In this document: piece after piece, positions 1 through 64,000 of the stretch
Layout of the letters: the number at the start of each line of letters is the position of its first letter
Numbering within the stretch: position 1 is the first letter of the stretch
Origin: Sphingobacteriales bacterium
Lineage (GTDB): Bacteria > Bacteroidota > Bacteroidia > Sphingobacteriales > Sphingobacteriaceae
Direction of reading: 5' to 3'
Length of the DNA: 64,000 bases
NCBI GenBank assembly: GCA_025353765.1
Contig: JANXOD010000009.1
Span: forward strand, 62,001-126,000
Notes under the pieces: model-generated
Told to the model about the DNA's origin: nothing
Databases searched by the model: none
Seen by the model: only the letters and a program-made list of their open reading frames with translations
Position numbers and translations under genes: made by a program

Positions 1-1368
1 GTAATTTTCGGCATCCGGATAATCGGCTATCCACGAGCCTCTGAAAAAATTAACATTATTTTTGGCTATCAGCTCACGCAAACTGGCGCCCTGATTTACT
101 TCAACTTTACATTTTATGCCAATACTTCCTAATTCACCCTGTACAAATTCCATTAAATCCTTATATGTAGTTGAACTTTGCAGCTTAATTTCAGGTAACC
201 CTATCCCGTTAGGGAAACCGGCTTCTGCCAATAATTTTTTTGCTTTTTCGGGATCATAGTGATAACCTTTTACAGAATCCATATTAAAACCTGGCATTCC
301 TTTGGGAATAAAACCGGCATGGCCTGGCGTTCCAATACTATTGCGTAAGTATTTAATCATCTTATTTCTGTCGATAGAATAATTAATGGCCTGGCGCAAT
401 TTTAAATTCTTAAGAGGTGATGATTTGACGATGACCTTGTTACTGTCTACCAATATTCCTAAATATTCTGTGTTTAGATATGGGCCTGTTATGAGTTTAA
501 ATTCCCCCTGATACTTACGAGTCATTTTGCCGGATTTGGTTAAAATATCATCGCGATAGCTACCATCTATGCTGTTGAAAAAGTCCAAATTCTTTTTGAT
601 AAATTCCATAAAAGCAGTTTGCTTATCAGGAATAAAAGTTGATTTTATAGCATCTAAATAAGGGAGCTGATGTCTGTTTTCCTGTTCCCAATACTTTTCA
701 TTTTTCAATAGAACGAGAATTTCTCCTTCTTTCCAGTATTTAAATTTAAAAGGACCTGTGCCAACTGGATGACTTCGAAAATCTTTGCCATAATGATCGG
801 CAACCTCGTGAGGCACAACAGAACAATATTGAGCGGTGAGCATACTCAGAAAGGGAGTAAAAGGATTTTTTAAGTGTACAATAAATGTGCTGTCGTTAAG
901 TGCTAGAAATGATTCTTTGCCATTCACTTTATCATTAAATATCCATGCACCAGATGAGGCTATTTTAGGATCAATAATCCGGCTGAAACTATACACAAAA
1001 TCAGCAGCAACTACTTTTCTGCCTTTCCCATTTTTGAATAAAGGATCGTCGTGAAAAAATACATCACTTCGGAGATGGAAAGTATAGCTTTTGCCATCGC
1101 CAGATATTCCCCAGGTTTTGGCAATTGCTGGTATGGTTTGTAAACTATCATTCACCTGCACTAATCCGTTAAATATCTGGTTAATCATCCACAATGCGTT
1201 CTGATTTCTGGCAAATGCGGGATCAAGTGTAGTTAAGCCTTCATTTAAATTAATATTAAACACTTGCTTGTTTTTATCTGATGAATTTATAGAACAGCCA
1301 TTCCATAAGAAACATATGAAAAATAATACGAGCAGAATTTCTCCCATTTTAAAGGGAGACAAGCACAT
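1..1368 (-). CDS. ABC transporter substrate-binding lipoprotein, family 5 (peptide type), C-terminus cut by window edge
   Basis: The minus frame is open from the ATG at 1368 to the left edge. The N-terminus is a lipoprotein signal: Lys7, a hydrophobic stretch at about residues 11-22, then NGC with the lipid-modified Cys at residue 25. An internal ATG at 1347 is the alternative start, but it would drop the positive n-region. The mature part reads like a family 5 solute-binding protein (DppA/OppA type): a TLDPAFAR segment near the start, then GLVQVND, HPVGTGPFKFKYWKEGE and LRQAINYSIDR. This family delivers oligopeptides to an ABC permease at the inner membrane. The permease genes are not in view. 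It is divergent from the BtuF-like gene. The family call is firm; the substrate is unknown. Confidence 0.85.
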   Translation of the reverse strand, partial: MCLSPFKMGEILLVLFFICFLWNGCSINSSDKNKQVFNINLNEGLTTLDPAFARNQNALWMINQIFNGLVQVNDSLQTIPAIAKTWGISGDGKSYTFHLRSDVFFHDDPLFKNGKGRKVVAADFVYSFSRIIDPKIASSGAWIFNDKVNGKESFLALNDSTFIVHLKNPFTPFLSMLTAQYCSVVPHEVADHYGKDFRSHPVGTGPFKFKYWKEGEILVLLKNEKYWEQENRHQLPYLDAIKSTFIPDKQTAFMEFIKKNLDFFNSIDGSYRDDILTKSGKMTRKYQGEFKLITGPYLNTEYLGILVDSNKVIVKSSPLKNLKLRQAINYSIDRNKMIKYLRNSIGTPGHAGFIPKGMPGFNMDSVKGYHYDPEKAKKLLAEAGFPNGIGLPEIKLQSSTTYKDLMEFVQGELGSIGIKCKVEVNQGASLRELIAKNNVNFFRGSWIADYPDAENY

Positions 1369-1393
1369 TCTCTCTATAGGAAACAAACATTTG

Positions 1394-1401
1394 TACATTT
1401 G
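1394..1401 (+). promoter_or_regulatory. Bacteroidota -7 element TACATTTG upstream of the BtuF-like gene
   Basis: TACATTTG matches TAnnTTTG and lies 18 nt before the ATG at 1419. It sits inside a small dyad (ATTTGT ... ACAAAT), so a repressor could cover it. I see no clear TTTG -33 box at the usual spacing. Confidence 0.45.
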
Positions 1402-1418
1402 CACAAATTAAACCATTA

Positions 1419-2345
1419 ATGCCTGATAAAAAAATAATATCGCTATTGCCGGCTGCTACAGAAATTGTTTGTGCTTTGGGTTTAGAAAGTCAGTTGGTCG
1501 GGCGTTCGCATGAGTGTGATTATCCAGAAACGATAAAGGACTTGCCCATCTGTTCCTCAGCTAAATTTTTGCCTGGGTCAAATAGTGCGCATATTGATAG
1601 ACAGGTAAAGGAGATTTTGTCAGATGCATTGTCCATTTATACCATTGATAAGGAAACTATTAAATCATTAAATCCGGATGTAATTATTACCCAGGCACAA
1701 TGTGAAGTATGTGCAGTAAGTTTAAAAGATGTGGAGGAGGCATTGGATAATTTGCTGGATAAAAAAGCGGATATTATCTCTCTGGAACCCCAAATTCTGG
1801 GTAATATTTTTAAAGATATAAGAGCTGTTGCCCAACAATTAGAAGCAGATGAGCAGGCCGAACAACTTATTGGGGAATTGGAAGAACGCATCAACATCAT
1901 TCGTCATAAACTAAAATTCAGTGATAATAAACCTAAGATTGCCTGTATAGAATGGCTTTCGCCAATGATGGTTGCCGGTAACTGGACACCAGAATTGGTT
2001 AGTATTGCCGGAGGATTATCAATACTTGCCGAAAATGGAAAACATTCACCTTTTATTGATTTTGCAGCTATTCAAAAGGAGGATCCTGAAATTATCATCC
2101 TCATGCCTTGCGGATTTTCTATACAACGGACCCTGCAGGAAATAAACATCCTGATAGAACTTCCGGGCTGGGCAGATCTTAATGCAGTGAAAAATAACCA
2201 GATTTACATTGCAGATGGCAATCAGTATTTTAACCGATCAGGCCCTCGTATTGTGGATAGTATTGAAATATTAGCCGAGATCATTCATCCCAAACAATTT
2301 ATTTTTGGTTATGAAGGGAAAGGTTGGATACGCTTTAATAATTAA
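1419..2345 (+). CDS. BtuF-like cobalamin/Fe3+-siderophore periplasmic-binding-family protein
   Basis: 308 aa of the class III periplasmic-binding fold (PF01497, BtuF/FhuD type). Typical motifs are SLLPAATEIVCALG at residues 8-21, VGRSHECDYP at about 27-36, and a second-lobe segment IEWLSPMMVAGNW near 178. The family binds vitamin B12 or ferric siderophores for an ABC importer. There is no recognisable signal peptide or lipobox: the protein begins MPDKK and runs straight into the first beta strand. No permease or ATPase gene lies beside it. It may be a cytoplasmic member of the family or be exported in another way. The family is clear; ligand and location are inferred. Confidence 0.8.
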   Translation: MPDKKIISLLPAATEIVCALGLESQLVGRSHECDYPETIKDLPICSSAKFLPGSNSAHIDRQVKEILSDALSIYTIDKETIKSLNPDVIITQAQCEVCAVSLKDVEEALDNLLDKKADIISLEPQILGNIFKDIRAVAQQLEADEQAEQLIGELEERINIIRHKLKFSDNKPKIACIEWLSPMMVAGNWTPELVSIAGGLSILAENGKHSPFIDFAAIQKEDPEIIILMPCGFSIQRTLQEINILIELPGWADLNAVKNNQIYIADGNQYFNRSGPRIVDSIEILAEIIHPKQFIFGYEGKGWIRFNN

Positions 2346-2359
2346 TAAATTGCTAGCAT

Positions 2360-3238
2360 TTAGAACTTCCTAAACTTCCCAAATACACCTAAAGGCAATT
2401 TACAGCCGGATGTGGCTTGCAGATAAAGTTCACCGGTTTCCAGGTTTTCAACTTTTGGAAAAGAAGAGCGAATAAGATTTTCTACAATAACAGAAGAGAA
2501 GCCCAGTGAGTAAGTATTTAATATTAGAAAATGCTCATCATCTAAAAGCTGAACTACATCATACATCATTTCTTTTATATTATCCTCCAATTTCCATTTT
2601 TCCCCATTGGGTCCGTGGCCGTATGCCGGAGGATCTAAAATAATTCCATTGTATTGTTTACCGCGTTTAACTTCGCGTTTCACAAATTTTAGGGCATCTT
2701 CCACCATCCAGCGGATGTTGTCTAATTTGGATAATTCCTGATTTTCATTGGCCCAGCTTACCACCTGTTTTATAGAATCTACATGGGTAGTTTCTGCTCC
2801 GGCTGCACGAGCAGCTAAAGAAGCACCGCCTGTGTATGCAAATAAATTTAAAACTTTGGGCTGGGTGGTTTTAAAGCTTTTAATGGATTGAGTAATATAA
2901 TCCCAATTGACAGCTTGCTCGGGGAAAATACCTAAATGTTTAAATGATGTTAGAGCAAGGCGGAATTTCAATTGAACATCTTCATTTTTATAGCTAATAT
3001 GCCAGCGGTCCGGGATTTTACTGTCTTTTTTTACCCACTCTCCGGATGTTGCCGAACGTCCTTTAAAACGAATATGATGCATTTTCGTCCACTCATTTTC
3101 GAATAAAGCCTTTGCCCATACCGCTTGTGGCTCCGGACGAATGAGAATTACATTGCCGAAACGCTCCAGTTTTTCAAAATCGCCGCAATCTATCAGTTCG
3201 TAATCTGTCCAATGTTTGGGAGTTAAAAGTTGTATCAT
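2360..3238 (-). CDS. Class I SAM-dependent methyltransferase (RlmI/RlmK-like rRNA MTase family)
   Basis: 292 aa. The SAM-binding motif I is at residues 131-140 (NLFAYTGGAS) followed by an acidic HVDS at 152-155. The catalytic-type motif DPPAYG is at 202-207, characteristic of the PF10672 methyltransferase family that includes the 23S rRNA m5C enzymes RlmI and RlmK. It lacks the N-terminal PUA domain of full-length RlmI (about 390 aa), so the target may differ. It is convergent with the BtuF-like gene, with only 14 nt between the stops. The reaction type is confident; RNA as substrate is inferred from the family. Confidence 0.75.
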   Translation of the reverse strand: MIQLLTPKHWTDYELIDCGDFEKLERFGNVILIRPEPQAVWAKALFENEWTKMHHIRFKGRSATSGEWVKKDSKIPDRWHISYKNEDVQLKFRLALTSFKHLGIFPEQAVNWDYITQSIKSFKTTQPKVLNLFAYTGGASLAARAAGAETTHVDSIKQVVSWANENQELSKLDNIRWMVEDALKFVKREVKRGKQYNGIILDPPAYGHGPNGEKWKLEDNIKEMMYDVVQLLDDEHFLILNTYSLGFSSVIVENLIRSSFPKVENLETGELYLQATSGCKLPLGVFGKFRKF

Positions 3239-3244
3239 TTGTCG

Positions 3245-3372
3245 TATTGCGGAATGAGTATTGCGTATTGCGATTAATTTCTTTCTGACTATAATAGAAT
3301 GCGATTTTTGCTAACTGCTAACTGCTAACTGCTAACTGCTAACTGCTAACTGCTAACTGCTAACTGCTAACT
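3245..3372. repeat. Intergenic word repeats: TATTGCG words followed by an 8.9-copy CTAACTG microsatellite
   Basis: Positions 3245-3272 contain three TATTGCG words with one GAATGAG spacer. Positions 3311-3372 are a perfect 7-bp tandem repeat of CTAACTG, eight full copies plus six bases (62 bp). The tract sits directly between the mlaF-like stop (3379) and the start of the methyltransferase (3238), so it occupies the methyltransferase promoter/leader region. Tracts of this kind are prone to slippage, so copy number could differ between isolates. Confidence 0.9.
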
Positions 3373-3378
3373 TTCCGA

Positions 3379-4131
3379 CTATTTATTTTTCTTCAATGAC
3401 CTCATAAACTTACTAGCAAATACAAAATCATTAAGTTCTTGGTTATCTGTAGAAGTAATTTCTTTATTTGAACCTTCCCACCATTTCTCTCCATCATGCA
3501 GAAAGATAATGTTTTCACCTATTCCCATTACCGAATTCATATCGTGTGTTACGATAATAGTTATGGTTTTATACTCTTCAGTTAGTTCCTGTATCAGTTC
3601 ATCAATCACAATAGAGGTTTTTGGGTCAAGCCCTGAGTTGGGCTCGTCAACAAAAAGATATTTGGGATTCATAGCAATGGCCCGGGCAATACCCACTCTT
3701 TTCTTCATGCCTCCGGATAGCTCCGCAGGGAAAAGCTTATTTTTATCAACCAGGTTAACACGTTCCAAACAGAAATTAACACGTTCCAGCTTTTCTTTGC
3801 GATGCTGTTCTGTAAACATATTAAGAGGGAACATAATATTCTCTTCCACATTCATGGAATCAAATAAAGCTGAGCCCTGAAATAACATTCCAATTTCAGT
3901 TCTGATCTCAATCCGAGACTGGAAATTCATACGTGTAAAATCACGACCATCATATATTACAGAACCTTCATCAGGCTCATGTAAACCAACCATACATTTT
4001 AGAAGAGTTGTTTTTCCAGATCCTGATCCTCCAATGATTAGATTACATATTCCCTCTTTAAACTCAGCTGAAATACCCTTAAGTACATGGTTATCTCCAA
4101 AAGTTTTATGAATATTTTTAATTTCGATCAT
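3379..4131 (-). CDS. ABC transporter ATP-binding protein, MlaF-like
   Basis: 250 aa from the ATG at 4131; a longer in-frame start at 4179 would lie inside the preceding gene and is unlikely. The start overlaps the stop of the permease as ATGA, implying translational coupling. Walker A GGSGSGKT is at 34-41, signature LSGGMKKR at 138-145, and Walker B YLFVDEP at 158-164, followed by a D-loop and a switch His in IVTHD. Together with MlaE-type permeases this family moves phospholipids between the outer and inner membranes. No MlaD-type MCE protein is adjacent, unlike the classical mla operon. Confidence 0.88.
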   Translation of the reverse strand: MIEIKNIHKTFGDNHVLKGISAEFKEGICNLIIGGSGSGKTTLLKCMVGLHEPDEGSVIYDGRDFTRMNFQSRIEIRTEIGMLFQGSALFDSMNVEENIMFPLNMFTEQHRKEKLERVNFCLERVNLVDKNKLFPAELSGGMKKRVGIARAIAMNPKYLFVDEPNSGLDPKTSIVIDELIQELTEEYKTITIIVTHDMNSVMGIGENIIFLHDGEKWWEGSNKEITSTDNQELNDFVFASKFMRSLKKNK

Positions 4132-4865
4132 AATAATAACTGGGCTATAACATAATCTGAAAATAAGATCGCAATACAACTAATCACAACAGCCTTAGTA
4201 CTGGATTGGCCTACTTCTAAAGCTCCTCCATCAGTATAAAATCCTTGGTAGGCGGAAACTGAAGTAATTATAAAGGCAAATATGACCGCTTTAACCATAG
4301 ATACTGTAAATGTGTATGGAATAAAATCAGTAATAAGTCCATTAATAAAATCGTGTGTTGTAACTGCTCCAGATGCGGTTCCTGCTAAGAAACCACCCAT
4401 TATACTCAATGCAATAGAAATAATGACAAGTAGAGGAATCGTAGTTATCGCGGCAATAATTTTTGGTAAAATTAAATATCCGGGAGAGTTAATACCCATA
4501 ATTTCTAAAGCGTCAATCTGTTCAGTAACTCTCATCGTGCCAATTTGTGAAGCCACACTTGATCCTACTTTTCCTGCCAAAACAATAGCAGAGATAGTTG
4601 GACTAAGTTCTAATATGGAAGAATCACGAACAATACCGCCAATAACAGATTTGGGAATAAGATCACTTACTAATTGGAAAGCAGTTTGAACAGTGGTTAC
4701 CGCACCTAAAAAAACCGAGATGATTGCAATGATTCCTAATGAACCAATTCCAATAGAGTTCATTTCTTTAAAAATTTCTTTACGGTAAATATCCCATTTT
4801 TCGGGTTTGCGGAAAACGGCTTTTAACAATAATATGTATTTGCCTAGTGGGTGAAAGATCATCAA
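4128..4865 (-). CDS. MlaE-family ABC permease (phospholipid transport)
   Basis: 245 aa, about five or six membrane helices, matching the MlaE/YrbE permease family (PF02405). Family features are the VQTAFQL segment, the LAGKVGSSVASQIGTMRVTEQIDALE block at about residues 96-121 (the cytoplasmic coupling region), and a C-terminal GGALEVGQSSTKAVV segment. It is co-transcribed with and overlaps the MlaF-like ATPase. The likely role is maintenance of outer membrane lipid asymmetry. The family call is strong; the direction and exact lipid are inferred. Confidence 0.88.
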   Translation of the reverse strand: MMIFHPLGKYILLLKAVFRKPEKWDIYRKEIFKEMNSIGIGSLGIIAIISVFLGAVTTVQTAFQLVSDLIPKSVIGGIVRDSSILELSPTISAIVLAGKVGSSVASQIGTMRVTEQIDALEIMGINSPGYLILPKIIAAITTIPLLVIISIALSIMGGFLAGTASGAVTTHDFINGLITDFIPYTFTVSMVKAVIFAFIITSVSAYQGFYTDGGALEVGQSSTKAVVISCIAILFSDYVIAQLLL

Positions 4866-5022
4866 ATAGAATTTATTTAATATAGATAATGCAATTATAA
4901 TACAAAAATATCATGTAGGTTCTGCTTGGTATTAAAATTAACCAAATTAAAACTAAAAAGCTCCTGCATGTAGTTTTTTAGTTTATACATGGAGTAGTCC
5001 TTGATTTTATTAAATTTATCGC

Positions 5023-5724
5023 ATGAATGCTGTAATTACGGGTGCTACAAAAGGGATAGGGAGAGCAATTGCAATGCATCTTGCGGCTAAGGGTTATCAG
5101 TTAGCCTTATGTTCACGGAATTTAAATGATCTGGAAACCCTGCAACAAGAGCTGATAAGAGAACATCCCGACTTAAATTTTTATATTCAGGCAGCAAACT
5201 GTGCTGATCCTAAAGAATTGAAACTATTTGCAGAATCTGTTCAAAAACACTTTGAGTTCACAGATGTTCTAATAAATAATGCAGGTTTATATATTTCATC
5301 CTCTTTATTTGAGGAAGATGATAATGTACTTGAACGACAGATGCAAACTAATGTATATGCTGCACATTATTTGTGTAAGGTATTTGGTAAACAGATGAAG
5401 CATAATGGCAAAGGATATATTTTTAATATATGTTCTACAGCAAGTACTAAGCCTTTTCTAAATGCAGCATCTTATAGTGTAACTAAATTTGCATTATTGG
5501 GTCTAACTAAGGTATTACGGGAGGAGTTAATGCCGCATGGCGTAAAAGTAACCGCAATTTTGCCTGGAGCAACACTAACCGATTCATGGGCAGGAACTAC
5601 CTTGCCTGACGATAGGTTTGTAAGTCCGGATGATATAGCTTCCAGCATTGTAAATTGTTTAAATATGAGTGCCGGAGCTAATGTGGATGAAATTGTAATT
5701 AGGCCTTTAAGGGGCGAGATTTAG
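5023..5724 (+). CDS. Short-chain dehydrogenase/reductase (SDR)
   Basis: 233 aa, a classical SDR. The nucleotide-binding TGATKGIG is at 7-14, NNAG at 85-88, the catalytic Ser is in the CSTAS segment near 138, and Tyr151/Lys155 are in YSVTK. Arg32 after the second strand suggests NADP(H) preference. No neighbour indicates a pathway, so the substrate cannot be inferred; members of this group reduce ketones, sepiapterin-like substrates or sugars. It is divergent from the mla pair and is followed after 30 nt by the PspC gene. Confidence 0.85.
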   Translation: MNAVITGATKGIGRAIAMHLAAKGYQLALCSRNLNDLETLQQELIREHPDLNFYIQAANCADPKELKLFAESVQKHFEFTDVLINNAGLYISSSLFEEDDNVLERQMQTNVYAAHYLCKVFGKQMKHNGKGYIFNICSTASTKPFLNAASYSVTKFALLGLTKVLREELMPHGVKVTAILPGATLTDSWAGTTLPDDRFVSPDDIASSIVNCLNMSAGANVDEIVIRPLRGEI

Positions 5725-5754
5725 AGTTTAAATTTAGAATTAATACATATCAAT

Positions 5755-6363
5755 ATGGAAAAGAAATTGCAACGTAACGAACAGGAGAAAATGCTGGCTG
5801 GCGTTTGTGCCGGTCTTGCAGATTATTTTGATATAGATGTAACATGGGTCCGAATAGCTTTTGTTGTGGCTGTTTTGGCAGGATTTTCTGGTCTGTTGAT
5901 ATATGTTATTTTATGGATTGTCTTACCTGCCAAACCATACGCTCCAAACTATGGGCAATTCAATGCAGATTATAAAGTGTATGATGGCAAATCAGAGCTC
6001 AACCCAAATCAGCCTACACCTTTTCCACCTGTTAAAAAGAGTGGGAATGGCCGTGTAATCGCTGGCTTAATATTTATTTTGTTTGGAGCTTTTTTTCTTT
6101 TGAATGAATTTAATATTATTCCTTACTGGTTTGATTTTGGCAAATTATGGCCTTTTGTATTTATCATTCCCGGTATTTTAATGATTGCTAAAGCCGGAGC
6201 TAAAGAACGAAAAGAAGACTGGCGAAATAAACAAGATTGGAATTCACCTCCAACACCTGCATCAACATCCACCAAAACAGAAGAAACCATCATGATCACC
6301 AATGAAAAAACAAATGATACAAATGAAAATAAACCTAACGCGGATAAGCCTGCTAATACTTAA
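5755..6363 (+). CDS. PspC-domain membrane protein
   Basis: 202 aa. The PspC domain is at about residues 3-60: LQRNEQEKMLAGVCAGLADYF, then a long transmembrane helix ending VILWIVLPAKPY. Two further membrane segments lie at about 103-120 and 128-145 (LiaI-like). The C-terminus from about 155 is polar and rich in Lys, Asn, Thr and Pro, probably disordered and cytoplasmic. PspC proteins respond to envelope stress. It forms a tight unit with the next gene (stop at 6363, next ATG at 6367), which suggests the two act together at the membrane. Confidence 0.85.
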   Translation: MEKKLQRNEQEKMLAGVCAGLADYFDIDVTWVRIAFVVAVLAGFSGLLIYVILWIVLPAKPYAPNYGQFNADYKVYDGKSELNPNQPTPFPPVKKSGNGRVIAGLIFILFGAFFLLNEFNIIPYWFDFGKLWPFVFIIPGILMIAKAGAKERKEDWRNKQDWNSPPTPASTSTKTEETIMITNEKTNDTNENKPNADKPANT

Positions 6364-6366
6364 ATT

Positions 6367-7320
6367 ATGAAAACTGAAAAAGTTGTATGGGGATTGATCC
6401 TCGTTTTTATTGGCAGTGTCTTTTTGCTTAATAATTTTGGCGTTATTGATTTTTACTGGGGAAGTATATGGCGTTTCTGGCCTTTAATATTTATTCTGAT
6501 TGGAGCTAACATGCTTTTCAGCCGATTGGATAATAATATTGGAATCATACTTACAGCGGCATTGACCATAATTGCACTAACTTTTATTGTTTACGAAGGA
6601 TCAAAGCCTGGTAACGAGAGAGGCAGAGGGTTTCATTTTAATTTTCATGATGACGATAAAAAAGCCGATAAATCAGAAGAAAAATGGTCTGCTACGAATA
6701 CGTTTACTGAAGCCTTCGCTCCCAATACACAACGGGCAGAATTGAATATAAAAGGAGGAGCCACCAGCTATGAAATAGAAGATACAACCTCTAATTTATT
6801 TGATGCGGATGTGAAGCAGCATTTTGGAAGTTACACTTTAGAAAAAGTGAGTCACGATTCAATAGAAGTATTAACCTTTAGGATGCGTGATAAGAATCAG
6901 AAATGGAACATGGATGAGGATATAGATGGTAATGAAGCTAAAATAAGGCTGAATAATAAACCCCTTTGGGATATTAATGTAGAAATGGGTGCCGGTAAAA
7001 CTGATTTTGATTTAACATCTTTTAAAGTTCAAAATCTTAAATTAAAAGGTGGAGCAGCTTCGTTTGAAGTTAAACTCGGTGAACCACAGACGGTTTCCAA
7101 TGTAACCGTAGAAACGGGTGTGGCAGAAGTTAATATTAAAATCCCATCATCATCAGGTTGTTGCATAAATGTAGATAGTGGATTATCATCTAAAGATTTT
7201 GAAGGTTTTGTAAAGCAATCCGACGGAACTTACACCACCAATAATTTTAATACAGCAGCTAAAAAGATCAATATTATCTTAAAAGGCGGTCTTTCGCAAT
7301 TTGAAGTAAGCCGATATTAG
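6367..7320 (+). CDS. LiaF/toast-rack-type membrane protein (DUF5668 plus DUF2154-like)
   Basis: 317 aa. The N-terminal ~80 residues form three or four short membrane helices with repeated W-P-L and LIGANMLF motifs (DUF5668/LiaF N-terminal type). After a charged linker at about 75-110 comes a beta-rich C-terminal domain with repeated Gly-Gly turns (KGGATSYEIED, GAGKTDFDL, KGGAASFEV, KGGLSQFEV), typical of the toast-rack/DUF2154 beta-helix. It lies directly downstream of pspC. Related LiaF proteins sense or restrain cell-envelope stress signalling; this role is inferred here. Confidence 0.75.
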   Translation: MKTEKVVWGLILVFIGSVFLLNNFGVIDFYWGSIWRFWPLIFILIGANMLFSRLDNNIGIILTAALTIIALTFIVYEGSKPGNERGRGFHFNFHDDDKKADKSEEKWSATNTFTEAFAPNTQRAELNIKGGATSYEIEDTTSNLFDADVKQHFGSYTLEKVSHDSIEVLTFRMRDKNQKWNMDEDIDGNEAKIRLNNKPLWDINVEMGAGKTDFDLTSFKVQNLKLKGGAASFEVKLGEPQTVSNVTVETGVAEVNIKIPSSSGCCINVDSGLSSKDFEGFVKQSDGTYTTNNFNTAAKKINIILKGGLSQFEVSRY

Positions 7321-7377
7321 TATATTTTGGTTTTAAGACTCTCTTATCACCACTAATATATTTCTGTAAACAAATTC

Positions 7378-7983
7378 ATGAATCAATACTATGTAGTTAT
7401 TAACGGCAAACCTGCCGGGCCTTTTCCTTTGGAAGAACTTAACGAAATTCAAATAAAATCGGGCACGTTTGTAAAAACTGCAGGCATGGATGATTATAAA
7501 GAAGCTCATGAATTGCCGGAGCTGAGGCAGCTTTTAGGCTTAAAAGAAAAAGTAGCTTTGCCGCAATATTTTGCTTCCTTAGACATTCGTTTGATGGCAA
7601 TCTTAATAGATTACTTTATGGTTTTCGCCGTTTATTGCATTTTAGCCACGATAGTTGTTGTTTTTATAGATCAGCAACAGCTTCGTATTATAGTTTCCTT
7701 ATCCGGCCTGACTTTAATCCCTATAGTTAAACTGATTTATAGCATTGTTATGGAATCTTCATCCCGCCAAGGTACTTATGGTAAATCACTAATGGGAATA
7801 AAAGTAAGTGATGAATTAGGATCTCGTATTACATTAAGCCAATCGCTCATTCGTAATGTATCTAAATTACTTTGTGTTTTAACCCTTGGATTAGGATATT
7901 TGATGGGATTTTTTGATAAAAGGCAGCAATGCCTGCATGACCGGATTGCAGCAACTTTGGTAATTAAGGATCGATTGATATAA
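7378..7983 (+). CDS. GYF_2 plus RDD-family membrane protein
   Basis: 201 aa. Residues 1-55 resemble a GYF_2 domain (YYVVINGKPAGPFPLEEL, then GTFVKTAGMDDYKEA). Residues 65-200 are an RDD domain: Arg and Asp in the first helix (SLDIRLMAILIDYFM), a central segment GTYGKSLMGIKV, and a C-terminal RQQCLHDRIAATLVI with the conserved Asp-Arg pair. About three membrane helices. RDD proteins are poorly defined and some are linked to ion transport. It follows the PspC/toast-rack pair by 57 nt on the same strand. Confidence 0.8.
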   Translation: MNQYYVVINGKPAGPFPLEELNEIQIKSGTFVKTAGMDDYKEAHELPELRQLLGLKEKVALPQYFASLDIRLMAILIDYFMVFAVYCILATIVVVFIDQQQLRIIVSLSGLTLIPIVKLIYSIVMESSSRQGTYGKSLMGIKVSDELGSRITLSQSLIRNVSKLLCVLTLGLGYLMGFFDKRQQCLHDRIAATLVIKDRLI

Positions 7984-8075
7984 AAATATCAGCAATAGAA
8001 AACAATTAATTTATTAAAAGTGTTAAGCATTATTTAAAAGGATTAATTATTATCCTCCACTATTTAATATTCTTT

Positions 8076-8083
8076 TATTTTTG
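8076..8083 (+). promoter_or_regulatory. Probable -7 element TATTTTTG of ispG
   Basis: TATTTTTG matches TAnnTTTG and ends 21 nt before the ATG at 8105. It overlaps an upstream in-frame TTG at 8081, which therefore is more likely promoter than start codon. No good -33 TTTG box is seen at about 20 nt upstream. Confidence 0.5.
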
Positions 8084-8104
8084 CATTGTTATAATCTAAA
8101 ATCA

Positions 8105-10168
8105 ATGAAGGCTGACGCGATACGTGTGTTAAAAGGAACTTATTGTAATTCTCTTATTGAATATTCCCGTTTTTTAACCCGTGAAGTTATTATTGGTGAT
8201 GTTCCATTAGGTGGAATTAATCCTATCCGCATCCAAAGTATGACTACTACTGATACCATGGATACTATGGGTACAGTAGAACAATCTATACGAATGATTG
8301 AAGCAGGTTGTGAATATGTTCGTATTACAGCGCCCAGTATTAAAGAAGCAAAAAACCTAGCTGAGATTAAAAAAGAATTAGCAAAACGAGGATATAATAC
8401 TCCCTTAATTGCTGATATACACTTTACACCCAATGCTGCAGAAGTAGCTGCCCGGATAGTAGAAAAGGTGCGTGTAAATCCTGGTAACTATGCAGATAAA
8501 AAACGGTTTGAGAATTTTGAATATACCACTTCAGAATATCAGGCAGAGTTGGAACGGATTTATCAAAAGTTCACGCCATTAGTGAAAGTTTGTAAAGAAT
8601 ACGGCACTGCGATGCGAATCGGTACAAATCATGGTTCTTTATCAGACCGCATAATGAGTCACTACGGCGATACACCACAAGGAATGGTGGAATCTGCGAT
8701 GGAGTTTATGCGGATATGTGAAGATCTGAATTACTATAATTTGGTTATATCTATGAAAGCGAGCAATCCGCAGGTGATGGTTCAGGCTTATCGCTTGCTG
8801 GTAGAAACCATGGTTAAAGAAGGTATGAATTATCCTCTGCATTTAGGTGTTACTGAAGCAGGTGATGGTGAAGATGGAAGAATTAAATCAGCCGTAGGTA
8901 TTGGAACTTTGCTCGAAGATGGCTTGGGCGATACCATCCGTGTTTCATTAACAGAAGACCCAGAATTTGAAGCTCCAGTAGCCATTGCATTAGCGAACAG
9001 ATATGAAAGCAGAAAGTTGCAAGTTGCAAGTTCTAAGTTGCAAGAAACAAATCAAACCCTCACAACTTACAACTCACAGCCCACAACTAATTTCAGCCCT
9101 TTTTCATACAATAAACGCAAAACCTCAGAGCTGAATACATTTATTGGTGGCCATCAGGTTCCCCGGGTAATCATAAACCTTTCTCATAAAAATTTAAAAG
9201 ATCCTGCAATTTTGGGTGATGTTGGTTACCTATATTCTCCTATTCTCGATAAATATAATATGGGTGAGCAGTCTACAGATTTTGTTTACCTGGGCGATCA
9301 ATTACCTTCATTTAACTTTCCGGGAAATGTAAAACAGCTTTATAATTTTTCCACCTGGAAAACAATTGCTAATAAAGCAAACACACATCCAATATATAGT
9401 TTGAGTGAATACATTCAAGCTGACTCTCGTGATGCTTCATTAAATTTGGTGCGTATTTCAAATTTGGACATTCAAACAGCTTTATTCAATCAAATCCCTG
9501 TAGATAATACACTGGTTTTTGTTTTGGAAACAGCCGAAACCCATGGGCTTGCAGATCAACGTCAGGCCTTTTTTCAATTAATGAAACTGGGCTTAGAAGT
9601 ACCTGTGATTATTAAAAGATCTTACAAAATAAAAAGAGAAGATAAAAAGTCGGCTGATTCAATGAATCTCACATCTCATATCTCACATCTCAATACTCCC
9701 GAAGACTTCCAACTATATGCTGCAACAGATCTCGGTGGATTATTACTGGATGGTTTTGGTGATGGTATTTGGGCCGATGCACCGGAAATATCAACAAAAA
9801 TAATTTTAACAACCTCATTTGGCATTTTGCAGGCTACACGTTCGCGGATATCAAAAACTGAGTACATATCATGTCCGAGTTGTGGGCGTACTTTATTTGA
9901 TTTACAAATTACTACGCAGATGATACGCAGCAGAACAGATCATCTCAAAGGCCTTAAAATTGCGATTATGGGATGTATTGTAAATGGTCCCGGAGAAATG
10001 GCAGATGCCGATTATGGCTATGTAGGTACTGGCCCGGGAAAGGTTACACTTTATCGTGGGAAAGAGGTAGTTAAGAAAAATGTAAATTCAGAAAATGCCT
10101 TAGATGAATTAATCGGTATCATCCGTGAAGACGGAAACTGGTTAGAGCCTGATCTGGTTTTAAGTTAA
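8105..10168 (+). CDS. ispG: 4-hydroxy-3-methylbut-2-en-1-yl diphosphate synthase, large (three-domain) form
   Basis: 687 aa from the ATG at 8105. IspG (GcpE) converts methylerythritol cyclodiphosphate to HMBPP in the non-mevalonate isoprenoid pathway, using a [4Fe-4S] cluster. The N-terminal TIM barrel begins about residue 20 (VIIGDVPLGGINPIRIQSM). The C-terminal Fe-S domain has the cluster cysteines in SCPSCGRT and MGCIVNGPGEM. A central extra domain, as in plants and Bacteroidota, accounts for the length. Two low-complexity stretches do not look like family sequence: residues ~303-330 (bases 9014-9088) and ~518-532 (bases 9666-9692). Both are made of the same DNA words found in intergenic gaps, and both keep the frame open. 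Confidence 0.95.
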   Translation: MKADAIRVLKGTYCNSLIEYSRFLTREVIIGDVPLGGINPIRIQSMTTTDTMDTMGTVEQSIRMIEAGCEYVRITAPSIKEAKNLAEIKKELAKRGYNTPLIADIHFTPNAAEVAARIVEKVRVNPGNYADKKRFENFEYTTSEYQAELERIYQKFTPLVKVCKEYGTAMRIGTNHGSLSDRIMSHYGDTPQGMVESAMEFMRICEDLNYYNLVISMKASNPQVMVQAYRLLVETMVKEGMNYPLHLGVTEAGDGEDGRIKSAVGIGTLLEDGLGDTIRVSLTEDPEFEAPVAIALANRYESRKLQVASSKLQETNQTLTTYNSQPTTNFSPFSYNKRKTSELNTFIGGHQVPRVIINLSHKNLKDPAILGDVGYLYSPILDKYNMGEQSTDFVYLGDQLPSFNFPGNVKQLYNFSTWKTIANKANTHPIYSLSEYIQADSRDASLNLVRISNLDIQTALFNQIPVDNTLVFVLETAETHGLADQRQAFFQLMKLGLEVPVIIKRSYKIKREDKKSADSMNLTSHISHLNTPEDFQLYAATDLGGLLLDGFGDGIWADAPEISTKIILTTSFGILQATRSRISKTEYISCPSCGRTLFDLQITTQMIRSRTDHLKGLKIAIMGCIVNGPGEMADADYGYVGTGPGKVTLYRGKEVVKKNVNSENALDELIGIIREDGNWLEPDLVLS
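9014..9088. repeat. Word-repeat insertion inside ispG (AAGTTGCAAGTT / ACAACTTACAACTCAC type)
   Basis: The left part (9014-9044) is four AAGTTGC/AAGTTCT words in tandem. The right part (9057-9088) holds complementary-style words (CACAACTTACAACTCACAGCCCACAAC pattern), so the block is a loose inverted repeat. It encodes a polar, low-complexity peptide (KLQVASSKLQ...TTYNSQPTTN). The same words occur at 15158-15194 and 53836-53905. Confidence 0.8.
9666..9692. repeat. Second word-repeat tract inside ispG (TCTCACA type)
   Basis: ATCTCACATCTCATATCTCACATCTCA pattern: near-perfect 7-10 bp words, encoding NLTSHISHLN within a surface loop of IspG between the TIM-barrel-like central domain segments KRSYKIKRED and LYAATDLGGLL. 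The reading frame is kept. Confidence 0.7.
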
Positions 10169-10172
10169 ACTA

Positions 10173-11000
10173 CTACTTCAAAAACTCAATACTTTTCTCA
10201 CAGACCAATTTTAATTCAAGCGGCAATTCTTCTCTTGTATAGGGATGAGAAGCACCAAATACGTGATTTGCATATGGAACAATAAATAGCTCCGCATTAA
10301 CAGAATGTTTTTTTAATTCTTCAGCTTCTTTTAATAATACATTTTTATCTGCATTCCCATGAACAATTAACCATGGCCTATTTACATTCTCTGCAGCTTT
10401 TAGAATATTATAAGTGAGGGCATGTTTTTCTAAATCGTACAGGAGATCAACCTTTATTGGGGTATATTGCTTAGTGCGTACGTTAAAACTATAAATTACA
10501 CCTTTTTCTTTCCACTCTGCTTCCTCTTCTTTTTTCCATAAACTTCTAAAATCTGCTATAGATGCCCAAGTTATAAGTTTGCTTACGCGATCATCATTTG
10601 CAGCCTGTATAATGCTGATACCGCCACCACGACTATGACCAATCAGATTAAGATTTTTTGCAACCGGGAATTCTTTGCCACTGCAGGCAAACGTAATTAC
10701 ACGATCCAGATCTTCAAATTCTTTAGTAAACGTGTTATCTCCAAATGCCCCTAGATCTACAAAATCAATAGGATGATCCGGTGTGGTACCATTATGAGAA
10801 AAGTTAAATTTTAAAAACCTAAAGCCATGGTCGGCAAAATATTCTGCTACTAGATTATGCGTTCCCCAATCTTTAAAACCTTTAAATCCATGAACAAAAA
10901 TGACAAGAGGGGCATCTTTTAATTTATTCCCATAAGTAAGATCCATTAGAATTGGTTTTCCTGTGGATCCTGGAATTGTGAAAGATTGTTTTATGATCAT
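10173..11000 (-). CDS. Alpha/beta hydrolase (dienelactone hydrolase/acyl-esterase type)
   Basis: 275 aa, no signal peptide. The oxyanion-hole strand reads FVHGFKGFKDWGTH. The nucleophile elbow GHSRGG is near residue 126. The acid is likely the Asp in HGNADKNV and the base the His in ANHVFGASHP. This is a complete Ser-Asp-His triad of a cytoplasmic esterase or peptidase-like hydrolase. It is convergent with ispG (4 nt between stop codons) and divergent from hemA. Substrate unknown. Confidence 0.85.
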   Translation of the reverse strand: MIIKQSFTIPGSTGKPILMDLTYGNKLKDAPLVIFVHGFKGFKDWGTHNLVAEYFADHGFRFLKFNFSHNGTTPDHPIDFVDLGAFGDNTFTKEFEDLDRVITFACSGKEFPVAKNLNLIGHSRGGGISIIQAANDDRVSKLITWASIADFRSLWKKEEEAEWKEKGVIYSFNVRTKQYTPIKVDLLYDLEKHALTYNILKAAENVNRPWLIVHGNADKNVLLKEAEELKKHSVNAELFIVPYANHVFGASHPYTREELPLELKLVCEKSIEFLK

Positions 11001-11018
11001 CTTTATTAAACATTTTTC

Positions 11019-11076
11019 AATGCTATTTAGTGTAAAAAATTAAGAAATAGCATTAAATATCACTAGATAGTATCTA
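11019..11076. promoter_or_regulatory. Two dyads in the hydrolase/hemA divergent region
   Basis: A perfect 10-bp inverted repeat, AATGCTATTT (11019-11028) and AAATAGCATT (11045-11054), is separated by 16 nt. A second, perfect odd palindrome TAGATAGTATCTA lies at 11064-11076. Both lie upstream of the hydrolase start (11000), and about 85-140 nt upstream of the hemA -7 box. They could be operator sites for either gene. Confidence 0.45.
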
Positions 11077-11160
11077 TAGGCTTATTTGTCCAACTATTTA
11101 TAACCTTTCTAAATCACCCTGTTTTACAAAGAGGTGACATATACGAAATGGCTTATTGAT

Positions 11161-11168
11161 TACTTTTG
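11161..11168 (+). promoter_or_regulatory. Probable -7 element TACTTTTG of the hem cluster
   Basis: TACTTTTG fits TAnnTTTG and sits 28 nt before the hemA TTG start at 11197, giving a short leader of roughly 20-25 nt. No convincing -33 TTTG is present. Confidence 0.5.
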
Positions 11169-11196
11169 TTGCGGTTTTTACTTACTATAGCAGCAG

Positions 11197-12423
11197 TTGA
11201 AATATTTAAAAGTCATAGCGTTTACCCACAAACACATCGATCTTAAAGACATAGGAAAGTTTGTAATTTGTAATGAAACCCTCGAAGACAGGCTGCAGAG
11301 TATTAAAGAAAAATTTGATATTCCTGAAATTTTCTACATAGGAACATGTAATCGTGTTGAATTTGTTTTTATTACCTCATTAACTCTTACATCCGAATTT
11401 ATTAAAGGATTTATACGAACACTTAATTTTTGCATTCCGGAAGAGCAATTGGACAGGCTTGCTGATAAGGCGTCTGTTTATGAAGAGGTGGAAGCTTTAA
11501 ATCATCTGCTTCGGATAGCATGTTCTTTAGAGAGTTTGGTTGTTGGAGAAAAAGAGATATTAGCTCAAGTACGTAAGGCTTATGAAACTTGTAGAGAGGC
11601 TGGCTTTACCGGTGATTATATGCGGTTGATTATGAGTAGGGTTGTTAAAACTGCAAAAGAAGTTTATACCAATACCGCTATAGCTCACAAATCTATTTCC
11701 GTAGTTTCCCTTGCATATCGTAAACTCCGAGAATTAAATATGTGTACCAATTCACGCATTCTTATTATTGGTGCAGGTGAAACAAATAAAGGCATTTCTA
11801 AATATCTTCAAAAACATAAATATTCTAATTTTGCCATATTTAACCGTACACTGGCTAATGCACAATCTTTGGCAAACGACTTAGGAGGTGAAGCATATGG
11901 ATTGGAGGACCTTAAAAATTATAAAAAAGGCTTTGATGTGATTATAACATGTACCAGTGCTATAAAACCTATTATAACTAATGAAATATACCAGGCATTG
12001 TTAAATGGAGATACAGGGAAAAAAGTAATTGTAGATCTAGCTGTACCTAATGATACCTGTCCGGAAGTTCTAACTAACAATCCTGTACATTTTATTGAAG
12101 TGCATAGTCTGCAGGAAATAGCAAATAATAACCTTCAGGAGAGATATGAAGAACTGATTTTTGCAGAACGTATTATTGATCAAAATATTAAAGAATTTCA
12201 ACCTGTATTGAGGCAACGTCGGGTCGAAATTGCTATGCGTGAAGTTCCTGAAAAGATTAAAGAGATAAAAAAAGTAGCTATAAACTCTATTTTTGCAAAT
12301 GAAATACAGGGCTTAGATACTAATTCGCGAGAGGTACTGGAAAAGATCATGAATTATATGGAAAAAAAGTACATCAGCGTTCCCATGATAATGGCTAAAG
12401 AAATATTAGTAAAGAATAGCTAA
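11197..12423 (+). CDS. hemA: Glutamyl-tRNA reductase
   Basis: 408 aa. HemA reduces glutamyl-tRNA to glutamate-1-semialdehyde with NADPH, the first committed step of C5-pathway heme synthesis. The catalytic Cys51 is in GTCNRVE. A TRNA-recognition helix region and SLVVGEKEILAQV follow near 105-118, and the NADPH-binding ILIIGAGETN lies near 188. The start is TTG: the frame upstream is closed by TAG two codons earlier, and family homology (LKVIAFTHKHI) begins immediately after it. HemA is usually the regulated step of the pathway, so a weak start codon may matter. First gene of the hem cluster. Confidence 0.93.
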   Translation: MKYLKVIAFTHKHIDLKDIGKFVICNETLEDRLQSIKEKFDIPEIFYIGTCNRVEFVFITSLTLTSEFIKGFIRTLNFCIPEEQLDRLADKASVYEEVEALNHLLRIACSLESLVVGEKEILAQVRKAYETCREAGFTGDYMRLIMSRVVKTAKEVYTNTAIAHKSISVVSLAYRKLRELNMCTNSRILIIGAGETNKGISKYLQKHKYSNFAIFNRTLANAQSLANDLGGEAYGLEDLKNYKKGFDVIITCTSAIKPIITNEIYQALLNGDTGKKVIVDLAVPNDTCPEVLTNNPVHFIEVHSLQEIANNNLQERYEELIFAERIIDQNIKEFQPVLRQRRVEIAMREVPEKIKEIKKVAINSIFANEIQGLDTNSREVLEKIMNYMEKKYISVPMIMAKEILVKNS

Positions 12424-12495
12424 TTTTCTGAATTGAAGTCAATCTTTTAGCTATTTTTATTACATCAAAAATATCCTGGAAAACAAATAATAATT

Positions 12496-14103
12496 ATGTC
12501 AAATTCTACTATTCATAAAAATTCTAAAATAATAATAGGAACACGCGGAAGTGATCTTGCACTTTGGCAGGCTAATTTTGTAAAGGATCAGCTTGCAGCC
12601 ATAGGTATTGAAGCAGAGTTGAAGGTTATAAAAACACAGGGTGATAAAATATTAAATCTGAGTTTTGATAAACTAGAAGGCAAAGGTTTTTTCACGAAGG
12701 AACTAGAAGATGAACTTATAAAAGGTAGTATTGATTTAGCCGTTCATTCACATAAAGATCTTCCAACAAATTCTCCCGAAGGTCTTATAATAGCGGCCGT
12801 TTCAGATCGTGAAGATCCGGCTGAGCTATTGTTGATTTTAAAAGATTGTGTTGATTTACAACAAAAACTATCTATTAAGTTTAGCGGGATGGTTGGAACT
12901 TCGTCTAATCGGAGAAAAGCGCAACTATTAGCGCTCCGTCCGGATTTGGAGATTGAAGAATTACGAGGTAATGTCCCTACCAGGATTCAGAAGTTGAGAG
13001 ATGAAAATTATGATGCCATCATGATTGCTAAAGCCGGAGTTCATCGTTTAGGGATAGATTTGTCGGAATTTCATGTAGAAGAATTAGATCCGGTTGAGTT
13101 AATTCCTGCACCTGCACAAGGTGTTTTGGCTATTCAAATTCGTGAAAACGATACCAACCTTTTTGCAAAACTACAGGCATTAAATAATGCGGACATACAA
13201 GAACAAATTGCAGTTGAACGTAAGATTTTAAATATGTTTGACGGAGGTTGCCATATGCCTTTAGGTAGCTATTGCCGTAAAGACGAAGGCCTTTACCAGG
13301 TTTGGACTTCTAAAGCTAATGAAGGAGATGAATTTCCGGATCGACTTTTTATGGAATCTAAGACTACGACTGGTTTAGCTGAAAAAGTTGTTTCCAAATT
13401 CGCTCCTGATCGTAAATTCCCTAAAAATATATTCATAACCCGCGAGCTTCCTGAAACCAGTTATCTGCGCAGGGCTTTGCAAAAACATTCCATTGAAATT
13501 GAAGATCGTTCGTTAATCAAAACTTTTGCAACAATAAATAAACTGGATCCATATATTTTGAAACGTGTAGAATGGGTGTTTTTCAGTAGTAAAAATGCTA
13601 TTGAATATTTCTTTAAGCTGGATCCTCCTTTATCTAAACATGCAAAATTTGGTGTTTTAGGACGGGCATCTGAAGATGCACTTCGCCTGCACGGAAAAAT
13701 AGCAGATTTTAATGGCGAGGGCGAAGGAATTGATACTGCAGATATTGCAGAAAATTTTGCAAAATTAGCCAACGGCTCCACCATTTTGTTTCCGGGTGCT
13801 AAAGACTCATTGCGTACAGTTCAAAAAGCCTTATCATCAGAAACTAAAATAATTGACCTTCCCATTTATGAAACAGTGATGGATGAAGGTATTAAGCAAT
13901 CTTACGCTGAAGTATTAATATTTACAAGTCCGTCAAATGTGGAGGCTTATTTTGTAGATAATTTGCTGGAGCCTGATCAGCAGGTAATTTGTATAGGCAA
14001 ATCCACAGGGAAAAAATTTGATGAAATGGGAGTAAAATATACACTTCCGTATTCACCGGATGAGATAGGTTTAGCCGAAGCAGTCTTCGGATTAGATTAT
14101 TAG
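12496..14103 (+). CDS. hemC-hemD: Fused hydroxymethylbilane synthase / uroporphyrinogen-III synthase
   Basis: 535 aa. Residues 1-310 are porphobilinogen deaminase: GTRGSDLALWQA at 15-26, VHSHKDLP at 83-90, GTSSNRRKAQL at 134-144, and the dipyrromethane-cofactor Cys252 in FDGGCHMPLG. Residues ~313-535 are a HemD domain (FITRELPETSYLRRAL, FFSSKNAIEYFF, FTSPSNVEAYF, IGKSTGKKFDEMG). The fusion would chain the formation of the linear tetrapyrrole to its ring closure into uroporphyrinogen III. It lies 72 nt after hemA and 81 nt before hemB. The fusion is continuous with no internal stop. Confidence 0.93.
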   Translation: MSNSTIHKNSKIIIGTRGSDLALWQANFVKDQLAAIGIEAELKVIKTQGDKILNLSFDKLEGKGFFTKELEDELIKGSIDLAVHSHKDLPTNSPEGLIIAAVSDREDPAELLLILKDCVDLQQKLSIKFSGMVGTSSNRRKAQLLALRPDLEIEELRGNVPTRIQKLRDENYDAIMIAKAGVHRLGIDLSEFHVEELDPVELIPAPAQGVLAIQIRENDTNLFAKLQALNNADIQEQIAVERKILNMFDGGCHMPLGSYCRKDEGLYQVWTSKANEGDEFPDRLFMESKTTTGLAEKVVSKFAPDRKFPKNIFITRELPETSYLRRALQKHSIEIEDRSLIKTFATINKLDPYILKRVEWVFFSSKNAIEYFFKLDPPLSKHAKFGVLGRASEDALRLHGKIADFNGEGEGIDTADIAENFAKLANGSTILFPGAKDSLRTVQKALSSETKIIDLPIYETVMDEGIKQSYAEVLIFTSPSNVEAYFVDNLLEPDQQVICIGKSTGKKFDEMGVKYTLPYSPDEIGLAEAVFGLDY

Positions 14104-14114
14104 TTCAGGTAAAA

Positions 14115-14133
14115 TCTTCCCCGGTAGGGAAGA
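14115..14133 (+). terminator. Small hairpin between hemCD and hemB (weak terminator or processing site)
   Basis: TCTTCCC (14115-14121) pairs with GGGAAGA (14127-14133) around a 5-nt loop. AT-rich sequence but no long T run follows, so attenuation or mRNA stabilisation is as likely as termination. Confidence 0.4.
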
Positions 14134-14184
14134 ATAATTAATTCAAAATTCCTTTCTGCCGGACAGGATTTAATAGAAACTCTA

Positions 14185-15153
14185 ATGTTAATTCGTCTAA
14201 GAAGATTAAGAAAGTTACCCATTGTGCGTGAAATGGTTGCCGAAACCCGGCTCTCGAAAGATATGTTTATATATCCCTATTTCGTAGTGCCAGGTAAAAA
14301 TGTGATTCATGGTATTGATGCTATGCCGGGAATTAACCATTTTTCTGCTGATACATTGGTAAAAGATGTAGAAAAAGGACTTAAATTAGGGATTAATAAG
14401 ATATTGTTATTTGGTGTTGGCGAAGAAAAAAGTGAAGATGCAAGTTCATCTTACAGTGAAAAATCTGTAGTTGCAAATGCAGTTCGCCAGCTAAAAGCTG
14501 CATTTGGAGATGATATTTATATAGTTACAGATGTATGCACCTGTGCTTATACAACACATGGCCATTGTGGTATTTTGCATGATAATTATGTGCAGAATGA
14601 TAAAACGGTTGAAGTTTTAGCAAAGATGGCATTGTCACATGCCCAGGCTGGTGCAGATATGGTTGCACCTTCAGATATGATGGATGGCCGCATTTTGGGA
14701 ATCCGAAATAAACTAGATCAAAATGGTTTTGTGAATACATCTATTATGAGTTATAGCATTAAGTTTGCTTCCGCTTATTATGGCCCTTTTCGGGAAGCCG
14801 CGGATTCAGCTCCTGGTAAAGGCGACCGCAAAGCCTATCAAATGGATTTCAGAAATCCCAATGAAACCATGCGTGAAGCTTTTCTGGATGAAGAAGAAGG
14901 CGCTGATATATTAATGGTAAAACCTGCTTTGGCATATTTAGATATTATTCATCGGTTAAAAGAAAACACTAATTTACCAGTTGCATGTTATAATGTTTCG
15001 GGGGAATACTCAATGGTGAAAGCAGCGGGTCAAAAAGGCTGGATTGATGAGCAAAAGGTTATTATGGAAAACATGTATGCCTTTAGTCGTGCGGGTGCAA
15101 ATATTATTATTACATATCATGCAAAAGAGATTTTAGAAAAAGGATGGATGTAA
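14185..15153 (+). CDS. hemB: Delta-aminolevulinic acid dehydratase (porphobilinogen synthase)
   Basis: 322 aa, the usual family length. It condenses two 5-aminolevulinates to porphobilinogen. The zinc site is Cys118, Cys120 and Cys128 (VCTCAYTTHGHCG), so this is the zinc-dependent rather than the Mg-only form. The two Schiff-base lysines are Lys193 (SYSIKFASAYYGPFREA) and Lys246 (DILMVKPALAYLD). It sits between the hemCD fusion and hemL. A 190-nt gap with repeats separates it from hemL. Confidence 0.95.
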   Translation: MLIRLRRLRKLPIVREMVAETRLSKDMFIYPYFVVPGKNVIHGIDAMPGINHFSADTLVKDVEKGLKLGINKILLFGVGEEKSEDASSSYSEKSVVANAVRQLKAAFGDDIYIVTDVCTCAYTTHGHCGILHDNYVQNDKTVEVLAKMALSHAQAGADMVAPSDMMDGRILGIRNKLDQNGFVNTSIMSYSIKFASAYYGPFREAADSAPGKGDRKAYQMDFRNPNETMREAFLDEEEGADILMVKPALAYLDIIHRLKENTNLPVACYNVSGEYSMVKAAGQKGWIDEQKVIMENMYAFSRAGANIIITYHAKEILEKGWM

Positions 15154-15157
15154 TTTT

Positions 15158-15339
15158 AAGTTCTGGGTTATAAGTTCTAAGTTGCAGGTTATAAATATAA
15201 TATACATAGAGCCTGTATAAAATTTAAATATATGGTTGGTGGAGACATCAACCTGGGAAAGATATCCAGGTGCAATAGCCTCATGGGAATTAATTTACAG
15301 ATTAAGTTGTACCCTTTGAGTCTATAACCCATAACTATT
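15158..15339. repeat. Composite repeat element between hemB and hemL
   Basis: The left edge (15158-15194) is word repeats: AAGTTCTGGGTTATAAG, then AAGTTCTAAGTTGCAGGTTATAA. The right edge (15302-15339) carries the opposite orientation (TATAACCCATAAC). TGGGTTATA at 15164-15172 is the exact inverse of TATAACCCA at 15323-15331. In the middle, 15234-15253, is a hairpin GGTTGGTG-GAGA-CATCAACC (eight pairs, one G-U). The block looks like a small non-autonomous repeat of about 180 bp in the hem operon leader. Confidence 0.65.
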
Positions 15340-15344
15340 AAAAA

Positions 15345-16721
15345 ATGCTAAACTCATTTAAAAAAATATTTTCAGGATCAAAAACAGAGGAACATCCGAC
15401 TGCACAATATGGTAAGCCGGATATCTCCCGTGAAAAATCGGCAGCACTTTATGAAAAAGCAAAGAGCTATTTTCCAGGTGGAGTAAATTCTCCGGTGCGA
15501 GCTTTTAAATCTGTTTATGGTACACCGCTTTTTATACAAAAAGGTGATGGTTGTTACGTATGGGATGCGGATGATAATCAATTTATTGATTTTTGCGCCT
15601 CCTGGGGACCGTTAATTTTGGGGCATAATCATCCAAAAATTCGTGAAAGCGTAATTGCAACTATGCAAAATGGAATGAGCTTCGGTGCACCCACTGCTTT
15701 AGAAAATAATCTCGCCGAACTCATTTTAAAGAATAACAAATACATTCAAAAAATAAGATTTACCAGTTCCGGTACAGAAGCAGTAATGTCTGCCGTAAGG
15801 TTGGCGAGAGGCTATACCAAACGTGATAAAATTCTAAAATTTGAAGGATGTTATCATGGTCATTTAGATGCTTTGCTGGTAAAGGCTGGCTCGGGATTGG
15901 TCACATTTGGTGAAACTTCTTCTGCCGGCATTCCAAAAGCTTTTGCTGATGAAACTATTGTGGTTTCATTAAACGATGAAAAAGCAGTTAAAGCAGCCTT
16001 TAAACAATTTAAAGACCAGATTGCTGCGGTTATTATAGAACCTATACCGGCTAATAATGGTTTATTATTGCAAACCAAAGAATACCTGCAGTTTCTAAGA
16101 GATATATGTACCAAAAATAAAACCCTTCTCATTTTTGATGAAGTAATTTCTGGATTTCGTATTGACTTTGAAGGAGCAGCAGCTTATTATCAAATACAGC
16201 CTGATATCATTACGTATGGTAAAATAATTGGTGGTGGCTTACCCGTAGGCATGTATGGTGCATCGGCAGAAATTATGAGTACTATTTCTCCTGATGGACC
16301 GGTTTACCAGGCTGGAACATTATCTGGCAATCCGGTAGCTATGGCGGCAGGTATTTCCCAGTTAACGGAATTATTAAAGCCTGGTTTTTACAAGAATTTA
16401 AATAGTAAGACAGAGGAATTTGCTGAATCTATTCAACGGTTTGCAACAGCCCGTAATTATAAATTCAAAGTGTTTTCTATCGGATCTATATTTTGGTTTG
16501 CCTTTACGGATAAAGAATCCATCAGCTCATCAGAAGAAATTGATCCGGCCAGCATGGAGAAATTTAAAGTCATGCATCGTGAACTTTTAAACAGGGGTGT
16601 TTATTTAGGCCCATCTGGTTATGAAGTTGGATTTGTGTCGGCAGCACATTCAAAAATTGAATTAGAAAAAGCAAAACGGGCTATTTTCGATAGTCTGGAC
16701 GTTGTGTTTGGAAATAAATAA
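15345..16721 (+). CDS. hemL: Glutamate-1-semialdehyde 2,1-aminomutase
   Basis: 458 aa. This PLP enzyme converts glutamate-1-semialdehyde to 5-aminolevulinate. The PLP lysine is Lys293 in TYGKIIGGGLPVG, with the upstream DEVISGFR motif near 265-272 and SSGTEAVM at 141-148. The first ~28 residues (MLNSFKKIFSGSK...) precede the conserved SRE-SAALYEKA start and are an extra, Lys-rich leader; HemL is usually about 430 aa. The enzyme uses the HemA product. Downstream by 55 nt is a histidine kinase gene. Confidence 0.95.
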   Translation: MLNSFKKIFSGSKTEEHPTAQYGKPDISREKSAALYEKAKSYFPGGVNSPVRAFKSVYGTPLFIQKGDGCYVWDADDNQFIDFCASWGPLILGHNHPKIRESVIATMQNGMSFGAPTALENNLAELILKNNKYIQKIRFTSSGTEAVMSAVRLARGYTKRDKILKFEGCYHGHLDALLVKAGSGLVTFGETSSAGIPKAFADETIVVSLNDEKAVKAAFKQFKDQIAAVIIEPIPANNGLLLQTKEYLQFLRDICTKNKTLLIFDEVISGFRIDFEGAAAYYQIQPDIITYGKIIGGGLPVGMYGASAEIMSTISPDGPVYQAGTLSGNPVAMAAGISQLTELLKPGFYKNLNSKTEEFAESIQRFATARNYKFKVFSIGSIFWFAFTDKESISSSEEIDPASMEKFKVMHRELLNRGVYLGPSGYEVGFVSAAHSKIELEKAKRAIFDSLDVVFGNK

Positions 16722-16776
16722 GTGAGCAGTTTGCAATTCTCCGTATATAGCTGAGAACTAATAGAGTGAATTTAAA

Positions 16777-17652
16777 ATGCGTAAACCCTTATTGATATTT
16801 TACTGTCTGATTGTTTATGCTTTAGCACAACTAGCGTGGTGGGGTATTTTGCTTATCCAGGCAGAGCCCAACCGTAAAGCAATGATATTAGGTGAAACTG
16901 CTGTATTTGTTTTCATATTTTTAGTAGGAGCGTATCATTTACAGAAAGCACTTAATAAAGAGCGGAAATTGCATTACCAGCAAAGAAATTTTCTCTTATC
17001 GGTAACCCATGAACTAAAATCGCCCCTAGCATCCATAAAATTATATCTGCAAACTATACAAAAACGCAAATTGGATGAGAAGCAGAAAAAAGCCTTTATT
17101 GCTAATTCTTTAAAAGATATTGAGCGCTTGGATGATCTGGTTGAGAATATGCTTATTGCTACTCAAATAGAAAGCAAATCTTATTCTTTTCCAAAAGAAG
17201 CTTTTAATCTGTCAGACCTGGTAGAGAAAGTAGCAGATCGGCTACAGGTACATACCTGTAGTTCACAACTCATCAATGCTGATATTGAGGAAGATATTAC
17301 CTTAACAGGTGATAAATTTGCCTTAACTTCGGTAGTTACTAATTTAATAGAGAATGCCGTTAAATACTCTCCTCCCTGTGCAGAAGTAGATGTTAAATTA
17401 TTTGCTGCCAATGGGCAAATAAATTTCCAGGTAGCTGATCATGGTATAGGTATTAGTGAAGAAGAGAAATCTCATATTTTTGAAAAATTTTACCGGGTTG
17501 GAAATGAAGATACCCGCAAAACAAAAGGTACAGGATTAGGATTATTCATTGTTAAACAAGTGCTTGATAAACATCAGGCTCAAATAAAAGTAAAAAATAA
17601 CCAGCCTTCAGGAACTATTTTTGAGGTTACATTCAACACATATGCAAGCTAA
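16777..17652 (+). CDS. Sensor histidine kinase within the hem cluster
   Basis: 291 aa. Two membrane helices (about 5-27 and 36-55) are joined by a short loop, so there is practically no periplasmic sensor domain. The HisKA phospho-acceptor is His78 in SVTHELKSPLASIKLYL. The ATPase domain has the N box NLIENAVKYSP, G1 DHGIGI, F box FEKFYRV and G2 GTGLGLFIV. The last 11 nt overlap the response regulator. With so little exposed outside, it probably senses a membrane or cytoplasmic cue. Its place between hemL and hemE suggests a link to heme, iron or redox status, which is inference. Confidence 0.9.
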   Translation: MRKPLLIFYCLIVYALAQLAWWGILLIQAEPNRKAMILGETAVFVFIFLVGAYHLQKALNKERKLHYQQRNFLLSVTHELKSPLASIKLYLQTIQKRKLDEKQKKAFIANSLKDIERLDDLVENMLIATQIESKSYSFPKEAFNLSDLVEKVADRLQVHTCSSQLINADIEEDITLTGDKFALTSVVTNLIENAVKYSPPCAEVDVKLFAANGQINFQVADHGIGISEEEKSHIFEKFYRVGNEDTRKTKGTGLGLFIVKQVLDKHQAQIKVKNNQPSGTIFEVTFNTYAS

Positions 17653-18349
17653 ACAACGTATTTTATTGGTAGAGGATGAAGATCATCTTTTGGAAGCTAT
17701 TAAGCTTAATCTGGAGTTAGAAGGCTATAAGGTATCTACCGCAACCGACGGGAAAAAAGCACTTAAAATTTTTAAAGAGCAACGCTTTAATCTCGTTATT
17801 TTGGATGTCATGTTACCAGAGATTGATGGTTTTCAGGTAGCTGAAACAATTCGTTTAGAAAATACAGAAGTTCCGATCATGTTTTTAACGGCAAAAAATA
17901 CCAGTGAAGACCGTGTAATGGGTTTGAAAAAAGGAGCGGATGATTACCTGGTAAAGCCTTTTAATTTGGAAGAATTGATCCTTCGTGTTGCAATCTTAGT
18001 GAAACGGAGTCTGAAAGGAGATGATTTGAAAGAATTGAACTCCTATAAAATTGGTGATAAAACCATCTATTTCAATTCTTTTGAATTGAAAAATGACGAT
18101 GGAATAGTTACATCGTTAACCAAAAAAGAAACCATGTTGTTAAAGCTTTTAATTGAGCGACGTAATGATGCTGTTTCGCGAGAGCAAATTTTAGAAACCG
18201 TTTGGAACTATGATGTATATCCATCCACACGTACCATTGATAACTTCATTCTTACTTTCCGTAAATACTTTGAGCCAGATCAGAAGAATCCAACCTATTT
18301 TCATTCTATCCGTGGTGTGGGATATAAGTTTACAGATAATTTACAGTAA
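17642..18349 (+). CDS. OmpR/PhoB-family response regulator
   Basis: 235 aa from the ATG at 17642, which overlaps the kinase gene; an upstream in-frame TTG at 17621 gives an unlikely extension. The receiver domain has the acidic pair in LVEDEDHL, phospho-acceptor Asp55 (ILDVMLP) and the conserved Lys in DDYLVKPF. The C-terminal winged helix ends with YDVYPSTRTIDNFILTFRKYF and HSIRGVGYKF, standard for OmpR-type DNA binding. It is probably phosphorylated by the adjacent kinase and followed by hemE after 39 nt. Target genes are unknown. Confidence 0.92.
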   Translation: MQAKQRILLVEDEDHLLEAIKLNLELEGYKVSTATDGKKALKIFKEQRFNLVILDVMLPEIDGFQVAETIRLENTEVPIMFLTAKNTSEDRVMGLKKGADDYLVKPFNLEELILRVAILVKRSLKGDDLKELNSYKIGDKTIYFNSFELKNDDGIVTSLTKKETMLLKLLIERRNDAVSREQILETVWNYDVYPSTRTIDNFILTFRKYFEPDQKNPTYFHSIRGVGYKFTDNLQ

Positions 18350-18388
18350 TAATATCCAAAAATCAAATAAGAATTTAACAAGTAAGTT

Positions 18389-19429
18389 TTGAGCAATAAT
18401 ACTATACAAAACAGCTTATTTATAAAAGCAGCCTTTTCAAAACCAACTGAGCGTCCACCTATATGGATGATGCGCCAGGCTGGCCGTTTCATGCCCGAAT
18501 ATTGGGAAATAAAAAATAAATACTCTTTTCTGGAGATGTGTAAAACTCCGGAACTTGCTGCAGATGTAACCATGTTACCGGTTAATCTTTTAGATATTGA
18601 TGCCGCTATTTTATTCTCAGATATTTTAGTTACTGCAGAGGCTATGGGTGGCGATTTAAGTTTCACCCAGGGTGTTGGTCCGAGGTTTGCCAACCCGGTT
18701 CGCAGCCAGGCAGATGTAGATCGCTTAAATACAGAAGTTGGAAATAAATTGCAATATGTAGCAGATGCCATAAAGGTAATTCAGCAACGATTAAATGGAA
18801 AAATTCCTTTAATCGGGTTTGCAGGGGCGCCTTTTACGGTCATGAGCTATCTGGTGGAAGGCGGTTCATCGAAGGATTTTAAATTAACGAAGTTGATGCT
18901 ACATAATCATCCCGAAATGGCGCATCAGCTATTATCAAAAATTGCTAAGGTCACGGCAGATTATCTTAATCTTCAAATTGCAGCAGGAGTAAATGCGGTG
19001 CAGATATTTGACAGTTGGGCAATGGCTTTATCCTGGGATGATTATAAAGAATTCTCTCATCGTTATATACAAGAAATTATCTCGAACCTGAATAGAAAGG
19101 ATATTCCTGTGATTTCTTTCTGTAAGGGAAGCTCTGTTTTCGCTCCTTTAATGGCCCAAACAAAACCAGATGTAATTTCTGTGGATTGGAATGCGGATCT
19201 TTTAGATATTAAAAAAACTTTGCCAAAAGGTATCGCAGTACAGGGTAACTTGGATCCTCATATTTTATATGCAGATAAGTCGGTAATTAAAGACCGCATT
19301 CACCGCTTGTTTGAGCGTATGCGTGGTGAAGATGGCTTCATATTTAACCTGGGTCATGGTATTATGCCTGATATTCCGTTCGATCATGTGAAATATGCGG
19401 TGGATATTATAAAAGAGTTTAGGTATTAA
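18389..19429 (+). CDS. hemE: Uroporphyrinogen decarboxylase
   Basis: 346 aa. It removes four carboxyl groups from uroporphyrinogen III to form coproporphyrinogen III. The N-terminal substrate-binding signature RPPIWMMRQAGRFMPEY is near residues 22-38, and the catalytic Asp is in LDIDAAILFSDI. GAPFTVMSYLVEG and FNLGHGIMPDIP are also typical. The start is TTG at 18389; no ATG in frame lies between the upstream stop and the conserved region, and the resulting N-terminus has the length seen in other HemE proteins. This is the second TTG start in the cluster. Confidence 0.94.
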   Translation: MSNNTIQNSLFIKAAFSKPTERPPIWMMRQAGRFMPEYWEIKNKYSFLEMCKTPELAADVTMLPVNLLDIDAAILFSDILVTAEAMGGDLSFTQGVGPRFANPVRSQADVDRLNTEVGNKLQYVADAIKVIQQRLNGKIPLIGFAGAPFTVMSYLVEGGSSKDFKLTKLMLHNHPEMAHQLLSKIAKVTADYLNLQIAAGVNAVQIFDSWAMALSWDDYKEFSHRYIQEIISNLNRKDIPVISFCKGSSVFAPLMAQTKPDVISVDWNADLLDIKKTLPKGIAVQGNLDPHILYADKSVIKDRIHRLFERMRGEDGFIFNLGHGIMPDIPFDHVKYAVDIIKEFRY

Positions 19430-19508
19430 TTATATTTTTCTGAACATAATAATCGAAACTTAATTTAATATTAATTGTTGAGGAATTTATTAAACGATTT
19501 AGAACTGC

Positions 19509-20054
19509 ATGACCTATTTATACTTAAAAGCAATACACATTATTTTCGTAGTCAGCTGGATGGCGGGCTTGTTTTATATTGTGCGGTTATTTGTATATCA
19601 TATAGAAGCTAACGAACGTCCGGAAAACGAACGTTTGATTTTGCAAAAGCAATTCGAAATTATGCAGCATAAGTTGTGGACGATCATTACCACACCTGCT
19701 ATGATACTTGCCGTTTTAGCCGGCATCGGAATGCTTTATATAAATCCTGGTTTATTGCAGGAGCATTGGATGCAAGTTAAATTAGCCTTTGTTTTGGGAT
19801 TGCTGATCTATCATTTCATCTGCCAAAATATCATTAAACAATTAAAACAAGGGATTTTTCGCTGGACATCCACCCAATTACGTATTTGGAATGAACTAGC
19901 TACTATATTTCTAGTTGCTATCGTTTTTACAGTGATATTAAAGAGTGCCGTCGACTGGGTTTATGGTTTGATAGGATTGATCTTGTTCGCTGTTATTATT
20001 ATGTCGGCAGTTAAGATCTACAAATATTATCGACTAAAGCCTAAAAAGAATTAG
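19509..20054 (+). CDS. hemJ: HemJ-type protoporphyrinogen IX oxidase
   Basis: 181 aa, four membrane helices. The sequence matches the HemJ family known from cyanobacteria and many Bacteria: LKAIHIIFVVSWMAGLFYIVR with His10, VYHIEA, KLWTIITTPAMI, WMQVKLAFVLGLLIYHF and W-NELATI. HemJ oxidises protoporphyrinogen IX to protoporphyrin IX and carries heme b itself. It ends the hem cluster. Together with HemE it leaves only the coproporphyrinogen oxidase and ferrochelatase steps to genes outside the window. Confidence 0.9.
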   Translation: MTYLYLKAIHIIFVVSWMAGLFYIVRLFVYHIEANERPENERLILQKQFEIMQHKLWTIITTPAMILAVLAGIGMLYINPGLLQEHWMQVKLAFVLGLLIYHFICQNIIKQLKQGIFRWTSTQLRIWNELATIFLVAIVFTVILKSAVDWVYGLIGLILFAVIIMSAVKIYKYYRLKPKKN

Positions 20055-20143
20055 AAGTTTAAGAGTCTGAGATGATCTTATCTCAAAGCTATAAGTTGGT
20101 ATAGTGTGTAAGAATCACATAAGAACCATCCTTAAATTTTAGC

Positions 20144-20388
20144 ATGTCAAACAGTAAAATAGATAATTATTCTGATTTATATCAACAGCAGGTTATAGAT
20201 CTTAAATATCCAACAGGAATTTAATATCCCAATAGATTTAGAAGCACAGCCTGATTTAAAAGAAATTAGCAGATTTTATCAAAGGGATAATGGCAACTTC
20301 TGGATTGCCATGTGTGAATAATACAGTTATTGGTACAATACCCTTATTTGATATTGGAAATCAACGTGATAAACAAAATACTATATGA
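20144..20388 (+). pseudogene. Decayed N-terminal fragment of a GNAT-type acetyltransferase
   Basis: Three short frames read consecutively as one protein: frame 1 from ATG 20144 (MSNSKIDNYSDLYQQQVIDL), frame 2 from about 20199 to 20321 (ILNIQQEFNIPIDLEAQPDL, then FYQRDNGNFWIAM), and frame 3 from about 20290 to 20388 (VNNTVIGTIPLFDIGN). The NGNFWIA/VIGTI/L-DIGN pattern resembles the first half of small GNAT acetyltransferases (GNFWIA...VVGTIGLIDIGN). Two frameshifts and loss of the C-terminal acetyl-CoA half make it a pseudogene. Its last stop TGA overlaps the ATG of the next gene (ATGA at 20385-20388). Confidence 0.55.
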
Positions 20389-21188
20389 TGCACCAGCAAA
20401 TTTTAGATAAGCTTTCAGCAAAACATTTAATCCAAGCTATTGACGAAGATCTGGCAAGTCTCACCTTTGATGCAATATGTTATGAAAAGAACACCACAGT
20501 TGCACAGCTATCATATATACTTCCAAAACTCTTACTGCGTTGGAATTGTGTACTATTTGCAGATGAAGGAATTTCGGCAACATATAAACAAAAAACGATT
20601 ATTGCATTAGCAGTTCTATTGCATAAGTATGGTTTTGCAGACAAATTTATTACTAAAAATGCCCTACAGGCAATTGATAAGCTTAATAAAGATATTGCTT
20701 TAAGTGACGATTTTTTTAGAAAATCTAATGAGATAAAAGCATTTATTAATTCTATGCCTGCTCCACTAAAGAGAAAACCGGCAATTGCAGAAAGCATTAC
20801 TTTTTATAGAGCAGAAGATGTAGTTTCTATACAATTAGAGGGCAAATTTTATGCAGCTTATATTCATCAACTTTCAGGTCCAAATGAAAGTCCAATTATT
20901 GAGTTGTATGATGGTGTTTTTAGTAAAGTGCCAACTCTAAACGAATTAGGAAAATTAAATGCAAAGGGAAGAATCTACAATGACGGAAAAGAAAGAATTT
21001 GCCTTTTTTCAATAAACGGGATGAAGTACTTGCCAGACCCTGCAAACCAAATCCAACTGATTAGTGCTTGTGTTGAGAAAAGGCCGTCAAATGAACATCT
21101 TACAGAATCTGTTGGCTTATATGCGGTTCTTGACATATTTCGATTGCAAGGAGTAATTAAGGAAATGTTTGCTTTTGAAACAGAATAA
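20385..21188 (+). CDS. Protein of unknown function, 267 aa
   Basis: I do not recognise the family. It is soluble, with no signal peptide or membrane helix. The N-terminal half (~1-140) is predicted alpha-helical (LSAKHLIQAIDEDLASL, TIIALAVLLHKYGF). The C-terminal half (~145-267) is a beta-rich domain beginning RAEDVVSIQLEGKFYAAYIHQ, with ELYDGVFSKVPTLNEL, RIYNDGKERICLFS and NGMKYLPDPANQ. The layout resembles small single-domain immunity proteins, but this is a guess. It stands alone between the hem cluster and a repeat tract. ATG codons at both 20385 and 20388 are possible. Confidence 0.65.
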   Translation: MMHQQILDKLSAKHLIQAIDEDLASLTFDAICYEKNTTVAQLSYILPKLLLRWNCVLFADEGISATYKQKTIIALAVLLHKYGFADKFITKNALQAIDKLNKDIALSDDFFRKSNEIKAFINSMPAPLKRKPAIAESITFYRAEDVVSIQLEGKFYAAYIHQLSGPNESPIIELYDGVFSKVPTLNELGKLNAKGRIYNDGKERICLFSINGMKYLPDPANQIQLISACVEKRPSNEHLTESVGLYAVLDIFRLQGVIKEMFAFETE

Positions 21189-21448
21189 AATCAGTTTCCC
21201 CGGGTAAATGTGGATATTAAATTTATAAATACAGTATTCCTGGTAAAGATTTAACTGTCTAATCTTATTTGACTATTAAATTTTTGAAAGTATTACTTAT
21301 TTACACTCTATTATTATGAAAATCACGCTGATTCTCTCTTTTTTTCAGAATAGCCTAAAGAAAGAACATAAGATTGGGTGGTAACACTAAAATTTCTCCA
21401 AAATGACTAAAAATCCCATTTAATTGGCAAAAATAGAAATTTGTATCA

Positions 21449-21658
21449 TTAGAATGCTTGCTGACATAGCCCAAATGACAATTGACTGCATCCAAATGCT
21501 CGCTGACAGCGTTCGGATGCCTTCTGGCTGAACCCAAATGACAATTGACTGTATCCAAATGCTCGATGACAGCGTCTGGATGGCTTCTGGCTGAGCCCAA
21601 ATGCCAATTGGCTGAATTCAAATATACACTAGCAGCTTCCGGATGGCTTCTGACTGGA
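21449..21658. repeat. Ten-unit 21-bp tandem repeat with 63-bp higher-order period
   Basis: Ten consecutive 21-bp units run without gaps from 21449 to 21658. Three unit types alternate in order: CCCAAATGACAATTGACTGCA, TCCAAATGCTCGCTGACAGCG and TTCGGATGCCTTCTGGCTGAA, giving a 63-bp super-repeat copied about three times. Shared skeleton: Y-CAAATG or CGGATG, then CTG or TTG at fixed spacing. The minus strand is open across the units and would encode heptads (HLGSARR, HPNAVSE, HLDAVNC), but the frame has no supported start or neighbour, so I treat it as non-coding. 21 bp equals two turns of B-DNA. The 260 bp before it (21189-21448) hold nothing I recognise. Confidence 0.9.
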
Positions 21659-21738
21659 TAAGATTGTTTTCTAATTATATCTTATTATTATATTATAATA
21701 TCAAATTATTATAAAATATTTCTTAAATTGATTTTTTA

Positions 21739-21770
21739 ATTGTCTTTGTCAAAGCGGGCAGTTATATTTG
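21739..21770 (+). promoter_or_regulatory. Promoter of the 219-aa gene
   Basis: ATTG (21739-21742, near TTTG) and TATATTTG (21763-21770) are separated by 20 nt, the spacing seen at the tRNA-Gln promoter in this window. The leader to the ATG at 21799 is about 25 nt. Confidence 0.6.
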
Positions 21771-21798
21771 AGGAATTTAAATTATAAAATCTAATCTT

Positions 21799-22495
21799 AT
21801 GAATCAACGTCAGCAAAATTCTGTAAACATGTACGAAGCGGTAATCGCTTTATTCGATAAATCTTCAACAGTTTGGAACACTAAAATTCCCGTATTAAAT
21901 GCATTTAATACGTTTCGTACCCTGGCTGATGAGCTTAGTGATACCGCATTGAGCCAGCAGCAGGAAGATACAAAGGGCTATACTACACAAAAGTACCAGC
22001 AAAAGAGAGTGCTTATTGATTTAGCATATAGTCTTTCGCTGAAACTAAAAGGTTATGCTAAAGCGGTAAATCATTCTGTATTGTTGCAGGCAGTAGGATA
22101 TTCAATGTCTGAACTGGATGGCAGCCGTGAGCAGGATATGATAAACCGCTGCCAGACCATCCATGACAAAGGTGTAGAGTTTAAAAATATAGCCGTTGAT
22201 TATAATATCCTAACGGAGGAACTTGCAGCCCTGCAAACGGCCATCAATACGTTTAAACCTCTGGGTATTGTGCGGGATAGTATAGGTGATAACCGTACTA
22301 TAGCAACCCAAGATATTGGAAAACTGCTGCAAGAGGGAGCAAAACTGCTGAATATACTGGATGCACAGGTAATGGGCCTAATTCAAGATAAGGCCTTTTT
22401 AGCAAGCTACCCTGCAAGCCCGCAAAATTACCGACCGTGTAGGCCGTGGAAAAGCTAAGGATAATGTGCTACCGCAAGCCATACCTGTAGCTTAA
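21799..22495 (+). pseudogene. Helical protein of unknown function with a +1 frameshift near the C-terminus
   Basis: The open frame from 21799 stops at 22458 (219 aa). The protein is mostly alpha-helical with no membrane segment. After residue ~204 (FLASY) the frame runs into a Pro- and Cys-rich tail (PASPQNYRPCRPWKS) unlike the rest. Skipping one C in the TACCCTG run (22410-22412) restores YLQARKITDRVGRGKAKDN and ends at a TAA at 22495, just before a strong terminator. The restored tail, with Ala-Arg-Lys-Ile and Gly-Arg-Gly, looks like the natural end of this Bacteroidota protein type. It may be a frameshifted gene, a slippage site or a sequencing error. Function unknown. Confidence 0.6.
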
Positions 22496-22514
22496 TAAAT
22501 TAATTGCTATATAT

Positions 22515-22548
22515 AAACCGTTTTGCTGACTGGCAAAACGGTTTTTTG
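22515..22548 (+). terminator. Rho-independent terminator after the 219-aa gene
   Basis: AAACCGTTTTGC (22515-22526) pairs perfectly with GCAAAACGGTTT (22533-22544) around TGACTG, followed by a T run. It sits 20 nt after the TAA at 22495, supporting that frame as the true gene end. Confidence 0.9.
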
Positions 22549-22622
22549 GTTTATGGGGTATAGTAAAGATGTGAACTTGCGTTTTTTCAATCTTAATACC
22601 TCACTCTTGCACATAAAGAGAG

Positions 22623-23894
22623 CTAGGGCTCCATTGTGAAATATAAATCGTTTGAATATTTATCGCCTAACTTAACATTAAGCCGAATAGTCCCATCATA
22701 AAATGAAGAAGGAGCATAGACTCCAATTATATTTTGAGAGATGGAGAAAGGAACTAAATTAAAAATTGCACCTGATTGGTCACTTTGGCAAGATATAGAC
22801 ACCTTATTTATATCAGTCCCTAAGCTACCTCCATAAATTTGAAAAGGTTGATTTGGTTTCACTTTTAACAGATCTTTACCCAAAGTACCAGCCCCAAAAC
22901 TTTTAATATAAGGTGCTCCTTGCCTCACAATATTAAAATCTTTGTGCACATATTCAGTTTTGGAGCCTATAACAACTTTTATTTTGCATATTGGTTTTTT
23001 CTCAGCAGACTGATCAGGTATATCAATATCATTGGGTATTGCTATTTTAATGTTATTAATATTTACATCTAATACCGATGCCTGGAATTCTTGCATATTG
23101 TAGTATAAAAATACTTTAACACTTGCGGGGGGTGTTTGATATCCAAAACTGTAACCTTTAATAGTGAAACCACTACCAGCTTCAAGTATGGGAGTACCAT
23201 AATACGGTTCTTCAAGAGTAAATTCTGGGAGTGGGTCAATTATTTTAGGCGCTTGTTGAACTGAAACTCGGTAAATAGATTGGCTTTTGTCTTCTGCTGT
23301 TACTGTATAGGTTACCAGTTCTGTAAAATTTTGTATCTGGCCCGAGGCCGGACTAACTACCGCTTTTTCTGAAACCGCAATGGTGGGTATCAGTGCTCCC
23401 AAATTAGTGCCGTTGGGGACAACAGCGTTAATAATACCAGATTCCTCGGAGAGTATGAAACCTGAAACTTCCGGATTAAATCCTAAGAATTTAAACGATG
23501 TAATTTTCTTTTCGGAACTTAACAGTGTGGGCATTCCTTCTTTTTGTACTCTTATTGTATAATCTTGTTTACTGCCATCTTCGGCTGTTACGGTATAAGT
23601 TACTTTATTTGTAAAATCCTGCGCCTGGCCTGAGGGCGGGTTAACTGTCGCTTTATCTGAAACCTGGATAACAGGTTTTAAAGCAGTTATATTCGTGCCT
23701 GCTGACATGTTAAATTGTATTGTCCTTTTAATTTGATCAATCTCTCCTTTAGGCAAGCCTATAAATGTAAAGGAGAGAATGTTTTTTTCTGTGCTTTTTG
23801 TGGGTGCTACGGGGCTTATTTTATCTTTATGACAACAGGAAAAGAGTACTGCACAAATAAATAGCAGTGTACTGTTTAAAAATGACTTGTTCAT
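22623..23894 (-). CDS. Lipoprotein with two DUF5018-like domains and an IPT/TIG tail (paralogue A)
   Basis: 423 aa. The signal is MNKSFLNSTLLFICAVLFSC with a lipobox LFSC at 17-20. Two tandem beta domains follow (about 38-120 and 130-215), each ending VTYTVTAEDGSKQ or VTYTVTAEDKSQ, the hallmark of DUF5018-type repeats in Bacteroidota cell-surface lipoproteins. The C-terminal ~200 residues look like IPT/TIG immunoglobulin folds (GSGFTIKGYSFG, PFQIYGGSLG). These are probably binding or scaffold proteins at the outer membrane. It is the first of three paralogues with near-identical N-terminal modules; sharing and divergence are discussed in the findings. Confidence 0.8.
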   Translation of the reverse strand: MNKSFLNSTLLFICAVLFSCCHKDKISPVAPTKSTEKNILSFTFIGLPKGEIDQIKRTIQFNMSAGTNITALKPVIQVSDKATVNPPSGQAQDFTNKVTYTVTAEDGSKQDYTIRVQKEGMPTLLSSEKKITSFKFLGFNPEVSGFILSEESGIINAVVPNGTNLGALIPTIAVSEKAVVSPASGQIQNFTELVTYTVTAEDKSQSIYRVSVQQAPKIIDPLPEFTLEEPYYGTPILEAGSGFTIKGYSFGYQTPPASVKVFLYYNMQEFQASVLDVNINNIKIAIPNDIDIPDQSAEKKPICKIKVVIGSKTEYVHKDFNIVRQGAPYIKSFGAGTLGKDLLKVKPNQPFQIYGGSLGTDINKVSISCQSDQSGAIFNLVPFSISQNIIGVYAPSSFYDGTIRLNVKLGDKYSNDLYFTMEP

Positions 23895-24010
23895 ACTTTT
23901 GGGGGATTAAAATGTTTATTTATAGATATTTTTGTTTGGCAGAGTATTGTGTTTTTCTAACTGAACTTAAATGACCTTTAAAATATTTAAATCACAAAGG
24001 GAGAATTCAT

Positions 24011-24970
24011 TTATTCCTTAATGCACCGAATAAAATACCCTGATTCTTTATAGGCTTCGCGTTTATCAATATTGTTAGTATAGGAATTCACGCTTAAAGC
24101 AAATGCACTATGCTCATCATTGCCTTGTAATGATGACCATCAAAAACTGAAATTAGCAAAATCATTGCCGCCATTAAATCGACGGCAATCACTAATAAGT
24201 GCTTTAAAACCGTTATTTTCCTGTAATTTACCGCCCGCTTTGTCCTTACCTCCTAAATAATCAATTAAAATAGTCCAGTCATTACTACTCGGTACACGCC
24301 AACCTGTGGGAGCTATATGGTGTCTATTATCTACGGCATACCAATTATATCGTCTGCCATATTTTTGGGAATTAAACGGATCATTATTGCCATCCCAATA
24401 AGCACCGGTAGTTAGATCCCTCCAGGTTTGTTTATCTATTACATTGGGTATAGCTTCCCCATTACGATATTTTGTGGTTTTTAGGTTTTCTGTCATCCAT
24501 ACCTGGCTGCCTATTTGTATGGTATGGTATACATTGCCATCTATATCTGTTACGGTAGAACCTAATTCTATGGGTGGTGTAGATGGGGTTATAATAGGAG
24601 GAGTCGGAACTTCGGAGGTTTTTACAATTACTTTATACTCCTGTTTACTTCCGTCTTCAGCCGTTATGGTATAAGCTATTTCTTTTGTAAAATCCTGTAG
24701 CTGGTTAGAAGCTGGGTTAACGCTTGCTTTTTCTGAAACCTGTATAACAGGTTTTAAAGCAGTTACAATAGTACCTGCGGGTACCGTAAATTGTATTGTC
24801 TTTTTAATCTGATCAATCTCTCCTTTAGGCAAGCCTATAAATGTAAAGAAGAGTATATTTTTATCTGTGCTTTTTGCAGGTGCTACAGGGCTTACTTTAT
24901 CTTTATGGCAACAACAAAAGAGGGCTGCACAAATAATGAGTAGAGTACTGTTTAAAAATAACTTGTTCAT
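24011..24970 (-). pseudogene. FISUMP-domain lipoprotein (paralogue B) interrupted by an in-frame TGA
   Basis: Start at 24970 (MNKLFLNSTLL...CCCHKDK, lipobox LFCC); an upstream start at 25042 adds 24 residues before the signal peptide and is unlikely. One DUF5018-like domain is followed by a Fibrobacter succinogenes major paralogous (FISUMP) domain: VTDIDGNVYHTIQIGSQVWMTENLKTTKY, YWDGNNDPF, RRYNWYAVD, APTGWRVPS. Translation stops at TGA 24140-24142 after NFSF. The next 42 codons in the same frame read WSSLQGNDEHSAF and end GYFIRCIKE-stop at 24011, the normal FISUMP ending (WWSS...GY-RCIK). One base change from TGG to TGA explains the break. Confidence 0.75.
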
Positions 24971-25174
24971 AAGTAAGTAATGGGATTTAAGTAATTGATG
25001 ATTAATTAGAAAATAATAAGAAAGCAGTTGATAAATGCACAAGGCACTTCCATTTGTTAACTAGTAAATTGCTTATACAGACAATTGAATGCCCAAATCG
25101 TTTTGTTAATGAAAATAGCCTCATTTGTACCCTAAGGGAGTTTCTCAAATTGAATCTCCGCTACAGCCTACTTA

Positions 25175-26395
25175 TTAATTTACTCTAACAACTTTGCTAA
25201 CCTGACCCCTGGTAGTAGTTACTGTTAAGGTCCAATTATCCTCCATGTGCATTCCTGCGACATCCTGTATTTTCATTTTAATACCCTTGCTTGATTCTGA
25301 AAGCAATTCAAGTTTCAACGCCTGGCCATTTTTCTCTAATGTTACCACATTGCCACTTTCATCAAAGAATTTACCCTGAATAATAAATGCTTCACCGCGA
25401 ATAAACAACGAGGGATCAGTAGAATAAATAATAGGGTCAGCTGAAATAATAGTGATATCACTATTTACCTGTTGTTCCTGATCATCTATACTCACACTGA
25501 CACTATAGGTTGCAGGCTCCATATTATCAGGAATCTTAAAAGCCAGTTCATTATCTGTTAATTTTTCAAATTTGCTTATTGTTGTTGATACAGAAGGGTT
25601 TTGTTTGTCTGTCAATATCACTTTTTTATTTCCATAGCCGTTATAATTAAAATTTACACCTTTAATAGAAACAAGGCTGCCTTGAGCTGCCATAAAAGGA
25701 CTTATAGAGGTAATCGTAAAATTAAATTTGGGCACTATAAATACAGCAACCGCATAAAAACCTTTACTGCTGCCATCCTCTGAAGTTACGGTGTATATTA
25801 TAGTTTTATGATTAGAAAAGTCCTGCGCTTCACCTAAGGAAGGAGTGATCGTTGCTTTTGGGGAGATTACAATAGTAGGCACTAATGATCTTACATCTGT
25901 CCCTTCGGGAACTTTAAGTATCACTTGGGTTTCTTCCACTTTGCCAATAACTTTAGGCGTTAAGGCATCAAAATCGAAAGATAAAATTTTACTGGCAGAA
26001 TTTCGGGGGACTGCTATTTCTTTTGGGGCAAGCATTCCCTCTACTGCTACGCTTACTTTATACTCTTGTGTAGAGCCATCTTCGGCTGTTACGGTATAAG
26101 TTACTTTATTTGTAAAATCCTGCGCCTGGCCTGAGGGCGGGTTAACTGTCGCTTTTGCTGAAACCTGGATAACAGGTTTTAAACCAGTTACAATAGTGCC
26201 TGTGGGTACCGTAAATTGTATTGTCTTTTTAGTTTGATCAATTTCTCCTTTAGGCAAGCCTATAAATGTAAAGGAGAGTATATTTTTCTCTGTGCTTTTG
26301 ATGGGTGCAACAGCGCTTATTTTATCTTTATGACAACAGGAAAAGATAATTGCACAAATAACTAATAGGGTGCTGTTTGGAAATAATTTTTTCAT
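25175..26395 (-). CDS. Lipoprotein with two DUF5018-like domains and IPT/TIG folds (paralogue C)
   Basis: 406 aa. The signal is MKKLFPNSTLLVICAIIFSC with the same CCHKDK after the cleavage site as paralogue A. Two DUF5018-like domains (about 38-120 and 130-222) are followed by TIG-type folds (PFMAAQGSLVSIKGVNFNYNG; DPSLFIRGEAFIIQG). The N-terminal module is almost word-for-word that of A and B, whereas the C-terminal halves differ between A and C. The gene is intact. Surface lipoproteins of this kind usually bind glycans or other proteins; no SusC-like partner is adjacent. Confidence 0.8.
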   Translation of the reverse strand: MKKLFPNSTLLVICAIIFSCCHKDKISAVAPIKSTEKNILSFTFIGLPKGEIDQTKKTIQFTVPTGTIVTGLKPVIQVSAKATVNPPSGQAQDFTNKVTYTVTAEDGSTQEYKVSVAVEGMLAPKEIAVPRNSASKILSFDFDALTPKVIGKVEETQVILKVPEGTDVRSLVPTIVISPKATITPSLGEAQDFSNHKTIIYTVTSEDGSSKGFYAVAVFIVPKFNFTITSISPFMAAQGSLVSIKGVNFNYNGYGNKKVILTDKQNPSVSTTISKFEKLTDNELAFKIPDNMEPATYSVSVSIDDQEQQVNSDITIISADPIIYSTDPSLFIRGEAFIIQGKFFDESGNVVTLEKNGQALKLELLSESSKGIKMKIQDVAGMHMEDNWTLTVTTTRGQVSKVVRVN

Positions 26396-26595
26396 ACAAA
26401 ATGGAATTTTAAAATGTTTATTAAGAAACCAGATGATAACTGCACTTGCAGATTCATCAAGTAAGTTGGTTTCAAGAACAGCTAGTTGCTTAAATTGTTT
26501 TTTTAATGAAAATTTTCTTTATTTCCATAGCAAGGACTCGGAACGCTTACAATTGTCCTAATCTTTGTCAGCACTTTTTGTTTAGTTTTGTTCTA

Positions 26596-27384
26596 ATGAT
26601 ACTTACCGATACGCATACTCATTTATATTATGAAACAGAGGAATATAAGCTGACAGAAAGTATGCAGCGTTGCCTGGATAATCAGGTAAGCAGATTATTT
26701 CTTCCTAACGTAAATTCAAAAACAATTCCTCTGGTTTTTGCTTTGGCAGATGAATATCCTGAAAATTGCTTCCCTATGCTCGGGCTTCACCCCTGTGATG
26801 TAAAAGATGTCCCGAATGAAGAAACAGATAATTTTGTAGTTGAGTTGGATAACATCCGGCAGGAAATTGCTAAACGTAAAATTTATGCTATTGGCGAAAT
26901 AGGCATAGACCTTTATTGGGATAAAACAACATTCGCTATACAACAACAGGCATTTAAAACCCAAATAGCCTGGGCAAAGGAACTTAATTTGCCTATCGTT
27001 ATTCATTGTCGTGATGCTTTTGACGAGGTTTTTAAAGTCTTAGAGGATGAAAACGATGACAAACTTCGCGGCATTTTCCATTGCTTTACCGGAAATACTG
27101 AACAGGCTCAACAAATAATTGATCTGGGTTTTTATTTAGGGATAGGAGGGGTAGTTACGTATAAAAACTCCGGTTTAGATAAGGTTGTTGCCGATATAGA
27201 TTTGAAGCATTTAGTTTTAGAAACAGATTCGCCCTATCTCACACCAGTACCACATCGCGGAAAGCCAAATGAAAGCAGCTATTTAATCCATATAGCTCAA
27301 AAAGTGGCAGATTTGAAACAGGTATCTTTAGAAGAAGTAGCAACTATGACTACCGAAAATTCTCAAAAAATATTTAATGTTTAA
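26596..27384 (+). CDS. tatD: TatD-family metal-dependent deoxyribonuclease/hydrolase
   Basis: 262 aa from the ATG at 26596; the longer frame from 26506 adds 30 residues before the conserved start. The TatD TIM barrel binds two divalent metals. Ligands are DTHTHL at 5-10, the Glu in AIGEIGIDLYWD, His in IVIHCRD, His in GIFHCFTG and Asp in LETDSPYL. TatD proteins are 3'-to-5' DNA exonucleases linked to repair and DNA turnover. It is followed after 12 nt by ansA, forming a two-gene unit. Confidence 0.9.
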   Translation: MILTDTHTHLYYETEEYKLTESMQRCLDNQVSRLFLPNVNSKTIPLVFALADEYPENCFPMLGLHPCDVKDVPNEETDNFVVELDNIRQEIAKRKIYAIGEIGIDLYWDKTTFAIQQQAFKTQIAWAKELNLPIVIHCRDAFDEVFKVLEDENDDKLRGIFHCFTGNTEQAQQIIDLGFYLGIGGVVTYKNSGLDKVVADIDLKHLVLETDSPYLTPVPHRGKPNESSYLIHIAQKVADLKQVSLEEVATMTTENSQKIFNV

Positions 27385-27396
27385 AGGTTAGTATTC

Positions 27397-28413
27397 ATGA
27401 TTAATGTTCTGATTATTTATACAGGGGGCACCATTGGAATGATCGCTCATCCGGAAACTGGTGTACTTGTGCCCTTTAATTTTGAGCAGATCACAGATAA
27501 TGTACCGGAATTAAAGCGACTGGATTATAAACTAACCGTTCATTCTTTTGACCCCTTGATTGATTCATCTAATATGGATCCTGATGTTTGGGTAGAATTA
27601 GCGCAATTAATAGAGCGTGATTATGAAAAATTTGATGGCTTTGTAGTGCTCCACGGATCGGATACCATGGCTTTTACAGCATCTGCATTAAGTTTTATGC
27701 TCGAAGGTCTCCATAAACCCATCATTTTTACAGGATCACAATTACCCATTAATGGTATTCGTACAGATGCAAAAGAGAATTTAATTACTGCACTGGAAAT
27801 CGCGGCAGAGAAGAGTAAGGGAAAATCTGCGGTACCCGAAGTTTGTATTTACTTTGATTACCAATTATTTCGGGGTAATCGTGCTTTCAAATATAATTCT
27901 GCCAATTTTGAGGCTTTCCGTTCGCCCAATTATCCCATATTGGCAGAAGCTGGCGTATATCTCAAGTTTAATAAAAATGCGATCATTAAGCCTGCAGAAA
28001 TACCCTTTAAAATACATACGAAATTAGATAGTGCTATTGGCATATTAAAATTATATCCGGGTATAAATGCTCAAGTAGTGAAAGCTGCATTATCTGCCGA
28101 TTGCAGAGCCGTTATTATGGAAACCTTTGGTTCTGGCAATACTTCTACCCAACCTTGGTTCTTAGATCAACTAAAAAATGCGATTGCAAACGGTAAGAGC
28201 ATCCTGGATATTTCTCAGTGTAAGGTAGGTACAGTAGAATTAGGACGTTATGAAACCAGCAAGCAATTAAAAGATATGGGAGTAATAAGCGGTTATGATA
28301 TGACTTTTGAAGCCGCTGTCACTAAATTGATGTTTTTGTTGGGAACTGAGGCAAGCAATGCTGAGATAGCAGATCTTTTAGAAACAAATATGCGGGGTGA
28401 GCTTACAAAATAA
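27397..28413 (+). CDS. ansA: Type I L-asparaginase
   Basis: 338 aa, cytoplasmic, no signal peptide. It hydrolyses asparagine to aspartate and ammonia. The N-terminal catalytic threonine is in YTGGTIGM at about residues 8-15, and the second Thr/Asp pair in VLHGSDTMAFTASAL at about 84-98. A segment LPINGIRTDAKEN lies near 116-128. The length and lack of export signal fit the cytoplasmic type I enzyme. Coupled to tatD upstream; convergent with recA through a long hairpin. Confidence 0.93.
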   Translation: MINVLIIYTGGTIGMIAHPETGVLVPFNFEQITDNVPELKRLDYKLTVHSFDPLIDSSNMDPDVWVELAQLIERDYEKFDGFVVLHGSDTMAFTASALSFMLEGLHKPIIFTGSQLPINGIRTDAKENLITALEIAAEKSKGKSAVPEVCIYFDYQLFRGNRAFKYNSANFEAFRSPNYPILAEAGVYLKFNKNAIIKPAEIPFKIHTKLDSAIGILKLYPGINAQVVKAALSADCRAVIMETFGSGNTSTQPWFLDQLKNAIANGKSILDISQCKVGTVELGRYETSKQLKDMGVISGYDMTFEAAVTKLMFLLGTEASNAEIADLLETNMRGELTK

Positions 28414-28431
28414 AGGTTAATAAAATTAGTA

Positions 28432-28470
28432 ATAACGAAGTCCCCGAATGAACTACACGGACTTCGTTAT
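28432..28470. terminator. Bidirectional hairpin terminator between ansA and recA
   Basis: A 12-bp perfect stem ATAACGAAGTCC (28432-28443) / GGACTTCGTTAT (28459-28470), with a 15-nt loop. AT-rich flanks serve both converging genes. Confidence 0.8.
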
Positions 28471-28480
28471 CGTATTATAT

Positions 28481-29497
28481 TTATTTTTCTACTGTTTCTT
28501 CTAATTTTTCGCCAGTAACCGTTGCTTTAATTTTTGCTTCAAGTTCGTCCATGAGGTCTGGGTTATCAAGAAGGATTTGCTTTACACCATCGCGTCCCTG
28601 TCCAAGTTTGGTATCGCCATAGCTAAACCAGGAGCCTGCTTTTTTGATAATATCAAAATCAACACCCAAATCAATAATTTCCCCTGCTTTAGAAATCCCT
28701 TCACCAAACATGACATCAAACTCAGCAATACGAAAAGGTGGAGCAACTTTATTTTTAACGATTTTTACCTTAACACGATTACCGGTTACTTCATCCGAAT
28801 CTTTAATCTGCGAAATACGGCGGATATCTAAACGTACTGAAGCATAAAATTTTAAGGCATTACCTCCTGTTGTTGTCTCCGGATTACCGAACATCACACC
28901 AATTTTCTCACGCAACTGATTGATAAAAATACAACAAGCCCCGGTTTTTGAAATAGTACCTGTAAGCTTACGCAATGCCTGAGACATTAACCTTGCCTGC
29001 AATCCCATTTTAGAATCACCCATTTCACCTTCAATCTCTGCTCTAGGAACTAGAGCTGCTACTGAGTCAATTACGATAATATCAATAGCGCCCGAGCGGA
29101 TCAAATTATCTGCAATTTCAAGCGCTTGTTCTCCATTATCCGGTTGTGATATGAGTAGATTTTCAATATCTACACCTAATTTTTTTGCATAAAATTTATC
29201 AAAGGCATGTTCCGCATCAATAAATGCAGCAATACCACCTTTTTTCTGAGCTTCTGCAATAGCATGTATGGCTAAAGTCGTTTTACCCGAAGATTCTGGG
29301 CCATAAATTTCTATTACACGGCCTTTAGGTAAACCGCCAATACCTAAGGCAATATCTAAACCAATAGATCCGGTTGAAATAGAGTCGATTGCTTCGACAG
29401 CACTGTCTCCCAATTTCATAATTGTGCCTTTACCGTATGATTTTTCAAGTTTATCAAGTGTAAGCTGTAATGCTTTTAGTTTCTCTGCGTTGCTCAT
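28481..29497 (-). CDS. recA: Recombinase RecA
   Basis: 338 aa, typical length. RecA forms the ATP-dependent nucleoprotein filament for homologous recombination and SOS-type repair. Walker A GPESSGKT is at 66-73, Walker B region [19 protein letters not shown] at about 137-155, loop L2 near 190-205, and the C-terminal Glu-rich tail is present. No LexA-type operator is obvious upstream. A TATTTTTG -7 motif on the minus strand lies at 29543-29536. It is single in the window and not tied to a recX. Confidence 0.97.
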
Positions 29498-29535
29498 TTT
29501 TTTAGTTTATTAAGGATAAAAATACTTTGATAAGT

Positions 29536-29543
29536 CAAAAATA
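29536..29543 (-). promoter_or_regulatory. Probable -7 element of recA
   Basis: On the minus strand TATTTTTG (29543 to 29536) matches TAnnTTTG and lies 38 nt upstream of the recA ATG. The -33 box is not clear. Confidence 0.45.
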
Positions 29544-29620
29544 CTAAAAATTTTATCAATTCGTAATATTTAATCTGTTGGTTGAAGATATTAATTATTT
29601 TTCTGAATATTGTAGAAGGA

Positions 29621-30376
29621 TTACTTCCTAATTTCTAATTTCTTTAAAGCCTTTCCCATTTTAGCAGCCAAATTTCTTTTTTTGATTTGCAGCTCTTTTT
29701 TGCGTTTCATATCTTCCAATTTCTTTAAGGCTGTTTCCGTTTGGCTTTGCTCGTAATATTTACAAAACCCGGTTAAGGGGCAAATATTACATTTAGGATT
29801 TCTTGCTACGCAAATATATCGCCCATGCAAAATAAGCCAATGATGGGCTATATATATTTTATCCTCCGGGAGATATTTAACCAATTGTTTTTCAACAGCC
29901 AAAGGAGTTTTGGCATTATGGGTTAAACCGATGCGGTTTGCTACTCTAAATACGTGCGTATCAACAGCCATTGTAGGCGCATTGTAAATAACCGAAGCAA
30001 TTACATTAGCAGTTTTTCGGCCTACACCCGGCATTGTTTGAAGATCATTTACATCAGAAGGAACTTTGCCATTAAAATCTAACATCAATTTCTTAGCCAT
30101 CCCAACTAAATGTTTAGCCTTATTATTAGGATAACTTACGCTGCGGATATATTCAAATACCTCTTCTGGTGTAGATGTTGATAATTGTTGAGGATTAGGG
30201 AAACGTTCAAAAAATTTTGGAGTAACCAGATTTATTCGTTTGTCAGTACATTGGGCCGAAAGAATTACAGCAACCAATAATTCATAAGGATTTGAATAGT
30301 TGAGTTCCGTTTCTGCATTTGGCTGATGAGTTGAAAAATAATCTACAAAAGCCTCATATCTCTCTTTTCTTAGCAT
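29621..30376 (-). CDS. nth: Endonuclease III
   Basis: 251 aa. Bifunctional DNA glycosylase/AP lyase for oxidised pyrimidines. The helix-hairpin-helix MPGVGRKTANVI carries the catalytic Lys121, and Asp139 is in VDTHVFRVANR. The [4Fe-4S] cluster cysteines are at 189, 196, 199 and 205 (C-x6-C-x2-C-x5-C). A Lys-rich C-terminal extension of about 40 residues follows the usual ~211-aa enzyme and may add DNA affinity. It lies just downstream of a strong terminator that separates it from the upstream small gene. Confidence 0.95.
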   Translation of the reverse strand: MLRKERYEAFVDYFSTHQPNAETELNYSNPYELLVAVILSAQCTDKRINLVTPKFFERFPNPQQLSTSTPEEVFEYIRSVSYPNNKAKHLVGMAKKLMLDFNGKVPSDVNDLQTMPGVGRKTANVIASVIYNAPTMAVDTHVFRVANRIGLTHNAKTPLAVEKQLVKYLPEDKIYIAHHWLILHGRYICVARNPKCNICPLTGFCKYYEQSQTETALKKLEDMKRKKELQIKKRNLAAKMGKALKKLEIRK

Positions 30377-30432
30377 AAGGCAAATATAGCAACATCAGGA
30401 AATGATTTTTAAAAAATAGGATCTGAAGAAAT

Positions 30433-30462
30433 CAAAAAGCCATTCTTTTGAATGGCTTTTTG
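30433..30462. terminator. Perfect 13-bp hairpin terminator
   Basis: CAAAAAGCCATTC (30433-30445) and GAATGGCTTTTTG (30450-30462) with a TTTT loop. On the minus strand it ends the 63-aa gene just before nth. Confidence 0.9.
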
Positions 30463-30468
30463 ATGCTT

Positions 30469-30660
30469 TTACAATACTTTCGAATAATTTAAAATCTTAT
30501 TGATGGTTTCTGTACTTGGATCTTTAGAGATTTTAACCAAGTCTGCTTTAATGGAGTCATAAAAAGAATTTTCTTCTTTATCTAAGCCTTCAACAGCGCC
30601 GCAATTTTGAATTGTTTCGTATTGTAAAGAGGTTGTACCGGGAGTAGAAATTTTGATCAT
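30469..30660 (-). CDS. Small protein of unknown function, 63 aa
   Basis: 63 aa, no signal peptide. The N-terminus MIKISTPGTTSLQYETIQNC is polar and likely extended; the C-terminal half (DSIKADLVKISKDPSTETIN) is predicted to form a helix. A terminator follows the stop by 7 nt on the same strand, and the gene is 95 nt downstream of the ECF sigma factor stop, both supporting a real gene. A link to the sigma factor (for example a regulator) is possible but unsupported. Confidence 0.55.
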   Translation of the reverse strand: MIKISTPGTTSLQYETIQNCGAVEGLDKEENSFYDSIKADLVKISKDPSTETINKILNYSKVL

Positions 30661-30755
30661 AAGCCTGAGCCATTTTAGTTTTTATTTTAGACTAAAACGC
30701 AACTTTAGTACCAATATTTTACTTCACCCTAAAATTAGAATAAATAAATAGTATG

Positions 30756-31343
30756 CTAAGAGCTTTTTAAGCTTAGCTCTTTGGTTACCATCATTTTTCT
30801 GAGGTTATTTAATGCATAACGCATTCTACCCAACGCTGTATTAATGCTTACATCTGTAATTTCAGCAATTTCCTTAAAGCTTAATTCTCCATAATGACGC
30901 ATAATTAAAACCTCTTTTTGATCAGAAGGGAGCAAGTGTATCAAGGCCTTTAAATCCTGATGGGTTTGTTCACGTACCATGCGGTCTTCCATGCTTTCAT
31001 CATAGAATTTTAATACTTCGAAAATATCAAAGCCATCCACATTAGTAACCATTGGTGTACGTTTTTCCTTACGGAAATAATCAATAACGAGATTATGTGC
31101 AATGCGAATTACCCAAGGTAAGAATTTCCCTTCTTCATTATATTTCCCTGCTTTTAAGGTATTAATAACCTTTATAAACGTATCCTGAAATATGTCTTCA
31201 GCTAAATAAGAATCTTTTACCAATAAGTAAATAGATGTATATATTTTAGATTTATGCCTGTGGATTAGTTCTTCAAGACATGACTCTTGGCCATTGATGT
31301 ATTGATATACCAGATCCTGATCGCTCTTCGATTGAAGTTTCAT
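30756..31343 (-). CDS. ECF-type RNA polymerase sigma factor
   Basis: 195 aa. Region 2 contains AEDIFQDTFIKVINTLKAG and FLPWVIRIAHNLVIDYFRKEKR, for core binding and -10 recognition. Region 4 contains LPSDQKEVLIMRHYGELSFKEIAEI and the helix-turn-helix TDVSINTALGRMRYALNNL. There is no adjacent anti-sigma factor with a membrane helix, so the signal is unknown. The architecture is that of RpoE-like extracytoplasmic sigma factors common in Bacteroidota. Confidence 0.92.
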   Translation of the reverse strand: MKLQSKSDQDLVYQYINGQESCLEELIHRHKSKIYTSIYLLVKDSYLAEDIFQDTFIKVINTLKAGKYNEEGKFLPWVIRIAHNLVIDYFRKEKRTPMVTNVDGFDIFEVLKFYDESMEDRMVREQTHQDLKALIHLLPSDQKEVLIMRHYGELSFKEIAEITDVSINTALGRMRYALNNLRKMMVTKELSLKSS

Positions 31344-31525
31344 GAGCCTCCTACTTTAAAATTACCCTTAATTAAATACTAAAAAGTTATTGAAGTAGAG
31401 TTTATGCGATACCGGGTCTCCTATTTTTATTTTTGTAATAATATGATTTCTAAATCAAAAGAAACAATTTTTTTGCCAAAAAAAAAGAATTATTTTTAAA
31501 ACTGCCGAATAACTACTTATAGCCG

Positions 31526-31533
31526 TATTTTTG
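31526..31533 (+). promoter_or_regulatory. Probable -7 element of uvrA
   Basis: TATTTTTG at 31526-31533 matches TAnnTTTG, 66 nt before the ATG of uvrA. No clear -33 box. Confidence 0.4.
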
Positions 31534-31599
31534 CAAGCAAAATTAAAAGGCATATTTTAATTAATTATTAGACTATAAAACAGAGTTCGGGTTTAGTTC

Positions 31600-34401
31600 A
31601 TGAGCAAAGAAGCAGCAAAAGATCCTCAAAAATATATTATTGTTAAAGGTGCACGGGTTCATAATCTAAAGAACATTGATGTAGCCATTCCAAAAAATAA
31701 ATTGGTTGTAATTACCGGTATGTCTGGTTCTGGCAAATCATCTCTGGCCTTTGATACACTTTATGCCGAGGGTCAGCGCCGTTATGTAGAAAGCCTTTCA
31801 TCTTACGCCCGGCAGTTTATGGGTAGAATGAGTAAACCCGATGTAGATTATATTAAAGGCATAGCGCCCGCAATTGCCATTGAGCAGAAGGTTATTACAA
31901 GCAATCCGCGTTCTACGGTTGGTACTTCTACAGAAATATATGATTATCTCAAACTTCTTTTTTCCCGCATAGGAAAAACCATCTCTCCTGTTTCAGGGAA
32001 AGAGGTTAAAAAAAATACAGTAACAGATGTAGTAAACTTTATATCCAAATTAGCAGAAGGCACATCGGTAACCATCTTATGCCCTTTATATCCGCATAAC
32101 GACCGATCTCTTAAAGAAGAGTTGGCTGTTTTGCTGCAAAAAGGTTTTATACGGGTTCTTATTGCTGATAAACTCTCAAAAATTGAAGATCTGCTGGAAG
32201 ATAAGTCGACAGGAAACATTAAGTTGGATGATGAACATCTGGTAAAAATAGTAATAGACCGTATTTCTGTAGCTCTGGATGATGAGACGTTGAGCCGTAT
32301 TGCAGATTCCGTTCAAACTGCATTTTTTGAAGGCAAAGGAGATTGCTTTATCCATGAAAATGAGGAAGAACATATTTTTTGTGATCGTTTCGAATTAGAT
32401 GGTATTCGGTTTGAAGAGCCTGTACCTAATTTCTTCAGTTTTAATAATCCATATGGTGCATGTAAACGTTGTGAAGGTTACGGTAAAATTATTGGGATTG
32501 ATGAAGATTTAGTTATTCCGGATAAAAGTAAATCAGTCTATGATGGTGCAATTGCTCCCTGGCGGGGAGAAAAAATGGGAGAATGGTTAAATAAACTGGT
32601 AAAAACTGCTCTCAAATTCGACTTCCCTATTCATCGCTCCTACAATCAGCTTACGGCAGAGCAAAAGCGATTATTATGGACAGGCAATAAATATTTTGAA
32701 GGGCTTGATGTGTTTTTCAAAGAATTGGAGCAGCAAACCTATAAAATACAGTATCGGGTCATGCTTTCCAGGTATCGTGGTAAAACTACTTGTCCGGAAT
32801 GTATGGGCAGTAGGTTACGCCAGGATGCAACGTATGTTAAAATAGCAGATAAGTCAATAACAGATATTGTTTTAATGCCTTTGGATAAAGCTCTTGGGTT
32901 TTTTCAAAAGCTGGAGCTGAAGGAGGCACAACAAAAAATTGGTAAGCGACTGCTCATGGAGATCAGTAATCGCATGCAATTTTTAAATGATGTGGGCTTA
33001 AGTTATCTTACTCTAAATCGTTTATCCAATACGTTATCAGGCGGAGAATCCCAGCGAATTAACCTGGCAACGTCATTAGGGAGTTCTTTGGTGGGTTCAA
33101 TTTATGTGCTGGATGAACCCAGTATCGGATTGCATCCAAGAGATACACACCGGCTAATTGAAGTTTTAAAATCCTTGCGGGATGTTGGTAATACGGTTTT
33201 AGTGGTTGAACATGAAGAGGAAATCATGCAGGCGGCAGATCATATCATTGATATTGGTCCGGCTGCCGGTACACATGGTGGAAATTTAGTATTTACAGGC
33301 ACCTATCATGAAATTTTGAAAGATGATAATAGCTTAACAGGAAAATATTTAAGTGGGAAAGAAGAGATTGAAATTCCGACCCAACGCCGTAAATGGAATG
33401 ATTTTATTGAGATTAAAGGTGCCCGGGAAAATAACCTGAAAAATGTGGATGCCAAGTTTCCGTTGAATGTATTAACGGTGGTTTCGGGTGTTTCCGGCTC
33501 GGGTAAAACATCCTTGGTTAAGCGGATACTTCAACCTGCAATTCAAAAAGCAATTGGCAATTATTCCGGAGAACAAACCGGATCGTATGATTCTATAGAA
33601 GGCGATTATACCAAGATTGAGCAGGTAGAAATTGTAGATCAAAACCCAATTGGCCGTTCATCCCGGTCAAACCCAGTAACCTATGTAAAAGCCTGGGATG
33701 AAATACGCAACTTATTTTCATCGCAGGGAGCTGCAAAAGCATCCGGATTAAAGCCTGCTGCATTTTCATTTAATGTGGAGGGTGGAAGATGCGATGTTTG
33801 TCAGGGCGAAGGCGAAGTAAAAATAGAAATGCAGTTTATGGCAGATATTTACCTGCCCTGCGAAGCGTGTGGAGGGAAACGGTTTAAACAACACGTACTT
33901 GATATTACTTATAAAGACAAGAACGTTTTTGAAGTGCTTGAGATGACCATTGACGAAGCACTTGAGTTTTTTGAAAGCGAGCCAAAAATCACAAATAAAC
34001 TTAAGCCACTGGTAGATGTAGGCTTAGGTTATGTTCATTTAGGACAGTCATCAAATACGCTGTCAGGCGGTGAGGCTCAGCGAATTAAACTGGCATATTT
34101 CCTAGTTAAAGGAAATAACAGCAGTAAAACGCTTTTTATTTTTGATGAGCCCACTACAGGCCTTCACTTTCATGATATTAAGAAGTTGCTCAAATCATTT
34201 CATGCCTTACTGCAACAAGGAAATACCATTATTGTAATAGAACATAATATGGATGTTATAAAATGCGCTGATTGGGTGATTGATATTGGCCCAGAAGGTG
34301 GAGATAAAGGAGGAAGGGTTGTTTTTGAAGGGACTCCCGAAGAGCTAATCAAAGAAAAAAATTCGTATACGGGGAAATTCTTAAAGCAGCGGTTTAAATA
34401 A
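31600..34401 (+). CDS. uvrA: Excinuclease ABC subunit A
   Basis: 933 aa. UvrA recognises DNA lesions and loads UvrB in nucleotide excision repair. Two ABC ATPase modules: Walker [10 protein letters not shown] near residues 40-48 and GVSGSGKTS near 629-637; signatures [12 protein letters not shown] and [12 protein letters not shown]. Zinc-finger pairs are visible in [26 protein letters not shown] and CEACGGKRF. Nothing is missing. It is isolated from uvrB and uvrC here and is followed by a LysE-type exporter gene. Confidence 0.97.
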
Positions 34402-34461
34402 AGACAATTTGTATGCCTTGTGGCATGATTATATAGTATAATTAAAAACCAATTTTAGTTA

Positions 34462-34469
34462 TATTTTTG
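34462..34469 (+). promoter_or_regulatory. TATTTTTG element immediately before the LysE-type gene
   Basis: TATTTTTG ends three nucleotides before the ATG at 34473. If it is a working -7 box, transcription would begin at or near the start codon, giving a leaderless or near-leaderless mRNA. Confidence 0.35.
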
Positions 34470-34472
34470 CGA

Positions 34473-35090
34473 ATGCTTTTTATCACTTTTCTGGTTGGGC
34501 TTGTAGTTAACTTTGCAAGTTATGTGCCTTTTGGAAATATAAACCTTACCGTAGTTCAACTTACTATTAATCGCAATATTCGTGATGCCTTATATTTTAT
34601 TGTTAGTTTTTCTATAGTAGAATTTTTCTTTACATATGGTATCATGTATTTTGCCGACTGGTTTGCGGGTCAGGCAAATTTAAATTATTGGTTAGACTGG
34701 GTGCTGATTGCTGTTTTCCTGGTTTTAGCTATTAGAACTTGGAGAAATACACAACAAGAAAAATATGTGAACTATTCGCGTAGAGACAGTATTAAATATG
34801 GTATTATTTTAGGTTTTGTAAACCCGACACAAATACCATTTTGGATGATTTGTGGTACCTATTTAATATCCCATCATTGGATAGTTGTTGGAAATGGGGC
34901 ATTGGCAATTTTTAGTTTTGGTTCTGCTCTGGGAGCTTTTCTTTGTTTATTGGGTTTTGCAAAGTTCAGTAAATACCTGCATGAGAAGTTTGCTTTCAGC
35001 AGTAAGATCATTAATCATAGTATTGCCATTGTGTTTTTGGCATTGGCTGCTTATCATATTGTAAAAATGGTAATCATTTCAAAACATTAG
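34473..35090 (+). CDS. LysE-family translocator
   Basis: 205 aa, about six membrane helices (LFITFLVGLVVNFASYVPFGNI at the start, then hydrophobic blocks near 35-55, 70-88, 125-145, 150-170 and 185-200). The LysE/RhtB superfamily exports amino acids or related small molecules. The PFGNINLTVV segment near 20-29 replaces the GP-x-N signature of typical RhtB proteins, so the substrate is uncertain. The ATG at 34473 is preferred over an in-frame TTG at 34467, because that TTG is part of the -7-like element. Confidence 0.75.
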   Translation: MLFITFLVGLVVNFASYVPFGNINLTVVQLTINRNIRDALYFIVSFSIVEFFFTYGIMYFADWFAGQANLNYWLDWVLIAVFLVLAIRTWRNTQQEKYVNYSRRDSIKYGIILGFVNPTQIPFWMICGTYLISHHWIVVGNGALAIFSFGSALGAFLCLLGFAKFSKYLHEKFAFSSKIINHSIAIVFLALAAYHIVKMVIISKH

Positions 35091-35097
35091 AATTGAG

Positions 35098-36111
35098 CTA
35101 AAGCAATAACCTGGCAGATTTTTCATCTTCTATTAATTGGGACTTCAATTTCTCTAATGAATCAAATTTCTCATCAGCACGAATGAAATGCAAGAAATTA
35201 ATGCGGATAGTTTCTTCATAAATTTGCTCATCAAAATTAAAAATATTCACTTCTATGTTGCGTGTCATTCCGTTAACAGTAGGCCGGTGACCAATGTAAG
35301 CCATGCCTTTTAGAGTTGCGGGTTGTGAGCTGGTTGAGTGTTGAGTGTTGAGTGTTGTAGGGTTTAGGTTATGACTTATAGGTTGTGCGTCTTCAGCTTT
35401 CAATTTTTCAACTTTTATCTGAATTGTTACGGCGTAAATTCCATCTGAAGGAATAAGTTTATATGTTTCTTCAATAAAAAGATTGGCTGTTGGGAAGCCC
35501 AGTTGTTTGCCAATCTGATCTCCCTTAATAACTTTTCCTGTTAAATGAAAAGGATAACCCAGAAAATCTGCTGCGGTTTTTACATTGGCGCTTAATAGTG
35601 CATGGCGTATTTTAGTTGAACTTACAGCTACATCATGAATATCCTGTGCAGGTATTTCTTCTACTTCGAAGCCATATTTGGAGGAATATTGTTGTAGATG
35701 TTGCAGGCCTCCTTCACGGTCTTTACCAAAATGATGGTCGTACCCAATTACAATTCTTTTGGTGCCTATTTTATCAACCAAAATATCCTTAATGTATTCT
35801 TGCGGGGACAAATTAGAAAAATCGCGGGTAAATGGAGTGATGATAAGATGATCGATACCTAATTTTTTTAGCAATTCTGCTTTTTCATCAATGGTATTGA
35901 TGAGCTTCATGTTCACATCTTCCGGATGAAGGATCATCCGAGGATGCGGAAAAAAAGTTAGAATAACGCTTTCACCACCCGTTTGCAAAGCCACTTCCTG
36001 TAGTCGGTTGATAATCTTTTGATGCCCCACATGCACACCATCAAATGTGCCAATAGTAACTACGGCATTATTAATTTTGGTGAATTCATTAATGTGATTG
36101 TAGATTTTCAT
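35098..36111 (-). CDS. ribF: Bifunctional riboflavin kinase / FAD synthetase
   Basis: 337 aa. The N-terminal FMN adenylyltransferase has VTIGTFDGVHVGHQKII at about 19-35. The C-terminal kinase begins near 185 (LTGKVIKGDQIGKQLGFPTANL). Together they make FMN and FAD from riboflavin. Between kinase strands (SDGIYAVTIQIKVEKL and LKGMAYIGHRPTVNG) is a ~27-residue insert rich in Asn, Thr, Ser and Gln, encoded by the repeat at 35313-35389. The frame is intact. Last gene of the ftsX-DUF3098-uppP-truB-ribF unit. Confidence 0.95.
   Translation of the reverse strand: MKIYNHINEFTKINNAVVTIGTFDGVHVGHQKIINRLQEVALQTGGESVILTFFPHPRMILHPEDVNMKLINTIDEKAELLKKLGIDHLIITPFTRDFSNLSPQEYIKDILVDKIGTKRIVIGYDHHFGKDREGGLQHLQQYSSKYGFEVEEIPAQDIHDVAVSSTKIRHALLSANVKTAADFLGYPFHLTGKVIKGDQIGKQLGFPTANLFIEETYKLIPSDGIYAVTIQIKVEKLKAEDAQPISHNLNPTTLNTQHSTSSQPATLKGMAYIGHRPTVNGMTRNIEVNIFNFDEQIYEETIRINFLHFIRADEKFDSLEKLKSQLIEDEKSARLLL
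35313..35389. repeat. Word-repeat insertion inside ribF
   Basis: On the plus strand: GAGTTGCGGGTTGTGAGC, then three copies of TTGAGTG words, then GTAGGGTTTAGGTTATGACTTA and GGTTGTGC. On the coding strand these are ACTCAAC/CACAACC words, the same type as the right half of the ispG insert. The block encodes a peptide rich in Asn, Thr and Ser (HNLNPTTLNTQHSTSSQPAT). Confidence 0.8.
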
Positions 36112-36137
36112 GGTTAATTATAAGAAAGTGATCAAAA

Positions 36138-36854
36138 TTACTTTAATTCTTCCTTTTCTTTGAGTTCTTTTATATGGCTTACCAGTTCCATTACACCGTA
36201 TGCATCTTCAACTTTAAAATCACCGCTGCGTGTACGGCGCAAGCTTGATAAATAGGCGCCATTATTTAGGGCTTTGCCAAAGTCGTAAACTAAGGAACGA
36301 ATGTAAGTTCCTTTGTTGCAAACCACCCGGAAATCTATTTCAGGCAAATCTATACGGGTAATTTCAAATTCGCTGATCGTTACTTTCCGTGTTTTTACTT
36401 CTACTGTTTCGCCACGACGGGCTTTCATATAGAGGCGTTCGCCATCAACTTTTATAGCGGAGTGTACAGGTGGAGATTGGTCAATCTCACCAATAAATTG
36501 TTTGCAATTTTCTTTTATCTGATTTTCTGTAATATGGTCGATATTAAATGTTTGATCTACCTCTGTTTCCAGATCATACGAAGTGGTGGTGGCACCCAAA
36601 TAAAGCGTGCCGGTATATTCTTTTTGCTGAGCTTGGTATTCGTCTATTTTCTTAGTGAATTTGCCCGTACAGATGATTAATAATCCGGTGGCTAAAGGAT
36701 CAAGCGTTCCCGCATGGCCAACTTTTAACTTTAAAGGTTTAAAGGAGTTTCTAATTTTACCAACTACATCAAAACTTGTCCATTTGTATGGTTTGTTGAT
36801 GAGTAACATTTCGCCTTCAGCAAAATGGAATTCAGGGAAAGCCTTTTCTGTCAT
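36138..36854 (-). CDS. truB: tRNA pseudouridine(55) synthase
   Basis: 238 aa from the ATG at 36854, which shares one base with the uppP stop (TAATG); an upstream start at 36905 is inside uppP and improbable. TruB makes psi55 in the tRNA T-loop. The catalytic Asp is in AGTLDPLATGLL near residue 46. Tyr in the EYTGTLYLGA segment and a C-terminal NKGTYIRSL motif fit the family. Translation appears coupled to uppP. Confidence 0.95.
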   Translation of the reverse strand: MTEKAFPEFHFAEGEMLLINKPYKWTSFDVVGKIRNSFKPLKLKVGHAGTLDPLATGLLIICTGKFTKKIDEYQAQQKEYTGTLYLGATTTSYDLETEVDQTFNIDHITENQIKENCKQFIGEIDQSPPVHSAIKVDGERLYMKARRGETVEVKTRKVTISEFEITRIDLPEIDFRVVCNKGTYIRSLVYDFGKALNNGAYLSSLRRTRSGDFKVEDAYGVMELVSHIKELKEKEELK

Positions 36855-37648
36855 TAAATTACACTCAGGCTGTGTCCGGAAAGTAATAATGCTAAAATGA
36901 TACATCCTACTGCTATTCTATACCAGCCAAATATCCTGAATCCGCGAGTTTGTAAAAATGTTATAAAATAGCGTATGGCCATCATGGCTATGATAAAAGC
37001 AACCAGGTTTCCAATGGCTAATAGTTTAATTTCAGGTGCTGTAATGTGATAACCATCTTTATAAAAATCATATAGTTTTTTTACGGTAGCTCCAAACATG
37101 GTGGGAACGGCAAGGAAAAATGAAAATTCGGCAGCAGCTTTTCTGGATAATTTTTGTGACATCCCACCCACAATAGTTGCAGCTGAACGTGATGTACCCG
37201 GAATCATGGAAATACATTGAAAAAGGCCAATTTTTAATGCGGTGCCATAATTGATATCATCTGTATTATCAACGGTAGGATTTTTAAACCATTTATCTAC
37301 AAATAATAATATAATGCCGCCAATCAGTAAGGCTATAGCTACTCCAAGCGGACTTTCTAATAACTGATCTATCTTTTTACTTAATAAAAGCCCGAAAATG
37401 ACGGCAGGTACAAAAGCCACAAATAGCTTAAAATAGAAATTTAAGCTTTGAAAAAATCGTTTGAAATAGAGTACAATTACCGATAAGATAGCTCCTAATT
37501 GGATAGCTACAATAAATAGTTTTACAAATTCATCAGATTGAATACCCATTATTGAGGAGCCAATAATCATATGCCCGGTTGATGATACGGGTAAAAACTC
37601 AGTCAGGCCCTCAATAATAGCCAGAATGATTGCCTGAAATATATTCAT
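36854..37648 (-). CDS. uppP: Undecaprenyl-diphosphatase
   Basis: 264 aa, about eight membrane helices. It dephosphorylates undecaprenyl diphosphate to recycle the lipid carrier of peptidoglycan and O-antigen synthesis. Signature motifs are [15 protein letters not shown] near residues 13-27 and [10 protein letters not shown] near 147-156. Its start overlaps the DUF3098 stop by one base (TAATG) and its stop overlaps the truB start, so the operon is translationally coupled. Confidence 0.96.
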
Positions 37649-37884
37649 TATTTAGATTGTGCAGGCTTTTTCAGGATGGCAAAAAAACCAATAGCAAATC
37701 CGGCTAATACGATTATAGGAGCAAGAACAGTTTTACGAAAATCATAAATATCAGTTTTGCCTGCCATTAGAATAAATCCTAAAACTACTACAGCAATGCT
37801 TGCAAATAGTAAACGATAATTGCTTTTGCCAAATACAAAAGCTTCCTCTTTAATTTCTTTATTTGGGATATTTTTTGGTGTCAT
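37648..37884 (-). CDS. DUF3098 membrane protein
   Basis: 78 aa. Two membrane helices (about 27-43 and 52-70) joined by a short loop ([15 protein letters not shown]). The N-terminus is hydrophilic ([20 protein letters not shown]). The DUF3098 family occurs in Bacteroidota next to ftsX and uppP, as here, suggesting a role in cell envelope or division; function is not established. One-base overlaps on both sides confirm the gene limits. Confidence 0.85.
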
Positions 37885-38762
37885 TATCTGTAAAGGTCGT
37901 AAATTTTTAAACGAAGGAATTTGCTTACTGCAAAATAGGTACTTAAGCCGGATATTAAAATTCCTATGGCTATAACCGCAACGAAAACGATAGTAAATTC
38001 AAACCAATTGCGTAAAATAGTCATCTCGGGAACCTGTTGTTGTGCAAAGTAGAGCGTGAGTAATAGTAATATAATGGCAATTAATCCGGCAAGTAAACCA
38101 TGTAAAATGCCGTAAGCTAAAAATGGTTTGCGAATAAAGTTTTTAGTTGCACCAACCAGTTGCATACTTTTTATGAGAAAGCGCTGTGAGTAAATAGCCA
38201 AACGAATAGTATTATTTATTAATGCGATGGCTATAATTAACAGAATTCCGGCAAATGCAAGGATAACCAAGCCAATACCACGAATATTTTGATTCACCAT
38301 GTTAATGAGTGACTTTTGGTAGACTACCTCTTTAACTAATGGATTTTTGGTCAATTGTTGAATAAATATTTGGATGCTGGCATTATTGGCATAATCTGCT
38401 TTCATGTAAACATCAACTGATGATAATAAAGGATTGTACCCTAAAAATTCTACAAAATCTTCGCCCAAATCTTTGGTTAAATTACGTGCCGCAAGCTCTT
38501 TGCTTATATATTGTGTTTTTAGAATATAAGGATTGGCATTAATTTGCTTTTGCAAAGCGATTACATCCGGTTCTTTTGCGCCATCATTTACAATAATATT
38601 TAATACAATATTTTCTTTCACATAGTTGGATAGGCTTTTTGCATGAACAAGTATTAAGCCCAATAAACCCGTCATTAGCAAAACTAAAGCAATGCTGATT
38701 ACAGTTGAAACATAAATGGTTTTAGTCTTTTTTGAGGATGCACTGCCTTCAAATTCTTCCAT
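37884..38762 (-). CDS. ftsX: Cell-division ABC permease FtsX
   Basis: 292 aa. The permease half of FtsEX, which couples ATP hydrolysis to peptidoglycan hydrolase activation at the septum. One N-terminal helix (~20-43), a periplasmic domain of about 120 residues, then three C-terminal helices. Typical FtsX text includes INNTIRLAIYSQRFLIKSMQLVGATKNFIRKPFL near 180-213. The partner ATPase ftsE is not in this window. First gene of the coupled operon down to ribF. Confidence 0.92.
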   Translation of the reverse strand: MEEFEGSASSKKTKTIYVSTVISIALVLLMTGLLGLILVHAKSLSNYVKENIVLNIIVNDGAKEPDVIALQKQINANPYILKTQYISKELAARNLTKDLGEDFVEFLGYNPLLSSVDVYMKADYANNASIQIFIQQLTKNPLVKEVVYQKSLINMVNQNIRGIGLVILAFAGILLIIAIALINNTIRLAIYSQRFLIKSMQLVGATKNFIRKPFLAYGILHGLLAGLIAIILLLLTLYFAQQQVPEMTILRNWFEFTIVFVAVIAIGILISGLSTYFAVSKFLRLKIYDLYR

Positions 38763-38877
38763 AGTTATGATATTAATGTGCGAAAATAAAGATTTAAGAT
38801 TATAAACGTAAATAATAAAGCAATGATATCGCTTTTATAAATTGCGCTAAAATTTTCTTCATCTTACGGATCGCTTT

Positions 38878-39633
38878 TTATAAGCCCGAAAAATAATCAT
38901 AGCCCCTTTCGGCCCAATAATCCGGGGGTCTTTCATTGCTGAAATAAATAGTACCAATGCGTTTAATATTTTTAACACCATATTTAACCGGAATAATTAA
39001 GCGCACAGGAAAACCTTGGTTCATAGGTAATGATTTACCATTTAATTCATAACATAATAGTGTTTGCGGATGTAGCGCACTCTTCATATCAATGCCTACA
39101 TAATACTTTTTATCGGGAGTGCTAAGTCCAATAAATTTGAATTGAGCTTGGCTGGTTAAACCATAATGTTTCACAAAATCACTAAATTTTACACCGGCCC
39201 AATCTGTAATCTGGCTCCAGCCTTCAATACATTTAAAATCAAATACTAATTCTGTTTTTGGGAGTTTTTTAATATCCTCTAATGAAACGTATAAGGTATC
39301 GCCGGGTTTTCTAACTATTTTCATCTTCCAGTTTTTGGCATCGAAATTATCACCTAAACCTACATCACCGTTAACTCTTACATTCTTTGCAGCTCTGGAT
39401 CGGGGATAGGTTTTAGCCAGATGAGCAAAGGTTAAAGCATTGGTAAAAATTTCTTCATTCTTATCTAAAGCTTTACGTAATGGTTTTTGTACACCTTGTT
39501 CTGTGGGTTGGTGATTTAACCATATCCATCCCGCATAAGCGGAACATGCCATAAGAATAAAAATAGTAAAGGCTAAAATAGTACGTTTTTTAATTTGCTG
39601 TTCAACAGTTTGTTCAGGCTTGTTAGATCTCAT
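38878..39633 (-). CDS. Membrane-anchored molybdopterin-dependent oxidoreductase (YedY/MsrP-like)
   Basis: 251 aa. An N-terminal membrane anchor (ILAFTIFILMACSAYAGWIW, ~18-37) is followed by a sulfite-oxidase-fold Moco domain (PF00174). The Mo ligand is the Cys in DFKCIEGWSQITDWAG near 133; further motifs are YVGIDMKSALHP, LCYELNGKSLPMNQGFPVRLIIPVKYGVKN. It would work in the periplasm with the cytochrome b encoded immediately upstream (11-nt overlap), as in MsrPQ, which repairs oxidised methionine. The substrate is inferred from the gene pair only. Confidence 0.82.
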   Translation of the reverse strand: MRSNKPEQTVEQQIKKRTILAFTIFILMACSAYAGWIWLNHQPTEQGVQKPLRKALDKNEEIFTNALTFAHLAKTYPRSRAAKNVRVNGDVGLGDNFDAKNWKMKIVRKPGDTLYVSLEDIKKLPKTELVFDFKCIEGWSQITDWAGVKFSDFVKHYGLTSQAQFKFIGLSTPDKKYYVGIDMKSALHPQTLLCYELNGKSLPMNQGFPVRLIIPVKYGVKNIKRIGTIYFSNERPPDYWAERGYDYFSGL

Positions 39634-40318
39634 CTTTATTTCTTAATTTTTTATCTGATGTTTTTTTCACTGCATGTACTTCAAAGCCGGTTATTACGGA
39701 TCTGAAATTATTCCAGCCGGCCATAATAACTTGTATAATATGAATCATAAAAAATAACACATAACCTATAGTTAGCATAAAATGTATTAAGCGGGCTGTT
39801 TCATATCCGCCACAAATACTGCAGAGCCAATAGAACTGAACTGGTTTATAAATGGCCAGTCCGGTAATGAGAGACCCGAAGCCCATTACAATAATAGCAG
39901 AATAAGCAATGCGTTGTGCAGCATTGTACTTATTTTGAGATGGCGCCATTTTACGAATGTGAAGATCATGGAGAATTACCAGCCAGGCTTCTTTAAATGA
40001 ATATCGGTTAGGTAATAAATAACGCCATTGGCCAGAAAATAAAGTGTAAAGGACATATAGCAACCCATTAATCATAAAGAACCACAGGAAGAAAAAATGA
40101 AAAGCCATGCCTTCGGCCAGTTTAAATGGAATATGCAATGCTTTATACATTGTTTCCGGGAAGAAATGGAAATACTCCTTGCCAAATAGCTTTATTTTAT
40201 ATTGATCATTGGCCCAATAAATTAATAATCCGCTCCAGATCATTATGATAAGAATGGGAAAATTAAGCCAGTGAAACCACCGGATGGCGAGTGGGTGCTT
40301 TTCTTTTATAACTTTCAT
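39623..40318 (-). CDS. Membrane cytochrome b (cyt b561-type subunit)
   Basis: 231 aa, four to five membrane helices. Histidines that can hold two b hemes are in RWFHWLNFPILIIM near residue 16, HFFFLWFFMINGLLYV, and LIHFMLTIGYVLFFMIHIIQV. This fits the Ni-Fe hydrogenase/thiosulfate reductase cytochrome b family (PF01292). The gene overlaps the Moco oxidoreductase by 11 nt, so the two form an electron transfer unit from the quinol pool. Confidence 0.82.
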   Translation of the reverse strand: MKVIKEKHPLAIRWFHWLNFPILIIMIWSGLLIYWANDQYKIKLFGKEYFHFFPETMYKALHIPFKLAEGMAFHFFFLWFFMINGLLYVLYTLFSGQWRYLLPNRYSFKEAWLVILHDLHIRKMAPSQNKYNAAQRIAYSAIIVMGFGSLITGLAIYKPVQFYWLCSICGGYETARLIHFMLTIGYVLFFMIHIIQVIMAGWNNFRSVITGFEVHAVKKTSDKKLRNKDEI

Positions 40319-40458
40319 CCGTGATAAATGGTTAGGTGTTTAATTGTTATAATTATTTAACTGGCTTTAATTGTTTATCCTCATCAACACCCAATGAAAT
40401 TACTCATCAGGTTTTATGCAAAGACCGCAAAGTAAAGCGAAAGGGGGCAAGGATTTAT

Positions 40459-40500
40459 TCATTCTCTCATTCAATCCTTCTCTCATTCAATCACTCACGA
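40459..40500. repeat. Word repeats of CATTC/TCTCATTCAATC type
   Basis: Two near copies of TTCTCTCATTCAATC lie in tandem with CATTC/TCACTCAC edges, in the 220-nt gap before the periplasmic protein gene. Just before it (40425-40455) is a purine-rich stretch with CGCAAAG and GCGAAAG words. Confidence 0.65.
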
Positions 40501-40573
40501 ATAAAATATCGATTTAAATAAATTACCTCAAACTTTTATGCATCTTCATCGTTACAAAATAAAAAGAATTATA

Positions 40574-41125
40574 ATGATTAGAACTATATTATCCATTTTT
40601 ATTTGCTTCTCAGCATATATCGTTATGGCACAGCAGGATCATTTAGATTCTGTTAAAAAGATAAATCCTATTGAAGAAAAGAAATTAGCTGATTCAATAG
40701 TATTAAAATCACCGATTTCTTCATTAACATACCAGGAATATATAGGTTATAAAACCGGAGAGGGAATGGGAATGGCAAAACCGGCAGAACTGAATAATTA
40801 TCCCAGCCCTAAATATATACTAGATATGGGAAAAGAACTTAAGCTTAGCGAAAATCAAAAAGCACAGCTTAAAATGATCTATGTTAATATGAAAAAAAAG
40901 GCTGAAGAAATGGGGACTTTCATATTACAGGAAGAAAGAAAACTAAATGATTCATTTGCATCTGGTAAACCAAATGAAGGGTCTATTATTTATTATTCTA
41001 ATAAAATCGGGCTATTTCAGGGCGAATTGCGTAATGCCCATTTGCAAGCTCATTTAAAAGCACATGGAATATTGAACGCCGATCAAATAAAAAAATGCAA
41101 TAAGTTAATGGCTTATTCTAATTAA
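40574..41125 (+). CDS. Spy/CpxP-like periplasmic protein
   Basis: 183 aa from the ATG at 40574; a frame from 40538 adds 12 residues before the signal. Signal peptide: MIRTILSIFICFSAYIVMAQ with cleavage after Ala-Gln. The mature part is helical and Lys/Glu-rich; LKLSENQKAQLKMIYVNMKKKAEEMG and LNADQIKKCNKLM resemble the LTxxQ-type helices of Spy and CpxP, which act as periplasmic chaperones or metal sensors. The family assignment is by pattern, not by any strict motif. Confidence 0.55.
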   Translation: MIRTILSIFICFSAYIVMAQQDHLDSVKKINPIEEKKLADSIVLKSPISSLTYQEYIGYKTGEGMGMAKPAELNNYPSPKYILDMGKELKLSENQKAQLKMIYVNMKKKAEEMGTFILQEERKLNDSFASGKPNEGSIIYYSNKIGLFQGELRNAHLQAHLKAHGILNADQIKKCNKLMAYSN

Positions 41126-41178
41126 GGCGGTAGCGGACAGGTAAAATTTCATAATTTAGCAAACTTATTAATTCGCTA

Positions 41179-42135
41179 ATGGATACAATATTTGATTTTG
41201 AAAAGCCTATTGCCGATTTGCAACAACAGATTGATAAGGTAAAGCAGGTTGCTGATAAAACTAAAGTAGACATGTCTGCAACTCTTGCAGAACTGGAAAC
41301 AAAAATTGGAGATACCAGGCAACAAATATATTCTAACCTTACGGGATGGCAGGAAGTGCAATTATCCAGACATTCGGACAGGCCACAAACGTTGGATTAT
41401 ATCTCTTTAATTTGCGATGATTTTATAGAATTGCATGGTGATAGAACAGTAAGGGATGATAAAGCGATTATCGGTGGATTTGCCAGTATTAATGGCCAAA
41501 CCGTGATGTTAATTGGCCATCAAAAAGGTAAAAATACCAAAGAGCGTCAGTTCCGTAATTTTGGAATGGCTAATCCGGAAGGTTACAGAAAAGCATTACG
41601 CTTGATGAAATTGGCAGAAAAATTCAATAAACCTGTGATATCTTTTATTGATACCATGGGCGCTTACCCCGGTTTAGAAGCAGAAGAACGCGGTCAGGGA
41701 GAAGCAATTGCCCGTAATCTATTAGAGATGTCTGTTTTGCAAGTTCCCATTCTTTGTTTCGTTGTTGGAGAAGGAGCATCTGGTGGCGCATTAGGCATTG
41801 GCATTGGAGATAAGGTGTACATGCTAGAACATACCTGGTATTCTGTTATTTCGCCCGAATCATGTTCCTCTATTTTATGGCGTAGCTGGGATTTTAAAGA
41901 ACGTGCTGCAGCTTGTTTAAAGCTTACTGCCGAAGATATGTACTCAAATAAACTAATTGACGGTATCATACCAGAACCCCTGGGTGGCGCTCATCATAAT
42001 CCGCAACAGATGGCTACAACCATTAAGGATCGTATTATTAAAGATTTAAAGTTGTTAACTAAAAAACCTATTGACGAAGTAGTCAATCAACGTATAGAAA
42101 AATTTTGTGCGATGGGTGTTGTGGTGGAGGGATAG
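41179..42135 (+). CDS. accA: Acetyl-CoA carboxylase carboxyltransferase subunit alpha
   Basis: 318 aa, standard length. AccA and AccD transfer the carboxyl group from biotin to acetyl-CoA in fatty-acid synthesis. Recognised text: [59 protein letters not shown] and [14 protein letters not shown] with the oxyanion glycines. A coiled-coil N-terminus (~8-60) is also normal. The stop lies just before the 42-bp repeat block. Confidence 0.96.
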
Positions 42136-42140
42136 CCTTT

Positions 42141-42433
42141 AGAAAAAGCATCGTCAGATTTTACGGAGTATTTCCTCAACTGAGAAATGGCATCGTCAGA
42201 TTTTACTGAGTACTTCCTCAACTGAGAAATAGCATCGTCAGATTTACGGAGTATTTCTTCAAATGAGAAATGGCATCGTCAGATTTTACTGAGTACTTCC
42301 TCAACTGAGAAATGGCATTGTCAGATTTTACGGAGTGCTTTCTCAAGTAAGAAATGGCATCGTTGAATTTTATGGAGCACTCCGCAGGTTTGGAAATGGC
42401 ATCATCAAAATTTACGAACCACTTTACCTGCTG
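42141..42433. repeat. Seven-copy 42-bp tandem repeat filling the accA/DUF2723 gap
   Basis: Units start at 42141, 42183, 42225, 42266, 42308, 42350 and 42392. Consensus AGAAATGGCATCGTCAGATT then TTACKGAGTAYTTCCTCAACTG. Units 2 and 4 are identical and units 1 and 3 are close, an alternating A/B pattern that implies an 84-bp dimer was duplicated. Unit 3 lacks one T (41 bp). Units 6 and 7 are degenerate; unit 7 reaches into the last codons of the DUF2723 gene. No spacers are present and several units have stop codons in each frame, so it is neither CRISPR nor a protein repeat. Confidence 0.9.
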
Positions 42434-45400
42434 CTAGCTCCAACAAATTTAGATTCCAGTACTTTAAATTTATTTTCAAGTTTTTTACTTAAGGCAGTCT
42501 GTCCGTTTTGGGCAGTGGTTTTTACCATTTGATTCATAATAGACATTCCTAACTGAATATCCTGCTCACTCAAATTCTCCTTAGTTGTTGAAATGGAATG
42601 CATATAATTCAATTCATCTTCAACATAATCTGCCGTTTTCTCTATCATCTGATTTGCTTTATCAACCTCTTTAAGTTTATATAACATATCTGCCATATAG
42701 TATTTACGGATGGTGAAGTTTAAGGAGTAATTCTTATCCGGCACTACTTCCAGGCATTTATTTAATACTTTTTTAGCTTCCTCAATACGGCCCTCTTTAT
42801 ATAAATTTTCTGCTAATACATTAAAGTTATTTACAATGACAGAAATCATCCTAACAGATTCCGGGTCTAAATAGCGTGCATTTTTCATATTGCCCCATTT
42901 AAATTTGGTCATCATATTAGTGTACATAACAGAGGTATTGGTTAATTCCTCACGCTGTTTCGTAGAATCGGCTGCTGCCTCTTTTAATGGCATTAAACGA
43001 TAGGCAAAACCTTCATTATACAGATACTTATCTAATCCCATATAATTATCCTGTGGTACTGTAATCGCAAAATATATAGGTCGTTTCCAATTATTATGAG
43101 CTAAAATATCAAATATGGCGAGCTCTGTTTTAGTCACATAGTTTTTATTGTACTTCCATTCAAGAGCAGGTGTAATTGCATCTTTTTTATCAGTAGAAAC
43201 AGTTTTTGTAGCAATCACTTCATTCGGATCAACTGTTATTTTGAGATTTTTGGTGGGGAGAAAATTTTCTTTAGTCCCATCCTGATAAGTGGCTTTATCA
43301 TCATCGTTATCAGAGGTTAGCACATCAAATAAATTTTTAAGTTCAACAGAACCTTTTACCTGGTAATCCTGATAACCTAAAACATCCCGTACTCCCTGTA
43401 CAAATTTATCATTGTTCATGGTGATAGGTAGAGGTGCAGATTGATTTACCTTTTCTTTCATCTGGCGGATATACCAATCCGTTCCTAATAAACTCAAATT
43501 GACAATTCGAACATCCGGGCGTACATTTTCTACTTCCTGGACATACCAAAGAGGATAGGTATCATTATCGCCATAAGTAAACAGGATAGCATTTGGAGCA
43601 CATGATTCTAAATAATCTGTAGCCAAATCGCGAACAGTATATTTTGTAGAGCGGTCATGATCATCCCAACCATCTTTAGCTAGCAATACCGGAGCGGCAA
43701 GTAGGCCAATTAGTGTAGCTAAAATTGCCCCGCCAGACGGGCTTATCTTGCGGAATAACTCTGCAAGTCCGGCTACTCCTAAACCAATCCAAATGGCAAA
43801 TGCATAAAAGGAGCCCGAATAGGCATAATCCCGTTCCCGTGGCTGGAGCGGCGTTTGATTGAGATATAAAACAATGGCCAAGCCTGTAAAGAAAAATAAT
43901 AGTCCTACAATTCCTGCATCTTTCTGATTGCGTTTGAAATGCCAAAAAACGCCAATTAATCCAATAATAAAAGGTAAAAAGTAAAAGCGGTTATATGCTT
44001 TATTCGTTACGATGCTTTGGGGTAAATGATCTTGTGACCCTAAACGAATGGCATCAATAGATTTGATTCCGCTTATCCAGTTACCATGAGTATAATCGCC
44101 ATGACCTTGTTCGTCACTTTGACGACCAATAAAGTTCCAGGCAAAATAACGGGCATACATAAACCCGGTTTGGTAGCTCATTAAGAAACCAATATTATCT
44201 AAAAAGGTAGGCGATTGGGTTTCTGTCATTCCCATCCAGTCACGATAGAAATTTACATGTTGAGGGTCATCACTATACAATCTGGGTAGTAATGTATTAC
44301 GATCATAAACCCGTTCGAATTTCTTACCGGCTACTTCATATTTTTCTTTTCCCTGGCGATAAATATCATCACCTTCCTTATTTTCAACTGGTTTAGAATC
44401 AAAATACTGTCCGTATAATAATGGACGATCCCCATATTGTTCGCGGTTTACATAACTTAACAGGGAAAATGCATTATCCGGATCACTATTGTTTAAGGAT
44501 GTATCTGCCTTAGCACGAATAACAATCATAGCAAATGATCCATACCCCAAAATGATGAAAACCACAGATATCAGAGCAAGATTTAATATCCGTTTCTTAT
44601 CACGGATTTTAATACCATATTCTAATGCAACTAAAAGGATAACGGCAACTATCAATCCTGATATTCCCCCACCAATCATCATCAGCACTAAAAAAGATAT
44701 TACAGATATAAGTAAATTGGATTTACTTCCCTTAATGGTGTAAAGTATACCTGAAGTAAGAGATGTAATTAGAAGAACGATAAAAAAGGTTACCCCGGTT
44801 CCAAATCCTAAGCCTAAGGTATTTACAAAGAAAAGATCAGAATAAGCAGCAAATTTGATAAGATACTGCACAATTCCATATTGTATAAAAGCCAAAATGA
44901 TTATCCCTGTAAATAGAGCCAGTATAGTTCCCTTGGCTGTAGTTTGTTTAGATCGTCGAAAATAATATACCAATGCAATTGCCGGAATGGCTAATAAATT
45001 TAATAGATGTACACCAATAGATAATCCTATTACATAAGCTATAAATAGGAGCCAGCGGTCTGCAAAAGGCTCATCTGCATGAGCATCCCATTTTAAAATG
45101 GCCCAAAAAACAACGGCTGTACATAATGATGACATGGCATAAACTTCAGATTCTACCGCAGAGAACCAGAATGAATCGGAGAAGGTATATGCCAATGCAC
45201 CAACTAAACCTGTGCCCATGATAACGATGAGCTTATCTGTTGTTAATTCTTCTCCCTGTTTCCAAAGGGCTTTTTTAGCTAAAGCGGTAATGGTCCAGAA
45301 AAGAAATAATATAGTAGCACCACTGCAAAGGGCAGAACCAACATTCATCCAGTAAGCCAATCTATGAATATCACCGCCTGCCAATAGTGAAAACATTTTC

Positions 45401-45579
45401 TGAATCATCAGGAATAAAGGAGCTCCGGGTTGGTGGACAATTTGCAATTTGTATGCAGCAGAAATAAATTCACCACAATCCCAGAAACTGGCAGATGGTT
45501 CTAAAGTTAAAATGTAAACCACCGATGCTATTACAAAAGTAATCCATCCAAAAAGGTTGTTGGTTCTATTATAGTTCAT
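42424..45579 (-). CDS. DUF2723 membrane glycosyltransferase-like protein with C-terminal TPRs
   Basis: 1051 aa. About 12-13 membrane helices occupy residues ~10-640. The N-terminal DUF2723 block has EPSASFWDCGEFISAAYKLQIVHQPGAPLF at about 28-57 with the Asp-Cys-Gly-Glu segment likely near the active site, a pattern shared with TMEM260/GT-C mannosyltransferases. A large periplasmic domain (~640-920) and TPR-like helices (EGRIEEAKKVLNKCLEVVP) end the protein. It probably transfers a sugar to a protein or lipid in the periplasm; Bacteroidota glycosylate exported proteins, so a role there is plausible but not shown. Confidence 0.75.
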   Translation of the reverse strand: MNYNRTNNLFGWITFVIASVVYILTLEPSASFWDCGEFISAAYKLQIVHQPGAPLFLMIQKMFSLLAGGDIHRLAYWMNVGSALCSGATILFLFWTITALAKKALWKQGEELTTDKLIVIMGTGLVGALAYTFSDSFWFSAVESEVYAMSSLCTAVVFWAILKWDAHADEPFADRWLLFIAYVIGLSIGVHLLNLLAIPAIALVYYFRRSKQTTAKGTILALFTGIIILAFIQYGIVQYLIKFAAYSDLFFVNTLGLGFGTGVTFFIVLLITSLTSGILYTIKGSKSNLLISVISFLVLMMIGGGISGLIVAVILLVALEYGIKIRDKKRILNLALISVVFIILGYGSFAMIVIRAKADTSLNNSDPDNAFSLLSYVNREQYGDRPLLYGQYFDSKPVENKEGDDIYRQGKEKYEVAGKKFERVYDRNTLLPRLYSDDPQHVNFYRDWMGMTETQSPTFLDNIGFLMSYQTGFMYARYFAWNFIGRQSDEQGHGDYTHGNWISGIKSIDAIRLGSQDHLPQSIVTNKAYNRFYFLPFIIGLIGVFWHFKRNQKDAGIVGLLFFFTGLAIVLYLNQTPLQPRERDYAYSGSFYAFAIWIGLGVAGLAELFRKISPSGGAILATLIGLLAAPVLLAKDGWDDHDRSTKYTVRDLATDYLESCAPNAILFTYGDNDTYPLWYVQEVENVRPDVRIVNLSLLGTDWYIRQMKEKVNQSAPLPITMNNDKFVQGVRDVLGYQDYQVKGSVELKNLFDVLTSDNDDDKATYQDGTKENFLPTKNLKITVDPNEVIATKTVSTDKKDAITPALEWKYNKNYVTKTELAIFDILAHNNWKRPIYFAITVPQDNYMGLDKYLYNEGFAYRLMPLKEAAADSTKQREELTNTSVMYTNMMTKFKWGNMKNARYLDPESVRMISVIVNNFNVLAENLYKEGRIEEAKKVLNKCLEVVPDKNYSLNFTIRKYYMADMLYKLKEVDKANQMIEKTADYVEDELNYMHSISTTKENLSEQDIQLGMSIMNQMVKTTAQNGQTALSKKLENKFKVLESKFVGASSR

Positions 45580-45717
45580 GTTATTGAGTTCAATAAAAAT
45601 ATTGCAGCCGAAAATAGTGATTTTATTACGATTAGCAGAAGAAGAATTGTTCCTTTAACACTATTTAACGCTATAAATAACTGCATTCTAACTAAGAAAG
45701 TAAAAAATCAACTTTGA

Positions 45718-45749
45718 TTTGCAGAATATACTATATCCCACTATATTTG
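45718..45749 (+). promoter_or_regulatory. Strong Bacteroidota promoter of tRNA-Gln
   Basis: TTTG (45718-45721) and TATATTTG (45742-45749) are separated by 20 nt, an exact match to the TTTG/TAnnTTTG consensus. The tRNA starts 38 nt downstream. Confidence 0.75.
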
Positions 45750-45786
45750 CATTCCATTTCAAAAGGATGTTCTTTTTGATATTGAT

Positions 45787-45857
45787 TGCCCGATAGTATA
45801 ATGGTAGTACAACTGTTTTTGGTGCAGTTTGTCTAGGTTCGAATCCTGGTCGGGCAA
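45787..45857 (+). tRNA. tRNA-Gln (anticodon TTG)
   Basis: 71 nt. Acceptor TGCCCGA (45787-45793) pairs with TCGGGCA (45850-45856), discriminator A at 45857. The D arm is GTATAATGGTAGTAC. The anticodon arm is ACTGT-TTTTGGT-GCAGT with TTG at positions 34-36, reading CAA/CAG. The T arm is CTAGG-TTCGAAT-CCTGG. CCA is not encoded. The structure is complete. It is placed 101 nt before prs. Confidence 0.92.
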
Positions 45858-45958
45858 CAATAAAATTCGAGTTTTGGAATTATGTTCTTAAGAGATTGCA
45901 GTTGTAATCTAAATAGGAAAACAAATATTTCACTCAAATTTTAAATCTGAAACCGAAA

Positions 45959-46903
45959 ATGCCACTATCTTTTAATCCTGTAAAGTTATTTGCCGGTTCT
46001 GGAACTACTGATCTGGCGAATAAAATTGCTAAATCTTACGGGAAAGAACTTGGTGATTTGACTATTTCAAGATTTAGTGATGGCGAATTCCAACCTCATT
46101 TCAATGAAACAGTACGTGGATGTGATATCTTTTTAATCCAATCCACCAATCAGCCTAACGATAATTTAGTTGAGCTTTTATTGATGACAGATGCCGCCAA
46201 GCGGGCTTCGGCACATTACATCACGGTGGTTGTACCTTATTTTGGATTGGCAAGGCAGGACAGAAAGGATAAACCGCGGGTTGCCATTGGAGCAAAGTTG
46301 ATAGCAAATTTGATTACAGCTTCGGGTGCTCATCGGATTATGACCATGGATTTGCATGCGGCTCAAATTCAGGGATTTTTTGATATTCCTGTTGATCATT
46401 TGGATGCTTCAGTAATTTTTGTGCCACATATTAAGGCGTTAAAATTACCAAATTTAACTATTGCTTCGCCGGATATGGGTGGATCATATCGGGCCAGAAC
46501 GTTTGCCAAGTATTTTAATGCAGAGGTTATTATTTGTGATAAACGTCGTAAACGTGCTAATGAAATAGAATCGATGTCTATAATAGGTGATGTGACAGAT
46601 CAGGATATTGTATTAATTGATGATATTTGCGATACGGCAGGAACCTTAGCAAAGGCAGCACAATTAATTATGGATAATGGTGCTCATAGTGTCAGGGCGG
46701 TTTGTACTCATCCGGTTTTATCCGGTAATGCTTACGAAATAATTGAAAACTCTGTTTTATCTGAATTAATTGTGACAGATACTATACCACTAAAACAGGA
46801 AAGCAGTAAAATAAAGGTATTATCAACGGCAGATCTTTTTGCCAGAGCTATTACCAACGTAAATGAACACGGATCCATAAGTGATCTGTTTAGAATAGAC
46901 TAA
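45959..46903 (+). CDS. prs: Ribose-phosphate pyrophosphokinase
   Basis: 314 aa. It makes PRPP from ribose 5-phosphate and ATP. Characteristic segments: FSDGEFQPHFNETVRG near 38-53 (flexible loop), PYFGLARQDRKDKPR near 95-109, MTMDLHAAQIQGFFDIPVDHL with the conserved His, and the PRPP-binding DIVLIDDICDTAGTLAKAA near 216-234. Followed by rplY after 36 nt, an arrangement (prs-rplY-pth) that is common in bacteria. Confidence 0.96.
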   Translation: MPLSFNPVKLFAGSGTTDLANKIAKSYGKELGDLTISRFSDGEFQPHFNETVRGCDIFLIQSTNQPNDNLVELLLMTDAAKRASAHYITVVVPYFGLARQDRKDKPRVAIGAKLIANLITASGAHRIMTMDLHAAQIQGFFDIPVDHLDASVIFVPHIKALKLPNLTIASPDMGGSYRARTFAKYFNAEVIICDKRRKRANEIESMSIIGDVTDQDIVLIDDICDTAGTLAKAAQLIMDNGAHSVRAVCTHPVLSGNAYEIIENSVLSELIVTDTIPLKQESSKIKVLSTADLFARAITNVNEHGSISDLFRID

Positions 46904-46939
46904 TTTTTAGTAAATCATATATAATAAACAATTTAAAAA

Positions 46940-47518
46940 ATGAAATCAATTGCTATTAGCGGTTCTCCAAGAGAGAACGTAGGGAAAAGAGACGCAAAAG
47001 AGCTACGTTATGAGGGCAAAGTGCCTGCGGTTCTTTATGGTGGAAAAAATCAAATCCACTTTTCTGTGTCTGCGACTGATTTGAAAGGTTTGGTTTATAC
47101 ACCAGACGTTCAATTCGTTGATCTTGATGTTGCAGGTGTAAAAGCAAAAGCCATTATCAAGGATGTACATTTTCATCCATTAACTGATTTGCCTTTACAT
47201 GTTGACTTTTTAGAATTAGATGAGAAAAAACCAGTTGTTATGGAAATCCCGGTAAAATTAACCGGAACTTCTCCTGGTGTTAAAACTGGTGGTAAACTAG
47301 TGCAAAAACTGCGTAAACTGCGTGTTAAAGCATTCCCAAAAGATATGCCTCAATACGTAGAAGTAAGTATTGAAAAATTAGATGTTGGTAAATCTGTTGG
47401 AGTAGATGAATTGAAATTTGATAAATTCAATATTACAAACAACCCGGATGATACTATCGTTTCTGTAACTATGTCTCGTGCATTAAAACAAGCTGAACAG
47501 GAAGCAGGAAAAAAATAA
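46940..47518 (+). CDS. rplY: 50S ribosomal protein L25/general stress protein Ctc
   Basis: 192 aa. The N-terminal ~95 residues are the 5S rRNA-binding L25 domain (REN-GKRDAKELRYEGKVPAVLYGGK; VHFHPLTDLPLHVDFLEL). The C-terminal TL5/Ctc beta domain extends to about 185 (VEVSIEKLDVGKSVGVDEL), so this is the long, two-domain form. It lies between prs and pth, with a hairpin and terminator after the stop. Confidence 0.95.
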   Translation: MKSIAISGSPRENVGKRDAKELRYEGKVPAVLYGGKNQIHFSVSATDLKGLVYTPDVQFVDLDVAGVKAKAIIKDVHFHPLTDLPLHVDFLELDEKKPVVMEIPVKLTGTSPGVKTGGKLVQKLRKLRVKAFPKDMPQYVEVSIEKLDVGKSVGVDELKFDKFNITNNPDDTIVSVTMSRALKQAEQEAGKK

Positions 47519-47529
47519 AAACTTCACCC

Positions 47530-47588
47530 AAACCCTCTCCAAAGGAGAGGGTTTAAAATTATAAAGCCTTCTGTTGGAGGCTTTTTTT
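47530..47588 (+). terminator. Hairpin pair ending rplY
   Basis: Hairpin 1: AAACCCTCTCC (47530-47540) / GGAGAGGGTTT (47544-47554) with loop AAA, perfect. Hairpin 2: AAAGCCT (47563-47569) / AGGCTTT (47578-47584), followed by a seven-T tract to 47588, a standard intrinsic terminator. The first hairpin resembles a CCCTCTCC-type interspersed repeat. Confidence 0.85.
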
Positions 47589-47638
47589 ATACATTTAGTT
47601 TTTATAAACTCTTCCCTTTCCGGGGATGATTAGGAAGT

Positions 47639-48199
47639 ATGAAATATCTTATTGTTGGTTTAGGTAATATTGGTCCGGAATATGCAGATACACGGCATAA
47701 CATCGGTTTTATGGTAGCTGATGAATTAGCAAAACAGGCCCAGGTTTCTTTTTTTAATATGCGCCTGGCTTATTATACAGAGCTAAGCCATAAAAGCCGG
47801 AAAATTCATCTGATTAAACCAACAACGTATATGAACCTGAGCGGTAAGGCCGTTAATTACTGGATGCATGAACTAAAAATACCGGTTGAAAATACTCTGG
47901 TTATTGTGGATGACCTGGCTCTGCCTTTTGGAACCATCCGACTTAAGCCCAAAGGAAGTGCTGCCGGACATAACGGTTTAAAAAGTATTGAAGCCATGCT
48001 GGGCGGAGTAGATTATCCCCGCTTACGTTTTGGTATTGGAGATAGTTTCCCGAAAGGAAGACAAGTAGATTATGTACTCAGTGGTTTTGATAAAGAAGAA
48101 CAGCCGGAACTTCCTGCATTAATAGATCGTTCTATTGAGGTAATACAAAGTTTTGTAACCGTGGGTGCAGAATTAACGATGACGAGGTTTAATAAATAA
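47639..48199 (+). CDS. pth: Peptidyl-tRNA hydrolase
   Basis: 186 aa. It cleaves peptidyl-tRNA released by stalled ribosomes. Family motifs: [19 protein letters not shown] with catalytic His20, [43 protein letters not shown] with Asp and His-Asn, and RLRFGIG. Typical length of 185-195 aa. Same strand as rplY but behind a terminator. Confidence 0.95.
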
Positions 48200-48260
48200 A
48201 ACTCTGCCAGAGATTCTATGAAAAGCTAAAATCTCTTAAATATTCCAAATCCGTGTATTG

Positions 48261-49370
48261 CTATTTATTTAAATAAGCAACCATCAGCTTTGCTGCCTTG
48301 GAAGAAGCTCCCGCTTTCCCCATTCTTTCAGCTAGTTTATCATAATTCGCCAGCATCAGACTACGATATACAGAATTATGAAGAATAGCCTCTAATTCAT
48401 CGCCTATTTGTTTAGGGTTACAATCTTCCTGGATCAGTTCTTTAACTACAGCATTATCCATCACCAGGTTTACCAGGGAAATGAATTTAATGTTAACCAA
48501 CATTCTTGCTATAGTGATAGAAATAGCGTTCCCTTTATACACTACCAATTGTGGAATTTTTAAAAGAGCGGTTTCTAAAGTTGCTGTTCCGGAGGTTACC
48601 ATTGCCACCTGAGAATTTAAAAGTAAATTATAGGTTTCACTAAATACTACAGGGATGTTTCTATCTCCAATAAAGGGTTTATAAAAATCAAGATCAAATG
48701 TAGGCGCTCCTGCAATAATAAATTGATAATCCGGAAAACGATCTGATGCTTTGATCAGATCCGGTAAAATCTTGTTTAACTCTTGTTTACGACTTCCGGG
48801 TAATAAGGCTATAATAGGTTTAGAACTTAAATGATGTCGCACATGAAATTGATCATCGAGTTTATTAGCTGCAATGGCATCTAACAGCGGATTACCAATA
48901 TAATCTACATCCATTCCCCAGGTTTTATAAAACTCAACCTCAAAAGGCAGAATGCAAAACATGTGGTCGACAATGCGCTTTATTTTAAGTACCCGTTTTT
49001 GGTTCCAGGCCCAAACTTTAGGGGAGATATAGTAAAATACTTTGATCCCGTTTTTTTTAGCAAAATCAGCAATCTTTAAATTGAAACCCGGGAAATCAAT
49101 TAAAATTAATACATCGGGTTTGTAGGCCAATACATCCTGTTTTGCTTTTTTGAGATTTTTAAAAATGGTTCTCAAATTGACTACAACTTCTACAAAACCC
49201 ATAAAAGCCATGTCGGCATAATGCTTTACCAGTGTTCCGCCTTCTGCCTTCATTAAATCGCCACCAAAAAAACGAAATTCTGATGTGGGATCTTCCGTCT
49301 TTAGAGCTTTCATCAGGTTTGCTCCATGTAAATCTCCAGAAGCTTCACCGGCAATCAGGTAGTACTTCAT
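48261..49370 (-). CDS. lpxB: Lipid-A-disaccharide synthase
   Basis: 369 aa. It joins lipid X and UDP-2,3-diacylglucosamine to the lipid A disaccharide, on the cytoplasmic face of the inner membrane. Family text: YLIAGEASGDLHGANLMKAL near the N-terminus, IDFPGFNLKIA, VFYYISPKVWAWNQKRVLKIK, CILPFEVEFY, and LLPGSRKQELNKILP. Start overlaps the stop of the small membrane protein gene (ATGA). Part of the surE-lpxB unit. Confidence 0.95.
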   Translation of the reverse strand: MKYYLIAGEASGDLHGANLMKALKTEDPTSEFRFFGGDLMKAEGGTLVKHYADMAFMGFVEVVVNLRTIFKNLKKAKQDVLAYKPDVLILIDFPGFNLKIADFAKKNGIKVFYYISPKVWAWNQKRVLKIKRIVDHMFCILPFEVEFYKTWGMDVDYIGNPLLDAIAANKLDDQFHVRHHLSSKPIIALLPGSRKQELNKILPDLIKASDRFPDYQFIIAGAPTFDLDFYKPFIGDRNIPVVFSETYNLLLNSQVAMVTSGTATLETALLKIPQLVVYKGNAISITIARMLVNIKFISLVNLVMDNAVVKELIQEDCNPKQIGDELEAILHNSVYRSLMLANYDKLAERMGKAGASSKAAKLMVAYLNK

Positions 49371-49627
49371 TGATGGGTCTTATAATAGAAGAAGATAAAG
49401 GCACATATAAAGGTGGATGCCATAATTCCTTTTGAAGTTTTCTCTTTATCGATACTGAAATAATACCGGAGCAGTAAGAGATTTAAGGCAATACAGCCAA
49501 TATAAAGCAGGTCAGCACCTTTTAGTACGGGAATATTCTTTTTTAAAACTTCTGTAAAAAAGAAAGCAATACCAGGAATAACTAATCCGATTAAAGCTCC
49601 AAACCAGGTATTATTTTGCTTAAACAT
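49367..49627 (-). CDS. Small membrane protein of unknown function, 86 aa
   Basis: From the ATG at 49627 (MFKQNNTWFGALIG), 86 aa; a start at 49660 would add 11 residues inside surE. Three membrane helices (about 9-27, 38-54 and 65-82). Its first codons overlap the surE stop by 8 nt and its stop overlaps the lpxB start, so all three are translated together. The tight link to lipid A synthesis suggests an envelope role, but the family is not recognised. Confidence 0.75.
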   Translation of the reverse strand: MFKQNNTWFGALIGLVIPGIAFFFTEVLKKNIPVLKGADLLYIGCIALNLLLLRYYFSIDKEKTSKGIMASTFICAFIFFYYKTHQ

Positions 49628-50393
49628 TAAATTTCCAGGAATTAAGTGTTTGTATAGCATGGTGTGCAGTCATATCAAACTGGACGGGTACTACAGAAAC
49701 ATAGTGGTTCTCTAAAGCCCATACATCGGTATCTTCTCCATGATCATTATTTTGAAATACACCCGTTAACCAATAATAATTACGCTTATGCGGATCAATA
49801 CGCTCATCAAACTCTTCGGCCCATTTGGCATTTGCCTGCCGACAAATCTTGATGCCTTTAATAGCATTCCCATTTGGAAAATTAACATTTAACAAGGTGC
49901 CTTCCTGTAAACCATGTTCTAAAACCTGGCTGGCAATTGCTTTTACATATTTTTTACAATTGCTGAAATCGGCATCATAGGTAAAATCATCCAGAGAAAA
50001 CCCGATAGAAGGAATACTTTCTATGGCTCCTTCAACCGCGGCAGACATGGTACCGGAATAAATTACATTAATGGAATTGTTTAATCCATGATTGATACCT
50101 GATACGCAGAGATCTGGCTTTTTGCCTTTAAATATTTTATTAACCGCTAATTTCACACAATCTACTGGTGTGCCGGAACATTTATACATTTCTACTCCAT
50201 CATACAATTGAATTTTATCCAACCTTAAGGGTTTTGCAATGGTTATAGCATGGCCCATTCCCGATTGTGGACTATCTGGCGCTACAACTACCACATTACC
50301 TAATTCCTGCATTACTTCAATTAATGCCTTTATACCCGGAGCGGTTATACCATCGTCGTTAACAACTAAAATGGTAGGTTTTGATTTTTTCAC
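49620..50393 (-). CDS. surE: 5'/3'-nucleotidase SurE
   Basis: 257 aa. Acid phosphatase/nucleotidase family SurE. The metal site begins with VVNDDGITAPGIKALIEVM at about 11-29 (Asp-Asp), with SPQSGMGHAITI and CVSGINHGLNNSINVIYSGTMSAAVEG near 100-126. SurE dephosphorylates nucleoside monophosphates under stress. First gene of the three-gene unit with a small membrane protein and lpxB. Confidence 0.95.
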   Translation of the reverse strand: MKKSKPTILVVNDDGITAPGIKALIEVMQELGNVVVVAPDSPQSGMGHAITIAKPLRLDKIQLYDGVEMYKCSGTPVDCVKLAVNKIFKGKKPDLCVSGINHGLNNSINVIYSGTMSAAVEGAIESIPSIGFSLDDFTYDADFSNCKKYVKAIASQVLEHGLQEGTLLNVNFPNGNAIKGIKICRQANAKWAEEFDERIDPHKRNYYWLTGVFQNNDHGEDTDVWALENHYVSVVPVQFDMTAHHAIQTLNSWKFNV

Positions 50394-50412
50394 GAAGCGA
50401 AATTACAAAAAG

Positions 50413-50442
50413 AAAAAGAGCTGAGATTACTCAACTCTTTTT
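50413..50442 (-). terminator. Terminator between csbD-like gene and surE
   Basis: AAAAAGAG-C-TGAG (50413-50425) pairs with CTCA-A-CTCTTTTT (50430-50442) around ATTA. Read on the minus strand it ends in a T-rich tract, as expected for the end of the csbD-like transcript. Confidence 0.8.
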
Positions 50443-50463
50443 CTTTTCTGCTTTAGATCAATC

Positions 50464-50649
50464 TTACAAATCTTTTAACCATTTAACCAACTCATCCCGG
50501 CTTTTACCCGTTTTCTGTTGCAAACGTCCTAATAGTTCATCATCTTTTCCTTCTTCATATTCCAAATCGTCATCCGTAAGATCTGCGTAAGCTTGCTTTA
50601 ATTTGCCTTTCACTTCATTCCAGCGGCCTTTTAATTCTAATGTATCCAT
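50464..50649 (-). CDS. CsbD-like stress protein
   Basis: 61 aa from the ATG at 50649. The sequence [20 protein letters not shown], then a highly acidic [32 protein letters not shown], matches the CsbD family (PF05532) of small, hydrophilic general-stress proteins. Function in stress tolerance is known only in outline. A longer start at 50703 would add 18 residues with no family match. Ends at a terminator. Confidence 0.85.
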
Positions 50650-50710
50650 AATATTGAATTTTTTAATGAGTGTATAATTAGGATAAACAAGATATGTACC
50701 CATTCGGTTT

Positions 50711-52624
50711 TCAACTAAATAGTGATCCCGATTTAATCTCTTCTACCACATTTGGATCTAATAAAGTGGATGTATCTCCCAGATTTGAAGTTTCGCCTTC
50801 TGCAATTTTTCTTAATATTCTTCGCATAATTTTACCAGACCTGGTTTTGGGTAAACCTGATACAAACTGTATTTTATCTGGTTTGGCTATGGCTCCAATA
50901 ATACGCGATACAGTTTGCAGGATATTTTTTCGGGTTAAATCATGAGCATGGATAGAAGAACCCAGGATAACATAAGCGTAAATACCTTGTCCTTTTATAT
51001 CGTGGGGATAACCCACCACTGCGCTTTCAATTACATCAGCATGCATATTGATGGCATTTTCTACTTCAGCAGTACCAATTCGATGCCCCGAAACATTAAT
51101 TACATCATCTACCCGACCTGTAATCCTGTAATAACCATCTTCATCGCGTAAGCAACCATCTCCGGTAAAATACATATTTTCATACGTTGCAAAATAAGCT
51201 GTACGACAGCGTTCATGGTCGCCATAAGTTGTTCTGATAATTCCAGGCCATGGAAATTTGATACATAAATTTCCACTTACTCCGTTTCCTTCAATTTCTT
51301 TTCCATTTTCATCCACTAAACAAGGTTGTATCCCTGGTAAGGGTAAGGTTGCATAGCCGGGCTTAGTTGGTGTAATTCTGGCAATTGGCGAGATCATGAT
51401 CCCTGACGTTTCTGTTTGCCACCAGGTATCTACAACCGGACAATTTTTCTTTCCAATTTTTTCATCGAACCAATGCCAGGCTTCTTCATTAATAGGTTCA
51501 CCAACAGAACCCAATTTTTTCAATGAGCTTAAATTCTTGCCTTTTAAAGGTTCATCACCAAAACTCATTAGCGAACGAATTGCTGTTGGTGCCGTGTATA
51601 AAATATTGGCTTGGTGTTTTTCTACAATATCCCAAAAACGACCGGCATCTGGCCATGTGGGAATCCCTTCAAAAAGCAGGGTAGTAGCTCCCTGAGACAA
51701 TGGGCCATAAACAATGTAGGAATGGCCGGTTATCCAGCCAATATCGGCGGTACAGAAAAACACTTCGTCAGGCTGATATTGAAACACCGTTTTAAAGGTA
51801 TATCCAACATAAACCATATATCCGCCGCAGGTATGAACTACTCCTTTAGGTTTACCGGTTGAGCCGGATGTATATAAAATAAACAATTCATCTTCGGCAT
51901 CCATTTCTTCGGCCAGGCAAGCCGGATTTCCCTGTGTTTCTACTTTTTTAATCTCATCTTCCCACCAAACATCCCGACCTTTAATCATAGATACAGGAGT
52001 ACGATTACGAGTTAACACAATTACTTTTTGCACGGAATGACACTGCACTAAAGCATCATCAATTACATTTTTGAGGGGAATATCTTTGTTACCACGAAAT
52101 CCTCCATCGGCAGTTATCACCAATGAACATTGAGCATCATTAATTCTGTCGGCAATAGATTGGGCAGAAAACCCGCCAAAAACAACGGAGTGAACAGCAC
52201 CAATACGTGCACAGGCTAATACAGCAATAGCCAATTCGGGCACCATAGGCATATAAATGCAGATGCAATCGCCTTTTTTTGTACCATTATTTTTCAATGC
52301 ATTTGCAAATTGGCAGACTTTAAAATGAAGCTCTTTGTATGTTAGTTTTCTATAATGCTCTTCCGGATCATTAGGCTCCCAAATTATAGCAGTTCTATCT
52401 CCTTCTTTCTCCAGGTGCCTGTCTAAGCAATTCTCTGTTATATTTAATTTAGCTCCCTGAAACCATTTTATGCTTGGATCTTTAAAATTCCACTCCAAAA
52501 CAGTATGCCACTTTTTACGCCAGTAATATGTATCTGCTATTCCTTCCCAGAATTTTTCAGGTTCAGCTATGCTGTAATCATATATGCGTTTATAATCTTT
52601 AAAAGAGGTAATTTCTAGATTCAT
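50711..52624 (-). CDS. acs: Acetyl-CoA synthetase
   Basis: 637 aa, typical ~640. It activates acetate to acetyl-CoA via acetyl-AMP. Motifs: the ATP-binding [19 protein letters not shown] near 250-270, WWQTETSG for acetate and [39 protein letters not shown], and the C-terminal acetylation-site Lys in [17 protein letters not shown] near 605. Divergent from the MORN protein gene, with about 150 nt between them. Confidence 0.97.
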
Positions 52625-52780
52625 GATAATTTAATTCATCTGGTAAATTACACATGATATTTTAGAATCACCAATTTGCTTTCTGATTTGCTTAATCAAG
52701 TTCGTATCTTATTCAATTGCTCTCATAATTTCATCAATTTTTATAACTTTATATTTAAAACCAGACTTAATTTATTTAAT

Positions 52781-53497
52781 ATGAGATTCTTTTTTAGGTT
52801 ATTAATTATACAATTATTTATAGGTCTTTCTATAAATGCTAAGGCACAAGAAAACTGTAAGGCACTTTTACCAGCTATAGCTGATAAATATGAAGGTGAA
52901 TGCAATAAAGGTAAAGCTAGTGGATTGGGCAAGGCAAGTGGTGAGGATAAATATGAAGGGAACTTTAAAAATGGTTTACCAGATGGAAAAGGAGTATATA
53001 CTTGGAAAAATGGTAAGATATACGATGGTCAATGGGTTAAAGGTAAGATGGAAGGAAAAGGGAGACTATCATATCCCAGAAATGGGAGGCCAGATAGTAT
53101 CGTAACTGGATTTTGGAAGAAAGATATCTATATAGGCGAATATGAAAAACCTTTTATAGTACATGAATCTAGTAGTGAAGTGTCAAAAATAGATGTAAGA
53201 CTCACAGGTAAAGCAGAAACATACAATTCACTTATTGTAAAGGTAACAAACACAACTGGAGGAACCATTTCGCAATTCAGTGTGGTAATGCCTCCGCCTG
53301 AATTAACTGATATCTCAATTCAAAGTGGATCTTTTAGGAGCAAAGAAAATTTATTTATAAGTAACAAAGGTATAGCAATTAGGCTTGTTGATACAACCTA
53401 CCCATTTAGAGCTCGATTTCAAATAGGTACACAGTTCGCGGATGTTGAAATCCTAGAAAAGGGTTCATGGACTATTGATATATTACTAAGGAATTAA
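52781..53497 (+). CDS. Secreted MORN-repeat protein
   Basis: 238 aa from the ATG at 52781. Signal peptide MRFFFRLLIIQLFIGLSINA-KAQ. Residues ~35-105 contain three MORN repeats: KYEGECNKGKASGLGKA, KYEGNFKNGLPDGKGVYTW, and IYDGQWVKGKMEGKGRLSY. The C-terminal ~130 residues form a beta domain unlike known families to me (SKIDVRLTGKAETYNSL, VTNTTGGTISQFSVVMP). MORN repeats often bind lipids or act as structural rods; the role here is unknown. Frame from 52676 would add 35 residues before the signal and is rejected. Confidence 0.8.
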   Translation: MRFFFRLLIIQLFIGLSINAKAQENCKALLPAIADKYEGECNKGKASGLGKASGEDKYEGNFKNGLPDGKGVYTWKNGKIYDGQWVKGKMEGKGRLSYPRNGRPDSIVTGFWKKDIYIGEYEKPFIVHESSSEVSKIDVRLTGKAETYNSLIVKVTNTTGGTISQFSVVMPPPELTDISIQSGSFRSKENLFISNKGIAIRLVDTTYPFRARFQIGTQFADVEILEKGSWTIDILLRN

Positions 53498-53600
53498 GAT
53501 TAATAATATTGTAATTAAGCCTTGCGATTTAATTTAATATTGCGATATTTGCAAACTCTTTAAGGAGCTGAGTTTTATATAACGATACACATTAATAGTC

Positions 53601-53834
53601 ATGTCGAGAATTTGTGATTTAACAGGAAAGATGGCCATGAATGGTTTTAACGTTTCCAATTCAAACGTAAAAACTAAACGCAAGTTTTATCCTAACCTAC
53701 AGGTAAAAAAGTTTTATATCCCCGATGAGGATAGATGGATCACGCTGAAAGTATCTACTTCGGCTATTAAAACCATCAATAAAAACGGCATTACAGCCGT
53801 TATCAGTAAATTCCTTAAAAAAGGATACATATAA
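53601..53834 (+). CDS. rpmB: 50S ribosomal protein L28
   Basis: 77 aa. [22 protein letters not shown] is the L28 start, with the following [18 protein letters not shown] and [14 protein letters not shown]. Cys5 remains but a full zinc ribbon is absent. First of a group rpmB, rpmG and DUF4295 that encode small ribosomal and ribosome-linked proteins in Bacteroidota. Confidence 0.96.
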
Positions 53835-53835
53835 T

Positions 53836-53905
53836 AGTTAAAGTTGCAAGTTGTAAGTTGAACATAAATAAACTTATAACATACGACCCAAAACCTACAA
53901 CATAA
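53836..53905. repeat. Word-repeat block between rpmB and rpmG
   Basis: Left: AAGTTGCAAGTTGTAAGTTG words near 53841-53860; right: AACTTATAACATACGACCC then AAAACCTACAACATAAG. The two halves are loosely inverted (GTTGTAAGTT versus AACTTATAAC). It fills nearly the entire 75-nt gap of an operon. Same word type as in ispG and the hemB-hemL gap. Confidence 0.75.
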
Positions 53906-53909
53906 GAAA

Positions 53910-54092
53910 ATGGCTAAAAAAGGTAACAGAGTTCAGGTAATTTTAGAATGTACTGAACATAAAGAAAGTGGCATGGCGGGCATGTCTCGTTATGTAACCA
54001 CCAAAAATAAAAAGAACACTACAGAACGTCTTGAATTAAAAAAATTCAATCCGGTTTTAAGAAAAGTGACTGTTCATAAAGAAATTAAATAA
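53910..54092 (+). CDS. rpmG: 50S ribosomal protein L33
   Basis: 60 aa. [20 protein letters not shown] is the L33 pattern, then [20 protein letters not shown] ([14 protein letters not shown]) and [16 protein letters not shown]. Only one Cys is present, so this is the zinc-free (C-minus) form rather than the four-Cys ribbon. Follows rpmB by 75 nt. Confidence 0.96.
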
Positions 54093-54171
54093 ATTTATAG
54101 AAAATGGAAAAGGGATTGGAAGAAATTACAACTCATTCATTCCATCCTTTTATCATCAATAATTAAATAAA

Positions 54172-54339
54172 ATGGCTAAAAAAGTAGTTGCAACCTTAAA
54201 AACAGGTGCGGGCAAAGAATATTCAAAAGTGATCACCATGAGTAAATCACCCAGAACAGGTGCTTATTCATTCAAAGAACTTATTGTTCATAATGATCAC
54301 GTAAAAGACGCTATAGCTGTAGCTAAAAACGCTCAGTAA
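54172..54339 (+). CDS. DUF4295 ribosome-associated-type small protein
   Basis: 55 aa. ATG at 54172, stop TAA at 54337-54339. It reads MAKKVVATLKTGAGKEYSKV, then ITMSKSPRTGAYSFKELIVH and NDHVKDAIAVAKNAQ. This is the DUF4295 family of basic small proteins found after rpmB-rpmG in Bacteroidota. The gene is followed by a strong terminator, then ftsY. Function unknown; basic charge and context imply ribosome association. Confidence 0.88.
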   Translation: MAKKVVATLKTGAGKEYSKVITMSKSPRTGAYSFKELIVHNDHVKDAIAVAKNAQ

Positions 54340-54356
54340 TATATCAATGAATTTAT

Positions 54357-54393
54357 AAAGCCGTCCCGATACAAATCGAGGGTGGCTTTTTTT
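54357..54393 (+). terminator. Terminator after DUF4295
   Basis: AAAGCC (54357-54362) pairs with GGCTTT (54384-54389), extended by CCCGAT / ATCGAGGG inside, followed by TTTTTTT. Clear intrinsic terminator ahead of ftsY. Confidence 0.88.
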
Positions 54394-54407
54394 GTTAATT
54401 AGTATCC

Positions 54408-55379
54408 ATGGGATTATTTGATTTTTTCAAAAAGAAAGACAACAGCATAGAGGAACAGGAAGCTCTGGACAAAAGTTTAGAAAAGACCAAGGAAGGCCTA
54501 TTTTCTAAAATTACAAAAGCTGTTGTTGGTAAATCTACCGTTGATGATGATGTGCTGGATGAGCTGGAGGAAATATTGGTAACTTCAGACGTGGGTGTAA
54601 GGACAACCTTGAAAATTATTGAAAGAATCCAATCCCGTGTTGCACGTGACAAATATGTTAATACATCAGAATTAAACGGAATATTACGGGAAGAAATTCA
54701 ACTATTACTTTCAGAAAATAACAGTAGCGATTTCCGGAGTTTTGAGTATGGTAATCATAAACCTTATGTAATTATGGTTGTGGGAGTTAATGGTGTGGGT
54801 AAAACTACCACTATTGGTAAGTTGGCTCATAAGTTAAAACTAGCTGGGAATAAAGTAGTTCTGGGTGCTGCTGATACTTTCCGTGCTGCTGCTGTAGACC
54901 AGCTTAAACTTTGGGCCGAGCGTGTGGGTGTTCGCATAGTTGCACAACCCATGGGATCTGATCCTGCATCTGTAGCATTTGATACGTTACAGTCTGCCGT
55001 TGCAAATGGTGATGATGTGGTTATCATTGACACTGCCGGTCGTTTACATAATAAAGTAGCTTTAATGAATGAACTCACCAAAATAAAACAGGTGATGCAA
55101 AAAGTTGTTCCCGCCTCACCTCATGAAATATTATTAGTTTTGGATGCATCAACCGGTCAAAATGCGATTGAGCAATGTAAACAGTTTACCCAAGCGACGG
55201 ATGTAAATGCACTTGCTTTAACTAAATTAGATGGAACGGCAAAAGGCGGTGTAGTAATAGGAATTTCAGATCAGTTTAAAATACCGGTTAAATATATTGG
55301 GGTTGGTGAAGGGATTGATCATTTACAATTATTCAATAAAAAGGAATTTGTAGATTCTCTTTTCAAACAATCAGTCTAA
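54408..55379 (+). CDS. ftsY: Signal recognition particle receptor FtsY
   Basis: 323 aa. SRP GTPase that docks ribosomes to the Sec translocon. The NG domain: GVNGVGKTTTIGKLA (P-loop) near 126-140, DTFRAAAVDQLKLWAER, DTAGRLHNKVALMNEL, and TKLDGTAKGGV near 279-289. The acidic A domain is short (FFKKKDNSIEEQEAL), as in many Bacteroidota. It is followed by rimO after 10 nt. Confidence 0.96.
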   Translation: MGLFDFFKKKDNSIEEQEALDKSLEKTKEGLFSKITKAVVGKSTVDDDVLDELEEILVTSDVGVRTTLKIIERIQSRVARDKYVNTSELNGILREEIQLLLSENNSSDFRSFEYGNHKPYVIMVVGVNGVGKTTTIGKLAHKLKLAGNKVVLGAADTFRAAAVDQLKLWAERVGVRIVAQPMGSDPASVAFDTLQSAVANGDDVVIIDTAGRLHNKVALMNELTKIKQVMQKVVPASPHEILLVLDASTGQNAIEQCKQFTQATDVNALALTKLDGTAKGGVVIGISDQFKIPVKYIGVGEGIDHLQLFNKKEFVDSLFKQSV

Positions 55380-55389
55380 TCAAAAACAA

Positions 55390-56730
55390 ATGAGAACAAA
55401 ATCTGCCAAATCACCTCAAGCATTCGTCAAGTCATCTCCAAAAATCAATGTAATTACTTTAGGTTGCTCAAAAAATATTCATGATTCAGAGGTGTTAATG
55501 GGGCAACTTCGCGGTAACCAAATGGATGTGGTACATGAAGCAGAAAAAGTTGGAAAAGACGATATCATCATAATTAATACTTGCGGATTTATTGATAATG
55601 CCAAACAGGAATCCATTGATACCATTCTTCAATACAGTGAACTTAAAGAGCAGGGAAAAGTAGGGAAAGTGATTGTTACCGGTTGCCTTTCTGAGAGATA
55701 CAAACCGGAGCTTGAAGCTGAAATCACCAATATAGATGCTTATTTCGGGACTAATGACCTTCAAAATTTATTAACTTCTATAGGTGCAGATTATAAGCAT
55801 GAATTACTTGGAGAGCGTTTTTTAACCACTCCTTCTCATTTTGCTTATTTTAAAATTGCAGAAGGTTGTAATCGTCCCTGCTCATTTTGTGCAATTCCTT
55901 TGATGCGTGGCAAACATGTATCTAAATCAATGGAAGAGTTAGTGAAAGAAGCTAAATTTTTGGCTAAAAACGGAACAAAAGAACTCATATTAATTGCTCA
56001 GGATCTTACTTATTATGGCCTTGATCTCTACAATAAAAGAAACCTGGCCGATCTCTTAAGGAATCTTTCTGATGTAGATGGGATTGAATGGATTCGTTTG
56101 CAATATGCTTATCCATCCGGCTTTCCAATGGACATTTTGGATGTAATGAATGAGCGCTCAAATATTTGCAATTATTTGGATATGCCTTTGCAGCATATTA
56201 CAGATGATATGTTAAAGTCTATGCGACGTGGAACTACCAAACAAAAGACTATCGACCTGGTTAATTCCATTCGTGACAAAGTTCCAACTATTGCATTGCG
56301 CACTACATTGATATGTGGTTATCCGGGCGAAACCGAGCATGATTTTGAAGAAATGAAAAACTGGGTAACCGAAACACGCTTTGATCGTTTAGGTTGCTTT
56401 ACTTACTCTCATGAGGAAAAAACTCATGCTCATTTATTGAATGATAATATAACTGAAGAGGTAAAACAACAACGTGTGGATGCCATTATGGATATTCAGC
56501 AAGGAATATCCTACGAAAAAAATCAGCAAAAGATAGGAAATACCTACAAAGTTTTGGTTGATAAAAAAGACGGTGATTATTTTATCGGACGGACTGAATT
56601 TGATTCCCCGGAAGTGGATAATGAAGTTTTAATTGATGCTCATGTAGATTATGCAAATTTGGGAAACTTTGTAAATGTAAAAATAGATCGTGCAGAAGAT
56701 TTTGATTTGTATGGAAACATTGTCAAATAA
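55390..56730 (+). CDS. rimO: Ribosomal protein S12 methylthiotransferase RimO
   Basis: 446 aa. It adds a methylthio group to Asp88 of ribosomal protein S12. The N-terminal UPF0004 cluster cysteines are in LGCSKNIHDSEVL, NTCGFI and VTGCLSERY. The radical-SAM cluster is CNRPCSFCAIP near 156-166. The C-terminal TRAM domain ends near residue 440. Coupled with ftsY by a 10-nt gap. Confidence 0.95.
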   Translation: MRTKSAKSPQAFVKSSPKINVITLGCSKNIHDSEVLMGQLRGNQMDVVHEAEKVGKDDIIIINTCGFIDNAKQESIDTILQYSELKEQGKVGKVIVTGCLSERYKPELEAEITNIDAYFGTNDLQNLLTSIGADYKHELLGERFLTTPSHFAYFKIAEGCNRPCSFCAIPLMRGKHVSKSMEELVKEAKFLAKNGTKELILIAQDLTYYGLDLYNKRNLADLLRNLSDVDGIEWIRLQYAYPSGFPMDILDVMNERSNICNYLDMPLQHITDDMLKSMRRGTTKQKTIDLVNSIRDKVPTIALRTTLICGYPGETEHDFEEMKNWVTETRFDRLGCFTYSHEEKTHAHLLNDNITEEVKQQRVDAIMDIQQGISYEKNQQKIGNTYKVLVDKKDGDYFIGRTEFDSPEVDNEVLIDAHVDYANLGNFVNVKIDRAEDFDLYGNIVK

Positions 56731-56777
56731 AAGATAACGCATAGCGGAATTCAGCATTTTCCCTAATTTCGTTCTGA

Positions 56778-58379
56778 ATGAAAGCAACTTATATTGATTA
56801 TAGCGAAACAAACAGTTTCTCCCCCGCAGTAATTTCTTATCTCAAAAAAGATCCTACTCTAAAGCCTTTCATCTCTTTTCAGCCTAGTATTGATGGTTTT
56901 GAAAAATTATTGAAAAACAAAAAGGTCAATGCAGACCGTTCAATACTCGTAAATGTATTGAAAGAACAATATGATACAACTTCAATCTTCCAATCTCAAA
57001 ACTCCAAACTGGTATCAGATAATATTGAATTATTAGCCAGAGATAATACCTATACCATAACTACCGGGCATCAATTAAATCTATTTACCGGGCCACTCTA
57101 TTTTATTTTCAAGATTGTTACCACAATTAATCTGGCTAAGGAACTTAAACTAAAATTTCCTGATAAAAATTTTGTTCCTCTTTACTGGATGGCCACAGAA
57201 GATCATGATTTTGAAGAAATTAATCATGTTTACATTGGCGGTAAAAAGATTAAATGGGATAATGAAGATAAAGGTGCAACAGGTCGGTTAAATATGAAAG
57301 GGTTACAGCAGGCAATTAAGGAATATGCCGGGATTTTAGGCCTGTCTGACCATGCAGAAAGTTTATCTAAAATTATAAATGCAGCCTATTTAAAGCATTC
57401 TAATTTGGCGGATGCTACCCGGTATTTAGTTCATACTTTATTTAAAAATTACGGTTTAGTTATTTTAGATGCAGATCATCCATCATTAAAAAAGCAGTTT
57501 GTTGATGTTATAGAACACGATATTATTGAACAAAATAGTTTTAAAAACATCAATGACAGTAATCAAAAACTACATGAAATAGGGATTGAAGCACCGGTGA
57601 ATCCCAGAGAGATAAACTTCTTTTATTTGTTAGATAATTTACGCGAACGTATTGTTTTTGAAAATGGGATTTACCAAGTTTTAAATACAGAAATCACCTT
57701 CACTGAAGACCAACTCCGTAAAGAAATTGAAAATTACCCGGAACGATTTAGCCCAAATGTGGTTATGCGGCCATTGTACCAGGAAATCATTCTGCCTAAT
57801 ATTGCTTATGTAGGCGGTGGGGCAGAGGTAGTTTATTGGCTGCAACTCAAACAAAACTTTGATCATTATCAGGTTGATTTTCCCATCTTAATTTTAAGAA
57901 ACTCTGCTTTGCTAGTTGATGAAAGCTTAGAGAAAAAACTCAAAAAACTTGATTTGACTTTCAAAGATAGTTTTATAAAATCTCCCGATTTACAAAAGGA
58001 ATGGATTTTAAATCATACTAAACACGACCTGAGTTTAACCGATGAATGGCAGGAATTCACATCCATCTTTGAAAAAATAAAATCACAGGCTTCCCAGATT
58101 GATATTACTCTTGCCCCCAGTACCGATGCGGTAAAAGCCAGATTACATAAAGCTATATCCAACTTGGAAAAAAAGCTGCTTAAAGCTGAGAAAAGGAATT
58201 ATGAAGATGCTTTAGCCCAAATTGAAAGCCTAAAAACGAAGCTTTTCCCTCAAGGTGAATTACAGGAACGTTCTGAAAATTTTGGTCTTCTTTATGCAAA
58301 ACACGGAGATGATTTTATTGGGTTACTGATAACCTGTTTTAAACCCTTAGATTTCAAATTTACCATCTTACAAGAATAG
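56778..58379 (+). CDS. bshC: Bacillithiol biosynthesis cysteine-adding enzyme BshC
   Basis: 533 aa. BshC ligates cysteine to glucosaminyl-malate in the last step of bacillithiol synthesis. Family text: TITTGHQLNLFTGPLYFIFK near 95-114, LYWMATEDHDFEEINHVYI near 135-153, and PNVVMRPLYQEIILPNIAYVGGGAEVVYW near 320-348. A long coiled coil at about 430-490 (NLEKKLLKAEKRNYEDALA) is normal. bshA and bshB are outside the window. This implies a bacillithiol-based redox buffer. Confidence 0.93.
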   Translation: MKATYIDYSETNSFSPAVISYLKKDPTLKPFISFQPSIDGFEKLLKNKKVNADRSILVNVLKEQYDTTSIFQSQNSKLVSDNIELLARDNTYTITTGHQLNLFTGPLYFIFKIVTTINLAKELKLKFPDKNFVPLYWMATEDHDFEEINHVYIGGKKIKWDNEDKGATGRLNMKGLQQAIKEYAGILGLSDHAESLSKIINAAYLKHSNLADATRYLVHTLFKNYGLVILDADHPSLKKQFVDVIEHDIIEQNSFKNINDSNQKLHEIGIEAPVNPREINFFYLLDNLRERIVFENGIYQVLNTEITFTEDQLRKEIENYPERFSPNVVMRPLYQEIILPNIAYVGGGAEVVYWLQLKQNFDHYQVDFPILILRNSALLVDESLEKKLKKLDLTFKDSFIKSPDLQKEWILNHTKHDLSLTDEWQEFTSIFEKIKSQASQIDITLAPSTDAVKARLHKAISNLEKKLLKAEKRNYEDALAQIESLKTKLFPQGELQERSENFGLLYAKHGDDFIGLLITCFKPLDFKFTILQE

Positions 58380-58386
58380 CTCAATA

Positions 58387-59472
58387 ATGAATTACCATAC
58401 TTTTTCTGAAGACACTTTACGAAATTTCACCAAATCTGTTTTCATCAAAATGGGCTGTTCAACTGAACATGCCAATTTAGCTACAGATGTATTAATCAAA
58501 TCAGATTTGCGGGGAATTGACTCTCATGGAGTTGCCCGCTTAAGCGGATATGTACGTTTGTGGGAAAAGGATCGCATTAATGCCAAACCTAATATTCAAA
58601 TTGTATACGAAACACCCACCACTGCAACGGTTGATGGCGATGGTGGTTTAGGTTTGGTTATTGCCCCTTTTGCGATGAAAGTAGCTATAGAAAAGGCTAT
58701 TATGTATGGTTCTGGCTGGGTTTCAGTTAGAAATTCAAATCATTTTGGTATTGCAGCTTATCATACCTTAATGGCTGTTGAAAAAGATATGATCGGTTTT
58801 GCAATGACGAATGCTAGTCCTCTGGTGGCACCTACTTTTGCCAATGAGCGTTTATTGGGAACCAACCCCATGTGTTATGCTTTTCCAGCAGGGAAATATC
58901 CGCCTGTAATTGTAGATATGGCAACCTCTGCAGCGGCAAATGGTAAATTAGAAATAGCCCAGCGTTCCGACAAAAAGGTGCCCGAAGGCTGGATACAAGA
59001 TTCAAAAGGCCGGTCATCTGTTGATCCTCATGAATTAAAAAATGGTGGTTCATTACTCCCTTTGGGTAGTGATAAAGATCATGGCAGCCATAAGGGATTT
59101 GGCTTAAGTGCTACAGTTGATATTCTTTCGGCGGTACTTTCGGGAGCTAATTACGGGCCCTGGGTTCCTCCCTTTGTGGCATTTTTAGACCCTCCAACTG
59201 ATCCTGTCGGGAAAGGGATCGGGCATTTTTTAGGTGCGATTCGTGTAGATGGATTTCGACCTGTTGATGAATTTAAATCACATTTGGATAATTGGATAGC
59301 ACGATTCAAATCGGCTAAAACTGTATCCGAAGATCAAAAAGTAATTATTCCCGGTGAACCGGAATTTGCAGCAGAAAAAGATCGTAAGATTAATGGGATA
59401 CCTTTGGTTGATGTGGTGGTAAATGATTTAAATGAATTGGCTGTGAAATTGGGTATTAAAAAATTAGTATAG
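58387..59472 (+). CDS. Malate/L-lactate dehydrogenase family oxidoreductase (Ldh_2)
   Basis: 361 aa. NAD(P)-dependent Ldh_2 family (PF02615; malate, ureidoglycolate, sulfolactate-type). Family text: SDLRGIDSHGVARLSGYV near 38-55, ATVDGDGGLGLVIAPFAM, VRNSNHFGIAAYHT near 117-130 with the catalytic His, LLGTNPMCYAFP and GSHKGFGLSATVDIL. Substrate cannot be fixed from sequence. The stop is 7 nt past bshC by gap and 6 nt before a REP-like hairpin. Confidence 0.88.
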   Translation: MNYHTFSEDTLRNFTKSVFIKMGCSTEHANLATDVLIKSDLRGIDSHGVARLSGYVRLWEKDRINAKPNIQIVYETPTTATVDGDGGLGLVIAPFAMKVAIEKAIMYGSGWVSVRNSNHFGIAAYHTLMAVEKDMIGFAMTNASPLVAPTFANERLLGTNPMCYAFPAGKYPPVIVDMATSAAANGKLEIAQRSDKKVPEGWIQDSKGRSSVDPHELKNGGSLLPLGSDKDHGSHKGFGLSATVDILSAVLSGANYGPWVPPFVAFLDPPTDPVGKGIGHFLGAIRVDGFRPVDEFKSHLDNWIARFKSAKTVSEDQKVIIPGEPEFAAEKDRKINGIPLVDVVVNDLNELAVKLGIKKLV

Positions 59473-59477
59473 GTATG

Positions 59478-59499
59478 CGGTTGGTGGGGGCACCAACCG
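59478..59499. repeat. REP-like perfect hairpin
   Basis: CGGTTGGTG (59478-59486) and CACCAACCG (59491-59499) with a GGGG loop, a perfect 9-bp palindrome 5 nt after the Ldh_2 stop. Same sequence type as the hairpin at 15234-15253. The rest of the 307-nt gap 59473-59779 has no gene I can support: the open frame starting at 59475 begins inside this repeat. Confidence 0.8.
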
Positions 59500-59779
59500 T
59501 GGGAATAAACGCTCTCCCCAATAACGCCATTATTAAATCCAAGAACTGTAAATATGGGTCTAAAAATGAAAATTTTTATTCAGAAATAGACAACCTTCCT
59601 ATTTTAGCTGTCTCTATCTCAAAAAAGAACCGTTTTAGGGAAGAATTAATGTGGGATAAGTTAATTTATGAAGCGTTTATAATATTCTTTTTGCAGAACT
59701 ACCTTGAGGGCATCATCATAAAAACAAAAAGTAAGTATTCAGGGTTGTATTTATAAGGAGTACAAATACAATTCAAGTC

Positions 59780-60031
59780 ATGGCTAATCTCAAAAAAAGT
59801 GGGAAAGGGAAATTAGGTCTTGAAGCAAAGAGCAGAGACGCGGCTGATATCGACTCACAAATTACTAAAAGAAATTTGAAAGAAAGAGGAATTTCGAATA
59901 GTGGCGGACAATTTGCTAACCAGACTGATAATAAACAGGCAACGGTTAATAAAGGCGATCAGAACCCTGACATACAGGGAAAAAGAAAAGCACCAAAACT
60001 CCCCAGTGAAAGCGGACCGAAAAAAAAGTAG
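59780..60031 (+). CDS. Small basic protein of unknown function, 83 aa
   Basis: 83 aa, Lys-, Ser-, Gln- and Asn-rich and almost free of hydrophobic clusters, therefore likely disordered: MANLKKSGKGKLGLEAKSRD, then DIDSQITKRNLKERG and KRKAPKLPSESGPKKK. A clear hairpin terminator begins on its stop codon (60028-60056), which supports a real gene. It does not match a family I recognise; its charge fits DNA- or RNA-binding or stress-protein types. Confidence 0.65.
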   Translation: MANLKKSGKGKLGLEAKSRDAADIDSQITKRNLKERGISNSGGQFANQTDNKQATVNKGDQNPDIQGKRKAPKLPSESGPKKK

Positions 60032-60056
60032 GGATAATTCAGTAAATTATCCCTAC
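60028..60056. terminator. Bidirectional terminator between the 83-aa gene and lepB
   Basis: GTAGGGATAATT (60028-60039) and AATTATCCCTAC (60045-60056) with a 5-nt loop, perfect 12-bp stem. It includes the TAG stop of the 83-aa gene and can end both transcripts. Confidence 0.82.
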
Positions 60057-60074
60057 TAATTAAGTGTAGGAGAA

Positions 60075-61181
60075 TTAATATATCCCTCTTAATAATCTGT
60101 TCCAGCGTATTTTATCAAAAAATGATCCGTTTGTATTCCAGCTCATCCATACAAATAAAGCTTTACCCACAATATGATCTTCTGGTACAAAGCCCCAATA
60201 ACGGGAATCTAAAGAGTTATGACGGTTATCGCCCATCATCCAATAGTAATTCATTTTAAAGGTATAGCTATCTGCTTTTTTACCATTAATCAAAATGTCT
60301 TTTCCTACCTGTTCTACCTTGTTGCCTTCATATACTGATATAGCACGCTGGTAAATTGGTAGATTTGTACTATCCAGTTTAACTGTCCAGCCTTTTTTTG
60401 GTACAATCAGCGGCCCGAAATTATCTACATTCCATTTAAATTGGATGTTATGAGGAAATATTTCCGGGTCATACTCACCCATTGGCTTGGTCATAGGGTT
60501 TAGTGTTTTTACGTTAGACCATTTTTTGATAACTTCCGCATCTTCTTTAGTCATGTTAAAATAATATTCATCGGCAGTTGCACGCTGAACCCCAACATGC
60601 ATATCATCCAATGTTTGTGGATTAAAATCCGTTCCGTCAGTTTTAACATAATAATCTATCTGGCCAAACTGAGGTGTTTCCGCAGCTTTCCCATTAATAT
60701 ATACCTGGGCATTGATAATTCGCAAGGTATCTCCGGCAACAGCCTGGCAACGCTTGATATAATTTTCGCGTTTATCCACAGGACGATTAAATGGAGGATC
60801 AGCTTCCATGGGATAATTAAAAACAACGACATCTCCTTTTTTAACCTCACTCAATCCCGGTAAACGATGGTAGTTCCATTGAATCCCATCCCAATAAGCT
60901 TTTGTACCAATAATGGGCATGGTATGATGTGCAAATGGAAATGAAATAGGGGTAATAGGCATACGAGCCCCATAATTTACTTTGCTTACAAACAGGAAAT
61001 CGCCAACCAGCAATGTTTTTTCCATGGATCCTGTCGGGATGGTATAGGCTTCTATAAATAATCCGCGAATTAATGTGGCAGCAACTACGGCAAAAAGGAT
61101 GGCATCAAACCATTCACGTCCTGCACTTTTTTTAACTTTTGTATTTTTCGGGGATTTCTTCTTCCAGAATTTCAAACTCAT
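60075..61181 (-). CDS. lepB: Signal peptidase I
   Basis: 368 aa, the longer form seen in Bacteroidota. One membrane helix at about 26-43. The catalytic Ser52 is in IPTGSMEKTLLVGDFLFVSK and the general-base Lys143 in RENYIKRCQAVAGD. The C-terminal box is MMGDNRHNSLDSRYWGFVPEDHIVGKALFVWMSW. It removes signal peptides from proteins exported via Sec. Downstream of dapB on the same strand with a 23-nt gap. Confidence 0.95.
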   Translation of the reverse strand: MSLKFWKKKSPKNTKVKKSAGREWFDAILFAVVAATLIRGLFIEAYTIPTGSMEKTLLVGDFLFVSKVNYGARMPITPISFPFAHHTMPIIGTKAYWDGIQWNYHRLPGLSEVKKGDVVVFNYPMEADPPFNRPVDKRENYIKRCQAVAGDTLRIINAQVYINGKAAETPQFGQIDYYVKTDGTDFNPQTLDDMHVGVQRATADEYYFNMTKEDAEVIKKWSNVKTLNPMTKPMGEYDPEIFPHNIQFKWNVDNFGPLIVPKKGWTVKLDSTNLPIYQRAISVYEGNKVEQVGKDILINGKKADSYTFKMNYYWMMGDNRHNSLDSRYWGFVPEDHIVGKALFVWMSWNTNGSFFDKIRWNRLLRGIY

Positions 61182-61204
61182 CTTTATTAATTTATAATAA
61201 TCTT

Positions 61205-61948
61205 TTAAACGCTAAAATCAAACATATCATCAATTGAAAAGAAGCCTGTTTTATCTTGCAGCCACTCGGCCGCTAAAACAGCACTCAAAGCAAATCCTGC
61301 CCGGTTATGTGCTTTGTGCTTAAATTCAATACTATCCACTTCCGAGCTATAAATTACCGTATGTGTACCCGGCACTTCTTCAATCCGGTGCGATTCTATT
61401 AATAATTGATCGGGTTTAACGATCATTTCATTTTCTTGTCCCACCACTTCATTTACCCATTCCTTTTTACGTTCCAGGTTTTCCAGTATTCCTTCGGCTA
61501 TAGTCATTGCGGTACCGCTGGGCGCATCCATTTTTTGGGTATGGTGGATTTCTTCTACCTGCACTTCATATTGCGGATAAGAGTTCATAATTTTTGCCAG
61601 TATCTTATTCACAAAGAAGAATACATTTACACCAATACTGAAATTAGATGCATATAGCATGGAATTGTTACTGCGTTCGCATTGATTCTTTATTTCCTGC
61701 AATTTACCATACCAGCCTGTAGTGCCCACCACAATAGGAGCATTTGCTTCGAAACAAGTTTCTATATTCTTTATTACGGAGGCTGGAGTGCTAAAATCTA
61801 TCGCCACATCTATTTTTTTAAGATTGGCTATGGTCAGTTCATGAATATTATCTGCATCAATTTTTAAGATAATTTCATGACCACGGTCTGTAGCAAACTT
61901 CTCGATAATTTGGCCCATTTTACCGTAACCTAATAAGGCTATTTTCAT
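61205..61948 (-). CDS. dapB: 4-hydroxy-tetrahydrodipicolinate reductase
   Basis: 247 aa. It reduces the lysine/mDAP pathway intermediate using NAD(P)H. The Rossmann motif LGYGKMGQIIEKFA is at 5-18. The substrate motif EIHHTQKMDAPSGTA near 133-147 carries the catalytic His-His and Lys. Contains VVGTTGWYG. It lies between lepB and the DUF5683 gene, in the order parA-parB-DUF5683-dapB-lepB. Confidence 0.95.
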   Translation of the reverse strand: MKIALLGYGKMGQIIEKFATDRGHEIILKIDADNIHELTIANLKKIDVAIDFSTPASVIKNIETCFEANAPIVVGTTGWYGKLQEIKNQCERSNNSMLYASNFSIGVNVFFFVNKILAKIMNSYPQYEVQVEEIHHTQKMDAPSGTAMTIAEGILENLERKKEWVNEVVGQENEMIVKPDQLLIESHRIEEVPGTHTVIYSSEVDSIEFKHKAHNRAGFALSAVLAAEWLQDKTGFFSIDDMFDFSV

Positions 61949-62000
61949 TAGAAGGATTTTATAATTATGATGAGATTTAATTTAATTATGCACAGCCTAA

Positions 62001-62627
62001 TCATAAAGACAAACTTACTTTAATACCCGGAATATACGAATTCATAAATGGTTGCTGTTGTAAAGATGGTTTAATTTGTAGCGTTAAATCATCAGATATA
62101 TCGTATCTGAAAAACTTGGCATCCACATAAGCATCAATAATATTAATGGCATAAAATGCAACTCCGGCTAAAACAGATAAATCTCGATTACGGCGATAAG
62201 CATCTTTATATAAAATAATTCCCTCATCAGTAGCATTAACAAATAAAGGGTTTTCCTTTAGTCCTGGATTTGCATTTCGGTATTGAGCTTCTTTCAGGAA
62301 AATCTTATAGTATCGGTTATTAAATTCAAATATCAATCCTAGGCCTACAAATCCGCCATAAATAAGCGGTACTTTCCACCATCGCTTATTATAAATCTGA
62401 CCTAAACCCGGTAATATTGCTGATCTGAAAGCTGCTTTTCGTGGCATTTTTTCTATGGCCAATCTTAGCGAATCTTTAATAATACCTTTTTCTTTAACAG
62501 ATGGTTTGGATAATTTCTGTTGAACAGTATCTTTCTGAATAATGGTACTATCCGTTTTTTGGGCAAAAGCAGATAAGCTTATGAAAAAGCTAATGTTTAT
62601 AAATAAAATGGATTTTTTTATAGTCAT
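62001..62627 (-). CDS. DUF5683-domain exported protein
   Basis: 208 aa from the ATG at 62627, which shares a base with the parB stop (TAATG). An in-frame TTG at 62633 is less likely. Signal peptide MTIKKSILFINISFFISLSAFA-QK. The DUF5683 region contains KAAFRSAILPGLGQIYNKRWWKVPLIYGGFVGLGLIFEFNNRYYK, with a membrane segment inside; VAFYAINIIDAYVDAKFF is typical. Found next to parB in many Bacteroidota. Function unknown; the tight coupling with parB is notable. Confidence 0.85.
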   Translation of the reverse strand: MTIKKSILFINISFFISLSAFAQKTDSTIIQKDTVQQKLSKPSVKEKGIIKDSLRLAIEKMPRKAAFRSAILPGLGQIYNKRWWKVPLIYGGFVGLGLIFEFNNRYYKIFLKEAQYRNANPGLKENPLFVNATDEGIILYKDAYRRNRDLSVLAGVAFYAINIIDAYVDAKFFRYDISDDLTLQIKPSLQQQPFMNSYIPGIKVSLSL

Positions 62628-63523
62628 TACCAATCCAGCATTTCCAGGATGCGATTTAGGTCATCTTCTGATAAGAACGGAATTTCTATGGTTCCAGTTC
62701 CTTTAGCCTGAACTTTTAATTTTATTTTGGTTCCGAATTTAGAAGCCAGGTCATCTTCAATTTTTTGATACTGGAAAGATATAACACCTAATTTTGCAGG
62801 TTTAGATTTACTACCTGCTTTTTGAATTTCACGTACCAGCTCCTCTACCTTACGTACAGAAAGCTCTTTATTGATAATTTGCTGATGGATATAAAGCTGC
62901 TTATCTGCATCTTCAACGGAAATAAGAGCACGTGCATGGCCCATAGAAATTTCATTATCACGAATGGATGCCTGTATGGCGGGAGGAAGCTTTAGTAATC
63001 GAAGATAATTAGTAACTGTGGAGCGGTTTTTACTCACTCGATCTCCAAGCTCTTCCTGTTTTAAATGACATTCTTCTATCATCCGGTGAAAACTTAGTGC
63101 TACTTCAATAGCATTCAGATTTTCACGTTGTATATTCTCAATCAATGCCATTTCAAGCATTTGCTGATCATTGGCTGTACGGATATATGCGGGTATTTCT
63201 ACCAATCCGGCTAATTTAGAAGCACGTAAACGGCGTTCACCGGAAATTAATTGATAACTATTTTGACCAACTCTCCTAACGGTTACAGGCTGAATAAGGC
63301 CTTGTAATTTAATGGATGCAGAAAGCTCATGAAGAGCCTGAGGTTCAAATTCGGAACGTGGCTGAAAAGGGTTAACTTCAACATCGCTTATTTTAATATG
63401 GCTGATTGTTCCGAGTGAAGCACCTTCATTACTTACCTGTTGTTTATTATTGTGAACAACTTCCGTATCATCCAAGAGTGCACTTAATCCTCTTCCTAAT
63501 CCGGTTTTTTTCTGATGCGTCAT
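62627..63523 (-). CDS. parB: Chromosome-partitioning protein ParB
   Basis: 298 aa. CTP-dependent DNA clamp that loads at parS. The N-terminal CTPase signature includes GERRLRASKLAGL near 113-125; the helix-turn-helix region is EELGDRVSKNRSTVTNYLRLL near 155-176; the C-terminal dimerisation domain ends MLDW. The gene lies 3 nt after parA on the minus strand. No classic parS 16-mer is visible in this window. Confidence 0.96.
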   Translation of the reverse strand: MTHQKKTGLGRGLSALLDDTEVVHNNKQQVSNEGASLGTISHIKISDVEVNPFQPRSEFEPQALHELSASIKLQGLIQPVTVRRVGQNSYQLISGERRLRASKLAGLVEIPAYIRTANDQQMLEMALIENIQRENLNAIEVALSFHRMIEECHLKQEELGDRVSKNRSTVTNYLRLLKLPPAIQASIRDNEISMGHARALISVEDADKQLYIHQQIINKELSVRKVEELVREIQKAGSKSKPAKLGVISFQYQKIEDDLASKFGTKIKLKVQAKGTGTIEIPFLSEDDLNRILEMLDW

Positions 63524-63526
63524 GTG

Positions 63527-64000
63527 TTATACGATGGCTTGTTTTACTTCTTCTTCTGCGACTACTAAACCGTTTTTACGAATAATTTCACGGGCTAAAT
63601 TGAGATAATTTATGGCTCCTTTACAATTTGCATCGTGCATAATTACCGAAATACCATAACTCGGTGCTTCGCTTAAACGGGTATTCCGTTGTATAATGGT
63701 ATCAAATACCAAGTCCTGAAAATGCGTTTTTACTTCTTCCACAACTTGATTAGATAAACGTAAACGAACATCATACATGGTTAATAAAATACCTTCGATC
63801 TGAAGATTTGGATTTAAACGGTTTTGTACAATTTTGATTGTATTTAATAACTTCCCTAATCCTTCTAAAGCAAAATATTCGCATTGTACTGGAATGATTA
63901 CCGAATCTGCCGCTGTTAGAGAATTGATCGTAATTAAGCCTAATGAGGGTGAACAATCAATAATTATGAAATCATAATCATCACGGATTTTGTTTAAAAC
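63527..64000 (-). CDS. parA: Chromosome-partitioning ATPase ParA/Soj, N-terminus beyond the right edge
   Basis: The minus frame is open from the right edge (64000) to the stop at 63527, 157 codons. It reads [20 protein letters not shown] with the Walker B-type Asp, then [20 protein letters not shown], and [21 protein letters not shown], with a C-terminal [18 protein letters not shown]. This is the C-terminal two-thirds of a Soj-type ParA. The Walker A Lys lies outside the window. Confidence 0.95.

Follow-up and report, generated by a model that had tools for sequence, protein, structure and literature searches.

The array considered here lies in the window, the 64,000-bp stretch of DNA that was analysed, between a 267-aa ORF (20385-21188) and a 219-aa ORF (21799-22458), both on the plus strand. 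The 267-aa ORF had no Pfam match at an E value of ≤0.1 and was unmatched in 19 congeners, and the 219-aa ORF gave a sub-threshold Pfam match only; the frame of the latter may be lost near 22430, and another frame runs to a stop near 22495. Further along, three similar lipoprotein-like ORFs stand in tandem on the minus strand (22623-26395), with DUF5018 in the first, which was the one scanned. Rfam gave no match at E ≤ 1 for positions 20000-23000, and a Bacteroidota-type promoter pair was absent from 21301-21800. The features discussed below are the following:

21334..21449, minus strand: flank outside the array, also similar beside the C32 array (L076 ~7024-7148; local score of 74 versus 29 ± 5)
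21457..21666, minus strand: ten 21-bp units of three types in 63-bp order (initially annotated as 21449-21658, here shifted to the best register)
21667..21798, no strand assigned: very AT-rich stretch separating the array from the 219-aa ORF
42141..42381, no strand assigned: second intergenic array of the window with a period that is a multiple of 21 bp; the 42-bp unit consists of two 21-bp halves (TRF and sequence-blind scan)

On the minus strand and in its best register, the array (21666-21457) consists of ten 21-bp units of three types in a fixed 63-bp order. The 21-bp tandem repeat with 63-bp higher order that the initial annotation described is borne out by TRF, which called a period of 63 bp with 3.0 copies at 21468-21656 (83% matches, score of 252) and a period of 21 bp at the same site, by the lag identity within 21449-21658 (0.50, 0.54, 0.80, and 0.71 at lags of 21, 42, 63, and 126 bp, respectively), and by a sequence-blind detector (z = 15.1 at lag 63). 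Compared with a single consensus, the ten units in best register carry about 30% mismatches and zero insertions or deletions. The outermost units are degenerate, and the ends of the array are therefore soft by about one unit. Its head-to-tail units, of a length within the range of about 10 to 100 bp, and its position outside genes are as expected of a bacterial intergenic minisatellite in general.

The genome contains relatives of the array at two more sites, located with BLAST and a 63-position sequence model: C32 (L076 6793-7023) and C20 (L075 5306-5452). The C20 array overlaps the 3' terminus of a 264-aa ORF in convergent orientation. In the other 149 genomes searched, the model found nothing comparable (next best match, 21.6 bits versus 58). 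The local score of the flank shared with C32 was reached in 0 of 500 simulations. Similarity of the AT-rich stretch at 21667..21798 to the 5' flank of the C32 array exceeded chance only weakly (13 of 300 simulations were equally good), and that to the 5' flank of the C20 array was not beyond chance. A candidate fourth member, L202 12040-12171 (C20:92040), was set aside with a borderline profile correlation of 0.54 to 0.55, and because of this doubtful membership its stop codons were not used as evidence. Homology to arrays of two other genomes, G477 and G647, is doubtful: model R1 finds them at 4.5e-8 and 3.3e-7, but a model of three units counts a chance unit match three times, and the unit-profile correlations of the window, C32, and C20 arrays with G647 were 0.59 to 0.69, where unrelated arrays of the genome reach 0.61 by chance. 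Exact-pattern scans of genome contigs and of viral contigs gave no match. A family-wide pattern scan matched 149 of 399 genomes, and the reversed control pattern also matched often; among 14 inspected matches in other genomes, one had a 21-bp period (G271, L072), in a short heptameric-looking run.

The array is one of many in its genome that share a unit length. Arrays were sought irrespective of their letters, by lag identity in 126-bp windows at periods of 10 to 70 bp with a threshold of z ≥ 6, at which 244 kb of Markov-simulated sequence yielded no array. The sample, 864 kb or about 30% of the genome, was made up of the window plus 40 stretches of 20 kb each, 17 of them from one large contig; the C32 and C20 stretches, fetched because of a match, were left out of the counts. 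It contained 33 arrays, 7 within ORFs and 26 intergenic according to a simple ORF rule rather than annotation. The periods of the ORF-located arrays were 60 (three arrays), 36 (two), 51, and 12 bp (one each). Of the 26 intergenic arrays, 17 have a period that is a multiple of 21 bp, i.e., 21 (12 arrays), 42 (4 arrays), or 63 bp (the window array); the other nine have periods of 43 (four arrays), 14 (two arrays, derived from heptamers), 41, 39, and 66 bp (one each). If all periods from 10 to 70 bp were equally likely, the binomial probability would be 1e-16, or 3e-12 when counted by family (about 12 of 18). Grouped by eye, with the backing of profile comparison, the 17 arrays form about 12 families whose units are unrelated in sequence. 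The best lag was 42 or 63 bp in 15 of the 17 arrays, so that most have a higher order of two or three units. When the window is excluded, since its array was the reason for choosing it, 15 such arrays in 800 kb correspond to about 53 per genome, and extrapolation from the sample hence suggests perhaps fifty genome-wide. The initial view that exact 21-bp units are unusual for bacterial intergenic DNA may hold for bacteria generally, but not for this genome.

The second array of the window at 42141..42381 has a relative in another part of the genome, at L191 15389-15729. The four period-43 arrays (L144 4792-5208, L158 14183-14508, L153 18130-18430, and L159 9933-10106) belong to two sequence families, and the 43-bp unit of L153 resembles 21 + 22 bp. 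Cyclic alignment revealed no indel in the window array, L143a, L192a, L192b, L194, L196, L197, and L199, and 1-bp shifts in L148 and the 42-bp array of the window (42247); one more was seen in L152 by direct inspection. Since the detector needs about 126 bp in one register and favours indel-free arrays, the lack of indels carries less weight than the period counts.

The preference for multiples of 21 bp was compared with that of simple duplications, taken as exact two-copy repeats outside arrays (run of ≥12, periods of 8 to 70 bp) in the non-coding part of the sample (about 109 kb). The 17 repeats found had many different periods, 21 bp in two cases and 42 bp in one, and this share of 3/17 differs from the 17/26 of the arrays (Fisher's exact test, P = 0.004; P = 0.006 for 12/18 families), albeit with a small control. 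Two-copy repeats show no such preference; judging from this small sample, it seems to set in after the first duplication, when arrays are expanded or retained.

Beyond the source genome, the distribution is patchy. Nine congeners (22 stretches, 412 kb) contained two intergenic arrays, none with a multiple of 21 bp, for which the chance at the density of the source genome is 3e-4. In 25 stretches (500 kb) of other genomes, three of eight intergenic arrays had such a period, all of them weak (z of 6.1 to 6.6). Strong intergenic 21-bp arrays of several hundred base pairs occur in two distant lineages, namely, in G477 and its congener G855, and in G647, G840, and G839 of another family. Fifteen untargeted stretches of G477 (300 kb), mostly on contigs known to hold an array and counted without the stretches around matches, contained two intergenic arrays, both of 21 bp and together in one stretch. 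Very long intergenic 21-bp arrays of up to about 1 kb were observed in G477 and G855 (L107, L162-L171), at least one of them built from blocks of different unit families. Cyclic alignment lists many shifts in the mixed arrays of these two genomes, which we tentatively put down to the presence of several unit families in one array.

The window array itself is without a close relative for a comparison of copy numbers, and changes by whole units are known from arrays of the same class only. In G647 and G840, which share synteny at the locus, the arrays differ by a single 42-bp gap and scattered substitutions, and the alignment of L168 of G477 with L165 of G855 has intra-array gaps of 21, 168, and 21 bp. 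A third ortholog pair (L107/L162) aligned poorly within the array, with irregular gaps of many sizes, and was unusable. Drift of the unit length in relatives, named initially as a sign against a phasing constraint, was absent from two ortholog pairs that changed by whole units, but the irregular gaps of the third count against such a constraint.

We consider it about an even bet (probability of roughly 0.5) that the array is a non-coding intergenic minisatellite that keeps its two-turn unit length but not its sequence, in a genome where growth or upkeep of arrays favours two-turn units. Slippage would create short duplications irrespective of length, from which those near 21 bp would preferentially be expanded or kept. 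One, two, or three units may be copied at a time during expansion, which would account for the 42- and 63-bp higher orders, and arrays may occasionally seed copies at other intergenic sites. Two-turn geometry could act through in-phase loops or pairing during slippage or unequal exchange, and the arrays themselves are probably close to neutral. Counting against this reading are the intergenic arrays with periods of 43, 41, 39, and 66 bp, the 1-bp shifts, the irregular gaps of L107/L162, and the small size of both the two-copy control and the sampled part of the genome. Loss of mismatch repair was considered as a cause and rejected, as MutS is present in 20 of 21 genomes searched, including the source genome.

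The main rival, which we regard as possible but doubtful, is that the spacing is selected and the letters are free, with a putative shape-reading protein of the nucleoid type binding one face of each array. Conservation of the spacing despite unrelated letters and the best repetition at 42 or 63 bp agree with phased binding, but no common motif was seen by eye, the orientation of genes around the arrays is inconsistent, and no such array appeared in the stretches sampled from nine congeners. The sub-period and curvature results speak against it as well. A 10-bp sub-period is not shared by the 19 arrays of the genome subjected to column permutation (Stouffer of -0.9 to -1.0), and the predicted curvature of the window array, calculated from wedge values, is 1.12 compared with a background mean of 1.11 and a 95th percentile of 1.24. 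Over 23 arrays, predicted curvature was on average no higher than after column permutation (mean z of 0.4), L202 (z of 5.1) and L196 (z of 3.0) being exceptions. RNA folding of the window array was no better than that of permuted sequences (z of +0.95 and +0.21); better folding, on one strand, was predicted for L148 and L157 (z of -3.3 each). Curvature, which the period was initially said to suit, thus finds no support, nor does a general 10-bp sub-period, but that the exact period matters more than the sequence is supported in part, since 21, 42, or 63 bp are kept with unrelated letters, and the helical idea of the initial annotation survives as a statement about the period.

It is unlikely that the 21 bp represent a triple (3 x 7) of the heptanucleotide repeats known from the intergenic DNA of many bacteria. 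Column permutation revealed a lag-7 excess in the window array (P = 0.017), C32 (0.016), L148 (0.03), L201 (0.046), and G647 (0.022), and true heptamer arrays of TAACTGC exist at 3309-3372 of the window and in L201 (15585-15695), but over 19 arrays of the genome no 7-bp sub-period is shared (Stouffer of -0.1), with several arrays well below chance, and the scan contained no arrays of 28 or 35 bp. The two TAACTGC arrays share a one-sided flank of about 80 bp (86.6% identity over 149 bp).

Rather improbable, too, is a mobile element of the BrickBuilt kind, i.e., a minisatellite carried within a MITE that has a leader and a tail. The flank common to the window and C32 arrays, the presence of array families at several intergenic sites, and a weak inverted repeat around the window array (21367-21408/21760-21801) would fit such an element. 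An equally good inverted repeat, however, occurred in 10 of 300 simulations, the C32 array has none, the shared flank extends past the candidate end, and in the five other multi-site families compared, heptamers excluded, the best BLAST matches barely extend beyond the arrays.

That the array is the relic of, or a living, heptad-coding gene on the minus strand is highly improbable: the strand is open across the array as initially stated, and a frame of the type HLxxVxx continues uninterrupted through the arrays of the window and of C32 and through the final five units of C20 (25 units without a stop; chance of 0.08 by column shuffling with the stop-bearing C20 unit excluded), but this is cheap evidence because 21 bp equal seven codons and a stop-free unit stays open throughout, and no coding signal emerged otherwise, as units 63 bp apart differ by 4 synonymous versus 22 non-synonymous codon changes without a sign of purifying selection (7, 11, and 15 differences at codon positions 1, 2, and 3, with position 3 slightly favoured), a common or conserved start is missing from the arrays of the window, C32, and C20, the second C20 unit contains a stop, searches against Pfam and against plasmid and phage sequences gave no match and the best PDB match had an unconvincing E value of 0.1, and the arrays of the genome are open in zero to three frames, with 8 of 19 lacking any.

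On the reading of length-kept minisatellites, a wider statement can be put forward tentatively, as a conjecture that we hold to be less than evenly probable: several lineages, Bacteroidota-like as judged from gene content, may carry length-defined intergenic minisatellites with 21-bp units and two- and three-unit higher orders, maintained by a process that measures helical phase, be it copying geometry or a shape-reading protein. Tandem repeats are usually classed by sequence, whereas here unrelated arrays share one unit length. Duplication itself lacks this preference, as judged from a small control, which sets it apart from expansion, and the role of helical phase in the growth or upkeep of minisatellites becomes directly testable in a bacterium. 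In our literature search, a 21-bp class defined by length, with one period across unrelated units within a genome, did not come up.

Among known systems, VNTR or minisatellite loci are used in bacterial strain typing, and their copy number changes by whole units between relatives, as was seen here in two ortholog pairs of 21-bp arrays from distant lineages. Heptanucleotide repeats such as TAACTGA are described as intergenic, tandem, and patchy in occurrence, with some Bacteroidetes among the carriers (PMC4679880), and heptamer arrays as found across prokaryotes (PMC6344855). The 21-bp arrays resemble them in being intergenic, tandem, and patchy, and the window itself holds a TAACTGC array, one letter away from TAACTGA, but the unit is 21 bp instead of 7 bp and has no general 7-bp sub-period (PMC4679880, PMC6344855). 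BrickBuilt of Porphyromonas gingivalis is a combined minisatellite and MITE with a 23-bp unit, a single sequence family at 19 sites per genome, a leader and a tail with inverted-repeat ends, and 0 to 6% indels within elements (PMC4596501). Both systems are intergenic, have imperfect units close to two helical turns, and occupy many sites; shared flanks characterize most BrickBuilt copies and here the window and C32 arrays (PMC4596501). The inverted-repeat ends of BrickBuilt have no convincing counterpart at the window array, and unlike its 23-bp unit of one family, the arrays described here combine a 21-bp unit with about 12 families and a two- or three-unit higher order (PMC4596501).
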